Of a stretch of 43,074 nucleotides of DNA, positions 1-43,074 are shown piece after piece. The notes beneath the pieces are model-generated. The model was not told the origin of the DNA. It was given only the letters and a program-made list of their open reading frames with translations, and did not search any database. The position numbers were made by a program, and so were the translations under genes. The stretch covers positions 1 through 43,074 of the IMG/VR virus record IMGVR_UViG_3300032308_002278; one strand, given 5' to 3'. Positions within the stretch are counted from its first letter, which is position 1. Each line of letters starts with the position of its first letter. The stretch is from a virus.

Positions 1-792
1 GAATGCGAATGGTGCCACATATCCTGCAGGTCCACCTAGTGGTGCAACTCCACCACGGATAACGCTTGAAGCGATATCTTGTGGAATTGTTTGGTTTGTT
101 CCAATGCTGTTAGCATATAGGAAGTCCTGAATCAAGTTTGATCCAGCAAGGAAGCGAAGGTCTCCACGACGTTGCTTGTACTTACGTGGCATAGCCTTAA
201 GTGCCTTGTTGAATACTTCACGAGAAACTCCAGCACCGTTTGCGTCTACGACACGTCCTGATGCCTTTGCCTTCTTTACAACGCCATCAAATGACTTGTA
301 AAGTGCGTCTCCTGTTAGGGATGTGTTTCCGTTAAGGATAACATCTTCGATGTCATTTCCTGCTTGTGTTGCCATCAAGCGGGCAATGTGATCTTCTAGG
401 TCTGCACCTTCAATGTTGTCTTCTAGAGACTCTGTTGAAAGCTCCCAGTCCATACGAAGCTTCTTTGTTGTCAAAGAGATCTTTGAGAAAGTTACTGCAC
501 TGTTTTCACCAGTGTTTTCTCCTTCTGATGCGAGACGCATAAGCTTCTCGCCGATTGACATGCGGTCAATCTCTGCTGTGTCTGCCTTAAGTCTAACTGT
601 ACGGGCAACCTTACCGATTACGGTTGCGTCGAACATATAGTCTAGGAAGCGAGCAGATTGTTCTGGGTTAAGTAGTCCACCGTTTCCGTTTTCGGAAGCT
701 CTGTGTACTCCTGTTCCACCAGTTGTTGAGCCAAATCCAGTTGATACTGTTGCACCAGCTGCGGCTGCTTTTTCTAATAGTTCATTGCTCAT
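1..792 (-). CDS. HK97-type major capsid protein, N-terminal 264 residues
   Basis: This gene encodes the subunit of the icosahedral head shell. Its 3' end lies beyond the left edge, so only the first 264 residues are visible. The protein begins MSNELLEKAAAAGATVSTG, then has a Gly/Thr-rich stretch and the phrase LLNPEQSARFLDYMFDATVI. The segment around RMSIGEKLMRLASEGENTG, the KKLRMDWELS strand and the following acidic helix (EDNIEGADLEDHIARLMATQ) look like the N-arm and E-loop region of HK97-fold capsid proteins. The start is the ATG at 792, preceded by TAGGTGAA as ribosome site. It follows the protease-scaffold gene by 15 nt, the usual portal-protease-capsid order. The family call rests on sequence feel and position, not on a search. 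Confidence 0.88.
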   Translation of the reverse strand, partial: MSNELLEKAAAAGATVSTGFGSTTGGTGVHRASENGNGGLLNPEQSARFLDYMFDATVIGKVARTVRLKADTAEIDRMSIGEKLMRLASEGENTGENSAVTFSKISLTTKKLRMDWELSTESLEDNIEGADLEDHIARLMATQAGNDIEDVILNGNTSLTGDALYKSFDGVVKKAKASGRVVDANGAGVSREVFNKALKAMPRKYKQRRGDLRFLAGSNLIQDFLYANSIGTNQTIPQDIASSVIRGGVAPLGGPAGYVAPFAF

Positions 793-807
793 ATTATTTC
801 ACCTACC

Positions 808-2148
808 TTAGTTAAATATTTCGTTCACGGAACCGAGGAAAGAACCGTTCCATTTAGATTTCTTGATTGTTACTTCCTCTGATCGGCCAAGATCAGAAGA
901 CTTCTTAATTGCAGTCTCGGACTCTACTGCATCGACACGCTTTTGTACACCATCAATCGTGCTCTTGATATCATTTACAGCGCTTGAAAGCACTGTGTGT
1001 TGTTCTGCCAACTCTGAAATTCTAGCATCTACGCTCTTGCTGAAAGCCTCAACAGTCTCTTGGATTGTTGTTACTTGTGCTGCATTAACTTCTGATGCCT
1101 TGTTTAGAGTTTCTGAAAAAAAGCCTTTTAGATCGCCTAACATCTTTGCAAAATCAGGTTCATCAACCTTATCTTCTGATACGTCGGCTGCTTTTTCCAG
1201 AGTCTCGGCAGTTGTGTCTTCTGCAACTGCATCTTCTGCAGGAGCATCTTCGACTGCAGGTGCTGCATCTGCTGCAACTTCTGCTGTCTCTTCTACGGTT
1301 GCTTCTGGTGCTGCTTCAACAGCTGCATCTTCAACAACTACGTTTTCTGTATTTTCTGACACTTCATTACCTCCTTCTGCGTTTGCCTGTTTTGCTATTT
1401 GTGTATCAGGCAACGTAAATCTTGAATGCTTATATGCATCAAGAATCTTATCAATCTCTTTTGACTTATTAACATCTGAACTTTCAACCCAACCAATTAG
1501 CTGTGCTGGTTTTCCAGATACTGGCGAGTCATATGTTTTTTCTGTTGAGATAAAAACAGAATTGCTTTCTTCGCAATAAAAAATATTTTCTGTTACAACT
1601 TCAGTTGCAATTCCTTTAAATATTAATTGACCATTTACCTTTTGAATAGACAACACGTTGCAAAGTTCATTTGCTGGAGAATCAACAATTGATAGTTCAA
1701 TTAAATCATAATCTTTAATAAATCTTACTGTCTTGCCATTTGCTTTATTAACTTCATTGTCTGACTCATTAATCTTTCCGCCAATTGAAAATCCAGAAAG
1801 AGTTCCGTCTAAAACTTTTTCCCATGTGTCTTGTGCGCCCTTTGAGATGTAAGCATCTACATAGACACCGTTGTAAAATTCTTTTGATTTTGGATCATAG
1901 TATGTTTCTGGCTTAAATGAAACAACTTTCCCAACTGCTGTTGAGTTATGCATTTCACGAAGATTTCCTCTAAAACCTTCAAATGCTTTTAAGCTTGCTT
2001 CTGCTGTAACAACGTCGCCTGTTTGATCTACATTGTCTAATGTAGCAAATCCAGACACCGTTCTTTTTTCACGGTTAACCTTAGTAAAGGGAACCGATAG
2101 ACTGATGCTGTCGCCATGACTGGACCACAAAGACTTTTCAATATTCAT
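808..2148 (-). CDS. Prohead serine protease fused to a scaffold-like C-terminal region
   Basis: This 446-residue protein should cleave scaffold and capsid N-arms during head maturation. Residues 20-170 match the XkdF/S78-type prohead protease pattern: VSGFATLDNVDQTGDVVT, a candidate catalytic His67 in LREMHNS, a candidate Ser121 in SGFSIGGK, and the DYDLIELSIVDSPANELC block at 147-163. Residues of about 260-345 are very rich in Ala, Glu, Asp and Val. They are followed by a helical, coiled-coil-like stretch and a basic tail (KKSKWNGSFLGSVNEIFN). An acidic coiled-coil C terminus after the protease is what a fused scaffold looks like, and no separate scaffold gene lies before the capsid gene. 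The start at 2148 has no clear ribosome site. The scaffold role is inference; the protease call is firm. Confidence 0.88.
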   Translation of the reverse strand: MNIEKSLWSSHGDSISLSVPFTKVNREKRTVSGFATLDNVDQTGDVVTAEASLKAFEGFRGNLREMHNSTAVGKVVSFKPETYYDPKSKEFYNGVYVDAYISKGAQDTWEKVLDGTLSGFSIGGKINESDNEVNKANGKTVRFIKDYDLIELSIVDSPANELCNVLSIQKVNGQLIFKGIATEVVTENIFYCEESNSVFISTEKTYDSPVSGKPAQLIGWVESSDVNKSKEIDKILDAYKHSRFTLPDTQIAKQANAEGGNEVSENTENVVVEDAAVEAAPEATVEETAEVAADAAPAVEDAPAEDAVAEDTTAETLEKAADVSEDKVDEPDFAKMLGDLKGFFSETLNKASEVNAAQVTTIQETVEAFSKSVDARISELAEQHTVLSSAVNDIKSTIDGVQKRVDAVESETAIKKSSDLGRSEEVTIKKSKWNGSFLGSVNEIFN

Positions 2149-2201
2149 ATGCTTAATTTTAGCGACTTATATATAAAAAGGCAAATAGTGGTTGAGCAGG
2201 T

Positions 2202-3773
2202 TTACTCAACTTGTCTTCCATCGCCTTTTGCATTTCTGCCTTCTCCTGAAACGTCTGGGGAAGTTGCTTGACGATCTTGTGACCTTTGTCTGGTATTTCC
2301 AGCTTGGGCTCTGATTTCTGCTGCTTGGGCTTGAAGGTCTACAACCTTATCTCCCCCATCAATTGGAATCATACCCTTTCTAATTCTAACTTCATTAGGT
2401 GTTATTACCTGCATTCTTAAATAACGCTCATCAATTTTAGACTGAGTATCTTCGTCTGTTAATGTTAATTCGTTAAATTTTAATACTAGCGCATCTGTCT
2501 TTTCGTCAAAAATATTGTTAATTTTCTTCTCTAAAATCATTTGGGCTGGTCGGCAAACCTGTTCTTTAAATGTTTTATCTGCATCACGAGCAACTGCCAA
2601 GTTTACTCCTTCTGGGGTGCCAATTTTATTAATTGGTACACGGTGAGCTAGTAGGATTTCGTCTCTATTTGATTTACGATACTTTTCAAACGACCCTTCT
2701 TGATTGCCCGCCTCAATCGGTTCCATTTTAAATTCAACCTTTGAGTCTGGAGTATCTGAAGGAAGTGGGACGTAAAGAGATCTATGGTTTTTTCCTTTTA
2801 ATCCAACCTGAAAAAACTCTAGCAATTTTCTTTCTGATTCTGGAGAAAGCTTGGCCCCTTTTACTGTAATAATATATCTTGGAACCGCCTTGTTTTCAAA
2901 ATAGTCAAGGTTATATTTTCCAGAAAATTCGTTTCCAGCTAGGGCAACCTGTGCTGCAACAATGTCTGGTATTCCATAATAGTTGTTCATGGGGGTATAC
3001 TTTTTTAAATGAATAATTTCATTTGGTCTATCTTCTTGTCCTGCAATAGGATTTTCTGTTTCTGAGTCTCCAAAGTTATTGAAGAACACGGCCTTACCAT
3101 ATAGCAATTGAACAAAGCCATCTCTAAGCCTGCGTACACGCATTGTCTTTGCTGGTATATGTCCTATGTATCCAATGTTTCCGCCAGTGGTTCTACCAAC
3201 TTCAATATAACCATTACCTGTTGCTTCTAAATCTGTGTACACCTTTATTAATGTTTGAGTAAAAGTATCTTCTTCGTTTGTAGTATCTAGCCAGGCATGT
3301 AGATCTTGACGCAATTTGTTGAGCTTCTTACGTGCTCTCTCTAATTGCTTTTCATCTGTTATAGAATCAAATGCATCATTTGTCTTTTTTGTTTCAATAA
3401 AATCATAGCCCAGACCTACAATATTTGCAACCTTTGCATTAATTGCTGCATAGTTATATGTTGAAACTTCATAAATTTTAGAAAGATATTCTTGATTGTA
3501 TGGGGGCTCAATAAGATCAAACATGGCATATCCACTGATAGCCTGTGCAAGAAGATTTTGTTGTGTTCCAACACCTTCAATACCTGTAAATGCTTTTGAA
3601 AACTCTCTATTAATTTTTCTTTTAAATGCTGGTCCAAGACCTCTTACTTTTCTTAGGTCGTCTCCGCTTATAGCAAATGGGTCATTTGTTGGCTGTTCTT
3701 TTTTGAAAGAAAACCAATCTGCTGTATTTGATATATCAATGGTGTTACCGTCTTCTTCTTGAAACTCAATCAT
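2202..3773 (-). CDS. Phage portal protein, PBSX/XkdE-like
   Basis: The 523-residue portal forms the dodecameric ring at the head vertex through which DNA passes, and it joins head to tail. Recognisable blocks are IEPPYNQEYLSKIYEVSTYN near residue 90, NYAAINAKVANIVGLGYDF, the LEATGNGYIEVGR strand near 190, the IIHLKKYTPMNNYYGIPD block near 255, and the AHRVPINKIGTPEGVNLAVA clip/stem region near 395. The C terminus is polar and rich in Gln, Arg and Gly. The length suits the PBSX portal family. The ATG at 3773 overlaps the stop of the upstream gene in an ATGA junction, so the two are probably translationally coupled. The next gene downstream is the protease-scaffold. No terminase large subunit is present nearby, so it must lie outside this window. 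Confidence 0.94.
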   Translation of the reverse strand: MIEFQEEDGNTIDISNTADWFSFKKEQPTNDPFAISGDDLRKVRGLGPAFKRKINREFSKAFTGIEGVGTQQNLLAQAISGYAMFDLIEPPYNQEYLSKIYEVSTYNYAAINAKVANIVGLGYDFIETKKTNDAFDSITDEKQLERARKKLNKLRQDLHAWLDTTNEEDTFTQTLIKVYTDLEATGNGYIEVGRTTGGNIGYIGHIPAKTMRVRRLRDGFVQLLYGKAVFFNNFGDSETENPIAGQEDRPNEIIHLKKYTPMNNYYGIPDIVAAQVALAGNEFSGKYNLDYFENKAVPRYIITVKGAKLSPESERKLLEFFQVGLKGKNHRSLYVPLPSDTPDSKVEFKMEPIEAGNQEGSFEKYRKSNRDEILLAHRVPINKIGTPEGVNLAVARDADKTFKEQVCRPAQMILEKKINNIFDEKTDALVLKFNELTLTDEDTQSKIDERYLRMQVITPNEVRIRKGMIPIDGGDKVVDLQAQAAEIRAQAGNTRQRSQDRQATSPDVSGEGRNAKGDGRQVE

Positions 3774-4111
3774 TTCATGCCACCCATCTTTTTCATTTCA
3801 TCTTTATAGTTTCCAATATCCATAGGGTCTGGAATTAGTCCCCAGTTAAGTCTTTGTTTTTGATATTCAAATTCTTCGTCATCAATTTTTCTTCTTGCAG
3901 AAAGAAATTTAGGCCCGCCTTCATATATACCGAATGTGCGAACTTCTCTAGCCAAAGCATCGATTCTGGATCTATTGCCTTTTTTTGACGTGACTGAAAG
4001 AAAATTCCCATCGTCGTCTCCAATCCATCTGCCGTCAGGCATTTCCCAGACGTATATGCCTAATGTGCTTTCTTCGTCAAGGACCTTGTATTTAGTGTTA
4101 TTAATATCCAT
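3770..4111 (-). CDS. Small conserved-looking head-module protein of unknown function
   Basis: This 113-residue protein is soluble and charged. It begins MDINNTKYKVLDEESTLGIY, has a Trp/Asp/Gly-rich hairpin (WEMPDGRWIGDDDGNFLSV) and a helical basic C-terminal half ending MKKMGGMK. I do not recognise a family. It is the first gene of the head module and its stop overlaps the portal start by 4 nt (ATGA), so it is likely a portal-associated or head-to-tail accessory protein. No ribosome site precedes the ATG at 4111. Instead a TGG-TAAAAT promoter element ends 8 nt upstream, which would give a nearly leaderless transcript. Confidence 0.75.
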   Translation of the reverse strand: MDINNTKYKVLDEESTLGIYVWEMPDGRWIGDDDGNFLSVTSKKGNRSRIDALAREVRTFGIYEGGPKFLSARRKIDDEEFEYQKQRLNWGLIPDPMDIGNYKDEMKKMGGMK

Positions 4112-4119
4112 AGGTCTTT

Positions 4120-4148
4120 ATTTTACCATTATTGTCTACTCAAGTCCA
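4120..4148 (-). promoter_or_regulatory. Candidate promoter of the head module
   Basis: On the minus strand a TGGACT -35-like box (4143-4148) is followed by 17 nt and a TAAAAT -10 box (4120-4125) with an extended TGG just before it. Transcription should start about 7 nt downstream, within 1-2 nt of the ATG at 4111. The same TGG-TANAAT pattern precedes several other gene blocks here. Confidence 0.55.
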
Positions 4149-4179
4149 GCTTTTTGTCAAGCAGTGTGACAAAAAAGCT
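4148..4179. other. Strong inverted repeat at the boundary of fibre and head modules
   Basis: Arms AGCTTTTTGTCA (4148-4159) and TGACAAAAAAGCT (4167-4179) pair with one extra base around a 7-nt loop. The right arm overlaps the stop codon of the LamG adhesin gene. It marks the end of the adhesin block just before the head-module promoter. Neither strand has a U-run after the stem, since the T-run is inside the arms, so it is not a textbook intrinsic terminator. It may still act as a transcript end or processing site. Confidence 0.5.
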
Positions 4180-5995
4180 AAATATTGGCAGACTGATATT
4201 CAGTATTGTTAATTAAATAGGCCGTTGAGTCATTCCCTAGGACAGATTCCGATATAGAAAAAGAAGTATCTGAAACAGAAAGTACATACTGCCTAGTATA
4301 AAGCTGATAATGAACGGTAGCCTGTGATGAATTTAAAGCCTCTGGGTATATTGCTATATTGCTATATACATTTGCTCCGCCTGATTTTGACCCGTCTTGG
4401 TTATAATTAAACCTGGTATTGCTTGTTGCCTGTGAATTAAGCACAAGAATAATGTGGTGGGGCATTCCATTTGTTAAAAATGAGGATATATTCGTAGAAG
4501 AGGTGTAATCTACTCCATTAACATATATTGCAGATATCCCAGACTTTGTAATGGATCCCAAAGAATTCCATTCAAATATTTTTGTATTACTTGAATAAAG
4601 AACATTCTGTCCAGACACTGGGGTAAATATCATTTCTACAGTTCTGTAAGGGTTTGCTGAATCTAAGTTAATTCCTCCGCCATTAAGCATTCTTAAACCA
4701 TTGTAGTCGTTATAGGAAATAATTGGGTGGTTATACCTCGATAAAGAATAGTCTTTATCTGAATATATTTTGTCGCTTGAGTTATCTGCATAGAAATCAA
4801 GGTTTGAAAAAAAGTCTAGTGACAGGGATCTAAAAATAGGCAAATCTGTAGATGTGTTAGATGAAGACATTGTGACTTTTAAATAAAGCAGTCCGCTGGT
4901 TATGCCGTCATTTTTATTAAAATATGGAACTGGGCTATTATTCTTACATGCTTGCCATGTTAGGTTATCTCTACTTACTTGAACAACAATGTTTTCAACA
5001 TCATCATCCCATGATATTTGTGAACTGGTAACGTCTAGAGATGAAGGTATAATTATTGTTTCAGTAAATGTAAAAGTTTTTGTTGCTGCCTCAGATGTCT
5101 CTAGGAAAGTTATGTAATCTCCACTTGTTGAAACTACAACATTTTCATCTGCAATCTGATCCCATGTTTTTGTGCCTGGGTAGTAGTACCTTGCAACGGG
5201 ACGAATTTTTGAATGATTTAAACTAAACAAATATCCGCCGTCTGGGTAAACTATCTGCGAGTAATCTAGTTCTTTTATTCCTTGCTGGTAATGTAATGCT
5301 ATTTTTGAATTAGACAAATTGTATCTATAAAAAGCAACAGAATCTATAACAAAATAATTATTTGTTGGGGCAGGGCCAGTAACAAATGCAGTGTTTATAT
5401 TTGTAAATAATACATTGTTTAATTGTCTTGATGCAACCCTTAAACCATTAAAATAAAGAGACAATGAATTTTTATTATAAGATGCTACTATATGCATTGC
5501 TTTATTATTTGAAGCTTTATATCTTAATATATTAGAATAAACCTTAAATACAACATCTCCATTTTGATAGTATATGCCAATTTCGGAATCTGTGTCTGCA
5601 ACTATTGGTACAGCAGAACTACTTGCATTTGGTAGCTTTACCCATGCTTCTATTGAAAATGGGTTGTCTGAATAGTATTTATTTGCAAATCCTGGAGTAT
5701 CGTAGAAAATAGTTGTTTCATTAGAAACTAATGTTCCGTATATTCCGCCTGCTACAAGTGGCATTATTTTAGATCCAGATATCCCAGAAACAGCTCCATT
5801 ATTATTGTTACCTGAATAATCTAATACCGCTTGTCCAGATATGGATTCATATGAAGTAAATGCATCTCTTACTGCTTGATATGTAGGATATGAAGAAATT
5901 AATTGGTTATAATAATCTATTGTGCCAGACTTTACTTCATCCAAAGTATAATATGAAAGGGGGAAGTCTGCCAGTACTGTTCTGTAGTAAGACAT
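4178..5995 (-). CDS. Tail adhesin with two LamG/concanavalin A-like domains
   Basis: This 605-residue protein probably sits on the tail or fibres and binds surface sugars. A first LamG-like sandwich spans about residues 50-240, with the phrases LDYSGNNNNGAVSG, NPFSIEAWVKLP, MHIVASYNKNSLSLYFNGLR and IDSVAFYRYNLSNSKIALHY. A middle region (about 250-400) is beta-rich, with the phrase VYPDGGYLFSLNHSKIRPV. A second, poorer sandwich follows (about 440-580; YRTVEMIFTPVSGQNVLYSS, PHHIILVLNSQA, SNIAIYPEALNSSQATVHY). The start at 5995 follows a GGGGG ribosome site. It is the last gene of the adhesin block, ending in the inverted repeat at 4148-4179. LamG domains are common in phage receptor-binding proteins; the ligand cannot be told. 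Confidence 0.78.
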   Translation of the reverse strand: MSYYRTVLADFPLSYYTLDEVKSGTIDYYNQLISSYPTYQAVRDAFTSYESISGQAVLDYSGNNNNGAVSGISGSKIMPLVAGGIYGTLVSNETTIFYDTPGFANKYYSDNPFSIEAWVKLPNASSSAVPIVADTDSEIGIYYQNGDVVFKVYSNILRYKASNNKAMHIVASYNKNSLSLYFNGLRVASRQLNNVLFTNINTAFVTGPAPTNNYFVIDSVAFYRYNLSNSKIALHYQQGIKELDYSQIVYPDGGYLFSLNHSKIRPVARYYYPGTKTWDQIADENVVVSTSGDYITFLETSEAATKTFTFTETIIIPSSLDVTSSQISWDDDVENIVVQVSRDNLTWQACKNNSPVPYFNKNDGITSGLLYLKVTMSSSNTSTDLPIFRSLSLDFFSNLDFYADNSSDKIYSDKDYSLSRYNHPIISYNDYNGLRMLNGGGINLDSANPYRTVEMIFTPVSGQNVLYSSNTKIFEWNSLGSITKSGISAIYVNGVDYTSSTNISSFLTNGMPHHIILVLNSQATSNTRFNYNQDGSKSGGANVYSNIAIYPEALNSSQATVHYQLYTRQYVLSVSDTSFSISESVLGNDSTAYLINNTEYQSANI

Positions 5996-6017
5996 TATTT
6001 AACCCCCAATCATATTA

Positions 6018-6215
6018 TTAAAGTGCTGCTATTTGTGTTTGCTTTTCAGCAATTGCTGCATTAAGTGCTGCTACTGTTTCTGATACTGGTTCTGTTTTTG
6101 CATTTTCTGCAATAAGCTGTACCTCTAATGAATACATTGCGTATTCTAGATTTCTAATTTCAGACTGTTTGATTGCAGCTTTTTCATCATCTGTTAGTAT
6201 TGTATATGTTGCCAT
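6018..6215 (-). CDS. Small helical, coiled-coil protein beside adhesin genes
   Basis: This 65-residue protein, MATYTILTDDEKAAIKQSEI and onward, is almost wholly helical. Heptad-like spacing runs through RNLEYAMYSLEVQLIAE and a C-terminal AALNAAIAEKQTQIAAL. A strong ribosome site (AAGGAGG) precedes the ATG at 6215, so it is expressed at a good rate. It lies between two adhesin genes and next to another small helical protein (6229-6438). This suits a fibre-assembly chaperone or a trimerisation accessory. I do not recognise a named family. Confidence 0.7.
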   Translation of the reverse strand: MATYTILTDDEKAAIKQSEIRNLEYAMYSLEVQLIAENAKTEPVSETVAALNAAIAEKQTQIAAL

Positions 6216-6228
6216 TTTATCCTCCTTG

Positions 6229-6438
6229 TTAGTTTAATGAAGCTTTTAAATTGAGTATTGCCTCAATTTGCAACATTAATTCTGATTTTTCTTTATTTAG
6301 TAATTGTATAGCATTATCCTGTATTACGCCATCTACAGTATTTTTTTCTATCATTAAATCCACCTTATCTAACTTAGAATTAAGCCAAACGGCGTGGTCT
6401 TCAATAACTCTAATTTTGTCTTGATTAGTAATTGTCAT
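6229..6438 (-). CDS. Small helical protein, translationally coupled to the adhesin upstream
   Basis: This 69-residue protein starts MTITNQDKIRVIEDHAVWL and is nearly all helix, with a coiled-coil-like C-terminal half (QLLNKEKSELMLQIEAILN). I chose the ATG at 6438 rather than one 15 nt upstream because it forms an ATGA overlap with the stop of the 6435-8009 gene. Neighbouring 6018-6215 is of similar size and helical content. A role in folding or bundling the adjacent fibre is inferred only from position. Confidence 0.7.
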   Translation of the reverse strand: MTITNQDKIRVIEDHAVWLNSKLDKVDLMIEKNTVDGVIQDNAIQLLNKEKSELMLQIEAILNLKASLN

Positions 6439-8009
6439 AGGAATGCACACCAAGAACCATAGTAAGTAGTTCCATTTTTACCTAGGCACCTTGCCCTCAT
6501 TCTTCCAAATCTTGAAGATGCGGTATATGGTAAATTAGTTGGAGAAGTTATTCTATAATTCCAATATAGATCTAACCCGCTGCTTCTTACTAAGAAATCA
6601 TAGCCGCTGTTATATCCAGTTGTTCCCGAAGCAATTAACGTTCCTCCCGAAGAGGCAGTGGCCCTGACTTCCCACTCATAAATTACATTTCCATCAATGT
6701 CGCCTGAAGAAGAAACGTTATCCCATCCCCATCTAATAATTGATGCCGTTCTTTCAAAAACTGGAGAAGGTGTTCCCAAGCTTGGAGTTACATATGGAAC
6801 TGGGCCAATTTCATTTGATGAAACTCTACCTGATGTTCCTCCGCCATTTGTTGCGTCTGCAAAAGCTTTGTAATAAAATCCTGCATCACCTGATGGAATT
6901 GTGTATGAAAGATTTGCTCCTGTTGTATTACTTGCAACTGTTGTTTCAGTAAATATAACGTTTGCCGTTCCACGAATAATTCTAAAATCATAAGATGTCG
7001 GAGAATTTGTAAAGCCAGAAACCTGTGCGGTAATTGTAGACCCTTGCGTAACTGAACTTGCTGTCCAACTTACAGAACCAGCAACTGGGGCTGGTTGAAC
7101 TAGCGTTCCAGATCCACCAGTATATCCAGAATATTTTGTTGTACAAGATATTCCAGTACCAGATGCTCCATAACCTTGTGACCCACCTGCTGTTTTTGGA
7201 TAAACAGTAATAGTGTTTGTATTTGTATTTCCTGGATTATAAGAATAAGAGGTGCTTGTTGTGTTTGTAGTATAGCTTCCATTTATGTATATATCATAAG
7301 ATGAAGCTCCAGAAGCTGCTGACCATGATGCAGAGTGTATGTAGTTAGTGTTTATTGATCTAATAAAAACAGAAACACTGCCCGCAGTTCCACTTCCAGA
7401 TGTAAATGTTTGAGAGCCTGGGTTGATTGTTACAGATCCATTTGTTGTGTATCCATCATAAGATGTTGCACTGGATCCTGCAGTCCAGCTGCCAGAATAT
7501 GTTAAATTTGATACGTTAACAGTAACTGAACCTGGTGCTGTAGGGGTAACTGTTGCATCGGAACTTGAAACAGAAGAAAGCACTGGAAGTATTGATGTTC
7601 CTGTAGTTAAATTTAGCGGTGTTGTTCCTCTATTATTTGAAGCAGAAACCTTTACTCCTATAGTCTTATCAATATCAGATACTGTTGTTTGATATAGATT
7701 ACCTGTTGCGCCTGGTATATCAACTCCGCTTCTTGTCCATTGATAAGAATATGATGTTGGAATATAAGCGTCATTTGAATTCCATGTTCCAGTTGACACT
7801 TGATAAATACATCCTAGCCTTCCATTTAAACCAGAGTTAACTGTTATAGAGGGGCCTATTGAATTTTGTGGGAACTCTGGATAATATAAAATCCAGGAGG
7901 ATCCGTTATATATCCATCCTTGTTTTGCTGCAGACCATGCTGATCCATTATAAATTTTTAATGATCTTTGATTATACCAGGCGTCATTGGCATATGCTCT
8001 TATACTCAT
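6435..8009 (-). CDS. Tail adhesin with Ig/FnIII-like beta repeats
   Basis: This 524-residue protein is rich in Ser, Thr, Gly, Tyr and Trp with few charges, as in extracellular beta-sandwich proteins. The N terminus has two short YNGSxW motifs (IYNGSAWSAAKQGWIYNGSS), common at the tips of phage fibres. Then come Ig-like modules: SYSYQWTRSGVDIPGATG near residue 90 (a bacterial Ig-like strand with Trp), a pair of related segments of the SGSWTAGSSATSYDGYTTNG kind (about 172-191 and 226-245) that look like FnIII repeats, and a later ASSVTQGSTITAQVSG segment. The start at 8009 follows TAGGAG. Its stop overlaps the next gene. It most likely decorates the tail and binds the host. Confidence 0.75.
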   Translation of the reverse strand: MSIRAYANDAWYNQRSLKIYNGSAWSAAKQGWIYNGSSWILYYPEFPQNSIGPSITVNSGLNGRLGCIYQVSTGTWNSNDAYIPTSYSYQWTRSGVDIPGATGNLYQTTVSDIDKTIGVKVSASNNRGTTPLNLTTGTSILPVLSSVSSSDATVTPTAPGSVTVNVSNLTYSGSWTAGSSATSYDGYTTNGSVTINPGSQTFTSGSGTAGSVSVFIRSINTNYIHSASWSAASGASSYDIYINGSYTTNTTSTSYSYNPGNTNTNTITVYPKTAGGSQGYGASGTGISCTTKYSGYTGGSGTLVQPAPVAGSVSWTASSVTQGSTITAQVSGFTNSPTSYDFRIIRGTANVIFTETTVASNTTGANLSYTIPSGDAGFYYKAFADATNGGGTSGRVSSNEIGPVPYVTPSLGTPSPVFERTASIIRWGWDNVSSSGDIDGNVIYEWEVRATASSGGTLIASGTTGYNSGYDFLVRSSGLDLYWNYRITSPTNLPYTASSRFGRMRARCLGKNGTTYYGSWCAFL

Positions 8010-8017
8010 TTGCGCTC

Positions 8018-9241
8018 CTAGTAGTAAATATATAAATCGCCAGCGGCAGTTCCAGCAGGTGGAGTCCCAGTATTATTATAAAATATTTTATTTGAGTTTG
8101 CAGTATTAGTACCATTTGAGTAGGCTGTAGAAGCAACACTTACGCTTCCGCCCAAGGAAACAGCAGAGCCATTTACTGTAATAGATGAATTTACAAGTTT
8201 AGCATTAGTAATAGATGAGTCTGGAATGGTAGGTGTTGCACCTGTAGCACCTGTAGCTCCTGTAGCTCCTGTTGCACCTGTAGATCCTGTTGCACCATTT
8301 GTTCCATTAGTTCCTGTAGCACCTGTAGCGCCTGTTGCACCTGTAGGGCCCGCTACTGTGCTGTCTGCGCCTGTTGCGCCTGTTGCGCCCGTAGCACCCG
8401 TTGCTCCTGTAGGACCAACTATTTGTCCAGCAGATGTCCATGAGGAGCCGTTCCAAATATAAAGATCTCCATCAGCATCGACTATTCTTGCATCATTAAC
8501 TGAATTTGCAGATAATGGCAAAGCTGCAAATGTTGCTGCACTTGCTTTTAATGTTATTGATACGCCTTGAGATCCCGTAGCTCCTGTAGCTCCTGTTGCA
8601 CCTGTAGGGCCCGCTACTGTGCTGTCTGCGCCTGTTGCGCCTGTTGAGCCTGTTGCACCAGTTGCACCAGTTGGACCTGCTACTGTGCTGTTAGCACCAG
8701 TTGCGCCTGTTGGTCCTGTTGGGCCTGTAGGACCTATAGGCCCTGTTATACCTTGTGGACCTTGAATGTTTCCAACGTTTTCCCAAGATGAGCTTACTGC
8801 AGACCAAACAATAAGGTCTCCATTAATTAAATATCCATCTCCAGAAATACCAGTTGGGTGTGCGGATTGCAATGCAGATAAGCTATTATAAGATCCTAAT
8901 ATTGTTACTGCAGTTCCTGTAGCTCCAGTTCCTCCTGTTGCTCCTGTTGCTCCTGTAGAGCCTGTAGGACCCGTAGGACCCGCTACTGTGCTATTAGCTC
9001 CAGTTGCACCTGTAGATCCTGTTGGGCCTGTTGGGCCTGTTGCTCCTGCTGTGCCCGTTGGGCCTGCTACTGTGCTTGCTGCACCTGTTGCACCTGTAGG
9101 GCCTGTTGGGCCTGTAGCACCTGGGTGGGCTGTAAGATAATCATCTATGTCTTGTGCTAGATAACCTAAGTCTCTAGGAATGTCAGGAGACATATCCAGT
9201 GTTGGATATCTGAAATTTTTGGGAGTTAAATTGCTAGGCAT
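8018..9241 (-). CDS. Collagen-like tail fibre
   Basis: This 407-residue protein has a short globular N terminus ([20 protein letters not shown], probably the attachment end) and then several blocks of Gly-X-Thr triplets (GPT, GAT, GST). The blocks are broken by ANSTVA or ADSTVA interruptions and by two globular inserts with the pattern [21 protein letters not shown] and its relative [14 protein letters not shown]. The C-terminal 70 residues are a small beta domain ending AGDLYIYY. Such Gly-X-Y blocks form collagen triple helices in phage fibres. The start ATG at 9241 has no ribosome site and lies 6 nt after a TATAAT box, so translation may begin on a leaderless message. The nucleotide repeats within it are shared with the 10330-12702 fibre. 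Confidence 0.85.
8331..8385. repeat. 55-bp perfect direct repeat, copy 1 (copy 2 at 8592-8646)
   Basis: The same 55 bases occur at 8331-8385 and 8592-8646, both inside the collagen-like gene. The copies are 261 bp apart, exactly 87 codons, so recombination or slippage between them would delete or duplicate 87 residues without breaking the frame. Confidence 0.9.
8592..8646. repeat. 55-bp perfect direct repeat, copy 2
   Basis: Second copy of the repeat at 8331-8385. It encodes a collagen triplet block with an ADSTVAG interruption. Confidence 0.9.
8649..8728. repeat. 80-bp perfect direct repeat, copy 1 (copy 2 at 11072-11151)
   Basis: Eighty bases here are identical to 11072-11151 in the other long collagen-like gene. 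In both genes the repeat is read in the same codon phase (its highest base is the first base of a codon in each). It encodes a triplet block with the ANSTVAG interruption. The glycosyltransferase gene 9244-10311 lies between the copies. Confidence 0.9.
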
Positions 9242-9243
9242 TT

Positions 9244-10311
9244 TTAAATTATACCACTTTCACGGTTCTGAGCGGCATGATAAAAGCCTAAGTTATCATG
9301 CAATCTTTGATCGTCACATAAAGAAATAGCTATTTCGCCTTGCTTTGAAGCCTCTTCATAATTGCCTAAATTATAGTTAGCTAGGGCAAGTAAATCATGT
9401 GGCTTCCAGCCCCAGGCCTCTGATTCACAAAAATATCCTAAAAACTTTTCTTTTATATCTAAGGCTAGCGATGCATATTCTTTTACCTTGTGCCAGTCCG
9501 ATGTCTCGTAAAAATGTTGAGCTAGATCTACAAAAGGCTCTCTTCTTTCTGGGCATTCTGCAATAGCAAGTCTTAACCAATACTCTTTGTTTTCTGGCTC
9601 ACACTTTGCAATATATCTCATAGACTCGCATCTTTCTGGTTTCCAGAAAGCTGAGGGTAGCGATAGGTGTCTTTTAAATTCATCTGCAGACTCTTTATAT
9701 CTGGCGTAATAAAATAGTTCTCTTGCATAATAATGTGCACATCTGTCGCTTGTTGGATCTTCCTGTGCTGCCATTTGTAATAAAGGAAGATACTGTCCTC
9801 TAGATTTATTATTGTCTGGATGATGGTAAATTTTAATATCTACATTTTGTCTTACTTCTTCTATTCCATAAAATGCAACAGATTCATGAATTGGATATTT
9901 CCATCTATGTCCGTGTCTTGAATGAATTCTTAATGCATCAAATTCAACACCTGGATTCCCATTTGCATCAAATGAAGTAACTAGTCTATGTATTGGTCTT
10001 GTTACTGTAGAAGGAAGTTTTTCTAATTCTTCCCTCCAACCTTCTGATAAAACCTCATCCATATCTAAAGATATACAGTAGTCTATATCTGATGGAATTA
10101 ATGCAAGAGCTGCATTTCTAGCATCATCAAATCGCCAGGGGGCCACAGATATAGAGTAGACTTCTATACCTAAATGTGATGCTATTTCTTTTGTTTTATC
10201 GGTTGATCCTGTATCTGCAATTAATAAATAATCCGCATCTTGTGCAGATTCATACCAACGCTTAACAAATTGCTCTTCATTTAAAGCAATTGTATATACT
10301 GCTATTTTCAT
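9244..10311 (-). CDS. GT2 glycosyltransferase with C-terminal TPR-like repeats
   Basis: This 355-residue enzyme should transfer a sugar from a nucleotide-sugar donor. The N-terminal GT-A fold is clear: [19 protein letters not shown] (1-20), the [14 protein letters not shown] nucleotide-binding block (31-44), a [11 protein letters not shown] segment (59-69) and the DMD metal-binding triad at residues 83-85 ([13 protein letters not shown]). From about residue 190 the chain is helical and TPR-like ([40 protein letters not shown]). TPR tails on GT2 enzymes often hold a protein substrate. The gene lies between two collagen-like fibres, so fibre or virion glycosylation is a reasonable inference. 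A good ribosome site (GGAG) precedes 10311. The acceptor is unknown, and a lipid or cell-wall target is also possible. Confidence 0.88.
9248..9256 (-). promoter_or_regulatory. Extended -10 promoter giving a leaderless fibre transcript
   Basis: TGG directly precedes a perfect TATAAT (9248-9253) on the minus strand. Only 6 nt separate this box from the ATG at 9241, so the start codon should coincide with the transcription start. The box overlaps the last codons of the glycosyltransferase gene. No convincing -35 box is seen. Confidence 0.6.
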
Positions 10312-10329
10312 TAAGTCTCCGACTTTTAT

Positions 10330-12702
10330 TTAGCCAATAATATTTATAGTGCCTGTCATAGGTGAATGGAATTGACAAATATAGTATAGCGTAGATGGTG
10401 CTGTTGCGTCAACAGTAAATGTAATTCCACCTAAATCTTCACCATTATTTATTACTCCTGTATTATATGCATCTGTAAGTCCTGTAGTTTGTGCAGTCTT
10501 AATCCAGAACGGGTGCCCTGAAGCATTTACAGTAAAGAAATACGACTGTCCTCTTACTAATGTTAAAGACTTATTGTTCAACCCATCAACCGTATATGCT
10601 CCTGTTCCAGCATTGCTTACTTGGAAATTTTGTACTATTGATGGACCTGTTGGACCTGTTGGGCCGCCTGATGGACCTGTGGCTCCAGTTGGACCCGTTG
10701 CTCCTTGAAGACCAGCTCCTGTAGCACCTGTAGCACCTGTAGCACCTGTAGCACCTGTAGCACCTGCAGCACCTGTTGGTCCTGTTGGGCCTTGAATGCT
10801 TGATCCGTTTGCGCCAGTTGGGCCTGTAGGGCCTGAAGCACCTGTAGCACCTGCTGGTCCTGTAGCACCTGCTGGTCCTGTTGGACCTTGAATGCTTCCC
10901 ACGTTTGTCCAAGCAGATCCAGCCCAAACATAAAGCTCTCCAGCAACTAGATAGGCATCTCCAACTTGTCCTGAAGGTTGAGCTGATTGCAATGCTGTAA
11001 ATGTAGAATAAGATCCAAGTATTGAAACTCCAGTTCCATCTGCACCAGCAATTCCTGTTGCGCCAGTTGGACCTGTTGCACCAGTTGCACCAGTTGGACC
11101 TGCTACTGTGCTGTTAGCACCAGTTGCGCCTGTTGGTCCTGTTGGGCCTGTGTTTCCTTGAGCTAAGGTAAAATTTAAAACAAGATCAGTTGATGTTCCT
11201 GAATTTGTTACAGAAGGTACGCCTGTGGCTCCAGTTGCTGTTGTTGTGCCTAAAGTTATTGTTGTTGGACCTGCTGGTCCAGTTGCGCCAGTTGGGCCCT
11301 GTTTTAATGTAAAATCTAAAAGCGCTGCAGTTGGTGTTCCCGAATTTGTAACAATTGGATTACCAGTTGGTCCAGTAGATGAAACATTTCCAACAGCAAT
11401 TGTGGCAGCTAATCCTGTTGGGCCAGTTACGCCTACTGGGCCTTGTGGTAAGACAAAATCAAAAACTCCAACTGTGCTAGTTCCAGAATTTGTTATAGAT
11501 GCTGTTCCAGTTGGGCCAGTTACTGAGACTGTTCCAATTGATATTGTTGCTGGTCCAGTTGCGCCAGTTGGGCCCTGAAATTGACCTGCGTCTAACCAAA
11601 TAGTTCCGTCCCAAACATACAGATGCAAATCAGTTAATACTATCCAAGAGTCTCCTGATATATTTCCAGTAGAGGGTAGAGAGGCAACATTTGCTTTTGT
11701 TCCTTTAATATTAATAGATCTTCCATTTGCTCCAGTTGCTCCAGTTACTCCAATTGGGCCAGTTGGGCCAGTTGATCCAGTTGCGCCAGTTGGGCCTTTA
11801 TAAGTACCTCCGTTTTGCCAGGCAAGTCCATTATATATATAAATTTCTTGTGTTGAAGAAATAATATATGCTGATCCAAGTGGTGCGAGTGCTGGTAAAT
11901 CTGACACTTGTGAAACTACACTTTCAAGTCTTAGACCTTGCCCCTGTAAACCTGTAGGCCCTGTAGCGCCAGTTGCGCCAGTTGATCCAGTTGCGCCAGT
12001 TGGGCCTGCTGCGCCATTTACTCCAACAGTGCCGTTTACTCCTGGATTTCCAGTTACAGCAAACACCCAATCAGAATAAGTTCCTGTTCCATTTTTTGCA
12101 TCTACTGCAACAGTTATACTTACATTTTTTACAACTTGTGTAATAATTCCTTCAACATATGTTGTTAAAGCAAGAGGATTAATAACACGAACACGCTGTC
12201 CTGCTGTATATGCACCGCTATTATTTACATAAAATACTTTTGATCCTGTGGTAACTGGATTTGTTGTTATTGATGTTACATCTGAATATCCAGCTCCTGA
12301 TGCTCCAGTAGTTCCTCCGCCAGTTCCTCCTCCTGAAAGAGTTCCTGAAAGATCTACTCCAGATATTGTTAAAGAATAACAATTTGGTGTTGTTGTAACT
12401 GCTGCAATTGATTCTCCAGCATTTAAAATTAATGAATGCTCTAGTTTAAGAGTTGTATTATTTTGAACATTGACATTTCCATAAAGGGTATATTGGTCTA
12501 AACTTGATCTATTTACGTTGTATAGGTTAAGGACCTGGTCTCCATTTTCACCTAGCAAGAATATGCTAAATGGTAGTGTAGAGCCACTAAAATTAGTTAC
12601 CGTAAACTCTTTAATAATTATAGTTGATACAGCTGTGTATATTTTAGCTGGTGATGCTGGGATTAATGTTGGCCCTGCAAATCTAATTGGAGCATATGAC
12701 AT
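10330..12702 (-). CDS. Collagen-like tail fibre ending in a cupredoxin-like domain
   Basis: This 790-residue fibre has an N-terminal beta domain (about 1-120) resembling the small proteins at 16835-17155 and 32215-32544. It continues with long Gly-X-Thr collagen blocks alternating with small globular inserts of the [13 protein letters not shown] and [13 protein letters not shown] type, and several repeats of the TNSGTxTxxxxDFxL pattern. The last 95 residues (about 695-790) form a beta domain with the sequence order of a type 1 copper protein: His730 in SGHPFWIKT, then Cys776, His779 and Met782 in [16 protein letters not shown]. Similar C-terminal domains occur in structural proteins of aquatic phages; whether copper is bound here is untested. 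An AAGGGGG ribosome site precedes 12702. It lies upstream of the GT2 gene. Confidence 0.85.
10718..10762. repeat. Five perfect 9-bp tandem repeats in the collagen block
   Basis: The unit CCTGTAGCA is repeated five times without change, followed by one unit with a single mismatch (10763-10771). Each unit encodes one Gly-Ala-Thr triplet on the minus strand. Slippage would add or remove whole collagen triplets in frame, changing fibre length. Confidence 0.9.
11072..11151. repeat. 80-bp perfect direct repeat, copy 2
   Basis: Second copy of the repeat at 8649-8728, 2423 bp away and in the same reading phase of a different collagen-like gene. Confidence 0.9.
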
Positions 12703-12716
12703 ACTTTAAATCCCCC

Positions 12717-13433
12717 TTAGACTATAGACCACTTAGATATTAGATCTTTTTCAACAGTTTCATATTCTGCAAACTGCAAAGCTCTATCGTAAATTAAGAA
12801 TTCTCCAATTTTAAAATTGCCAAAAGATGAAACATATCTGCCAATTGCTTGTCCAGTCATTGAAGCTACTGATCCACCTGTTACTGCACGTGAAACTTCA
12901 ACTCTATTTCTTCTTACAACTCTTTGATTATTTGATGAATCAAAAACAATTGTATAAATTTCTGTTGTGCCTGATGCTGCTGCGGTAACAATAGAACCTT
13001 GGTCGTCATTATAGAATCCAACCCTGTGTGTATTACTTGTTAAATTTCCTGCAAAAAGATTTGTTCTTGTGCCTGTGTTAGTTCCACCAAATACCCATGT
13101 ATTAGCGTTTGCTGGTTTTGAAGCTACATAAATAATAGTAAATGATCTTCCAGCAATATATGCCAGGGTTTGATCTGAGAATGTCATAAAATCATCTGTG
13201 CCATCAAATTGAAGAGCTCCTAAGCCGCCTAATCCAGTTGCTTGAAAGAGAGGCTTATTTGCTTGAGTTGCTTGAACCATGTGCCGTTGTGCGCCTGATT
13301 TATCATTCCATGCCTGAACAAAATTGGATCCATCTCTAATTACTGTGCCAGGAAGTGCTGCGTCTAGATGCAGTCTTAAGCCTAATGTTGTAAATCTAGC
13401 TCTACGAAAATTTGAACGCTGGTTAGGTAGCAA
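12717..13433 (-). CDS. LamG/concanavalin A-like adhesin, TTG start
   Basis: This 238-residue protein is a single LamG-like sandwich: LGLRLHLDAALPGTVIRDGS, VQAWNDKSGAQRHMVQAT, LGGLGALQFDGTDDFMTF, a SFTIIYVASKP strand, and the terminal IGEFLIYDRALQFAEYETVE followed by KDLISKWSIV. This is the typical layout of phage and bacterial LamG receptor-binding domains. The start is TTG at 13433, directly after the TAA of the upstream gene, with AGAGGAA as ribosome site. No upstream in-frame ATG is possible. The gene lies just downstream of a chaperone-like gene (13434-13877) and upstream of the collagen/cupredoxin fibre. The ligand is unknown. Confidence 0.82.
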   Translation of the reverse strand: MLPNQRSNFRRARFTTLGLRLHLDAALPGTVIRDGSNFVQAWNDKSGAQRHMVQATQANKPLFQATGLGGLGALQFDGTDDFMTFSDQTLAYIAGRSFTIIYVASKPANANTWVFGGTNTGTRTNLFAGNLTSNTHRVGFYNDDQGSIVTAAASGTTEIYTIVFDSSNNQRVVRRNRVEVSRAVTGGSVASMTGQAIGRYVSSFGNFKIGEFLIYDRALQFAEYETVEKDLISKWSIV

Positions 13434-13877
13434 TTAGTTTTCCTCTGTTCCACCATAAACCACAGGCTTCTCTGGCCATGTAATCTCTGATACATTTGAA
13501 TATTCTTTTAATAGATTAAGCTTTTCTCTATACTTTACCCACGCTTCTTTATCTTTTGCAGATAAATCTGACTTAGTTTCAAGTCCTTCTGTAGATATTA
13601 ATTCAAAATCAATATGCGCCAGCAAAATATCTTTTTGATCATCTTCAGATATAGGTTGCACTTCAACATTATAAACTTTTTTGCTTCTAATGTATGGGGT
13701 GCATGGAACTAATTTTTCAGTATTTGAGTCATAGTCTAAATCTGTAACTACTGGATATAGGTCGTTTTCTTTTATAAAGTCCCCATAGTCGCCGCTAGAA
13801 GGAAATGAAGTATTAGGAAATAATACTGTTATTTCACCAATATTGATGACTTCGTTATCCTTGACTATTGCGTACAT
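13434..13877 (-). CDS. Tail-fibre assembly chaperone-like protein
   Basis: This 147-residue protein starts MYAIVKDNEVINIGEITVLF and ends with a helical segment (SAKDKEAWVKYREKLNLLKE) followed by ITWPEKPVV. The order helix, acidic loop, then WP-x-x-P resembles the C-terminal motif of phage tail assembly chaperone proteins (Phage_tail_APC type), also seen at 17527-17904. Its first 60 residues are a beta domain of the kind found in fibre-assembly proteins. An AGGGGAA ribosome site precedes 13877. It abuts the LamG adhesin gene, so it may help to fold that protein. The role is inferred from family resemblance and position. Confidence 0.68.
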   Translation of the reverse strand: MYAIVKDNEVINIGEITVLFPNTSFPSSGDYGDFIKENDLYPVVTDLDYDSNTEKLVPCTPYIRSKKVYNVEVQPISEDDQKDILLAHIDFELISTEGLETKSDLSAKDKEAWVKYREKLNLLKEYSNVSEITWPEKPVVYGGTEEN

Positions 13878-13895
13878 GGGTTCCCCTTTTAATTA

Positions 13896-14333
13896 TTAAA
13901 TAAATAGATCAGCGAATGCGTATCCGCCGTAAACGGTTGTTCCACCGTCTTTTGTGTAGAAGTTCAAAAGTGTTGTATTTGTAGATAGAAGTGGTGCTAC
14001 GTTTGCAGCTCCGCCACCATCCCACTTAACAACTCCTGGCCATGTAATTGTATATGAACCGCCAGCTTTAATCTCAACTTGCCAAAAAGCAGCTTTTGCT
14101 GTTGATGGGAAGCCAGTGAATGCTACTGTCATATTACCGTTTGCAATCATCTTAAATACACCAGCTTCTGACAAATTGCATGTAGCTGTTCCTCCAGCGT
14201 TAATTGTTCCTTTATCAGAAAATTCAACTGGGATGTTAAAGTATGTAAAACCTTGGCCATTAATTGGGGCCTGAAGGTATGTGTATGTCCACAAAGATGG
14301 TGTGACAGCTTGTGGGCTCATTGATACTGGCAT
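13896..14333 (-). CDS. Small beta-structured tail fibre domain protein
   Basis: This 145-residue protein is Gly, Thr and Phe-rich with little charge. Its core resembles a C-terminal fibre domain common in phage tail proteins: NLSEAGVFKMIANGNMTVAF, then WQVEIKAGGSYTITWPGVVK, and LLNFYTKDGGTTVYGGYAFA. That domain normally occurs at the end of long fibres, whereas here it is a stand-alone gene with a strong ribosome site (AAGGAGAA). It lies between the polyglycine fibre 14361-15296 and the chaperone-like gene 13434-13877. It is probably a trimeric tip or decoration protein. Confidence 0.7.
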   Translation of the reverse strand: MPVSMSPQAVTPSLWTYTYLQAPINGQGFTYFNIPVEFSDKGTINAGGTATCNLSEAGVFKMIANGNMTVAFTGFPSTAKAAFWQVEIKAGGSYTITWPGVVKWDGGGAANVAPLLSTNTTLLNFYTKDGGTTVYGGYAFADLFI

Positions 14334-14360
14334 TTTATTCTCCTTTTATTTCTTTAATTA

Positions 14361-15296
14361 TTAAGCTTTTACCCAATAGGTAATCTTGCAGACTCCAGAA
14401 CCACCTTGGTTTGTTCCGCCGCCTCCGCCGCCTGAACCTGAGTTAGGCATTGCATCAGCTCTTCTTGTTCCAATATGGTCTCCATGTCCGTTTCCTCCGC
14501 CTGCAGATCCTGGACCACCTACTCCTCTTGCGCTTCCGCCGCCTCCGCCAGCAAGTCCATAAAGTCCGCTTCCACCACGCCCACCCTGTGATCTGTTTCC
14601 AGAATCGTTTGAGTTGGCGCATCCTGGACCTCCGCCTGAAGAACCTTCTGAAGAGCTTCTTGATCCTCCATGATAGCCAGCGTACCCACCAGAGTTAGCA
14701 AAGAAAACGTTACCTTCTGATCCTGCTCCGCCTGCTCCTCCGCCGCCTCCGCCAGCGCCCCATGAGTTTTGCCACTGACCTTGACCGCCTCCGCCTGAAC
14801 CTATACCTGTTCTATTGTTAGCGCCTGGTCCGTTTGAGCCAGACTGTCCGTCGCCTTGAGTTGATCCTCCGCCGTAAGCTATCATATAAAATGGTTGCCC
14901 TGATGTTCCAAATGTCGAGTTTCCACCTTGTGAATTACATGTTCCACCAGTTCCAATTGTAACTGAAATCCCAGTGCCTACTGGAATAGAAGATAGGTCA
15001 AGAGTTCTCCGTAATAGTTGTCCAGCTCCTCCGCCACCGTGATTTGTTTGTCCGTTTGTACATCCGCCTCCGCCACCTGCACCCACTAAAGTTACTTCAA
15101 CCATAGTTGCACTATTTGCTGGACGTGACCATGATCCGCCGCTTAGAAGTGTTACTTCATATGCGTTATAAAATCCTGAAAGATTTGCTGCAATTAATGG
15201 AATTGCAATAGATGTTGAAAGTGCTGTTGTTGATGCTAAAATTTCAGCATCTAATCCTGGTACGTATATCTGATTAATTGTTCCGTATGTTGCCAT
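14361..15296 (-). CDS. Glycine-rich (polyglycine-type) tail fibre protein
   Basis: This 311-residue protein begins MATYGTINQIYVPGLDAEIL. It then has the entry motif of glycine-rich fibre domains (GSWSRPANSATMVEVTLVGA followed by poly-Gly). Residues from about 75 to 300 are dominated by Gly runs with Ser, Asn and Gln, and the chain ends with the strand VCKITYWVKA. In T-even-like phages such runs form polyglycine II helices that present receptor-binding loops. This is a close relative of 15822-16817, sharing the entry motif, GGGGAGQL, GQPFYMIAYGGG and the final ITYxVKA. GAGGT is the ribosome site. It is most likely a receptor-binding tip. Confidence 0.82.
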   Translation of the reverse strand: MATYGTINQIYVPGLDAEILASTTALSTSIAIPLIAANLSGFYNAYEVTLLSGGSWSRPANSATMVEVTLVGAGGGGGCTNGQTNHGGGGAGQLLRRTLDLSSIPVGTGISVTIGTGGTCNSQGGNSTFGTSGQPFYMIAYGGGSTQGDGQSGSNGPGANNRTGIGSGGGGQGQWQNSWGAGGGGGGAGGAGSEGNVFFANSGGYAGYHGGSRSSSEGSSGGGPGCANSNDSGNRSQGGRGGSGLYGLAGGGGGSARGVGGPGSAGGGNGHGDHIGTRRADAMPNSGSGGGGGGTNQGGSGVCKITYWVKA

Positions 15297-15298
15297 TA

Positions 15299-15541
15299 TT
15301 ATTTTACCTCGATTTCATGAACAGACTCTGGAACCACATGCTCTGGTTTTGGTCTTAGTGATGCTGGAGCTTTAAATTTATTATCTTCTAATATCCACAT
15401 AATTCCTGGCTGTGGGTCATAATCTGTAATATCAATTCTCTCTAGTCCAGAAAAATCTGGATGAGAGGCAATAAAATCCTCATCTGCAAGAATAACATTA
15501 CCTATAATGTTATCTACTAATAGTGCCCAAACTCTTGACAT
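15299..15541 (-). CDS. Small tail-assembly-like protein
   Basis: This 80-residue protein, MSRVWALLVDNIIGNVILAD and onward, has the pattern (hydrophobic strand, NVILADEDFI, then IDITDYDPQPGIMWILEDNKF) seen in small proteins encoded beside phage fibre genes. The start overlaps the stop of 15541-15819 in a TAATG junction. It lies between two polyglycine fibres and is probably one of a pair of chaperones or connectors for them. I do not know a named family with certainty. Confidence 0.66.
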   Translation of the reverse strand: MSRVWALLVDNIIGNVILADEDFIASHPDFSGLERIDITDYDPQPGIMWILEDNKFKAPASLRPKPEHVVPESVHEIEVK

Positions 15542-15819
15542 TAGTTGTTACCTCCAGTCAGCTCGTCTTCTGCTGGTGGTTCAATTGAAACAAGATCTTC
15601 TACAACAACAGATGTTAAAGGCGGTATAGGTTTATTCCAAACCTCTGTATCTCTATTGTAAGTCCACTGTGGTCCTGGCTTATCTTCATAATTCCAGTCT
15701 GTGTAATCAAACCATAAAAGATCTTTTAAGTCTTCATTTAAATCAATTGCTTCTGGGCCAACAAGGTTTAGTATATTATGTACTGTTCCATCTTCATTAA
15801 TAAATACGTAGTCTCTCAT
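15541..15819 (-). CDS. Small tail-assembly-like protein, partner of 15299-15541
   Basis: This 92-residue protein starts MRDYVFINEDGTVHNILNLV and carries the acidic, Trp-rich core LLWFDYTDWNYEDKPGPQW followed by TYNRDTEVW. The arrangement (hairpin strand, acidic loop, Pro-Gly, Trp-Thr-Tyr, then a terminal W or F with prolines) parallels 15299-15541 and 26950-27222, so these look like diverged copies of one fold. It is coupled to the next gene by TAATG. An AAGG box lies upstream of its ATG. A chaperone or connector role for the adjacent polyglycine fibres is inferred. Confidence 0.64.
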   Translation of the reverse strand: MRDYVFINEDGTVHNILNLVGPEAIDLNEDLKDLLWFDYTDWNYEDKPGPQWTYNRDTEVWNKPIPPLTSVVVEDLVSIEPPAEDELTGGNN

Positions 15820-15821
15820 AA

Positions 15822-16817
15822 TTATGCCTTAACGTAGTATGTAATAATAGCTACGCCAGAACCTCCCTTTGAGCCGTTTCCGCCAGAGCTATTGTTACCG
15901 CCTCCGCCAGAACCTGTTCCATCCATTCCTTGTCCACCAGTGTTAGAAGATGTTTGTGAGCCTCCAGCTCCTCCGCCTGAAGATCCGCCTCCGCCACAAG
16001 ATCCGCCTCCGCCTCCGCCGCCTGCAAGTCCATATTCTCCATCGCCGCCTCCGCCGCCCATTCCAATCCATGAAGTCCAGCTATGATTTGTGCCAGTGCC
16101 TCCTCCAGATGCGCCAGGTCCCCAGCCAAAGCCTCCTGAATATCCTGCACTTCCAGTTCCATTTTGAACAGTTGTATTTCTTCCTGGCATTCCTCCGCTT
16201 GTTGCGCCTCCGCCTCCGCCGCCTCCGCCGTATGACCAGTTGTAGTTAGATCCTCCGCCTCCGCCAGATCCTCCTCCATTTTGATTTCCCATTCCAGCGC
16301 CCATGCTTCCGTTATTTCCATTAAGACCTTGTCCTTCTGGGTATCCGCCTCCGCCTCCTCCGTAAGCTATGCAATAAAAAGGTTGTCCGTTTACACCAAA
16401 AGAAGAATTTCCGCCATTATTTCCGTTTGAATTTCCACCTACTGCTGGACCACCGTTGCCAATTGTAACGGCAATTGTTCCGCCAACTGCTACGGATGAA
16501 ATATCTAGCCATCTTTCAATAAGTTGTCCTGCTCCTCCGCCACCTGAGCCAGAGTGTGACCAATTTACTCCACATCCGCCTGATCCTCCACCACCAACAA
16601 GAATTAATTTAATAACTGGTCCAGTGTTTGCTGGTCTTGTCCAGTTACCTGAATCATAAATTCTTTGCTGAAGAGGCATGTACATTGAGCTCACTCCACC
16701 TGCAGCAATTGCTTGAGCAGTAATACCTGTTTGTAAGCCTTGTGTTACTGCAGCATTAATTGTTGTTGTGAGTCCTGGTAAATAAGTAGACTGCGAGGTG
16801 CTAGAAACTTCTGACAT
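15822..16817 (-). CDS. Glycine-rich (polyglycine-type) tail fibre protein, second copy
   Basis: This 331-residue protein parallels 14361-15296 domain by domain. It has an N-terminal adapter (YLPGLTTTINAAVTQGLQTG), the entry motif GNWTRPANTGPVIKLILVGG, then long Gly runs with Ser and Asn from about residue 70 to 320, and the closing strand VAIITYYVKA. The Gly-rich part contains aromatic islands such as SNYNWSYGGGGG and TNHSWTSWIGMGGGGG that could be exposed loops. AGGGAGT precedes the ATG at 16817. Two related polyglycine fibres separated by two small proteins suggest duplication of a fibre-plus-helper unit. Confidence 0.82.
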   Translation of the reverse strand: MSEVSSTSQSTYLPGLTTTINAAVTQGLQTGITAQAIAAGGVSSMYMPLQQRIYDSGNWTRPANTGPVIKLILVGGGGSGGCGVNWSHSGSGGGGAGQLIERWLDISSVAVGGTIAVTIGNGGPAVGGNSNGNNGGNSSFGVNGQPFYCIAYGGGGGGYPEGQGLNGNNGSMGAGMGNQNGGGSGGGGGSNYNWSYGGGGGGGGATSGGMPGRNTTVQNGTGSAGYSGGFGWGPGASGGGTGTNHSWTSWIGMGGGGGDGEYGLAGGGGGGGSCGGGGSSGGGAGGSQTSSNTGGQGMDGTGSGGGGNNSSGGNGSKGGSGVAIITYYVKA

Positions 16818-16834
16818 GTTATTACTCCCTTAAA

Positions 16835-17155
16835 TTACGATGATGTTATTTTTACGCCAGATATGAACATTGTAATTGCATTGTTGTTTGATGCTGTTAC
16901 AAGAATACTCTCTGCTGTGTTAAGAACTTGCTTGATGTCTAATGTCATAAATGTTTGTGGTGGAAGACTTAGCTGATAAGCCAAAAATGTTCCTGCCATT
17001 TTTACGTTAAATGTTTGTGCTGCTAACGTAATATTTTGTACTGTGATTGATGTTACTACATCTGTCTCTGCCGCTGGAACAGTCCAAACTCCTACTTCTG
17101 AAGTTGTAAGTGTTCCTGCATAAAAACGTGCTGGTAAGCTAACTGTTGTTGGCAT
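16835..17155 (-). CDS. Small beta-sandwich structural protein
   Basis: This 106-residue protein has alternating hydrophobic strands and no charge-rich helix: VWTVPAAETDVVTSITVQNI, FNVKMAGTFLAY, then LPPQTFMTLDIKQVLNTAES and a final FISGVKITSS. It is clearly related to 32215-32544, which has the same order (TVPSATTTVLTNIIISNISG, SFDLKQVLGGSG, HLSGVEIS), and more distantly to the N terminus of the 10330-12702 fibre. It is probably a small virion decoration or fibre-docking protein. GGGAG is the ribosome site. Confidence 0.7.
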   Translation of the reverse strand: MPTTVSLPARFYAGTLTTSEVGVWTVPAAETDVVTSITVQNITLAAQTFNVKMAGTFLAYQLSLPPQTFMTLDIKQVLNTAESILVTASNNNAITMFISGVKITSS

Positions 17156-17156
17156 T

Positions 17157-17489
17157 TTATATTACTCCCATATTCTGATAAATTGTAAAGTTGTTTAATT
17201 CATTTGCAACAGCTGCTACCTGTGTCGCTCCTGCTGCAGCTACTGCTGCTACTTGTGTGCTTCCTGCAGAGGCAACTGTTGTTACAGCACCAGTTACTGC
17301 AGTTGAGATGTCATTAAGTTTTGTATTTGTAGCTGCCAAAACATCGTTGACTCCCAAAAGATTTCCCATTGACTCAATAGCTTTTGCTAAATAAACCAAT
17401 TCTTGTGCGCCCAGGGAAGATCCACTAAGGGCTGCGACCTTAGTCTTAAAAAGATCGACTTGTGCTGTTAAGCTTGCATAATCTGGCAT
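17157..17489 (-). CDS. Small alpha-helical structural protein, related to 18800-19462
   Basis: This 110-residue protein begins MPDYASLTAQVDLFKTKVAA. Its N-terminal 60 residues match the start of 18800-19462 (MPDYSSLSTQITQFKTAASA), including the xLGVxDV motif. The second half is a low-complexity Ala, Val, Thr-rich helix (TVASAGSTQVAAVAAAGATQ), probably a coiled coil or trimerisation stem. It has its own promoter-like -10 (17510-17518) and an AGAGGTGAT ribosome site. It is likely a fibre shaft or adapter. Confidence 0.7.
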   Translation of the reverse strand: MPDYASLTAQVDLFKTKVAALSGSSLGAQELVYLAKAIESMGNLLGVNDVLAATNTKLNDISTAVTGAVTTVASAGSTQVAAVAAAGATQVAAVANELNNFTIYQNMGVI

Positions 17490-17509
17490 TATTGATCACC
17501 TCTTTGTAT

Positions 17510-17518
17510 AGTATAGCA
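17510..17518 (-). promoter_or_regulatory. Extended -10 promoter upstream of 17157-17489
   Basis: TGC precedes TATACT (17510-17515) on the minus strand. Transcription should start near 17503, 14 nt before the ATG at 17489, leaving room for the AGAGGTGAT ribosome site. A second TATAAT lies at 17526-17531 across the stop of 17527-17904. Confidence 0.5.
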
Positions 17519-17526
17519 TAATAACA

Positions 17527-17904
17527 TTATAAGGTAGGCTCCTCTGGCCACACTACTTCTGGCCCAGTTACTGTGTCTGGCATATCTCTGAGTGCTTGCC
17601 TGTAAGTTTCCCACTCATTCTTTTTTTCATCTGACAAGTTTGAATTTAAAAGCTGTGTCCAATCAGACTTGATCAATCTTTGATCTCTTTCGTCTCGAAC
17701 ATATCTTAATGTACTTTGAAGGGTTAGCCCATCTCTGTAATCAGACAATTCCTGCTCTGTCATAGGAGTTGGAATATTATTTTTTAATTGATAAAGTAGT
17801 CCTTCAATTTCATCAACTTCGTGCCATCCAAGGCCTGGGGATTCTTCTGAGTTTACAAACTCTTCTTGAAAACCTTCTTCTGAAAATTTAATAAAATATG
17901 ACAT
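17527..17904 (-). CDS. Tail assembly chaperone (Phage_tail_APC-like)
   Basis: This 125-residue protein starts MSYFIKFSEEGFQEEFVNSE. The C-terminal half carries the recognisable chaperone motif: VRDERDQRLIKSDWTQLLNS, a Leu-Ser-Asp-Glu-Lys-Lys turn, WETYRQALRDMPDTVTG and the closing VVWPEEPTL. This helix-DWTQ-helix-WP-x-P order is typical of the small proteins that aid fibre or tail assembly. I chose the ATG at 17904, which overlaps the upstream stop (TAATG) and has GGGAG 9 nt upstream, over an ATG at 17946 that lies inside the preceding gene. It probably helps to fold the 17904-18800 protein. Confidence 0.78.
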   Translation of the reverse strand: MSYFIKFSEEGFQEEFVNSEESPGLGWHEVDEIEGLLYQLKNNIPTPMTEQELSDYRDGLTLQSTLRYVRDERDQRLIKSDWTQLLNSNLSDEKKNEWETYRQALRDMPDTVTGPEVVWPEEPTL

Positions 17905-18800
17905 TATCTGTCTCCCAATAAAGCTGCTCTGTTCCAAATACGCCATGAATTTATGACGTTGAATTCATTATTAAAATCATTATAAGTTGCTGCTGCTTCA
18001 GTTAATCTAAGGTCTGGTTGAATCCAGTAGTCTCCAAACGTTTGCTCTAAAGAATAAAACTTATTAATGTCGTAAACGTTATTTGAACGCCAGTAGTACA
18101 TACTATTTGCCTGAGTAACAGCAACAGATGATGACGCTGGAATAGTTACGTTCCATGACCATGTGTAGTAAGAGTTTCCGCCTGTTCTATTTACTGGAAC
18201 AGTCCATGACATTCCGTTTGCTGTAGAATAAAGTTTTCCGCTTGAATAAGATGGTGTTCCAATTGCTATCCCTGATCCTTCATATCCTGATGACCAATAA
18301 TTTGAGTAATGCCCCCACATTGTAATTGTTTTATTAAGAGTTGGGTGAAAATTTCTTAAGAACATTGTTCTAAATCTCATTGGGTTATAGTTAGACCCGT
18401 TATTCCATTGAGAATAAGTTATTTCCCCTCCCACTACAGAATTTTTGGCATATTCAATTACACCATTGTCTTGGTTTGAACTATAGCTTAATGTATTTTG
18501 TCTGCTATTTGTTCCGAGAGACATCCAGAATGCTCTTTCACAATCCGCCTGTGTGCTATTTGTTAAATAGTTTGTGTATGTTGTCCACGCTTCACCAGAT
18601 GACCAGGTGTATGCCCAGCCTTGCGCTCTATTTGTTGTGGAAGTAATTGTTGGAATGTGATAAGGATATCTAGTTCCGTCTGTGACTTCTCTCATGGTAT
18701 TATCAATACCAGTTTTAATGCCTAACGAAGCTGGTGTAAGATTAAGAGATGCTGCTGTTACTCCAAGTGTTGGGAGCCATACGTCTGAAAAATTTGGCAT
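17904..18800 (-). CDS. Tail adhesin, aromatic-rich beta protein of unknown family
   Basis: This 298-residue protein starts MPNFSDVWLPTLGVTAASLN. It is very rich in Trp, Tyr, Ser, Asn and Thr (for example WAYTWSSGEAWTTYTNYL and YYTWSWNVTIPASSSVAV), the composition of surface-exposed beta receptor-binding proteins. I do not recognise a family. The short N-terminal LPTLGVTA segment resembles the adapters (YVPGLDAE, YLPGLTTT) at the start of the two polyglycine fibres, suggesting a shared docking site. I prefer the ATG at 18800 because it forms a TAATG overlap with the upstream gene; an ATG at 18815 in frame is also possible. It is followed by a chaperone-like gene. Confidence 0.72.
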   Translation of the reverse strand: MPNFSDVWLPTLGVTAASLNLTPASLGIKTGIDNTMREVTDGTRYPYHIPTITSTTNRAQGWAYTWSSGEAWTTYTNYLTNSTQADCERAFWMSLGTNSRQNTLSYSSNQDNGVIEYAKNSVVGGEITYSQWNNGSNYNPMRFRTMFLRNFHPTLNKTITMWGHYSNYWSSGYEGSGIAIGTPSYSSGKLYSTANGMSWTVPVNRTGGNSYYTWSWNVTIPASSSVAVTQANSMYYWRSNNVYDINKFYSLEQTFGDYWIQPDLRLTEAAATYNDFNNEFNVINSWRIWNRAALLGDR

Positions 18801-19462
18801 TAGGTTAGTGTCCATCCTCTCACGGCATCTGAATAAACTAATGTCATTCTAGCTCCGTTAATATTAACTACAAGATTTTCTGCAAGTCCTTGGATCCGTT
18901 GAGAGTTTCTTCCAACTGTCCAGTTTGTTGTTGCTGCCGCTCCAGTCATATCAATTAATTGAACTTGATAGCCCAGTGTTGGGTTTAGTGGAAGTGTAAT
19001 TGTAATTCCACCAGCATTAACAAATATTCTTTCATTATTTAAAGCTGTATAGTTAGATGTAATTATCTTCCATGAGGAAGGTACTGTTGATAATGAAGTC
19101 TGAAGAGCAGAAACTGTTGACTGAAGTGTTGTATATTGAGCACCGTTAGTAGAAACAAAGCCTTCAATGTTTGTAACTTTTCCTTCAAGCACAGATATAT
19201 CTGATTCTGCTTCTGTTAATCTTGTACCATTTGTTGAAGCAGCAAATGCTGTAATTGCTGCATCTTTGGCTGTATTAATTGTTGCAATTCCGTCAACAAC
19301 AGAGTTATTGATATCTGCAACGCCTAAAGTGTTAGCTATTGCATTTAATGCCGCTCCAACTAATTGAAGTTCATTTGCATCAAGTGCATCACTTGTCATT
19401 AAAGCAGAAGCTGCTGTTTTAAACTGAGTTATCTGAGTACTTAAGGATGAGTAGTCTGGCAT
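18800..19462 (-). CDS. Fibre protein with helical N terminus and beta tip
   Basis: This 220-residue protein has an N-terminal helix pair related to 17157-17489, then a coiled-coil segment (AESDISVLEGKVTNIEGFVS, TLQSTVSALQTSLST). Its C-terminal beta domain (about 135-220) includes FVNAGGITITLPLNPTLGYQ, a common tail-fibre tip domain with a hydrophobic strand and a Q-rich turn. The layout of adapter, coiled-coil shaft and tip suggests a short trimeric fibre. It is coupled downstream to the aromatic adhesin by TAATG. Confidence 0.74.
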   Translation of the reverse strand: MPDYSSLSTQITQFKTAASALMTSDALDANELQLVGAALNAIANTLGVADINNSVVDGIATINTAKDAAITAFAASTNGTRLTEAESDISVLEGKVTNIEGFVSTNGAQYTTLQSTVSALQTSLSTVPSSWKIITSNYTALNNERIFVNAGGITITLPLNPTLGYQVQLIDMTGAAATTNWTVGRNSQRIQGLAENLVVNINGARMTLVYSDAVRGWTLT

Positions 19463-19465
19463 TTT

Positions 19466-22400
19466 TTAGGCCTGCGCTTCCGTCCATGCAAGTACTGCTG
19501 ATATATTTGCTGGTGCTGAACCGAGGTTCGTAGCAACAATTGTAAGAATATCTGGGGCATTAGGGAAACCTGGTGCGGCTGTGCTGCCGTCTCCATTTAG
19601 AATAGAGTTACCTAGATCTCTTGCTTTTGAAAGATCAATACGTGTTACAGAGTAGTTTGTACCTCCACCGTTATCTGTGTAGAAAGCAAATACACGATCT
19701 CCTCCAGAAACTGTGTTAGTAGGAGAAAGAACTGGAGAACCAGTAGTTCCTGTTCCGTCATGATAAATAATTTGAGCCAAGGATCCAGATCCGACTCTTG
19801 ACTCAGACCATGCACTTGGAATATTAACACCGTTTAGAGACTGTGCATTTAATATTCCTTCTACAAGGAACTGTCCCTGTGCTAGCAAGTTAATACTGTA
19901 TAGTTTTAGCTGCATGTTATTTGAAAGTTCACGAAGACCAAAGTTACGTCCTGTACCGTTATCAACGGAAGGCGCAACTCTAAGTGAAAGCAATGGACGT
20001 GCTTGCTGTGTAGCACCGAAGGTTTGCACCACAGCACCATTTGGAGTAACTGCTGAAGAAGGTTCGTCTGTTTGGGCAAGTGCATATGAAATTGTATTTG
20101 AAGTTGTATTGCTTACTAAGAACGTACCATTGAAGAAACTTGATGTAGTTGCTGAAGCGCCTGGAGACACTGCTTGAAATGGAATGTTAACTGATGTGCG
20201 ACTAAACAAAATTGTTGTACTAGTTGTACCAGTAATTGTCCATGTTCCGTTGAATACGCTGTCTACACCAGTAATAACTACTGTTTGTCCAGATCTGTGT
20301 CTGTGTGCAACAGAAGTTGTAAGTTCTGCTACGTTTGAAGTCAATCTCTTATATGTAATTATAGAGACATCGTTTACACCTGAGATTGTTGCATTAAATC
20401 CTGGAAGCAATGAGTGAGGTGCTGATGTTGTAAGTGTTGCAACTCCAGATGTTCTTACTCTTGAAACAATTGTTGCTGAAACAGATCCAGAACCACCGAC
20501 CTGCAAGTAACGCTGCATACCAGCTGTAAAGATGAAGGAAGCGTCATCATCGAAGCCTCCGTCCATAATTACTGAAGATCCCCAGTGGCTCATAACAGGA
20601 GCACACTCTTGAGAAATAACTTGAATTGATACCTGAGCAGATCCTGAGCCTCCAGGAATTGTTGCGTCTGGTCTAAAAGTTGCAGCTTGATATGTACCAT
20701 TTAAGCTATATGCTGCACCTGAATAATATGTTACGTAGGGTTGTCTACGAATAATATTCATAGCATAACCTTTTGCTGTTTGGTTATATGCACCAATGGA
20801 TGTGTATTTTGCAATTTCTACATAGTTTTCATCTTGGATTCTAACATAACCGTCTGATGGCCAGTAGTCTACGTTATCAACATACATTACTGTATCTTGT
20901 GGAAGAAGGTTTGATCCTCTTACTGCGGTACCACCTGCTACCAACTTTGAAAACTTTGTTGGCTCATTAATAGCTTCATATCTTGCAGGCAAGTTACCTG
21001 ATCTTTGATATGCTGCAAAATTATTGTTGTTATTTGAAATTTCATGACACCATGTAATTTTACCGCCTTGACCTCTAAATCCATATCTAATTGTTCCAGC
21101 TCCATACCATGAATAATCAATGTATGTCATCTGCATCTTTGATGGATCAAATTTGTGTCCTGAAGGGCCAGTTCCGTCAAACCTATCTAAGTTCCACTCT
21201 GATTGAGGCACCTTAATAATCTGTACCTTACGAACCTTAACGCTTGATTGAGATGCACCACGATATGCTGGAGCAATTGTCATAGATGTATCTGATGCAA
21301 TTTGAAGAACTCTGTAGGTTTGACCACGAATTACAATCTTGTCTCCTGAAACAAGTTGTTTCCTAAAAATTGTATCTGTTCCTGTTACGGTTGAATTAAA
21401 TCTTGTTACCGCAATATTTCCTCTTAATGTATTAGTTGCCCATTGGCGACATGCAAAGATTCCTGATCCGTCATACTCAAAGAAAAATCCATCTTGCTCA
21501 GAATATAAACCAGCTCTTGTTGATGCACCCTTCCATCGATATGCTGTAACAAATACATTTACTCCGCCTGGGATTTGATCAATTGCTGATAGTGTATTTG
21601 TAAATACCACTATGTACTTAAATGTTGTAGCATCAATAATTGATGTCACAAGGTGAATTCCGTTAAATGGGTTATATGTACCTGAAACTTCAACTCCGTC
21701 AATCTTTACATATGCCCCTGGCTGTAAATTGTGAGAAGCATTTGTTGTTACCGTAATTTGTTGAGATCCTGGAACAAGACCTGTTGAAGCAATATATTCT
21801 GCCTGGAATGTTGGTGTAAATTTTGTTCCAGTAGAGAACTGAATTGACTTACCTGACTGATATCTAAAGAATCTACGTGTTTGACGCATTGTTTGTGTTC
21901 CACAGACGTTATTGCCTGTAGAAAGAATAACTCCACCGTCGTGTGGTCTGTGGTTTACATAACCTTCAGGCTTTGCATAAACACCCTGATCATTTGTATT
22001 GATTGGGTTGTTAATTTGTCCTGCTGCCATAAATGACATTGAGTTTGGTGTGTCTACTGTGTCAATAAAGAAGCTTCCGTAAAAGTTGCTTCCTTCTTTT
22101 TGTGTAATAAGAATTGGTGTGCCTGGAAGAAGTCCGTGTGGCTTTGGTGAAACAATTGTAATTCTTGATGGAGTAGCTTGATCTGATACTGCAGCAAAGG
22201 CTCCTAGGTTTCCAACAATTCCACCCATAATATGTGCGTTATCAAAAATACCTCCGCCATAAATAGATGTTAATGTTCCATCTAAAATACTTCCATTGAC
22301 ACGACCTTTTGCCGTATAAGTAAATGTATTTGCTCCTGTTGGAGTACATAAAAATGTTCCATCTGCTGAGTCTGTTGTTGTCTCTTGAACAGAAATTACA

Positions 22401-22951
22401 TCTCCTGCAGAAAGTCCATGCGGGGAGTTGCATGTTACTGTAATTGTTGAAAATGGAGCAACATTATCTCCATTAACTGATAATAAATCTAATGCATTTC
22501 CTCCAGATGACCTTCCGTAGAATCCTGGGTAGTTCTGAATCATTGTAAGTGTTTCCCACTTGGAGTTCTGAATACCGTATTCAAAGTCTGTATCAATAAG
22601 AGATTTAGGGTTTGCTGTGCGAAGTTTACCTACAGCATCAACCATATAATCTGCTGGTTCAAATCTTTCATTATTCTCATCGTAAACAATTTGGAAACTG
22701 TCTGTTGGAAGCATGTCTGCTGTATTGTACTTTAAAACAAGTGTTGTAGATCCATGTGCGGCATCTGTAGTATTATCTAGGGTGTGGCTGTAGAGACCGA
22801 GTGCTGGGTCTGCAAAATTATAAACAATCTTGTTTGCTGTTACGTTAGTAATTAACAAAAGCTTTTCTCTACGAATTAGCTGAGGAAGCTTTAGAGTTCC
22901 TGTTAGTGGTGCAAACTCAATTTGTGTTAGGTTTAAAATTTTTCTTGCCAT
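19466..22951 (-). CDS. Giant tail/baseplate structural protein with repeated HGL beta modules
   Basis: At 1161 residues this is the largest protein in the window. It begins MARKILNLTQIEFAPLTGTL and contains at least five short related beta modules. Each has the pattern (P/A)H(G/N/S)L-xx-G-xx-(V/I), as in SPHGLSAGDVISV, KPHGLLPGTPILI, ASHNLQPGAYVKI and APHSLLPGFNATI, usually followed by a xx-GT-F strand. Middle parts (about 360-830) are richer in aromatic and charged residues (FGYRGQGGKITWCHEISNN, SGIFACRQWATNTLRGN) and may be a globular catalytic or binding body. It resembles large structural proteins of aquatic T4-like phages. AGGAG precedes 22951. Baseplate hub, wedge or long fibre cannot be distinguished here. 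Confidence 0.72.
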   Translation of the reverse strand: MARKILNLTQIEFAPLTGTLKLPQLIRREKLLLITNVTANKIVYNFADPALGLYSHTLDNTTDAAHGSTTLVLKYNTADMLPTDSFQIVYDENNERFEPADYMVDAVGKLRTANPKSLIDTDFEYGIQNSKWETLTMIQNYPGFYGRSSGGNALDLLSVNGDNVAPFSTITVTCNSPHGLSAGDVISVQETTTDSADGTFLCTPTGANTFTYTAKGRVNGSILDGTLTSIYGGGIFDNAHIMGGIVGNLGAFAAVSDQATPSRITIVSPKPHGLLPGTPILITQKEGSNFYGSFFIDTVDTPNSMSFMAAGQINNPINTNDQGVYAKPEGYVNHRPHDGGVILSTGNNVCGTQTMRQTRRFFRYQSGKSIQFSTGTKFTPTFQAEYIASTGLVPGSQQITVTTNASHNLQPGAYVKIDGVEVSGTYNPFNGIHLVTSIIDATTFKYIVVFTNTLSAIDQIPGGVNVFVTAYRWKGASTRAGLYSEQDGFFFEYDGSGIFACRQWATNTLRGNIAVTRFNSTVTGTDTIFRKQLVSGDKIVIRGQTYRVLQIASDTSMTIAPAYRGASQSSVKVRKVQIIKVPQSEWNLDRFDGTGPSGHKFDPSKMQMTYIDYSWYGAGTIRYGFRGQGGKITWCHEISNNNNNFAAYQRSGNLPARYEAINEPTKFSKLVAGGTAVRGSNLLPQDTVMYVDNVDYWPSDGYVRIQDENYVEIAKYTSIGAYNQTAKGYAMNIIRRQPYVTYYSGAAYSLNGTYQAATFRPDATIPGGSGSAQVSIQVISQECAPVMSHWGSSVIMDGGFDDDASFIFTAGMQRYLQVGGSGSVSATIVSRVRTSGVATLTTSAPHSLLPGFNATISGVNDVSIITYKRLTSNVAELTTSVAHRHRSGQTVVITGVDSVFNGTWTITGTTSTTILFSRTSVNIPFQAVSPGASATTSSFFNGTFLVSNTTSNTISYALAQTDEPSSAVTPNGAVVQTFGATQQARPLLSLRVAPSVDNGTGRNFGLRELSNNMQLKLYSINLLAQGQFLVEGILNAQSLNGVNIPSAWSESRVGSGSLAQIIYHDGTGTTGSPVLSPTNTVSGGDRVFAFYTDNGGGTNYSVTRIDLSKARDLGNSILNGDGSTAAPGFPNAPDILTIVATNLGSAPANISAVLAWTEAQA

Positions 22952-22963
22952 AGTTTTTGTCTC

Positions 22964-23584
22964 CTAGAATATCATGCTTGTTGCTAAAAGTGTTGCATTG
23001 TTTTGTGATACATTTGTTAAGAACTCGTACTTTGGATAGTATACACCAAGATTTAATATCTGGTCTGCCTTCCAGCTATTAAGTTCAGTTATTACATTTT
23101 GTACTGCTGTTTCTCCAGCTGGACCAGTTGCTCCAGTTGGGCCAGTAATACCTTGTACACCAGCTGTTCCTACAGGTCCCTTTAAGTTTCCTTGAAGTAC
23201 CCATGTAGTATTTGTAGAATTATATTGGAAGTAGTCTCCAGTTGTCGTGTTTAAATATGTGTCTAGTCCTAGCTTGCTTGCTGGATTTGATACTGTTGGA
23301 TTAGCAATTCCTGTAAATGTATAAGAACCTCTTTGTCCCGCCACACCCTGAGATCCTGCTGCTCCTGCTGCACCAGTAGGTCCTGCTGGAATTTGAAAAT
23401 TAAATATTGCAGCAGATGATGTTCCACCGTTTGTAATTGCTGCTGATGTTCCTGCTGCAACAGTTGTTACTGTTCCTACAGAAATAGTTGCTGCAGAACC
23501 TGTAGGTCCTGTTGCACCTTGGGGTCCTGGTCTTGAACCAGCGACGGTTACCCACGCTGTACCGTTCCATCTTTTTAATGACAT
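22964..23584 (-). CDS. Short collagen-like tail protein
   Basis: This 206-residue protein has the fibre-tip-like start MSLKRWNGTAWVTVAG, a brief collagen block ([10 protein letters not shown]), a TNGGTSSAAIFNFQIPAG repeat as in the 10330-12702 fibre, further triplets and a helical C terminus (AVQNVITELNSWKADQILNL). Its collagen content is small, so it is likely a connector or a short whisker. A TATACT extended -10 and an AGGAGGGT ribosome site precede 23584. It is separated by 12 nt from the giant 19466-22951 gene. Confidence 0.75.
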   Translation of the reverse strand: MSLKRWNGTAWVTVAGSRPGPQGATGPTGSAATISVGTVTTVAAGTSAAITNGGTSSAAIFNFQIPAGPTGAAGAAGSQGVAGQRGSYTFTGIANPTVSNPASKLGLDTYLNTTTGDYFQYNSTNTTWVLQGNLKGPVGTAGVQGITGPTGATGPAGETAVQNVITELNSWKADQILNLGVYYPKYEFLTNVSQNNATLLATSMIF

Positions 23585-23605
23585 TTTATGACCCTCCTAT
23601 CCTAA

Positions 23606-23614
23606 AGTATACCA
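23606..23614 (-). promoter_or_regulatory. Extended -10 promoter upstream of 22964-23584
   Basis: TGG directly precedes TATACT (23606-23611) on the minus strand. The predicted start lies near 23599, with AGGAGGGT between it and the ATG at 23584. Confidence 0.5.
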
Positions 23615-23620
23615 GAATGC

Positions 23621-26179
23621 TTATTCAAATCCCATCCAGGCCAAAGCTTTTAAATCTTCAAATACTGTTGAATTTGAAGAAATAATATTATTTATATTAG
23701 ATGCGGTTACTATTGCTAACCACTGCCCTTGGCTTCTTACGTATGCCAGTCCGCTTGATGCGTCTGAAGCAACGTAGCCATTTGGAGCATTAACTGGAAA
23801 ATCTGCAACTGTTGCATAGTTAGTAAATGTTAAATCTTTATAATAGCTTGGAGATTCGTTTTCATTTACATCTACCCAAAGCTGAACATTATTTGGGTTT
23901 GGAGGAGTAGCACCAAACTCTACAATTGCACCGTCAAAATCATCTGTGTCAATCCAAAGCTCTCCTGGGTAAGATGGTGTGCCTGGCTCGTTTGCGCTAT
24001 AAATTAATTCTTGGATTGGTTCAACGTTGTCAACCCAAAATTCATATTGAGATGGATCGGGTGCAACTCCGCCAGTAAAGAATTGGTTGAACGGCGTGTC
24101 AATATCATCAACATCAATCCAAAGATCTCCGTTTGCTGTTGCTCCTGTTGGTGGGGCAATTAGTCCAACAAAGAATGTGCTTGGTGGTGCAGTTACGTCT
24201 GTTGGAATTAAAGTTAATCCGCCTCCGCCTCCGCCAGAGCCCTGAATGTCTTGCCAAAGAAGTCCGTCCCATACTTTTAACTTATCTAGAGGCTTGTTGT
24301 AATAAATTTGTCCGTGTACTGGAGACTCAGGCGGTGAGTCTAATCCAATAATTACACCATTAGTATAAGTATTCTTGGATGTCCATGTATTTGTTGTAGA
24401 TAAAGAAAGATCTGAAGAAACATATTGCCAAGATGATGTTGATGCTTGCCAAACCTTTAATGCCCTCGTGTTTCCGCTTCTATATTCATCTGTATCAAAC
24501 CAGAAGGCTCCGTCTGCTGGAGACAATGGAGCAGAAGCAGACATAATAGCTTTTGAAGGTGGAATAATTGTTTCAAGAATAAGCCGATTGTTTGTATCAT
24601 CATATGTTGCTGTTATGTTAGGATTTAATCCATGTGTGAATAATGGAGCTATATAGTCTTGCGCTTGCTCTTGAGTTAGCTGTGCTGTAACAGCAAGGTT
24701 AATTTTATTTGTAGCATCGTCATATGTTGCAGTTACGTTTGTGTGACCCGCATGTGCAAACATTGCTCCAGCTGTATCTGCTATGGTTTCTGGGGCGTCA
24801 GCTATTGCAAGATATGTGCTTGCCGCAGTGGTTATATTTAACTTAGTAGCAAGGGCAGTTGTTATTGTTGTTGCAAAACTAGCATCATTTCCTAAAGCAT
24901 CTGCAATCTCTTTTAATGTATCCAAAACTGCTGGAGCAGAAGCAACTAAGTCAGCAATCTTTTGATTTACATATGCCTGATCAGCAATTACAGATGTATT
25001 TACTGCTAGTGTTATTGTATTGGCAACATCATCATAAGTCTTTGTTATTCCATTGCCCGCCGTTAACGATGTGGCAATTGCATCCATAACCTCTTCATCG
25101 TCATAGTTTGCGCTTAAACTTAATGTAGCATTAGTATCATTATATGAGACAGTTATGTTATAGTGGGTTCCGTCTGTAATTAACTTTGCCGCTACGTCTT
25201 GAATTTTTTCGTCTATATTTAATTGAGAAGCAGGAACAAATCCGCTTTCGTCAAGTTCGGCTACACCATCCGCATTTCCAAGTAGGGCTAGAGGAACATA
25301 GGTATTAGCTGCTGTATTTCCAAGTCCAGATACTGCTGTATCGACATATGACTTTGAAGCCATTGTATTTGTATTAGTCCATAGGCCTGTTGTTGCGTTA
25401 TATATTAAAACTTCGCCTGTTGCAGGGGCTGTAATTGAAACATTATGTAATTCTTCTAGCTCAAATCCATTTTGAACTTTAACAAAAATTGTACCTTGGC
25501 TTGCATGTGCTCGTGTGACTATACCAATAAACACTAAATGTTGCGGGGCTTTTGGTTTATTTGTTAAACCATATATTAATGTTCCTGTTGATCCTAACCA
25601 TACGGGATCTCCAACTGTAGCGCTAGATGTATTCAGGCCAGAAAGTAATCCTTCTGTAATAACAAATCCACTATTATTTGAAGATAAATTTTGAGCAATA
25701 AGACCTAAAGTTTTTGATGATGTAGATTCTGCTGCATTGCTTGCTCGTGACACAAGCATAGTTTGTTCTTGAGCTGAAGTTACATATACTGGCTGTCCAA
25801 TTGTGAGGTTTTCGGCTGCTTTTACTGTGTGTTTTAAAACTGATGTATAATTTGCTGATGGCGCATTTGAAACCGATAAAATTAATTTATCTGCTATGTC
25901 ATCATAAGTAACAGTTAAATTAGAATGATCAGCATGGTCTAAAAGAGCTGCCGCTAAATCTTGAACCTCTTCGCCATCTAGAAAATTTAGCTCTAGCTGT
26001 TTTACTTTATAATCAAGAGAGGCTGGGTCAGTAGAATTATTAACACCAACTTTTGTCTCAAGGGCTTCAATGGCATCATTTGCATTAGCGTGTTGGGCAG
26101 CATGGGATACGGTTTGTACTGAATCCGTAGATTGCGGATTTACAAAGTCATCCTTGGAGGTTGGAAATGAGGTTGCCAT
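23621..26179 (-). CDS. Long tail fibre with repeated QD/YDD beta-helix-like modules
   Basis: This 852-residue protein opens with the tail adapter MATSFPTSKDDFVNPQSTD and the helical AIEALETKVGVNNSTDPAS region. It then carries at least five copies of a module of about 30 residues with (V/I/A)QD, an Ala-rich helix and a closing TxTYDDxxNxLxLxV strand pair (VQDLAAALL, IQDVAAKLI, AQDYIAPLF). Blocks shared with 29082-30272 and 32595-33785 include YVPLALLGNADGVAELDESG and LKEIADALGNDASFATTITT. The C-terminal part has several WIDVDD or FDTDE plus Gly-Pro turns. It is a long fibre shaft. The ATG at 26179 has no ribosome site and lies 7 nt after a TATAAT, so the message is probably leaderless. Confidence 0.8.
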   Translation of the reverse strand: MATSFPTSKDDFVNPQSTDSVQTVSHAAQHANANDAIEALETKVGVNNSTDPASLDYKVKQLELNFLDGEEVQDLAAALLDHADHSNLTVTYDDIADKLILSVSNAPSANYTSVLKHTVKAAENLTIGQPVYVTSAQEQTMLVSRASNAAESTSSKTLGLIAQNLSSNNSGFVITEGLLSGLNTSSATVGDPVWLGSTGTLIYGLTNKPKAPQHLVFIGIVTRAHASQGTIFVKVQNGFELEELHNVSITAPATGEVLIYNATTGLWTNTNTMASKSYVDTAVSGLGNTAANTYVPLALLGNADGVAELDESGFVPASQLNIDEKIQDVAAKLITDGTHYNITVSYNDTNATLSLSANYDDEEVMDAIATSLTAGNGITKTYDDVANTITLAVNTSVIADQAYVNQKIADLVASAPAVLDTLKEIADALGNDASFATTITTALATKLNITTAASTYLAIADAPETIADTAGAMFAHAGHTNVTATYDDATNKINLAVTAQLTQEQAQDYIAPLFTHGLNPNITATYDDTNNRLILETIIPPSKAIMSASAPLSPADGAFWFDTDEYRSGNTRALKVWQASTSSWQYVSSDLSLSTTNTWTSKNTYTNGVIIGLDSPPESPVHGQIYYNKPLDKLKVWDGLLWQDIQGSGGGGGGLTLIPTDVTAPPSTFFVGLIAPPTGATANGDLWIDVDDIDTPFNQFFTGGVAPDPSQYEFWVDNVEPIQELIYSANEPGTPSYPGELWIDTDDFDGAIVEFGATPPNPNNVQLWVDVNENESPSYYKDLTFTNYATVADFPVNAPNGYVASDASSGLAYVRSQGQWLAIVTASNINNIISSNSTVFEDLKALAWMGFE

Positions 26180-26186
26180 ATATTAT

Positions 26187-26192
26187 ATTATA
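26187..26192 (-). promoter_or_regulatory. -10 box giving a leaderless start for the long fibre gene
   Basis: A perfect TATAAT after a run of five G lies 7 nt upstream of the ATG at 26179 on the minus strand, with a second overlapping TATAAT at 26182-26187. No Shine-Dalgarno sequence occurs between them and the start codon. No clear -35 box is seen. Confidence 0.55.
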
Positions 26193-26200
26193 CCCCCTGA

Positions 26201-26941
26201 TTAGTTATAGTTCTTGCGGTTCCAATACTTCTTTTTGTAGTAGCCGTCAGAACCTTTTGAGTGGCTTTTAATGTCAACTGTATAACGAGCTTCAAGTATT
26301 TTACTAATTTTCATAACCCAGGAATCTCTTTTGTATGGAAGTAGTTGAGCTATTGGAGTTCCTTTTGGAATAACCCCTTCAAAATCTTCTTTTAAAAAAA
26401 ACGGAATATTGCCAGATGGAACCCAACCATCGCTATCAATAACTCCCGACAGTGTTGTAAATGGTAGATCAAGTCTATTAAAGGGATGTGTTACAAGTAC
26501 AGAATATCCTCTTGGAACTTTCCATCCCCACTTTCCGCTCCAAACAAAATGATTTTGCATATGTCCAGGTGGTCTTGGTATAGTAGATCCACTTGAACCC
26601 TTTCTTTCATTTACCAGTCTGCTAAAAATTTGATTATCTTTAAGGGCATGGTTATGCAAAGTTCTTTTTTTATTAGGCTCAAAAGAACCATCTTGTTTTA
26701 TTTTTCCATCTTCAATAACAACAAAGCCATCTTCTCTTGATATTTTTAAGTCATCAATAGTTGTTAAGGCGTAGCCAGTCAGCATTACATCAAGAAATGG
26801 TACACATGTTTTTAATCCTGCAGACTTTTTATCATCATATACTTCTCCATCTTTATACCATTGAGGTATATGATTTTTCATAGGAGAGGGCTCAAGCATG
26901 TCTACCATATCTGGATAGGCTACGAATTTAATTTTTTTCAT
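26201..26941 (-). CDS. Conserved phage protein, paralogue of 40538-41239
   Basis: This 246-residue protein shares long blocks with the plus-strand gene 40538-41239: NHFVWSGKWGWKVPRGYSVL, THPFNRLDLPFTTLSGVID, FEGVIPKGTPIAQLLPYKR, and a near-identical end (YKKKYWNRKNYN). Proteins with the GYSxLxTHPxNRxDLPF and GTPIAQxxP motifs are widespread in phages of aquatic bacteria but, as far as I know, have no assigned function. The N terminus has a MKNHIPQWYKDGEVY motif and a CVPFLDVMLTGYAL hydrophobic block. The fold looks like a beta-sandwich or jelly-roll. It lies within the fibre block, so a virion role is possible here. Confidence 0.75.
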   Translation of the reverse strand: MKKIKFVAYPDMVDMLEPSPMKNHIPQWYKDGEVYDDKKSAGLKTCVPFLDVMLTGYALTTIDDLKISREDGFVVIEDGKIKQDGSFEPNKKRTLHNHALKDNQIFSRLVNERKGSSGSTIPRPPGHMQNHFVWSGKWGWKVPRGYSVLVTHPFNRLDLPFTTLSGVIDSDGWVPSGNIPFFLKEDFEGVIPKGTPIAQLLPYKRDSWVMKISKILEARYTVDIKSHSKGSDGYYKKKYWNRKNYN

Positions 26942-26949
26942 TTATCTTC

Positions 26950-27222
26950 TTATGCTGGTGGTGTAAATGTTGTTCCGTCGTATGCCCAGTCGGTGCCTAT
27001 TGCTACTTGTGAAATAAGCTCGCCTTCTACACGATCTGGAAATGTTATATCTGTAATGTCAACAATTGTTGGATCGCTCAAAATTATAGCCCACATTCTT
27101 TCGTCTGTAGCTAGGGTCTGAACAACCTTACCATCAATAACATAAGCTAGCTTTTTAACGTTTTCTGCTGGCACTGCAACAGGAACTTCTTGTGTAGCTA
27201 ACCATTCTTCATATACTGTCAT
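26950..27222 (-). CDS. Small tail-assembly-like protein
   Basis: This 90-residue protein starts MTVYEEWLATQEVPVAVPAE. It has the hairpin KLAYVIDGKVVQTLATDERM, then VDITDITFPDRVEGELISQ and a C-terminal DWAYDGTTFTPPA, the same order as the other small helper proteins (15299-15541, 15541-15819). I chose the ATG at 27222 because it has a strong ribosome site (AGAGGAGGAAATAAT) and overlaps the upstream stop as ATGA. Longer starts would run through the cysteine-rich gene upstream. It likely assists a neighbouring fibre. Confidence 0.72.
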   Translation of the reverse strand: MTVYEEWLATQEVPVAVPAENVKKLAYVIDGKVVQTLATDERMWAIILSDPTIVDITDITFPDRVEGELISQVAIGTDWAYDGTTFTPPA

Positions 27223-27461
27223 ATTATTTCCTCCTCTATTTTTGTTTGTCCCCATTTTCCAATAGGGCATTCTGCATTTGGTAATTTTGTTTTTGCCGTC
27301 ATAAGGCAACCACATTTTTTGCACTGGCTAGTAGTTTTTATAAAAAAAGTACAGGCTTTACAAATCTCAAGTCTTTGTTCTGCTGTTAATGTGTCTACAC
27401 GTCCTATTTTTTTATTATATAGGTCCCATGGCCTTGCTGGCCTCTCAAAAGGATCAACCAT
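27219..27461 (-). CDS. Small zinc-binding-type phage protein
   Basis: This 80-residue protein starts MVDPFERPARPWDLYNKKIG and has six cysteines: C34-x2-C37, C47-x2-C50-x-C52 and C65 in ECPIGKW. The phrase SQCKKCGCLMTAKT with a final ECPIGKW is typical of small proteins I know from many aquatic phages, where a zinc or iron site is expected but the role is unknown. It is coupled to the next gene by an ATGA overlap, and its own start lies 8 nt inside the end of 27454-27852. It may be a metal-dependent helper of the fibre block. Confidence 0.78.
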   Translation of the reverse strand: MVDPFERPARPWDLYNKKIGRVDTLTAEQRLEICKACTFFIKTTSQCKKCGCLMTAKTKLPNAECPIGKWGQTKIEEEII

Positions 27462-27852
27462 TTTTATTCCATTCTTCTAGTGGCACTGGCTCTATGTCTT
27501 TAATTTCAAAAAAATCTTTTTCATCTTCATTGTATATCCAATTTTTTGAATTTAAATCTAGCTTATCTTTTTGCTCATGATTAATTTCAATAAAAACTGG
27601 TCCCATTTTAAGCAAATTGCCAAATTTTGGGTTTGTTGTCATAATGTCTTCTACTATCATAGATGTTGGATCTAATATAGCAAGGTGCATTCCAAGCTTG
27701 GACTGATCTGGGACAAACTCATGATCTTTTGGAACCCTGTACCCTATTTTTAAATTGTTTCTTAAATATTTATTTACACGTGTTTTTATATATACACTAA
27801 CATCTCTAAAATAGTCTTTAAGGCTTTGAATAAAGCTAAGTTTGTTATTCAT
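27454..27852 (-). CDS. Hypothetical protein in the fibre block
   Basis: This 132-residue protein begins with a basic amphipathic helix (LSFIQSLKDYFRDVSVYIKT, RVNKYLRNNLKIG), then a mixed alpha/beta part (FVPDQSKLGMHLAILDPTSM, LLKMGPVFIEINHEQKDK) and an acidic end (DFFEIKDIEPVPLEEW). It is not low-complexity and not fibre-like in composition. I recognise no family. It follows the Cys-rich protein gene by 1 nt, so expression is linked to it. A folding or modification factor for that protein is possible but unproven. Confidence 0.65.
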   Translation of the reverse strand: MNNKLSFIQSLKDYFRDVSVYIKTRVNKYLRNNLKIGYRVPKDHEFVPDQSKLGMHLAILDPTSMIVEDIMTTNPKFGNLLKMGPVFIEINHEQKDKLDLNSKNWIYNEDEKDFFEIKDIEPVPLEEWNKNG

Positions 27853-29082
27853 TTAGTTGACCCTAAATTCATCTATTGTATACCCTTGGCTTGCATTTGA
27901 AGCTCTTGAAATTATACCATGGTCTTTTGACTTTTGTCCAGTATTTACCGCATTTAGATTTGATCCTATCTGTGAAGAATAGTTAGTATCTGAATAGGCT
28001 TGCGCTGTAACGTTATTTCCATCTGTAGTGACCTTAATTCCAGCAATTTGCGATGAAGAATTGCTTGTTGAGGACAGAACTGTTTCTGATCCATTTTCTT
28101 TTTTAATTAATTCTATTTTATGCTGGTCTGCACAATTGCAATTATAAGTGTATGATGAAGCACATCCGCATGCTGCGCTAGCGCCATAAGAGTATCCATT
28201 GCAATATTGACACTGATTATAGGCTCCACATACAGTGCAAGAAGTATAACCTGTGCAAGTAAACTGTTCTGAATATCCTGTACAAACTTGACATGTTCCA
28301 TATGTGCTGCACTGCAAGCATGCGCCATAACCTAAGCATGTAGAAACTGAACAAGTTCCATATGAGGAGCAGGTTTCGCATGTGCCATAACTAAAACATA
28401 AAGTTTGGGAACAAAAAAAATATTGACTACAAACAACTCCACCTTTGTATGAATTATAAACATATGCTGCACAGCAAAATCTGCCGTAATATGTATAATA
28501 TTCAGTACAACAACTTGAGCTGGTGTATGCTTGGCAACATGTATAGTAATAATCTACAAATCCTGCTGCACAACAAACAACATAGGTATAAGCTGTACAG
28601 CATGTAGTTGTGCCGTATGAAGAACAGACTGTAGTGTACCCGTATGTACTGCAACATTGTGTTTGTGTATAAGAAGCGCATCCGCAGCTTGAGTCTGACC
28701 CATATGCATATGAACTACAATAAGAACAACTATTATATACACCGCAGGCAGAGCATGTTTGACAAATATTTGTTGTATTTTTTACTACTGCCCAATAATT
28801 TCCAGAGTCTGTAATCCAGAAAGCTGGACCTATTCCAGATGCTGGATTTTTTGCTTTAATAACTGCATTTGTAGATGAAAATGTTGTTGAAATTAATGAA
28901 CCAATTGCAACTGAAGTTCCTTTTCCTGCAGCAATAGTCCAGCCAGAAATAACCTGTTTCCATTTGGCAGATGTTGTTCCTGCATTTACAAGAGTAAGTC
29001 TGCTAAAATCTTCTACGAGTGAAAGCAAGGCTTTTAGCCTTGAGATGGATGCACTATGTCTTCTTCTGGGTCCCCTTGGCAT
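27853..29082 (-). CDS. Tail-type protein: LamG-like sandwich split by a 40-cysteine Cys/Tyr-rich insert
   Basis: This 409-residue protein has three parts. Residues 25-104 (FSRLTLVNAGTTSAKWKQV, AFWITDSGNYWAVVKNTT) and 322-409 (KIELIKKENGSETVLSS, ending QGYTIDEFRVN) read as two halves of one LamG-like beta-sandwich. Between them, residues 107-317 contain all 40 cysteines of the protein (about 19 percent of the insert), with many Tyr, Ser, Thr and Gly. The insert begins and ends with matching modules (CGVYNSCSYC, then CGC near 133-135; CGAYNQCQYC, then CGC near 305-307). Between these lie vicinal CC pairs spaced 9 or 12 residues apart and later C-x2-C repeats. The start at 29082 overlaps the upstream stop (TAATG). 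I know no assigned function; a disulphide- or metal-stabilised receptor tip is inferred. Confidence 0.8.
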   Translation of the reverse strand: MPRGPRRRHSASISRLKALLSLVEDFSRLTLVNAGTTSAKWKQVISGWTIAAGKGTSVAIGSLISTTFSSTNAVIKAKNPASGIGPAFWITDSGNYWAVVKNTTNICQTCSACGVYNSCSYCSSYAYGSDSSCGCASYTQTQCCSTYGYTTVCSSYGTTTCCTAYTYVVCCAAGFVDYYYTCCQAYTSSSCCTEYYTYYGRFCCAAYVYNSYKGGVVCSQYFFCSQTLCFSYGTCETCSSYGTCSVSTCLGYGACLQCSTYGTCQVCTGYSEQFTCTGYTSCTVCGAYNQCQYCNGYSYGASAACGCASSYTYNCNCADQHKIELIKKENGSETVLSSTSNSSSQIAGIKVTTDGNNVTAQAYSDTNYSSQIGSNLNAVNTGQKSKDHGIISRASNASQGYTIDEFRVN

Positions 29083-30272
29083 TATGCAGTTGTATCTCCT
29101 GTAACTAGCCAGGAATTAGCTGACCTCTTTTCAAGCATAATAGTACTCCATTGAACTCTTGATTTAAACTGAGCGTCTGTTCCATTCATGGTTACTGCCG
29201 CATCTTTTGTAATTGTAACTTGGCCTGTTCCTACTTGTCTTACTTCAACCATTGATCCAATTGGCCAGCCAGCATCTTGTGTGTCATTTGGAATTGTAAT
29301 TGTTGTAGCTACGCTACATTCTATTAGCTTATTTTTGTCTGTTGAGGAGTTAATTGTTCTTGTTGTCTGAGGCTCTGCTATATAAGAAATTAAAGCTTTT
29401 GTATTATCTGAAGTATTGTCAACATTTGCTAATCCAACATCGCCTTTAACTAATCCTGAAGGCTGATTAATAATTGGAGAGTTTAATGTTTTGTTAGTAA
29501 GCTCTTCTGTACCCGATAGAGTTACAAAATCTGCATCTGATATGGCAGCATTAAATTGTGCTTTAGTGCCAGTCAGAGTGTTTGAAGTTAAATTTATGGT
29601 TTTATTAGAAAGAGTATCTGTGCTTGAGGCAGTTATTTTTGTGCCTAAAGCTGTTGTTACTGTTGCGGCATATGAGGCATCGTCATTTATTGCTGCTGCT
29701 AATTCGTTTAATGTGTTTAAAGCGTCAGGTGCTGTATCAACAAGATTTGATATTGCTGTGCTAATTGCGGTATTTCTATTTGTTACTTCGGCGCTTATAG
29801 CTGATGAGATTTCTGTATCTCTTGCAATTGAAGCAGGTATTTGTGACTCTGGAACAAAACCATCTGAGTCTAGTTCTGCTACTCCATCAACCTGTCCTAA
29901 TAAACTTAATGGGATATAAGTTGTTGCAGATGTACTGCTTAGTCCAGATACAGCGGTATCTACATATGTCTTGTTAGCAATAGTATTGTCAACAGCTATT
30001 GTTAATGTATTTGCAGAATCATTATAGCTTTTTGTAATTCCTGTTCCTGCAGTAATTGCTTCTTCTACAAAATCTTGAGCAAGCTCTTTTAGTTCACTTG
30101 GGATAACATTTAAATAAGGCAGCACATTCCATCTAGAGGTTTCATTTGAAGCAATTCCAACCTTAAACCTATTTACTGTTATATCAAAGCCAAATTCTCC
30201 AACTTGTAATATTGGATTATTGGTTGACCAGTTAGTAGAGGTGTCTCTTCTTACTTGTAATCTAATTGCCAT
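29082..30272 (-). CDS. Tail fibre with Mtd-like N terminus
   Basis: This 396-residue fibre starts MAIRLQVRRDTSTNWSTNNP, followed by LQVGEFGFDITVNRFKVGI. This is the pattern of the N-terminal docking domain of Bordetella phage Mtd and many aquatic phage fibres. It then has one QD/YND module (LAQDFVEEAITAGTGITKSY), a block with YIPLSLLGQVDGVAELDSDG, an Ala-rich helical stretch (LNELAAAINDDASYAATVTT) and a beta tip ending TIMLEKRSANSWLVTG. A TATAAT box (30301-30306) and a TAGGAG ribosome site precede the ATG at 30272. The gene is a close relative of 32595-33785. Confidence 0.82.
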   Translation of the reverse strand: MAIRLQVRRDTSTNWSTNNPILQVGEFGFDITVNRFKVGIASNETSRWNVLPYLNVIPSELKELAQDFVEEAITAGTGITKSYNDSANTLTIAVDNTIANKTYVDTAVSGLSSTSATTYIPLSLLGQVDGVAELDSDGFVPESQIPASIARDTEISSAISAEVTNRNTAISTAISNLVDTAPDALNTLNELAAAINDDASYAATVTTALGTKITASSTDTLSNKTINLTSNTLTGTKAQFNAAISDADFVTLSGTEELTNKTLNSPIINQPSGLVKGDVGLANVDNTSDNTKALISYIAEPQTTRTINSSTDKNKLIECSVATTITIPNDTQDAGWPIGSMVEVRQVGTGQVTITKDAAVTMNGTDAQFKSRVQWSTIMLEKRSANSWLVTGDTTA

Positions 30273-30300
30273 GATATCTCCTAGTGTAAGGTATATATAG

Positions 30301-30306
30301 ATTATA
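30301..30306 (-). promoter_or_regulatory. -10 box upstream of the Mtd-like fibre gene
   Basis: A perfect TATAAT after GGG stands in the 57-nt gap between 30330-30680 and 29082-30272, read on the minus strand. Transcription would start near 30294, leaving a 21-nt leader with a ribosome site. No good -35 box is present at normal spacing. Confidence 0.5.
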
Positions 30307-30329
30307 CCCTAGTCTTGTCTATTAAAAGG

Positions 30330-30680
30330 TTATTGTTGAAATAGGTGTTCGTCGTAAATAGTAGCTTCTGATATGCTAGCTGGTGGTTCATATTCACCGC
30401 TTTCATTCTTTGTCCACATTGGCTTTACTTCTGAACTAATAATATCTCCAGTAACGTCTGATGAAAATACTGTTGAGTTTATTCTAAGGACTTTGTTTCC
30501 CAGCATTTCTTCTACAAAATATACAAGGGGCGCTTCTTCCCATTGGCCGTCAACATATTTTTTTGCCATTAACGTTTCTGGGTCAACAGAGTCTTCTATT
30601 GGAATAGAATTTGCAACAAAATTTGATGAATTTACATATGCAAAAGCTACCCCGTCTTTTAGTTGTATCCAATTAGTCAT
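30330..30680 (-). CDS. Small tail-assembly-like protein
   Basis: This 116-residue protein begins MTNWIQLKDGVAFAYVNSSN and has the phrases DPETLMAKKYVDGQWEEAPL and LRINSTVFSSDVTGDIIS, followed by WTKNESGEYEPPAS. The composition (short strands, one W-rich hairpin, terminal W then PP) places it with the other helper-like proteins of this region. A strong ribosome site (AAAAGGAGAA) precedes 30680. It lies between the four tandem paralogues and the Mtd-like fibre. A chaperone or adapter role is inferred from position. Confidence 0.66.
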   Translation of the reverse strand: MTNWIQLKDGVAFAYVNSSNFVANSIPIEDSVDPETLMAKKYVDGQWEEAPLVYFVEEMLGNKVLRINSTVFSSDVTGDIISSEVKPMWTKNESGEYEPPASISEATIYDEHLFQQ

Positions 30681-30692
30681 TTTTTTCTCCTT

Positions 30693-31070
30693 TTAGTAAT
30701 ATTCTACTACTTGCCATCGACAAGCACCTGTTGCTGTCAATGTTGTTGAATTTGTCAAACTTACTCCATACTCTGCTGATGTTAAAGAAGTAGATCCACC
30801 AGAGAGACTTCGTGTTCCTATAAAATTTGGAAAAGAACCCCCGCCCATTGCGCCATTAGCTTGCGTTGCAACCGATCCTCCAGAAGGCGTTAATGTACCA
30901 CTTTCTGAACTATTTGTTGCTACGGTTCCTTCTGATCCTGTTGAAAATGATGTAACAAAAGACTTTAAAGTGTTTACAGATGAAATTGTTATTGCTCCTG
31001 ATGAAGCTGTTGTGCCACGCTGGATAGATTTAATTGCTGAAGAAACTATTGGATAAGATTTAATTGTCAT
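30693..31070 (-). CDS. Tandem tail protein paralogue, copy 4 in transcription order
   Basis: This 125-residue protein is the last-transcribed of four adjacent relatives. Shared landmarks are an N-terminal IKSIQRGTTASSGAITISSV, a KSFxxSF strand, a SGTLTPSGGSV turn, GTRSLSGGSTSLTSAEYGV and a fixed C terminus (TGACRWQVVEYY). The variable middle (ATQANGAMGGGSFPNF here) is where the copies differ most. The start at 31070 overlaps the previous stop (TAATG). These small, cysteine-poor beta proteins are likely a multi-subunit tail ornament or receptor binder. Confidence 0.78.
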   Translation of the reverse strand: MTIKSYPIVSSAIKSIQRGTTASSGAITISSVNTLKSFVTSFSTGSEGTVATNSSESGTLTPSGGSVATQANGAMGGGSFPNFIGTRSLSGGSTSLTSAEYGVSLTNSTTLTATGACRWQVVEYY

Positions 31071-31456
31071 TATGAATACTCAACTACTTCCCACCGACAG
31101 GCTCCAGTAACCGATATTGTTGTAGAGTTAACTATATATGCACCGTACTCTTCAGTTGTAACAGATGTGCTTCCTCCGCTAAATGATCTTGTCCCAGAAT
31201 AGTTTGCAAATGTTCCTCCTCCAGCAATTGCTCCACCACCGCCACCTGGGCCAACAACGCTTCCTCCAGACGGGCTTAAGGTGCCAGACTCATTTCCTGT
31301 AATCTGAGCGGACCCAGCGGATGAGGTTGAAAATGATCTAATAAAAGATTTATTAATATCTATAGATGTAATTGTTATATTACCTCCGCTAGCGGACGAA
31401 CCTCTTTGAATAGATTTAATTACGGAAATAGTTTCTGGAAATAAAGATGTTGCCAT
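31070..31456 (-). CDS. Tandem tail protein paralogue, copy 3
   Basis: This 128-residue relative of 30693-31070 has the same frame of conserved blocks (VIKSIQRGSSASGGNITITS, NKSFIRSFSTSSAG, TGACRWEVVEYS). Its middle contains a Gly-rich loop (GPGGGGGAIAGGGTFANYSG) absent from the other copies. I chose the ATG at 31456, which sits on the TAA of the upstream copy (TAATG), over one 30 nt further upstream inside that gene. Like its neighbours it probably assembles on the tail. Confidence 0.78.
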   Translation of the reverse strand: MATSLFPETISVIKSIQRGSSASGGNITITSIDINKSFIRSFSTSSAGSAQITGNESGTLSPSGGSVVGPGGGGGAIAGGGTFANYSGTRSFSGGSTSVTTEEYGAYIVNSTTISVTGACRWEVVEYS

Positions 31457-31833
31457 TATAAATACTCCACAACTTGCCAAATGCAAGCTCCTGTTACGGT
31501 TATTGTTGTTGAGTTTACTAGATACGCACCATATTTAGCAACTGCTAAAGATGTTGTGCCTCCAGAAAGACTTCGTGTTCCAGAATAAGTTGGAAAAGAT
31601 CCAGACTGATTCCAACTGCCGCCTGGTGCTCCCACTGCTCCTCCACTTGGAGTATATGTTCCACTTGTATTAGCTGACCCAGCAACTGTTCCTGCTGCAC
31701 CGTTTGAAAAAGATGTAGCAAATGATTTATTTATATCAACTGATGAAATAGTAATATTTCCTGCAGATGCAGCGGTTCCTCTTTGAATGGATTTGATTGG
31801 TGAAGAAACTAATGGATATATTCTAGATCCCAT
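31456..31833 (-). CDS. Tandem tail protein paralogue, copy 2
   Basis: This 125-residue relative starts MGSRIYPLVSSPIKSIQRGT. Conserved blocks are ITISSVDINKSFATSFSNG, SGTYTPSGGAVGAPGG, GTRSLSGGTTSLAVAKYGA and the end TGACIWQVVEYL. The Arg that the other copies have in the ACRW motif is Ile here. The start at 31833 uses the TAATG junction; a longer start 24 nt upstream would lie in the previous gene. Copies 2 and 4 are most alike in their opening block (YPxVSSxIKSIQRGTxAS). Confidence 0.78.
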   Translation of the reverse strand: MGSRIYPLVSSPIKSIQRGTAASAGNITISSVDINKSFATSFSNGAAGTVAGSANTSGTYTPSGGAVGAPGGSWNQSGSFPTYSGTRSLSGGTTSLAVAKYGAYLVNSTTITVTGACIWQVVEYL

Positions 31834-32213
31834 TATGTATACTCCACAACTTCCCACCGACAGGCTCCAGTTAAAGTTATTGTAGTGGAGTTTAATAGAA
31901 ATGCTCCGTAAGCAGAAGAGACTAAAGAAGTTGAGCCACCGCTAAATCCTCTGGTGCCAACTAAATTGGGCCAGCTTCCACTTCCTGGGTTATAAGATTG
32001 AGAGTATTGACCAAAGTTACCACCTTGCGGAGTATATGTGCCAGATGTGTTGCTGTTAGTTGCAATTGAACCTGCTGATCCAGTTGAAAATGAATTTATA
32101 AATGATTTAGATATATCAATTTGCGATATAGTTACGTTTCCAGCAGAGGCAGATGAGCCTCTTTGAACGGATTTAATAATTGAAGCTGTTGCTGGAAATG
32201 TGCTATATGCCAT
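31833..32213 (-). CDS. Tandem tail protein paralogue, copy 1 (first transcribed)
   Basis: This 126-residue relative starts MAYSTFPATASIIKSVQRGS. It has ISKSFINSFSTGSAGSIATN, a Tyr-rich variable loop (FGQYSQSYNPGSGSWPNLVG) and the conserved end (TGACRWEVVEYT). It follows the 32215-32544 gene by one base. It heads the chain of four genes linked by stop/start overlaps, so all four should be made in similar amounts by re-initiation. Confidence 0.78.
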   Translation of the reverse strand: MAYSTFPATASIIKSVQRGSSASAGNVTISQIDISKSFINSFSTGSAGSIATNSNTSGTYTPQGGNFGQYSQSYNPGSGSWPNLVGTRGFSGGSTSLVSSAYGAFLLNSTTITLTGACRWEVVEYT

Positions 32214-32214
32214 A

Positions 32215-32544
32215 TTAAGATATTTCGACTCCGCTTAAATGTGCGGTTAACGCTGAGTTAGCGGATGCCCACCCTATTACTGTTTGTGTGCCAGAGCCAC
32301 CAAGTACTTGCTTGAGGTCAAATGATGCAATACTATTTGCGGGAACAGATACCGATGTGGCAAATGCTACCTGTGTGCCAGATGCATTCGGAAGTGTTAA
32401 ATTAAATGATGCTGCAGCGCCAGAAATATTACTTATAATAATGTTTGTAAGAACTGTTGTTGTTGCAGAAGGCACTGTGTATAAAACAGTTGTATTTGTA
32501 GTATTTAATGTTGTTCTTGCTAGTAACTTTGATATTGTTGCCAT
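32215..32544 (-). CDS. Small beta-sandwich structural protein, paralogue of 16835-17155
   Basis: This 109-residue protein starts MATISKLLARTTLNTTNTTV and continues with VLTNIIISNISGAAASFNLT, SVPANSIASFDLKQVLGGSG and a final LTAHLSGVEIS. The same strand order, including xFDLKQVL and the closing SGVxI, is seen in 16835-17155. It has a good ribosome site (AGGAGAA) and a TATAAT-like box upstream. It lies directly before the four tandem paralogues and may be their base or docking protein. Confidence 0.7.
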   Translation of the reverse strand: MATISKLLARTTLNTTNTTVLYTVPSATTTVLTNIIISNISGAAASFNLTLPNASGTQVAFATSVSVPANSIASFDLKQVLGGSGTQTVIGWASANSALTAHLSGVEIS

Positions 32545-32582
32545 ATTTTTTCTCCTATTAGTTAGAGATAATATTTTTTAAT

Positions 32583-32588
32583 ATTATA
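32583..32588 (-). promoter_or_regulatory. Possible -10 box upstream of 32215-32544
   Basis: TATAAT on the minus strand lies just inside the gap before 32544 and is followed by a small AATATT/AATATT hairpin. There is no TG extension and no good -35 box, so this is weaker than the others. Confidence 0.35.
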
Positions 32589-32594
32589 TCTTTT

Positions 32595-33785
32595 TTACCA
32601 TGCTTCCATGATATTCATTAGATTTGGTCCTTCTACATCTAAGGCTGACCATGACGCAGAATTTCCATTGGTTTTTAAATATTTACCATCATTGCCTGTT
32701 TGAGTAGGTAAGGCGTCTACTGTGGCCCAAGATTCTACTGTGCCATCTGTAGTTAAAAATTTACCGCTATTTAGTGTTTGAGCTGGCAAAGTATATTGTG
32801 CAACTGTAGCCCAAGACTTAGAAGATCCATCTGTGGTTAAAAATTTACCAGAATTTCCAGTTTGCGAAGGAAGAGCTGGCTCTTTAGTTCCCAGTGCTGT
32901 AGTAATTGTTGAAGCAAATGAAGCATCGTCATTTATTGCAGCTGCTAGTTCATTCAATGTGTTTAGTGTTTCTGGGGCGGCGTCTAATATGTTTGAAACT
33001 GCTGTTGCTACATAAGATTGTGTTGCAAAATCTCCATCTGTTAATGCGGCATTAAATTCAGCCAAGGTCCCGCTGAGTGTGTTTCCTCCTACTGTTATAT
33101 TGAATCTTGTTCCGCCTGCATTTGTTACTAAACCAGACACATATCCAATTCCAGAGTTTGCTATTGATATTACACCGAGTGAGCTAATATTTATTCTTCC
33201 GCCTCTATCTAGACCTGCTTGATAGATTGGTATATTGTTTTGTCCCGCCAAGCCTTCTATATTATCTACTCCATAAATTGATGTAATGCCTGTTCCAAGG
33301 CCAATTGTTTTATTTGTTAGAGTTTGAGCAACTGCATTTCTTGTAATTTCTGCTGGGATTTGAGAATCAGGAATTAAAGCATTTGCATCAAGCTCTGCAA
33401 CTCCATCTACTTGTCCCATCAAGCTTAAAGGAATATAAACTTGAGTAGTTGCACTTTGTAGTCCTGATATTGCTGTGTCAACATATGTTTTATCTGCAAT
33501 ATCACTGTTAACAGCAATAGTAATTGTATTTGCTGTATCGTTATAAGTTTTAGTAATACCTGTACCCGCCGTAATTGCTAAATCTACTGCGTCTTGAGCA
33601 AGCTCAGTTAGTTCAGATGGTAGAACATTTATAAATGGAAGCGCTGGCCATAGGGAAGAGCCATTTCCAACTTTAATTTTATTTAAAGTTTTATCAATTC
33701 CAATTTCACCATCTTTTAATATGTAGGTAGCAGAAGCCCATTGAGTAGAAGTTCCTCTTTTATGTTTGACTATACTGGTTGTCAT
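32595..33785 (-). CDS. Tail fibre with Mtd-like N terminus, second copy
   Basis: This 396-residue fibre is a relative of 29082-30272. It has the docking domain (KHKRGTSTQWASATYILKDG, EIGIDKTLNKIKVGNGSSLW), the module LAQDAVDLAITAGTGITKTY, the block YIPLSLMGQVDGVAELDANA and the helical LNELAAAINDDASFASTITT. Its C terminus differs, with three copies of a short repeat (TQTGNSGKFLTTDGSSKSWA, the second beginning AQTLNSGKFLTTDG). The ATG at 33785 overlaps the upstream stop as ATGA, with CAGGTG as weak ribosome site. The shared front and unlike ends suggest module exchange. Confidence 0.82.
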   Translation of the reverse strand: MTTSIVKHKRGTSTQWASATYILKDGEIGIDKTLNKIKVGNGSSLWPALPFINVLPSELTELAQDAVDLAITAGTGITKTYNDTANTITIAVNSDIADKTYVDTAISGLQSATTQVYIPLSLMGQVDGVAELDANALIPDSQIPAEITRNAVAQTLTNKTIGLGTGITSIYGVDNIEGLAGQNNIPIYQAGLDRGGRINISSLGVISIANSGIGYVSGLVTNAGGTRFNITVGGNTLSGTLAEFNAALTDGDFATQSYVATAVSNILDAAPETLNTLNELAAAINDDASFASTITTALGTKEPALPSQTGNSGKFLTTDGSSKSWATVAQYTLPAQTLNSGKFLTTDGTVESWATVDALPTQTGNDGKYLKTNGNSASWSALDVEGPNLMNIMEAW

Positions 33786-34087
33786 AGTGCACCTGCATCA
33801 ATATCTTTTGTCTCATCATATTGAGATTGTGAAGTTCCGCCGTCAAATATAGTTAAGGTTGGGTTATAATTACCTGCATACACAGTATGAATATCTCCAT
33901 CGTATGTGTGTATATGATTTTCTAATAAGTATTGTGGTCCGCTTGAACCAACTGCAATCCATGCCGCTCCAGAATAAACTCTGAGTTCTTCGGCTACTGT
34001 ATTATAATATATATCTCCAACTCTACCTACTGCTGGATCTGATGATAATTCTGCGGCATTAAGGGGAACTAATCTTTTTACAGACAT
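33782..34087 (-). CDS. Small fibre adapter-like protein
   Basis: This 101-residue protein begins MSVKRLVPLNAAELSSDPAV, then GRVGDIYYNTVAEELRVYSG and AAWIAVGSS. The GDIYYNT followed by LRVYxGxxW hairpin is common at the N termini of aquatic phage fibres, and a similar one (GQIYYDSSNNTMYYYNG) opens the next gene upstream, 34098-35489. The C terminus is acidic. It is coupled to 32595-33785 by an ATGA overlap and has a good AAGGAGA site, so it may dock or cap that fibre. Confidence 0.7.
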   Translation of the reverse strand: MSVKRLVPLNAAELSSDPAVGRVGDIYYNTVAEELRVYSGAAWIAVGSSGPQYLLENHIHTYDGDIHTVYAGNYNPTLTIFDGGTSQSQYDETKDIDAGAL

Positions 34088-34097
34088 TTAAATCTCC

Positions 34098-35489
34098 TTA
34101 ACCAGTAATTACGACTCTATATGCTCCACTTGCTGGTGCTGTTGCAAATCTTAATGTAATAGTATTCAATCCTGTACGCTCTACATCTGTTTCAACTAAA
34201 GCTTTTGCTCCAGATGTCTCAAACACGTTAACTGTTACATCTTCTGTTCCTAAATTGTGAGTTACAATTAAAGCAACTAATGAATCAGGGTTAGCAAGAT
34301 CTGCTGCATACTTTCTTGTAATTGCATGATAGTTAGCGCCATCATTTGTTAATGTCCACTTGTCAGATGTTTCATTCCAAAGAATTTCAACGTCTGCCGA
34401 ATTTCCACGCTCTACACGAATTCCAGCATCTGTGGTTGGAGCTCCAGTAAAGTCGGTATTAAGATTAATCTTATTATCAACAATGTTTACCTGTGTAGTA
34501 TTAACTGAATTAATTGTTCCAGTTACATTAAGGTTTCCGCCAACATTTAAGTTGTTGGTAATTGTTACATCATCTGGCAAACCAATTGTTACAGAGCTAC
34601 CTTCTCCTGATGTAGGAGATACGGTTACTTCATTTGCTGTTCCTTGAATATTAGCAACATAATCACCAGTTGTCTGTGTTCCAAGGTTTACATTCTTAAC
34701 ACTTACTGCACCGTCTGTTACGGTAAAATCTGCTGTTGCAAAAGAAGCAACACCACGATTTGTAGTTGTTGCAATTTCTGCATCTACTGTTAAAGTTCCT
34801 GCTGTATCATCGTATGTTACATCAATGCCTTCGCCTGCAACAATTTGTGAAGATACAATATCTTGTACACGCTCAGCATTTAATGTTACTGCGCCTTGTG
34901 CTACTGTAAAGTCTGTGGCGTCAAAACTTGCAACACCTTTATTTGTAGAAGTTGCATCTTCTGCTGATACTGTAATTGTGTTATCTGTTACAAGAACATC
35001 AATTCCTTCTCCGCCATTAACTTCTAATGTTTCTGTTAATAAATTTATTGAAGTTGAATCTGCGCCGTCACCTGATACTGTTAATGTTGTTGCAACATCT
35101 ACTGTGCCAGCTGCTGTCAAACGACCTTGTGCATCTACTGTAAAAGTAGGAATTTGTGTTTGTGATCCATATGAACCAGCTGTTACTGATGTGTTGTCAA
35201 GATCAATTGTTACTGTTCCAGCGGAATCGCTGTATGTTGATGTTAAACCAACTCCGCCGACAATTGCGCTACCAAGTATGTCTTGAATAACTTCTTGGGA
35301 GCCAGACATTGGCATCCATGGACCGTTAGGAGAGGCAAGTCCATTGTAGTAGTACATTGTATTATTTGATGAGTCATAATAAATCTGACCTAGTACTGGG
35401 CTTGATGGTGCTGAAGCTAAATTCTGAATTCTTGCATTGAGTAACTCATTCTTGTTGAGGTCAATGTTGGTTACAAATAATCTTGCCAT
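34098..35489 (-). CDS. Long tail fibre with QD/YDD modules and tip domain
   Basis: This 463-residue fibre starts MARLFVTNIDLNKNELLNAR. It has the GQIYYDSSNNTMYYYNG hairpin, then repeated modules (VIQDILGSAIVGGVGLTSTY, RVQDIVSSQIVAGEGIDVTY) with intervening GVASFDATDFTVAQGAVTL and GVASFATADFTVTDGAVSV repeats. A trimeric-autotransporter-like stretch (TNNLNVGGNLNVTGTINSVN) follows. The end is a beta tip (ALIVTHNLGTEDVTVNVFE, AYRVVITG) typical of structural proteins of aquatic T4-like phages. AAAGGAGAA precedes the start. It is a strong candidate for a main fibre. Confidence 0.8.
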   Translation of the reverse strand: MARLFVTNIDLNKNELLNARIQNLASAPSSPVLGQIYYDSSNNTMYYYNGLASPNGPWMPMSGSQEVIQDILGSAIVGGVGLTSTYSDSAGTVTIDLDNTSVTAGSYGSQTQIPTFTVDAQGRLTAAGTVDVATTLTVSGDGADSTSINLLTETLEVNGGEGIDVLVTDNTITVSAEDATSTNKGVASFDATDFTVAQGAVTLNAERVQDIVSSQIVAGEGIDVTYDDTAGTLTVDAEIATTTNRGVASFATADFTVTDGAVSVKNVNLGTQTTGDYVANIQGTANEVTVSPTSGEGSSVTIGLPDDVTITNNLNVGGNLNVTGTINSVNTTQVNIVDNKINLNTDFTGAPTTDAGIRVERGNSADVEILWNETSDKWTLTNDGANYHAITRKYAADLANPDSLVALIVTHNLGTEDVTVNVFETSGAKALVETDVERTGLNTITLRFATAPASGAYRVVITG

Positions 35490-35502
35490 GTTTTATTCTC
35501 CT

Positions 35503-35946
35503 TTAGGACAGGTACGCTGTCCCTGAAAATGGTTGTGCCATTGTCAGTGTTATTTGGTTAATACTATTATAGTCTATTCCCGTTTCTAATATGTCGCCTG
35601 CGCTATTTTTGATAGTAACGTTTGGGTTGTATCCTAGATTATGGGTTATTTGAAGCGAATACACTCCTCCGACTGGTCCAGTGATTTGATTAATATTCCA
35701 TGGGTAGGTTAGAGTTCCAGTACTTAATAGATAATTTGGAGAACCTTCCCAGGTAAGATCGTTTGTCTTTGGTCCGTAAAATCTTGTTGTTACCTTATCG
35801 TAATAAAAATCGCCTTCAAGTCCTGCATTATTAGATGGGGCACCATTTCCATTTAGAATGGTTTTTCCTCTAGGGCCTTGTGGGCCAGATGTTGAAATGA
35901 CTACATCATTTTTGATCTCTGTTACTATTACTCTTTCTACGCTCAT
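35503..35946 (-). CDS. Short tail fibre protein
   Basis: This 147-residue protein starts MSVERVIVTEIKNDVVISTS, then one short collagen-like GPQGPRG element, a GLEGDFYYDKVTTRFYGP hairpin and a C-terminal tip (SLQITHNLGYNPNVTIKNSA, ending MAQPFSGTAYLS). The tip is of the same type as that at the end of 34098-35489 (THNLGxxxVTV). It overlaps 35943-36290 as ATGA. It looks like a short fibre that shares its tip fold with the long fibre downstream. Confidence 0.74.
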   Translation of the reverse strand: MSVERVIVTEIKNDVVISTSGPQGPRGKTILNGNGAPSNNAGLEGDFYYDKVTTRFYGPKTNDLTWEGSPNYLLSTGTLTYPWNINQITGPVGGVYSLQITHNLGYNPNVTIKNSAGDILETGIDYNSINQITLTMAQPFSGTAYLS

Positions 35947-36290
35947 ATTGTCACCGACCTACTTAGAGTTATATAGCCTTCAAGAAGCTTTGTTCTATTT
36001 CCATTTGAATCTGTTACCATAATGTCGTAAGAAGATTTTGGATAAAAAAGACTATTTGTTTGCGCTGCGTTCATGGTTATTGTTAGTTTGCCTGCTGGCT
36101 GATCTATAACTATTCCGCTAGTTGGTGAAGATAGGGTAAATGCTAATTTGGATCCGCCTTTTGTATCACGAACTTGCATTTTGGCTGAAGCAGAAGTTAG
36201 CGCAATTGGAAGTCCACTATCGTCTTTATATTCGACAATAAATGAAAATGTAGTGTTTTGGTCAATTTCAAAATTTTTCTGCGCTGACAT
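35943..36290 (-). CDS. Small baseplate/fibre adapter-like protein
   Basis: This 115-residue protein starts MSAQKNFEIDQNTTFSFIVE and continues YKDDSGLPIALTSASAKMQV, LTITMNAAQTNSLFYPKSS and LLEGYITLSRSVTI. This is the pattern of an Ig-like N-terminal domain found in small structural proteins and BppU-like baseplate proteins of many phages. It is the first gene after the terminator at 36309-36338. A TAGGAGA ribosome site and a -10 box in the terminator loop precede it, so it probably opens the fibre operon. Confidence 0.74.
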   Translation of the reverse strand: MSAQKNFEIDQNTTFSFIVEYKDDSGLPIALTSASAKMQVRDTKGGSKLAFTLSSPTSGIVIDQPAGKLTITMNAAQTNSLFYPKSSYDIMVTDSNGNRTKLLEGYITLSRSVTI

Positions 36291-36308
36291 AATATCTCCT
36301 AAAATAGG

Positions 36309-36338
36309 AAAACTCCTGTACTTATTTTAGCACAGGAG
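36309..36338 (-). terminator. Intrinsic terminator after the holin gene
   Basis: Arms CTCCTGT (36313-36319) and ACAGGAG (36332-36338) form a 7-bp stem with a 12-nt loop, followed on the minus strand by TTTT, then CCTATTTT. It lies 24 nt downstream of the holin stop and should end that transcript, or a good part of it, before the fibre operon. Confidence 0.68.
36324..36332 (-). promoter_or_regulatory. Extended -10 element inside the terminator loop
   Basis: On the minus strand TGC precedes TAAAAT (36324-36329), lying in the loop of the terminator hairpin. Transcription would start near 36317 within the second stem arm and produce a leader containing the TAGGAGA ribosome site of 35943-36290. 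No -35 box is evident. Confidence 0.4.
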
Positions 36339-36361
36339 CGTCCCTAATTCGTTATTAAATT

Positions 36362-36601
36362 TTACTTTTGAGCCTTAAAACCAAACTCTTGGTTGCTTGG
36401 GCTTAGAGCCTTAAGGATTACTGGTGCAACTGCTGCTACTCCACCTAGAAGAAGGTCTCTTGGGTTTGTATTGCCAGTCATGTACAAAGCGATTGCTGCT
36501 GAAAGAAATGCACGAGCATATGTTCCAAGAGCTGCTAAGATTTGTTCTGTCATTGTTACCTTTCCATCTTTGTTTAAATCCAACTTGTTGAATTTAGCCA
36601 T
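36362..36601 (-). CDS. Holin-like membrane protein with an EF-hand-like loop
   Basis: This 79-residue protein is a good candidate for the holin that times lysis. It has two hydrophobic segments (about residues 25-42, LGTYARAFLSAAIALYMTG, and 49-66, LLLGGVAAVAPVILKAL) joined by a short TNPRDL turn, with a polar C terminus (SPSNQEFGFKAQK). The AFLSAAIALY then PVILKALSP pattern is familiar from small holin-like proteins of aquatic and actinobacterial phages. The N terminus, residues 8-19, is a textbook EF-hand loop: D8, N10, D12, G13, K14, T16, E19. A GGAG ribosome site precedes 36601. The exported lysin is encoded elsewhere (39782-40333), so the call is inferential. Confidence 0.62.
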   Translation of the reverse strand: MAKFNKLDLNKDGKVTMTEQILAALGTYARAFLSAAIALYMTGNTNPRDLLLGGVAAVAPVILKALSPSNQEFGFKAQK

Positions 36602-36617
36602 TTTATCATCTCCATTT

Positions 36618-36654
36618 TGGGCGGGGTGCCCAGAATTTTGGGGGATTTCCCCAA
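36618..36654 (-). other. Two GC-rich hairpins in the holin leader
   Basis: On the minus strand, TTGGGG and CCCCAA pair around a 5-nt loop (36638-36654), then TGGGC and GCCCA pair around 5 nt (36618-36632), just before the GGAG ribosome site. They stand between the predicted transcription start (about 36655) and the holin ATG. They may tune holin translation or end the upstream reductase message; neither has a U-run. Confidence 0.45.
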
Positions 36655-36661
36655 TACTATT

Positions 36662-36689
36662 ATTCTACCATACTAGGCAGATATGTCTA
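36662..36689 (-). promoter_or_regulatory. Promoter of the holin gene, inside the reductase 3' end
   Basis: TAGACA (36684-36689) is followed by 16 nt and TAGAAT (36662-36667) with TGG just before it. The -35 box is within the last codons of the reductase gene, so the holin may be expressed independently of it. The same 10-base string around the -10 recurs upstream of the reductase. Confidence 0.55.
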
Positions 36690-38607
36690 CTATCTCACAA
36701 TTTCCATCTGATGTACATGCAAGAGTAGCATTTGTTGAGGTTCCGTCTTCTGTTTCATAAAATGATAGATCTTCCCAACGAATATTTTTAGGCATTTTTG
36801 CAACAAGTGCATCATATTCTGCTTTATCAACTTCCTGATATGGTGCTTGTTTATAAGTGTGATCTGAATGAGGAAGGAACGAGATTCCAGATACCTCATC
36901 AAAATGCTTATACACCCAAGCTCCGACTTCCATCCACTCTTCTTCTTTTACAGATACAGTAATTGATGGCTTGTGCTCACACCATGCACGTTGATAAACT
37001 AACCAAGTGTTAAGGTGGTCTAGTGCTGTTAAATCATTTCTAACGATTGCGCCTTCTGGCGCTTTAACTGGAAATGAAAATACGTATGTGTCATTTGGTT
37101 TCATTACATCATCTTCTACTGGAATTCCAACTTCCTTTAAAAATGTAGAGATTGGATCTCCTTTTGAACCACGAACTGTACGAATATAATACGGTGAATG
37201 CCAAGGATGCATTCCTGAAGATACCCCGACCAATTGGGAAACTGTACCTGAAGGCTTTACGCATGTAATAGCTGCAGACTCGGGAATCCCAATTTTCCCA
37301 GCCTCTTCTTTATTCATTTCTCTTGCATACTCACGAAGTCCAGATAGTGTTGTTTCAAGCTTATCTAGCCCTTGCTTTCCAGAAAAGAACTTATGTCCAA
37401 ATTGTCCAGTTAATGAAACTCCAAGCAGGCGTTCTTCTTCTGTATTATCTTTCCAAATTTTTCTTAAATACTTAAAGTCTGTTAATGTTGATTGCCATGT
37501 CCCCAAAATTGTAGCCAGGCGAACTTTATTTGAAACATCTTCAACTGTATCCTTTTCACGTAATACGACTTCTGAAAGATTACAAAACTGGTAAGGACGT
37601 AAAATAATCTCTGAGCATGGGTTAGTTCCGTAGTGAATATCTGGATCTCTTCTTCCATACTTGGCTGCTTGGGCTTGAGCTGCGGCCACATTGTATATAC
37701 CTCGTTCTCCTGATTTTGAGTCATAAAGGTTTTTCCATTCTGCTATAAATTGTTCCATCTCTGGCTTGCGTGAATAAGCAACAGAGTTATTAGAAAGTGC
37801 ACGTTGAGTATTGTTTTCCCACCAATTACCAGATTTTGCTGCAGCCATCTCAATATCATTAATATTAGAAAGAGAAATCATTGCTGAGCGTCTTACTCCA
37901 CCAACTACCACAACTTCTCCAATTTTGCACATAATGTCGTGTGCCTCAATTGGCTTAAGTTGACGGCCTGCTGCATTTTTAAATTTTGCAATTGTAAAAT
38001 CAAAAAGGTTTACAAGTGGTTGTGGTCCTGATGAACGTCCACCCATTGTTTTAAGACGTGCACCTGCAGGACGGACCTTGGAAACATCAATAGCTGGAAT
38101 GTGTCCAGTCCAGAGCAATGCTAATAGCTCACGGTATGCTTTTGCCCAGCCTTGCTTTGAATCTTCTACAACAATTACTGTATCTGACTTCTCAAATGAA
38201 TCTGGGACGGAAGGAAGTTTATTAACATACTTATATTCAACAGAAAATCCTACGCCTGTTCCACACATAAGAATATACATGGTTTCGTCAAATGAACGTG
38301 GAGAGTCTACTGGAACAAATGAACAGTTATATCCTGCTACATTGTCTCTTTCTAATGCTGCTCCAGATGTCATTACAGAGCGCATAGACGGCATTACATT
38401 TCTTTGGAACACACCGTCTTTTAATTCCGCTACAAGCTTCTCATCTGGAATATAATTATGATTTTCTTTTAAATGATTTAACATAAAAGCAAAGTATCTA
38501 TCAACTGTTTCGCCCCATGTTTCACGTCTATTCTCTTCTGGAATCCATCTTGCATATCGAGATAACGCAATAAAATTTTCATATGGGTTAGCAATAGTCT
38601 TTGACAT
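36673..38607 (-). CDS. nrdJ: Class II (adenosylcobalamin-dependent) ribonucleoside-triphosphate reductase
   Basis: This 644-residue enzyme reduces ribonucleotides to deoxyribonucleotides for phage DNA synthesis, using a cobalamin-generated thiyl radical. It aligns with the monomeric Lactobacillus leichmannii type: Cys95 in GYNCSFVPV and Cys342 as the active-site redox pair, Cys331 in NPCSEI as the thiyl radical residue with Asn329 and Glu333, and the exact 11-residue distance from Cys331 to Cys342 as in that enzyme. GTGVGFSVE (116-124), GGVRRSAMISLSN (236-248) and the IPESAAITCVKPSGTVSQLV region are further landmarks. Cys631 and Cys637 near the C terminus are the shuttle pair. All key residues are present, so it should be active. 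The 90-nt leader has no room for a cobalamin riboswitch. Confidence 0.95.
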   Translation of the reverse strand: MSKTIANPYENFIALSRYARWIPEENRRETWGETVDRYFAFMLNHLKENHNYIPDEKLVAELKDGVFQRNVMPSMRSVMTSGAALERDNVAGYNCSFVPVDSPRSFDETMYILMCGTGVGFSVEYKYVNKLPSVPDSFEKSDTVIVVEDSKQGWAKAYRELLALLWTGHIPAIDVSKVRPAGARLKTMGGRSSGPQPLVNLFDFTIAKFKNAAGRQLKPIEAHDIMCKIGEVVVVGGVRRSAMISLSNINDIEMAAAKSGNWWENNTQRALSNNSVAYSRKPEMEQFIAEWKNLYDSKSGERGIYNVAAAQAQAAKYGRRDPDIHYGTNPCSEIILRPYQFCNLSEVVLREKDTVEDVSNKVRLATILGTWQSTLTDFKYLRKIWKDNTEEERLLGVSLTGQFGHKFFSGKQGLDKLETTLSGLREYAREMNKEEAGKIGIPESAAITCVKPSGTVSQLVGVSSGMHPWHSPYYIRTVRGSKGDPISTFLKEVGIPVEDDVMKPNDTYVFSFPVKAPEGAIVRNDLTALDHLNTWLVYQRAWCEHKPSITVSVKEEEWMEVGAWVYKHFDEVSGISFLPHSDHTYKQAPYQEVDKAEYDALVAKMPKNIRWEDLSFYETEDGTSTNATLACTSDGNCEIVDISA

Positions 38608-38661
38608 TTATAATACCTGTTTCTCCGCCCTGCGGTTTAATTTATTTTGAGTGAAGATCCT

Positions 38662-38670
38662 ATTCTACCA
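38662..38670 (-). promoter_or_regulatory. Possible extended -10 of the reductase gene
   Basis: TGG precedes TAGAAT (38662-38667) on the minus strand in the gap before the reductase. The 10-base string is identical to that at 36661-36670. No -35 box is found at 16-18 nt. A small CCGC/GCGG hairpin (38625-38635) lies between here and the reductase start. Confidence 0.42.
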
Positions 38671-38694
38671 AACAAGTGTTTATAGGGGAAGGGA

Positions 38695-39696
38695 TTAAGA
38701 AAACTTTTTAGATAAACGATCAAATGCATTCTTAGTCAACTGGTCCCAGTTATATTCTTTATGTATAGAACTAGCTTGTGCAAAATAATAACCAGAATAT
38801 GCTTTAAAATTAATTGCTGCTTCATACATTTGATCTTCTAAATGTTTTGGATCTGGCTTAAACATTTTTCCAATGTAATCGTCTCCTACAGATTTTGGCA
38901 AAGTCTCACCTGTAAGTTTAGATTTTAATTTAAGCGGTCCTAAATATTTTTCATAGTGGCACCAGTCATATGTTGATATTACTGGCATGCCTGTAGCAAG
39001 TCCTTGAAGAGGTATAAACCCAAAACCTTCTCCCCAAGTTGGGTATAACAAAATGTGGTGGCTATGATATAAACTTAAAAGTTGCTCTTCTGGATACTCA
39101 TCTGTTATTATCTTAATATTTGAATAAATTGCATCTGGTGTTACAAATTCATTATTTTTGTTATACATTCTAGTAGTGTTTGAATTATGACATTTTAATG
39201 TAAGTTGATAATCTGGATTATTTCCAAAAAGTTTTGCAAAAGTTTCTACTGCTAGCTGGCCGTCTTTTCTAGGTGATGGCTCTCCTATGTGTAAAAATTT
39301 TATTGGCTGCCCTTCATTAATAACTCTACGCTTAGGAACCCAAAAATCTTCAATACCGTGTGGATAAACATATATTGGCTTTGTTATTCCATTATCTTTA
39401 AATACTTTAGCACACCAATCTGAAGTTGTCCAAACTTCGTCACAATAATTAAATCTTTCAACCCAGTCTGGGCGCATAGAAGTAGATTCCCATGGAGTAT
39501 AGCCTATTTGGTATTGCCCCTTATGCATTTTAAAATGTTGAGGTTGTGTAAAATTAATCTGTATATCTGCTTTTGGATTTGCATATGTAACAAAATATCC
39601 TAAATTATTTAAAGACTTAACTATATTTTTCCCAGCGTAGCCAAAGCCAACAGCTGGGTTTAACCCTGCTTTAATTGTATAATAAGATATATTCAT
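38695..39696 (-). CDS. GT-B glycosyltransferase (GT4-like)
   Basis: This 333-residue enzyme should transfer a sugar using the two-domain GT-B fold. The first domain has a GFGYAGKNIV start and an acceptor-side QIGYTPWESTSMRPDWVERF segment (63-82). The linker carries VYPHGIEDFWV (110-120). The second domain has IKFLHIGEPSPRKDGQLAVE (132-151) and the donor-binding PTWGEGFGFIPLQGLATGMP (219-238). The usual E-x7-E motif is E223-x7-Q231 here, so the second acid is Gln. That change is unusual and could alter activity or donor use. It lies upstream of the reductase and divergent to the lysin gene. Its target could be fibres, capsid or host cell wall. Confidence 0.85.
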   Translation of the reverse strand: MNISYYTIKAGLNPAVGFGYAGKNIVKSLNNLGYFVTYANPKADIQINFTQPQHFKMHKGQYQIGYTPWESTSMRPDWVERFNYCDEVWTTSDWCAKVFKDNGITKPIYVYPHGIEDFWVPKRRVINEGQPIKFLHIGEPSPRKDGQLAVETFAKLFGNNPDYQLTLKCHNSNTTRMYNKNNEFVTPDAIYSNIKIITDEYPEEQLLSLYHSHHILLYPTWGEGFGFIPLQGLATGMPVISTYDWCHYEKYLGPLKLKSKLTGETLPKSVGDDYIGKMFKPDPKHLEDQMYEAAINFKAYSGYYFAQASSIHKEYNWDQLTKNAFDRLSKKFS

Positions 39697-39718
39697 GTTT
39701 TCTTTCTGGTTGACTGGC

Positions 39719-39748
39719 TTGACAGGCTTACATAATCAATGTTATGAT
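39719..39748 (+). promoter_or_regulatory. Strong promoter for the lysin operon
   Basis: TTGACA (39719-39724) is followed by 18 nt and TATGAT (39743-39748) with a TG one base before it. Transcription should begin near 39755, and an AGAGGAGG ribosome site lies 8 nt before the ATG at 39782. On the opposite strand a TATAAT (39747-39752) overlaps it and could serve the divergent glycosyltransferase gene. A second TTGACT lies 10 nt upstream. Confidence 0.8.
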
Positions 39749-39781
39749 TATAGTTCGTTATCTCTAGAGGAGGAAATGCCA

Positions 39782-40333
39782 ATGGAGAAAATAAAACAAC
39801 AGGTAAGTGATTTGGCTCATAACTTGGTCACAATTGTAATGATAACATTATTTTTGTTTCCTGTACAGCCTGCAAATGCCTTAGTAGTAAAACCTTTAGT
39901 GAAAACTGAAGCCCAATTAAAGCAAGAAGTCTTAGATAGTTTTAGTAAAGAGATTTACAAGCCATCTGAGATGCTTACAGATCAAGAGTTGTTAACACTT
40001 CTTAAGACTGTAGGATTCGAAGGATCAGGCCTTAAAAAAGCTTGGTCAATAGCAAAGCGTGAATCTAACGGAAGACCGCTTGCATATAACGGGAACAAGA
40101 ATACTGGAGACAATTCTTACGGAATATTCCAGATAAACATGATCGGAAACTTAGGTCCTGAAAGACTTGAGAAATTCGACCTAAAGAGTAACAAAGAGTT
40201 ATTCGACCCAGTAACAAACGCAGAGATAACGTATTATATGACCAATGGCGGTATAGATTGGTCAGCTTGGAAGGGTATGACCCCAAAAGCGCAGGAATGG
40301 CTATTGCAATTCCCGACTGATCAGAAAAAGTAG
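39782..40333 (+). CDS. Secreted lysozyme/lytic-transglycosylase-like endolysin
   Basis: This 183-residue enzyme should cut peptidoglycan glycan strands. Residues 1-33 form a signal peptide (basic start, LVTIVMITLFLFPV core, ANA at 31-33). A helical spacer follows, then an SLT/lysozyme-like domain: AWSIAKRESNGRPLAYN with candidate catalytic Glu94, NTGDNSYGIFQINMIG with the FQIN signature, and the ITYYMTNGGIDWSAW helix. I chose the ATG at 39782, which is 8 nt after AGGAGG; ATGs at 39776 or further upstream are less well spaced. A signal peptide implies export by the host Sec system, with the holin acting as trigger by depolarisation. Confidence 0.85.
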   Translation: MEKIKQQVSDLAHNLVTIVMITLFLFPVQPANALVVKPLVKTEAQLKQEVLDSFSKEIYKPSEMLTDQELLTLLKTVGFEGSGLKKAWSIAKRESNGRPLAYNGNKNTGDNSYGIFQINMIGNLGPERLEKFDLKSNKELFDPVTNAEITYYMTNGGIDWSAWKGMTPKAQEWLLQFPTDQKK

Positions 40334-40338
40334 GTCAA

Positions 40339-40548
40339 ATGCAGATACAATATGTATCTAAGTACATAGCCTTATCAGAAGAGGGCCTTGTTCCTAGACT
40401 TGAATGTCCGATGGATCAAGGCTCTCTCCTATGCAATCAAGACTTAGAAGATAACATTTATTTATATTGCCTATCTTGTGAATACAAAAATAATATAGGT
40501 TTAGAAGTTTATAGCAAAATAGTAGAAGCGGTTAAAAATGAAATATAA
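40339..40548 (+). CDS. Small zinc-ribbon-like protein
   Basis: This 69-residue protein has four cysteines placed as C23-x8-C32-x11-C44-x2-C47 (LECPMDQGSLLCNQ, YLYCLSCEYKNN). The pattern suits a compact zinc ribbon. It starts with YVSKYIALSEEGLVPRLE and ends in a helix. It begins 6 nt after the lysin stop, with TAGGT as a short ribosome site, and its last 11 nt overlap the next gene. Zinc ribbons of this size often bind nucleic acid or partners, but nothing here says which. Confidence 0.74.
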   Translation: MQIQYVSKYIALSEEGLVPRLECPMDQGSLLCNQDLEDNIYLYCLSCEYKNNIGLEVYSKIVEAVKNEI

Positions 40549-41239
40549 AAAGCTAGAACACGATATATATCATCCAGTTTTTGAACAAATAGGATACATG
40601 AAAAATGTAATGCCTGACTGGTTTAAAAAAATAGAAAAATTTGCTGGCGGTAAGTTAGGCGTTTTGCCTTCAACAATAACAGTAAAAAACTGTGCGCCTT
40701 TTATGGATGCTTTTTTAACTGGATATTACATTCCAGCACCAGTAGATTTTCTTGTTGAGCAAACCAATAATGGTCCTAGAATAACTTGGAACTTTTTTGA
40801 TTTTGATTACAAAGAAACAGATTTTATTATTGAAAGAGACAAGGGAATGGTGCCTACACTTCCTGTGCCTAAAGGATTTCATGATAATCATTTTTCATGG
40901 AGCACAAAACAAATACTTAGAGTGGAAAAAGGCTACAGCTTATTAATAACACATCCTTTAAACCGTGACGATCTTCCTTTTAGGACAATGTCTGGAGTTG
41001 TTGACGCAAATTACCCAATGAGTGGGGGCAAAATGCCATTCCTTCTTCAAATGGGATTTGAAGGCATAATAAAAGCTGGAACTCCAATTGCACAAATAAT
41101 ACCCATTAAATCAGAGCCCTGGAAACTAGAAAGAAATACAAATTTGTTAAACGAAGCAAAGTTAGCACGTAGCGAATCTTTAAAGCATATAATTGGTTGG
41201 TATAAAAACAAATACTGGAACAGAAAGGAATACAACTAA
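40538..41239 (+). CDS. Conserved phage protein, paralogue of 26201-26941
   Basis: This 233-residue protein shares the motifs NHFSWSTKQILRVEKGYSLL, THPLNRDDLPFRTMSGVVD, GTPIAQIIPIKSEPW and the end YKNKYWNRKEYN with 26201-26941. The N terminus has MKNVMPDWFKKIEKFAGGKL and a CAPFMDAFLTGYYIPAP block that corresponds to CVPFLDVMLTGYAL in the other copy. Here it lies in a plus-strand operon with the lysin, whereas the other copy lies in the fibre region. It starts inside the end of 40339-40548. The function is not known to me. Confidence 0.8.
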   Translation: MKYKKLEHDIYHPVFEQIGYMKNVMPDWFKKIEKFAGGKLGVLPSTITVKNCAPFMDAFLTGYYIPAPVDFLVEQTNNGPRITWNFFDFDYKETDFIIERDKGMVPTLPVPKGFHDNHFSWSTKQILRVEKGYSLLITHPLNRDDLPFRTMSGVVDANYPMSGGKMPFLLQMGFEGIIKAGTPIAQIIPIKSEPWKLERNTNLLNEAKLARSESLKHIIGWYKNKYWNRKEYN

Positions 41240-41412
41240 TGTCAGAATGTGGATGTGGAAACTGTAATTGTGGTCAAGGATTACAAATTACAACAGAAAG
41301 TGCGTCGGCGGCAAAAGAGATACAATATGAGTCTTCTGGATTTAATACATACGAATGGAAGATGCCTGTAATCTTCCCTAATACAGATGGAGGTATAAAT
41401 AAAAATGGATGA
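41239..41412 (+). CDS. Small Cys-cluster protein
   Basis: This 57-residue protein starts MSECGCGNCNCGQGLQITTE. Four cysteines (C4, C6, C9, C11) crowd into eight residues, with no others later. The rest is polar, with a FNTYEWKMPVIFPN segment. The ATG overlaps the preceding TAA (TAATG), and the stop overlaps the next start by 8 nt, so it is clearly part of the operon. A metal-binding or metallothionein-like N terminus is plausible. I recognise no family. Confidence 0.68.
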   Translation: MSECGCGNCNCGQGLQITTESASAAKEIQYESSGFNTYEWKMPVIFPNTDGGINKNG

Positions 41413-41650
41413 ATCACAATTGCCTGATGGAGCAATAATTAAAGATGCTGGAACTATTGAAGATAATCTTCCAATGGTAACATATATAATGCTACACAGA
41501 ATTTATGATCTTTTGTCTTTAATTGCTGATAAAGTTGTTGGTGGCGAAGAAGTATCAAAGATGGTTGGTTACCATGAAAAGGGATTCTTGCTTGGACCTG
41601 AACCTGCATATACACCAATTGAGGTAAAGGATGAAATTGATGGCCTATAG
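41405..41650 (+). CDS. Small hypothetical protein of the lysin operon
   Basis: This 81-residue protein begins MDESQLPDGAIIKDAGTIED. It has a hydrophobic helix (VTYIMLHRIYDLLSLIADKV) that is too polar for a clear membrane span, then an acidic loop and a GFLLGPEPAYTPIEVKDEI tail. No family is recognised. Its start lies within the end of 41239-41412 and its last bases overlap the next gene, so it is tightly coupled on both sides. Confidence 0.66.
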   Translation: MDESQLPDGAIIKDAGTIEDNLPMVTYIMLHRIYDLLSLIADKVVGGEEVSKMVGYHEKGFLLGPEPAYTPIEVKDEIDGL

Positions 41651-41972
41651 TCAAGAACAAATGGATTTTGCCCATAAAGTCGTTGTTAGACTTATGGAAA
41701 TTTTAAAGGTATGTCCTAATGTTGATGACAAATATAGATGTAACACTACTCATCAAAAGGTGCATCAAAGGTGTATAGATCTTATGGTTCTTTTAGCTGA
41801 AATTACTAATTTGCCAGAGTATCTCCAATATCTTGGAAATAACCCAGAAACAAAATTAGATCCATATGGTTTTATTCTTGCTTATCCTCCAGCTGAATCT
41901 ATTGTTAAGCATGAAATAGACAAAGAAGAAGAACTCTTAGACTTGCATGGAAAAGTAGTTGACTTAGAATAA
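41640..41972 (+). CDS. Small helical protein, last gene of the lysin operon
   Basis: This 110-residue protein starts MAYSQEQMDFAHKVVVRLME and continues ILKVCPNVDDKYRCNTTHQK, VHQRCIDLMVLLAEITNLPE and an acidic helical end (HEIDKEEELLDLHGKVVDLE). It has three cysteines and two histidines in the middle, possibly a loose metal site. I chose the ATG at 41640, 8 nt after an AAAGGA; an ATG at 41631 also has a possible site (GAGG). The final codons contain the -35 and most of the spacer of the promoter at 41959-41987. The family is unknown to me. Confidence 0.68.
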   Translation: MAYSQEQMDFAHKVVVRLMEILKVCPNVDDKYRCNTTHQKVHQRCIDLMVLLAEITNLPEYLQYLGNNPETKLDPYGFILAYPPAESIVKHEIDKEEELLDLHGKVVDLE

Positions 41973-41987
41973 AACATATTCTACAAT
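41959..41987 (+). promoter_or_regulatory. Consensus-like promoter for a small RNA
   Basis: TTGACT (41959-41964) and TACAAT (41982-41987) stand exactly 17 nt apart. Transcription should begin near 41994, just after the last gene of the lysin operon. Nothing codes for protein between here and the terminator at 42054-42086. Confidence 0.72.
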
Positions 41988-41993
41988 AAAGAT

Positions 41994-42090
41994 GTGTAGG
42001 TTAGAGACACCACCATGTCTCCCTATATAATGTGTAGCAATACACTAGAAAAGCCCATTCGGATCCGCCTCTGAATGGGATTTTTTCTTT
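41994..42090 (+). ncRNA. Candidate structured small RNA of about 95 nt
   Basis: Between the promoter at 41959-41987 and the intrinsic terminator the sequence folds by eye into three successive hairpins. GAGACA/TGTCTC has a CCACCA loop (42004-42021). GTGTA/TACAC has a GCAA (GNRA-type) tetraloop (42032-42045). The terminator stem CCCATTC/GAATGGG lies at 42054-42079. No protein of useful length is encoded and it does not fit a tRNA. It may act on lysis or host messages, or be an attenuator-like leftover. The exact ends are estimates. Confidence 0.6.
42054..42086 (+). terminator. Intrinsic terminator of the lysin operon and small RNA
   Basis: CCCATTC (42054-42060) and GAATGGG (42073-42079) form a 7-bp stem with a 12-nt loop, followed by A and TTTTTT, then CTTTT on the plus strand. 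On the minus strand it is followed by CTTTTC, so it might also act weakly against the convergent transcripts from 42380 onward. Confidence 0.85.
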
Positions 42091-42379
42091 TATAAATATA
42101 TAATACATATAATACGGACAATATAGACATATAGTGCAAAAAGTGCGAAAAAAGTGCGCCGAAAATAGAAGCCCCATATAGGGATATGCAATCATTTAAG
42201 AAATATGCCGTATAAGCCCTCTATGAGGGTTTTAAGGCCCTAACGGGTCATATTTGGTATCTCCGATACAATAGCCCTTAAAAGGGCGGGAGAAAAAAAG
42301 CTAGGGATTTTCTTATATAGCCAGAATAACCAGAGAATAGTATATTGCCAAGATAGATAGTAATGACCAAAGGAATGAT
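42087..42379. other. Hairpin-rich AT-rich intergenic region
   Basis: I see no convincing gene in these 293 bases. The left part is nearly pure A+T with several TATAAT strings. Then come three AGTGC direct repeats (42133, 42142, 42153) separated by A-runs. The right part holds a row of short hairpins, four of them with CCC/GGG stems: CCC/GGG (42173-42183), CCCTC/GAGGG followed by TTTT (42217-42233), GCCC/GGGT (42237-42248), GTATC/GATAC (42257-42269) and GCCCTT/AAGGGC (42274-42287). This may be a replication, packaging or regulatory site; no test is possible here. Confidence 0.55.
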
Positions 42380-42523
42380 TTAGAACTGTTCATTGTCTAT
42401 ATCTTCATTTAGGTCAAAATCAAAGATTTCTTGCTGTCCCGCCCAATTTAAAAATTTAGAAAATGCAAGACCTGAAAAGACTGCTGTCGCAGTTAGTGTA
42501 ATTAAAGAATAGATCTTTTTCAT
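42380..42523 (-). CDS. Tiny membrane-anchored protein
   Basis: This 47-residue protein starts MKKIYSLITLTATAVFSGLA. It has a basic N terminus, one hydrophobic segment (about 4-22) and an acidic C terminus (FDFDLNEDIDNEQF). GGAGTGA precedes the ATG at 42523. It lies one base after the PASTA-domain gene stop, so the two are expressed together. It may be a signal-anchored lysis helper or an exported peptide. The acidic tail would face outward if the positive end stays inside. Confidence 0.66.
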   Translation of the reverse strand: MKKIYSLITLTATAVFSGLAFSKFLNWAGQQEIFDFDLNEDIDNEQF

Positions 42524-42524
42524 A

Positions 42525-42914
42525 TTATTCACTCCAGTAATAAATTACAATTTGCTGTCCAGTATTTTCTGTTCCTACTGGTAAAGATCTATATGGATTA
42601 AATTCATGAACAGTTGCTACAGTATTAATTCCTGTAGATGGTCCAGGATTTCCACCACTTCCTGGAAATAGACCATCTGGATATGCTTCATATCCAGTAT
42701 AGAATGTCCATCCTTGCAATTCTAAAAGAGCTTTTGCCTGATCCTTATTCATTCCAATAACATTAGACAGACCAAGAGGTACTTTAATTTCCTGAGCAAT
42801 AAATCCTCCGCCATAATTATCTGAAAATTCAATATTTGGTATTGAGCTATCTAATGTTTCAGTAAATAGAGAAAAATTACTTTCTTGCAATTCAGAGTTA
42901 AAAAAAGAATCCAT
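42525..42914 (-). CDS. PASTA-domain protein
   Basis: This 129-residue protein has a polar N terminus (MDSFFNSELQESNFSLFTET) and one PASTA-like domain at about 44-127: KVPLGLSNVIGMNKDQAKAL, LELQGWTFYTGYE, and after a Gly/Pro-rich loop (GSGGNPGPSTG) the strand pair VATVHEFNPYRSLPVGTENT, QQIVIYYW. PASTA domains bind peptidoglycan or muropeptides in Gram-positive kinases and penicillin-binding proteins. No signal peptide is visible, so it could be a virion or cytoplasmic protein. AGGGGTAA precedes the ATG at 42914. The single domain and the lack of any other module are unusual. Confidence 0.7.
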   Translation of the reverse strand: MDSFFNSELQESNFSLFTETLDSSIPNIEFSDNYGGGFIAQEIKVPLGLSNVIGMNKDQAKALLELQGWTFYTGYEAYPDGLFPGSGGNPGPSTGINTVATVHEFNPYRSLPVGTENTGQQIVIYYWSE

Positions 42915-42924
42915 TTGCTTACCC

Positions 42925-43002
42925 CTATTTAATATCTTTCCAGAATGCTGCTAATAGAACCAATATAGGTCCAAATATTATTGTTGCTTGTATCCAGTTC
43001 AC
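42925..43002 (-). CDS. Possible 25-residue membrane peptide (GTG start)
   Basis: Reading from GTG at 43002 gives MNWIQATIIFGPILVLLAAF and then WKDIK, a single membrane-spanning peptide with a basic end. The GTG overlaps the stop of the upstream frame as GTGA. There is no clear ribosome site, so translation would depend on coupling. It fits the style of the cluster, tiny genes around the PASTA gene, but is short enough that it could be chance. Confidence 0.42.
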   Translation of the reverse strand: MNWIQATIIFGPILVLLAAFWKDIK

Positions 43003-43074
43003 TTACAGTTACATTTTTTCTTTTTCATATTCCACCACATCCAAATGTGATGAATAGCCATGGCTCCCATGATA
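42999..43074 (-). CDS. Small His/Trp/Lys-rich protein, upstream end uncertain
   Basis: This frame ends at 42999 and runs open to the right edge. An ATG at 43070 would give MGAMAIHHIWMWWNMKKKKC ending NCK, 23 residues, but a start further upstream outside the window cannot be ruled out. The Cys-Asn-Cys end after four lysines and the Trp-rich middle are notable. It overlaps the next frame (GTGA). Confidence 0.4.
   Translation of the reverse strand, partial: IMGAMAIHHIWMWWNMKKKKCNCK

Follow-up and report, generated by a model that had tools for sequence, protein, structure and literature searches.

A Cys/Tyr-rich insert in an environmental phage adhesin: a candidate single-chain hairpin needle zipped by disulphides

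Phage fibres usually owe their length to several chains that wind together, and such proteins are normally poor in cysteine. An adhesin gene on the minus strand (27853..29082) of the window, which is the whole 43,074-nucleotide stretch of an IMG/VR virus record analysed here, raises the question of what an insert with 40 cysteines could build in this setting. The reading that we favour, with a probability of about 0.7, is a single-chain antiparallel hairpin needle closed by about 20 cross-arm disulphides and borne on the ConA/LamG-like receptor-binding domain of a tail-fibre-associated adhesin.

The gene, its insert and its relatives

The gene is complete, starts with ATG and encodes 409 residues, assigned to a split ConA/LamG-like sandwich with a hairpin insert. 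The N-terminal flank (residues 1-106; 28765..29082, minus strand as for all parts of the gene) ends in FWITDSGNYWAVVKNTTNI, would supply the first sandwich half and is common to all relatives. It is followed by an up-arm (residues 107-204; 28471..28764), whose 20 cysteines occupy positions 107, 110, 113, 119, 122, 133, 135, 143, 144, 153, 161, 162, 170, 171, 182, 183, 191, 192, 203 and 204. The centre (residues 205-217, AAYVYNSYKGGVV; 28432..28470) contains a predicted turn at 211-214 and K213, the sole lysine of the insert. A down-arm with another 20 cysteines (residues 218-317; 28132..28431) leads to the C-terminal flank (residues 318-409 and the stop; 27853..28131), the putative second half of the sandwich and likewise common to the relatives.

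The initial annotation of this protein was correct in all details checked. The 40 cysteines all lie at residues 107-317, in frame in the ORF translation. The modules that it quoted are present (CGVYNSCSYC at 113-122 and CGAYNQCQYC at 285-294, with CGC following at 133-135 and 305-307), and the vicinal pairs 143/144, 161/162, 170/171, 182/183, 191/192 and 203/204 are spaced by 9 or 12 residues, or by 18 around the lone C153, which lies halfway. Cysteine (40 residues, 19%) and tyrosine (34, 16%) are accompanied in the insert by 30 Ser, 28 Thr and 20 Gly, while His, Trp, Met, Pro and Ile are absent. The Cys-poor setting expected of tail proteins was also found, with 0-2% Cys in the neighbouring fibre-type proteins and in the other ORFs of what is otherwise an ordinary tail-fibre gene cluster, except for one small CxxC protein (7.4%). 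In addition to what had been described, 20 cysteines stand on each side of a centre near residue 211 and the two halves are mirrored. A metallothionein-like metal store, which would be small, Cys-rich and aromatic-poor, was considered and rejected, given the 34 Tyr among 211 insert residues inside a 409-residue adhesin.

An extreme composition of this kind, in an ORF overlapped by alternative frames, could stem from a frameshifted or chimeric reading frame that is Cys/Tyr-rich by accident, and a frame error had been named at the outset as a possible source of the Cys region. The relatives rule out this reading of the window ORF: all 52 complete ones, drawn from many assemblies, share the frame and the plan, and in close pairs dN of the insert is well below dS (e.g. 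0.054/0.25 and 0.14/1.24). An artefact is thus extremely improbable.

The search among environmental phage proteins that had been proposed located a family in IMG/VR, in which the window protein is not unique. Around 50 relatives share the split sandwich, and their Cys/Tyr-rich inserts differ greatly. Fourteen of them are close (51-90% identity to the window protein), and a second large branch was reached through the relative L016 (tblastn E 3e-9; profile-guided IMG/VR scans). Against A3, an alignment across both branches that includes the window protein as a row, this protein obtains an E of 1.7e-68. The common plan consists of a W-TDSGN(W/Y)(W/F) stretch, the Cys/Tyr insert and a C-terminal half with motifs of the YSD, QIGS and QG-T-DE type. 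The shortest insert has about 74 residues and the longest 476, and the repeat units differ as well, with 9/12 residues in the window clade, 7 in L017 and L029, 12-13 in L116 and 9-21 in L119. Both variation and recombination are stronger in the insert cassettes than in the flanks. Compared with the window protein, L005 has a diverged N-flank (76%) and a window-like insert (91%), while L013 has a window-like N-flank (88%) and a different insert (46%), a pattern of mosaic exchange.

In Pfam, no family was found for the window protein, nor any above cut-off for five divergent relatives, and the LamG/ConA profiles matched none of these six proteins. Searches of PHROG and of PDB sequences with the family protein gave no convincing match, four divergent members had no tblastn match in 50,697 phage records, and GTDB genome scans with two alignments found none either, so that no host link via a prophage is available. 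A Foldseek search of BFVD with the L017 model retrieved six proteins of uncultured Caudovirales deposited without a named function (A0A6J7WYT9, A0A6J5KM36, A0A6J5RDN1, A0A6J7WRS3, A0A6J5MLT4 and A0A6J5REI5; E 1.5e-23 to 2.4e-12, 14-31% identity), which are probable members of the same family. Stenotrophomonas phage IME-SM1 was tried as a cultured relative and rejected: the profile search was empty and its DUF6171-like gene does not lie beside a fibre gene.

Mirrored arms and facing cysteines

The number of cysteines is even in 52/52 complete members and in 30/30 non-redundant ones. It ranges from 10 to 50, with more than a dozen distinct counts and none odd; a chance of 2 to the power of -30 nevertheless overstates the case, because members share ancestry. 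When the n-th cysteine from the start of the window insert is paired with the n-th from its end, i+j stays within 416-427 for all 20 pairs. The predicted rungs are 204-218, 203-224, 192-229, 191-235, 183-238, 182-244, 171-249, 170-255, 162-258 and 161-264 in the tip half, and 153-267, 144-276, 143-282, 135-285, 133-291, 122-294, 119-305, 113-307, 110-315 and 107-317 in the base half. Even numbers and nested one-to-one facing were both observed, as in a cystine-zipped hairpin, and since each cysteine faces its counterpart, as many as 20 disulphides could close the two arms against each other.

The obvious short tandem repeats of these inserts (CSSYGTC, CNAASYP, CSTYGTVLNQAST) suggest another origin for the symmetry, namely a Cys-rich tandem-repeat solenoid or within-arm disulphide knots, of which mirroring would be a by-product. 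A spacing-shuffle test was significant in the window branch and in L016 but taken alone leaves room for this explanation in L017-L022, whose uniform 7-residue repeats gave p ~0.17-0.18; arm-swap, direct-order and co-divergence tests were therefore added. Up-arm spacing fits the down-arm of the same protein far better than those of other members (mean 0.063 versus 0.268), a result reached in 0/20,000 permutations (p < 5e-5). In L119, for instance, the spacings are 17,17,17,14,18,18,9,12,9,12,21,13,11,10,13,13,9 on the up-arm and 16,16,16,14,19,19,10,11,10,11,21,13,11,9,14,13,9 on the down-arm. Long Cys-free gaps also find their equals across the centre (41/42, 34/35 and 46/50). Compared with the direct order, which is what a solenoid would predict, the mirrored order gave the higher gap correlation (0.74 versus 0.37) and was better in 23 of the 30 members.

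In the same way, rung-by-rung divergence between close relatives correlates in the mirrored register (r 0.53) but hardly two rungs off (0.08) or in direct order (0.04), and none of 5,000 rung permutations did as well. Part of this co-divergence could come from recombination tracts with the tip at their centre. As its sole cause they are disfavoured by the exchange between L030 and L033, since the rungs towards the tip differ little between the two. Together with the lack of odd counts and with the split chains described below, these results make a solenoid or within-arm knots quite improbable. They strongly support, at the level of sequence, two equal antiparallel arms that would run in register with facing cysteines.

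Particular modules appear to be partners across the arms. In the window, CGVYNSCSYC (113-122) faces Cys 294, 305 and 307, the last two being those of the CGC at 305-307, while the CGC at 133-135 faces Cys 285 and 291, the first two of CGAYNQCQYC. The related modules at the two ends of the insert, to which the initial annotation drew attention, are explained as each other's partners on opposite arms. Compared with L030, the up-arm of L033 has GQYYYA/GGYYYA in place of two SPSYP heptads, and its down-arm has SPSYP in place of the two opposite heptads of GGYYYA type. L036 gained an extra cysteine on both arms, each time as CxC. From 20 + 20 cysteines in window-type proteins the number rises to 25 + 25 in L006-L009, where both arms gain a cysteine in the region of the lone C153. 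In L012-L014 the CC modules are on the down-arm and the wider-spaced cysteines on the up-arm. In clade 1, CC stands opposite C-x5-C, which requires alternating bulges, so that the arms would not form a plain flat ribbon.

A natural division of the adhesin falls at the same centre. It is encoded there as two ORFs broken at the middle of the hairpin (L059:6001-6525 and the next ORF; L125:1450-1971 and 1989-2471), both of which contain 10 Cys and have a start signal of their own. In L059 and L060, ORF 1 ends in NGACMMQ and a stop, and ORF 2 begins with MGRTCLIG about 9 nt after the Shine-Dalgarno-like AAGGGAAAGG. Each chain carries one sandwich half and 10 cysteines, which, counted from the base, form groups of 3,2,2,2,1 in either chain. 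The break coincides with the centre predicted from the Cys count, and the same point is marked by the predicted turn of the window protein and by Lys, which is enriched in the central gap across the family (18/36 versus 2.4 expected).

One-to-one mirrored cysteines in even numbers would also fit symmetric metal sites, and the facing residues of the same out-and-back needle might bind metal, within the chain or along a trimer axis, instead of forming disulphides. CxC, CxxC and CC motifs are abundant, and seven iron sites, held by histidines, lie along the needle of T4 gp37 (PMC6957217). Nevertheless, numerous members (L017, L070, L116 and L119, for instance) have isolated single rungs 7-40 residues apart, which offer too few ligands for a one-chain Cys4 site, and the window insert is devoid of His. 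Moreover, dense exposed thiols oxidise in oxic water, where virions live. Metal binding along the needle is accordingly improbable, if less so than a solenoid, and the even counts and coupled gain and loss of Cys are indirect signs that the cysteines would be oxidised in pairs. The initial annotation had also proposed a metal- or redox-sensing receptor tip; this found no support, as the centre is a Lys/Gly/Asn turn with no Cys cluster, His is missing and two phages carry Tyr-rich paralogues that are practically free of Cys. Its other suggestion, a disulphide ladder, was the best of its guesses and is retained in a specific form pointed to by the mirror tests, that is a cross-arm ladder in an antiparallel hairpin of 20 + 20 Cys.

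The base domain and the proposed needle

AlphaFold (AF2) modelled the window protein from 12 sequences with low confidence (mean pLDDT 50), and this model was used for strand register alone. Its low-confidence strands at 96-110/315-329, 138-171/252-285 and 175-210/215-249, with a turn at 211-214, give an i+j of 423-425, in agreement with the register obtained from the cysteines; all Foldseek matches of this model were insignificant. With 29 sequences, both flanks of the homologue L017 were predicted as one confident domain (pLDDT ~85-97; mostly 79-97 in the N-terminal and 85-96 in the C-terminal flank). Strands within 95-114 and 238-258 enter the insert in register (i+j ~352). The insert itself was not confidently modelled in either run.

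The nearest solved structure to the L017 model is the Douge central fibre, a modest Foldseek match (E 2.7e-3, TM 0.38, probability 1.0), below which rank ConA-like lectins and the receptor-binding domain of TM4 gp23. The L017 flanks are predicted to build a jelly-roll beta-sandwich at the level of the fold; as no PDB match fell below E 0.001, the ConA/LamG likeness is one of fold only. For this homologue, the prediction bears out the earlier views that the flanks together make up a single sandwich and that the insert projects from a loop, the exit lying between strands that stay in register. A lectin-like base with arms leaving between its strands is therefore supported by prediction.

In the proposed architecture, the two flanks would build one ConA/LamG-like sandwich, as predicted confidently for L017, from which the chain would leave between two neighbouring strands and run about 98 residues outward. 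It would reverse at a Lys/Gly turn (NSYKGG) and return antiparallel, with Tyr-rich stretches between the rungs. The disulphides would form after lysis, once the particle is released into oxic water, and a receptor on the host surface would then be contacted by the tip and loops of the stiff needle. In the window protein the needle would be no longer than some 30 nm, the length of 98 fully extended residues at 0.33 nm each, and bulges would shorten it; arms reach about 235 residues in the longest relative. Both the disulphide chemistry and the binding of a receptor are what we infer from this arrangement.

The needle may also exist without binding the receptor, as a spacer or stiff whisker with a structural or protective role, the sandwich being the binding part. 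In favour of this, the insert is under purifying and not diversifying selection (dN < dS), much of clade 1 keeps the turn (Y-x-Y-x(2)-YKGG-like) while the arms change, and the related Douge sandwich domains bind glycans alone (PMC13033339). On the other side, the cassettes are more variable and recombine more than the flanks, and several phages carry second versions, as for recognition modules. A purely structural needle is therefore unlikely, though the least so of the alternatives, and a receptor-binding needle is preferred.

Several known systems share part of this plan. Theta-defensin, a cyclic peptide of 18 residues with three disulphides, forms a cystine ladder from two antiparallel strands with consecutive cross-strand bonds, and it has no sequence relation to the adhesin. 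In the T4 long tail fibre protein gp37, the distal needle D11 (residues 882-1009) is inserted in the collar domain D10 and binds the receptor at its distal tip (PMC6957217). As in the window family, an elongated out-and-back insertion splits a globular base domain. However, the T4 needle is a trimer with iron-histidine sites, while the window insert contains no His, the adhesin is proposed to join the two arms of a single chain through its cysteines, and its base resembles a lectin and not the T4 collar fold. Bovine ultralong CDR-H3 regions are also long, two-stranded and stalk-like insertions on a beta-sandwich, with cysteines almost always paired and variable in number, and 52-63 residues in reported structures (PMC6440498). 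They differ in belonging to an antibody and in having varied disulphides mainly in a terminal knob, whereas a nested ladder along the whole length is proposed for the adhesin, with inserts of up to 476 residues. By analogy, the adhesin might work like the gp37 needle and resemble the CDR-H3 stalk, being a member of neither. Among mycobacteriophages, the protein whose fold comes closest to the base domain is the Douge central fibre gp20 (8zdp), with a weaker match to the receptor-binding domain of TM4 gp23 (9n6a). In Douge, the domain at the tip of the fibre binds glycans of the mycobacterial cell wall (PMC13033339); both gp20 and gp23 differ from the adhesin in being full-length fibre proteins, and no account of a Cys-rich hairpin in either came up.

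A keyword search of the open-licence literature for Cys-rich phage fibres and disulphide-laddered hairpins returned nothing relevant, and no description of such a disulphide-zipped hairpin architecture was found for any virus. The claim that this would be new for a tail fibre holds within the searches made. We lean, by a small margin over even odds, towards a new fibre principle, in which one chain would make a needle of tens of nm with up to 25 nested cross-arm disulphides and fixed complementary modules, rewritable rung by rung. The candidate partners are CC/C-x5-C, CNC/CQTC, SPSYP/GGYYY and KxxWYR/AxYAYN, and such fixed partnership on opposite arms would allow needles to be lengthened, shortened or rewritten per rung. 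If true, this would add to fibre architectures a single chain folded back and zipped to itself by cysteines, a protein analogue of strand complementarity readable from sequence alone. It would also account for widespread unannotated proteins of environmental phages, provide a rigid, modular scaffold that could be made longer or shorter through the choice of repeats, and raise the question of how a phage times and correctly orders some 20 disulphides. The protein can be classed as a phage adhesin with an inserted needle, and the zipped single-chain hairpin may merit a category of its own once its bonds have been measured.

The locus and second family members

Upstream of the adhesin lies a tail-fibre protein gene (29082..30272, minus strand) with an Mtd_N N-terminus and a C-terminus of phrog_8780 type, which overlaps the adhesin start by 1 nt. 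This adjacency, often with the same overlap, recurs in both branches and points to translational coupling; the upstream fibre protein likely mounts the adhesin. Downstream, the window and most non-redundant relatives encode a small DUF6171-like CxxC protein (27219..27461, minus strand, in the window), and in most loci this gene lies within a few kb after the adhesin. A DUF6171-like protein is also found in cyanophages and in Stenotrophomonas phages. The window ribonucleotide reductase (36673-38607, minus strand) is ~67% identical to Streptomyces phage enzymes, which suggests, and does not prove, an actinobacterial host. Thioredoxin-like genes occur in 5 of 17 related contigs (G002, G003, G009, G013 and G015), where they are possibly linked to ribonucleotide reductase rather than to the adhesin; with this distribution, a phage-borne oxidant was rejected as a general feature of the family. 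Regarding diversity-generating retroelements (DGR), no reverse transcriptase (RVT_1) was found in the 17 related contigs, several of which are ~90-125 kb and perhaps incomplete.

Several phages carry a second, different family match. In G014 (L123, C1:20916-22085) and G011 (L124, C1:9802-10968), the second members have long inserts rich in Tyr, Thr, Ser and Gly at the same site, practically free of Cys. These paralogues suggest that the primary fold may be that of a Tyr-rich hairpin, which the disulphides would reinforce. The second member of G009 (L122, C1:85392-86402) has a different cassette of 12 Cys at this site (SCPSGGILSGTTC), with a spacing that is not clearly mirrored. Finally, four related small proteins of 125-138 residues are encoded in tandem at 30693-32213 (minus strand) of the window; they share the pattern IKSIQRG...SGTxxPSGG...FSGGSTS and are probably small virion proteins.
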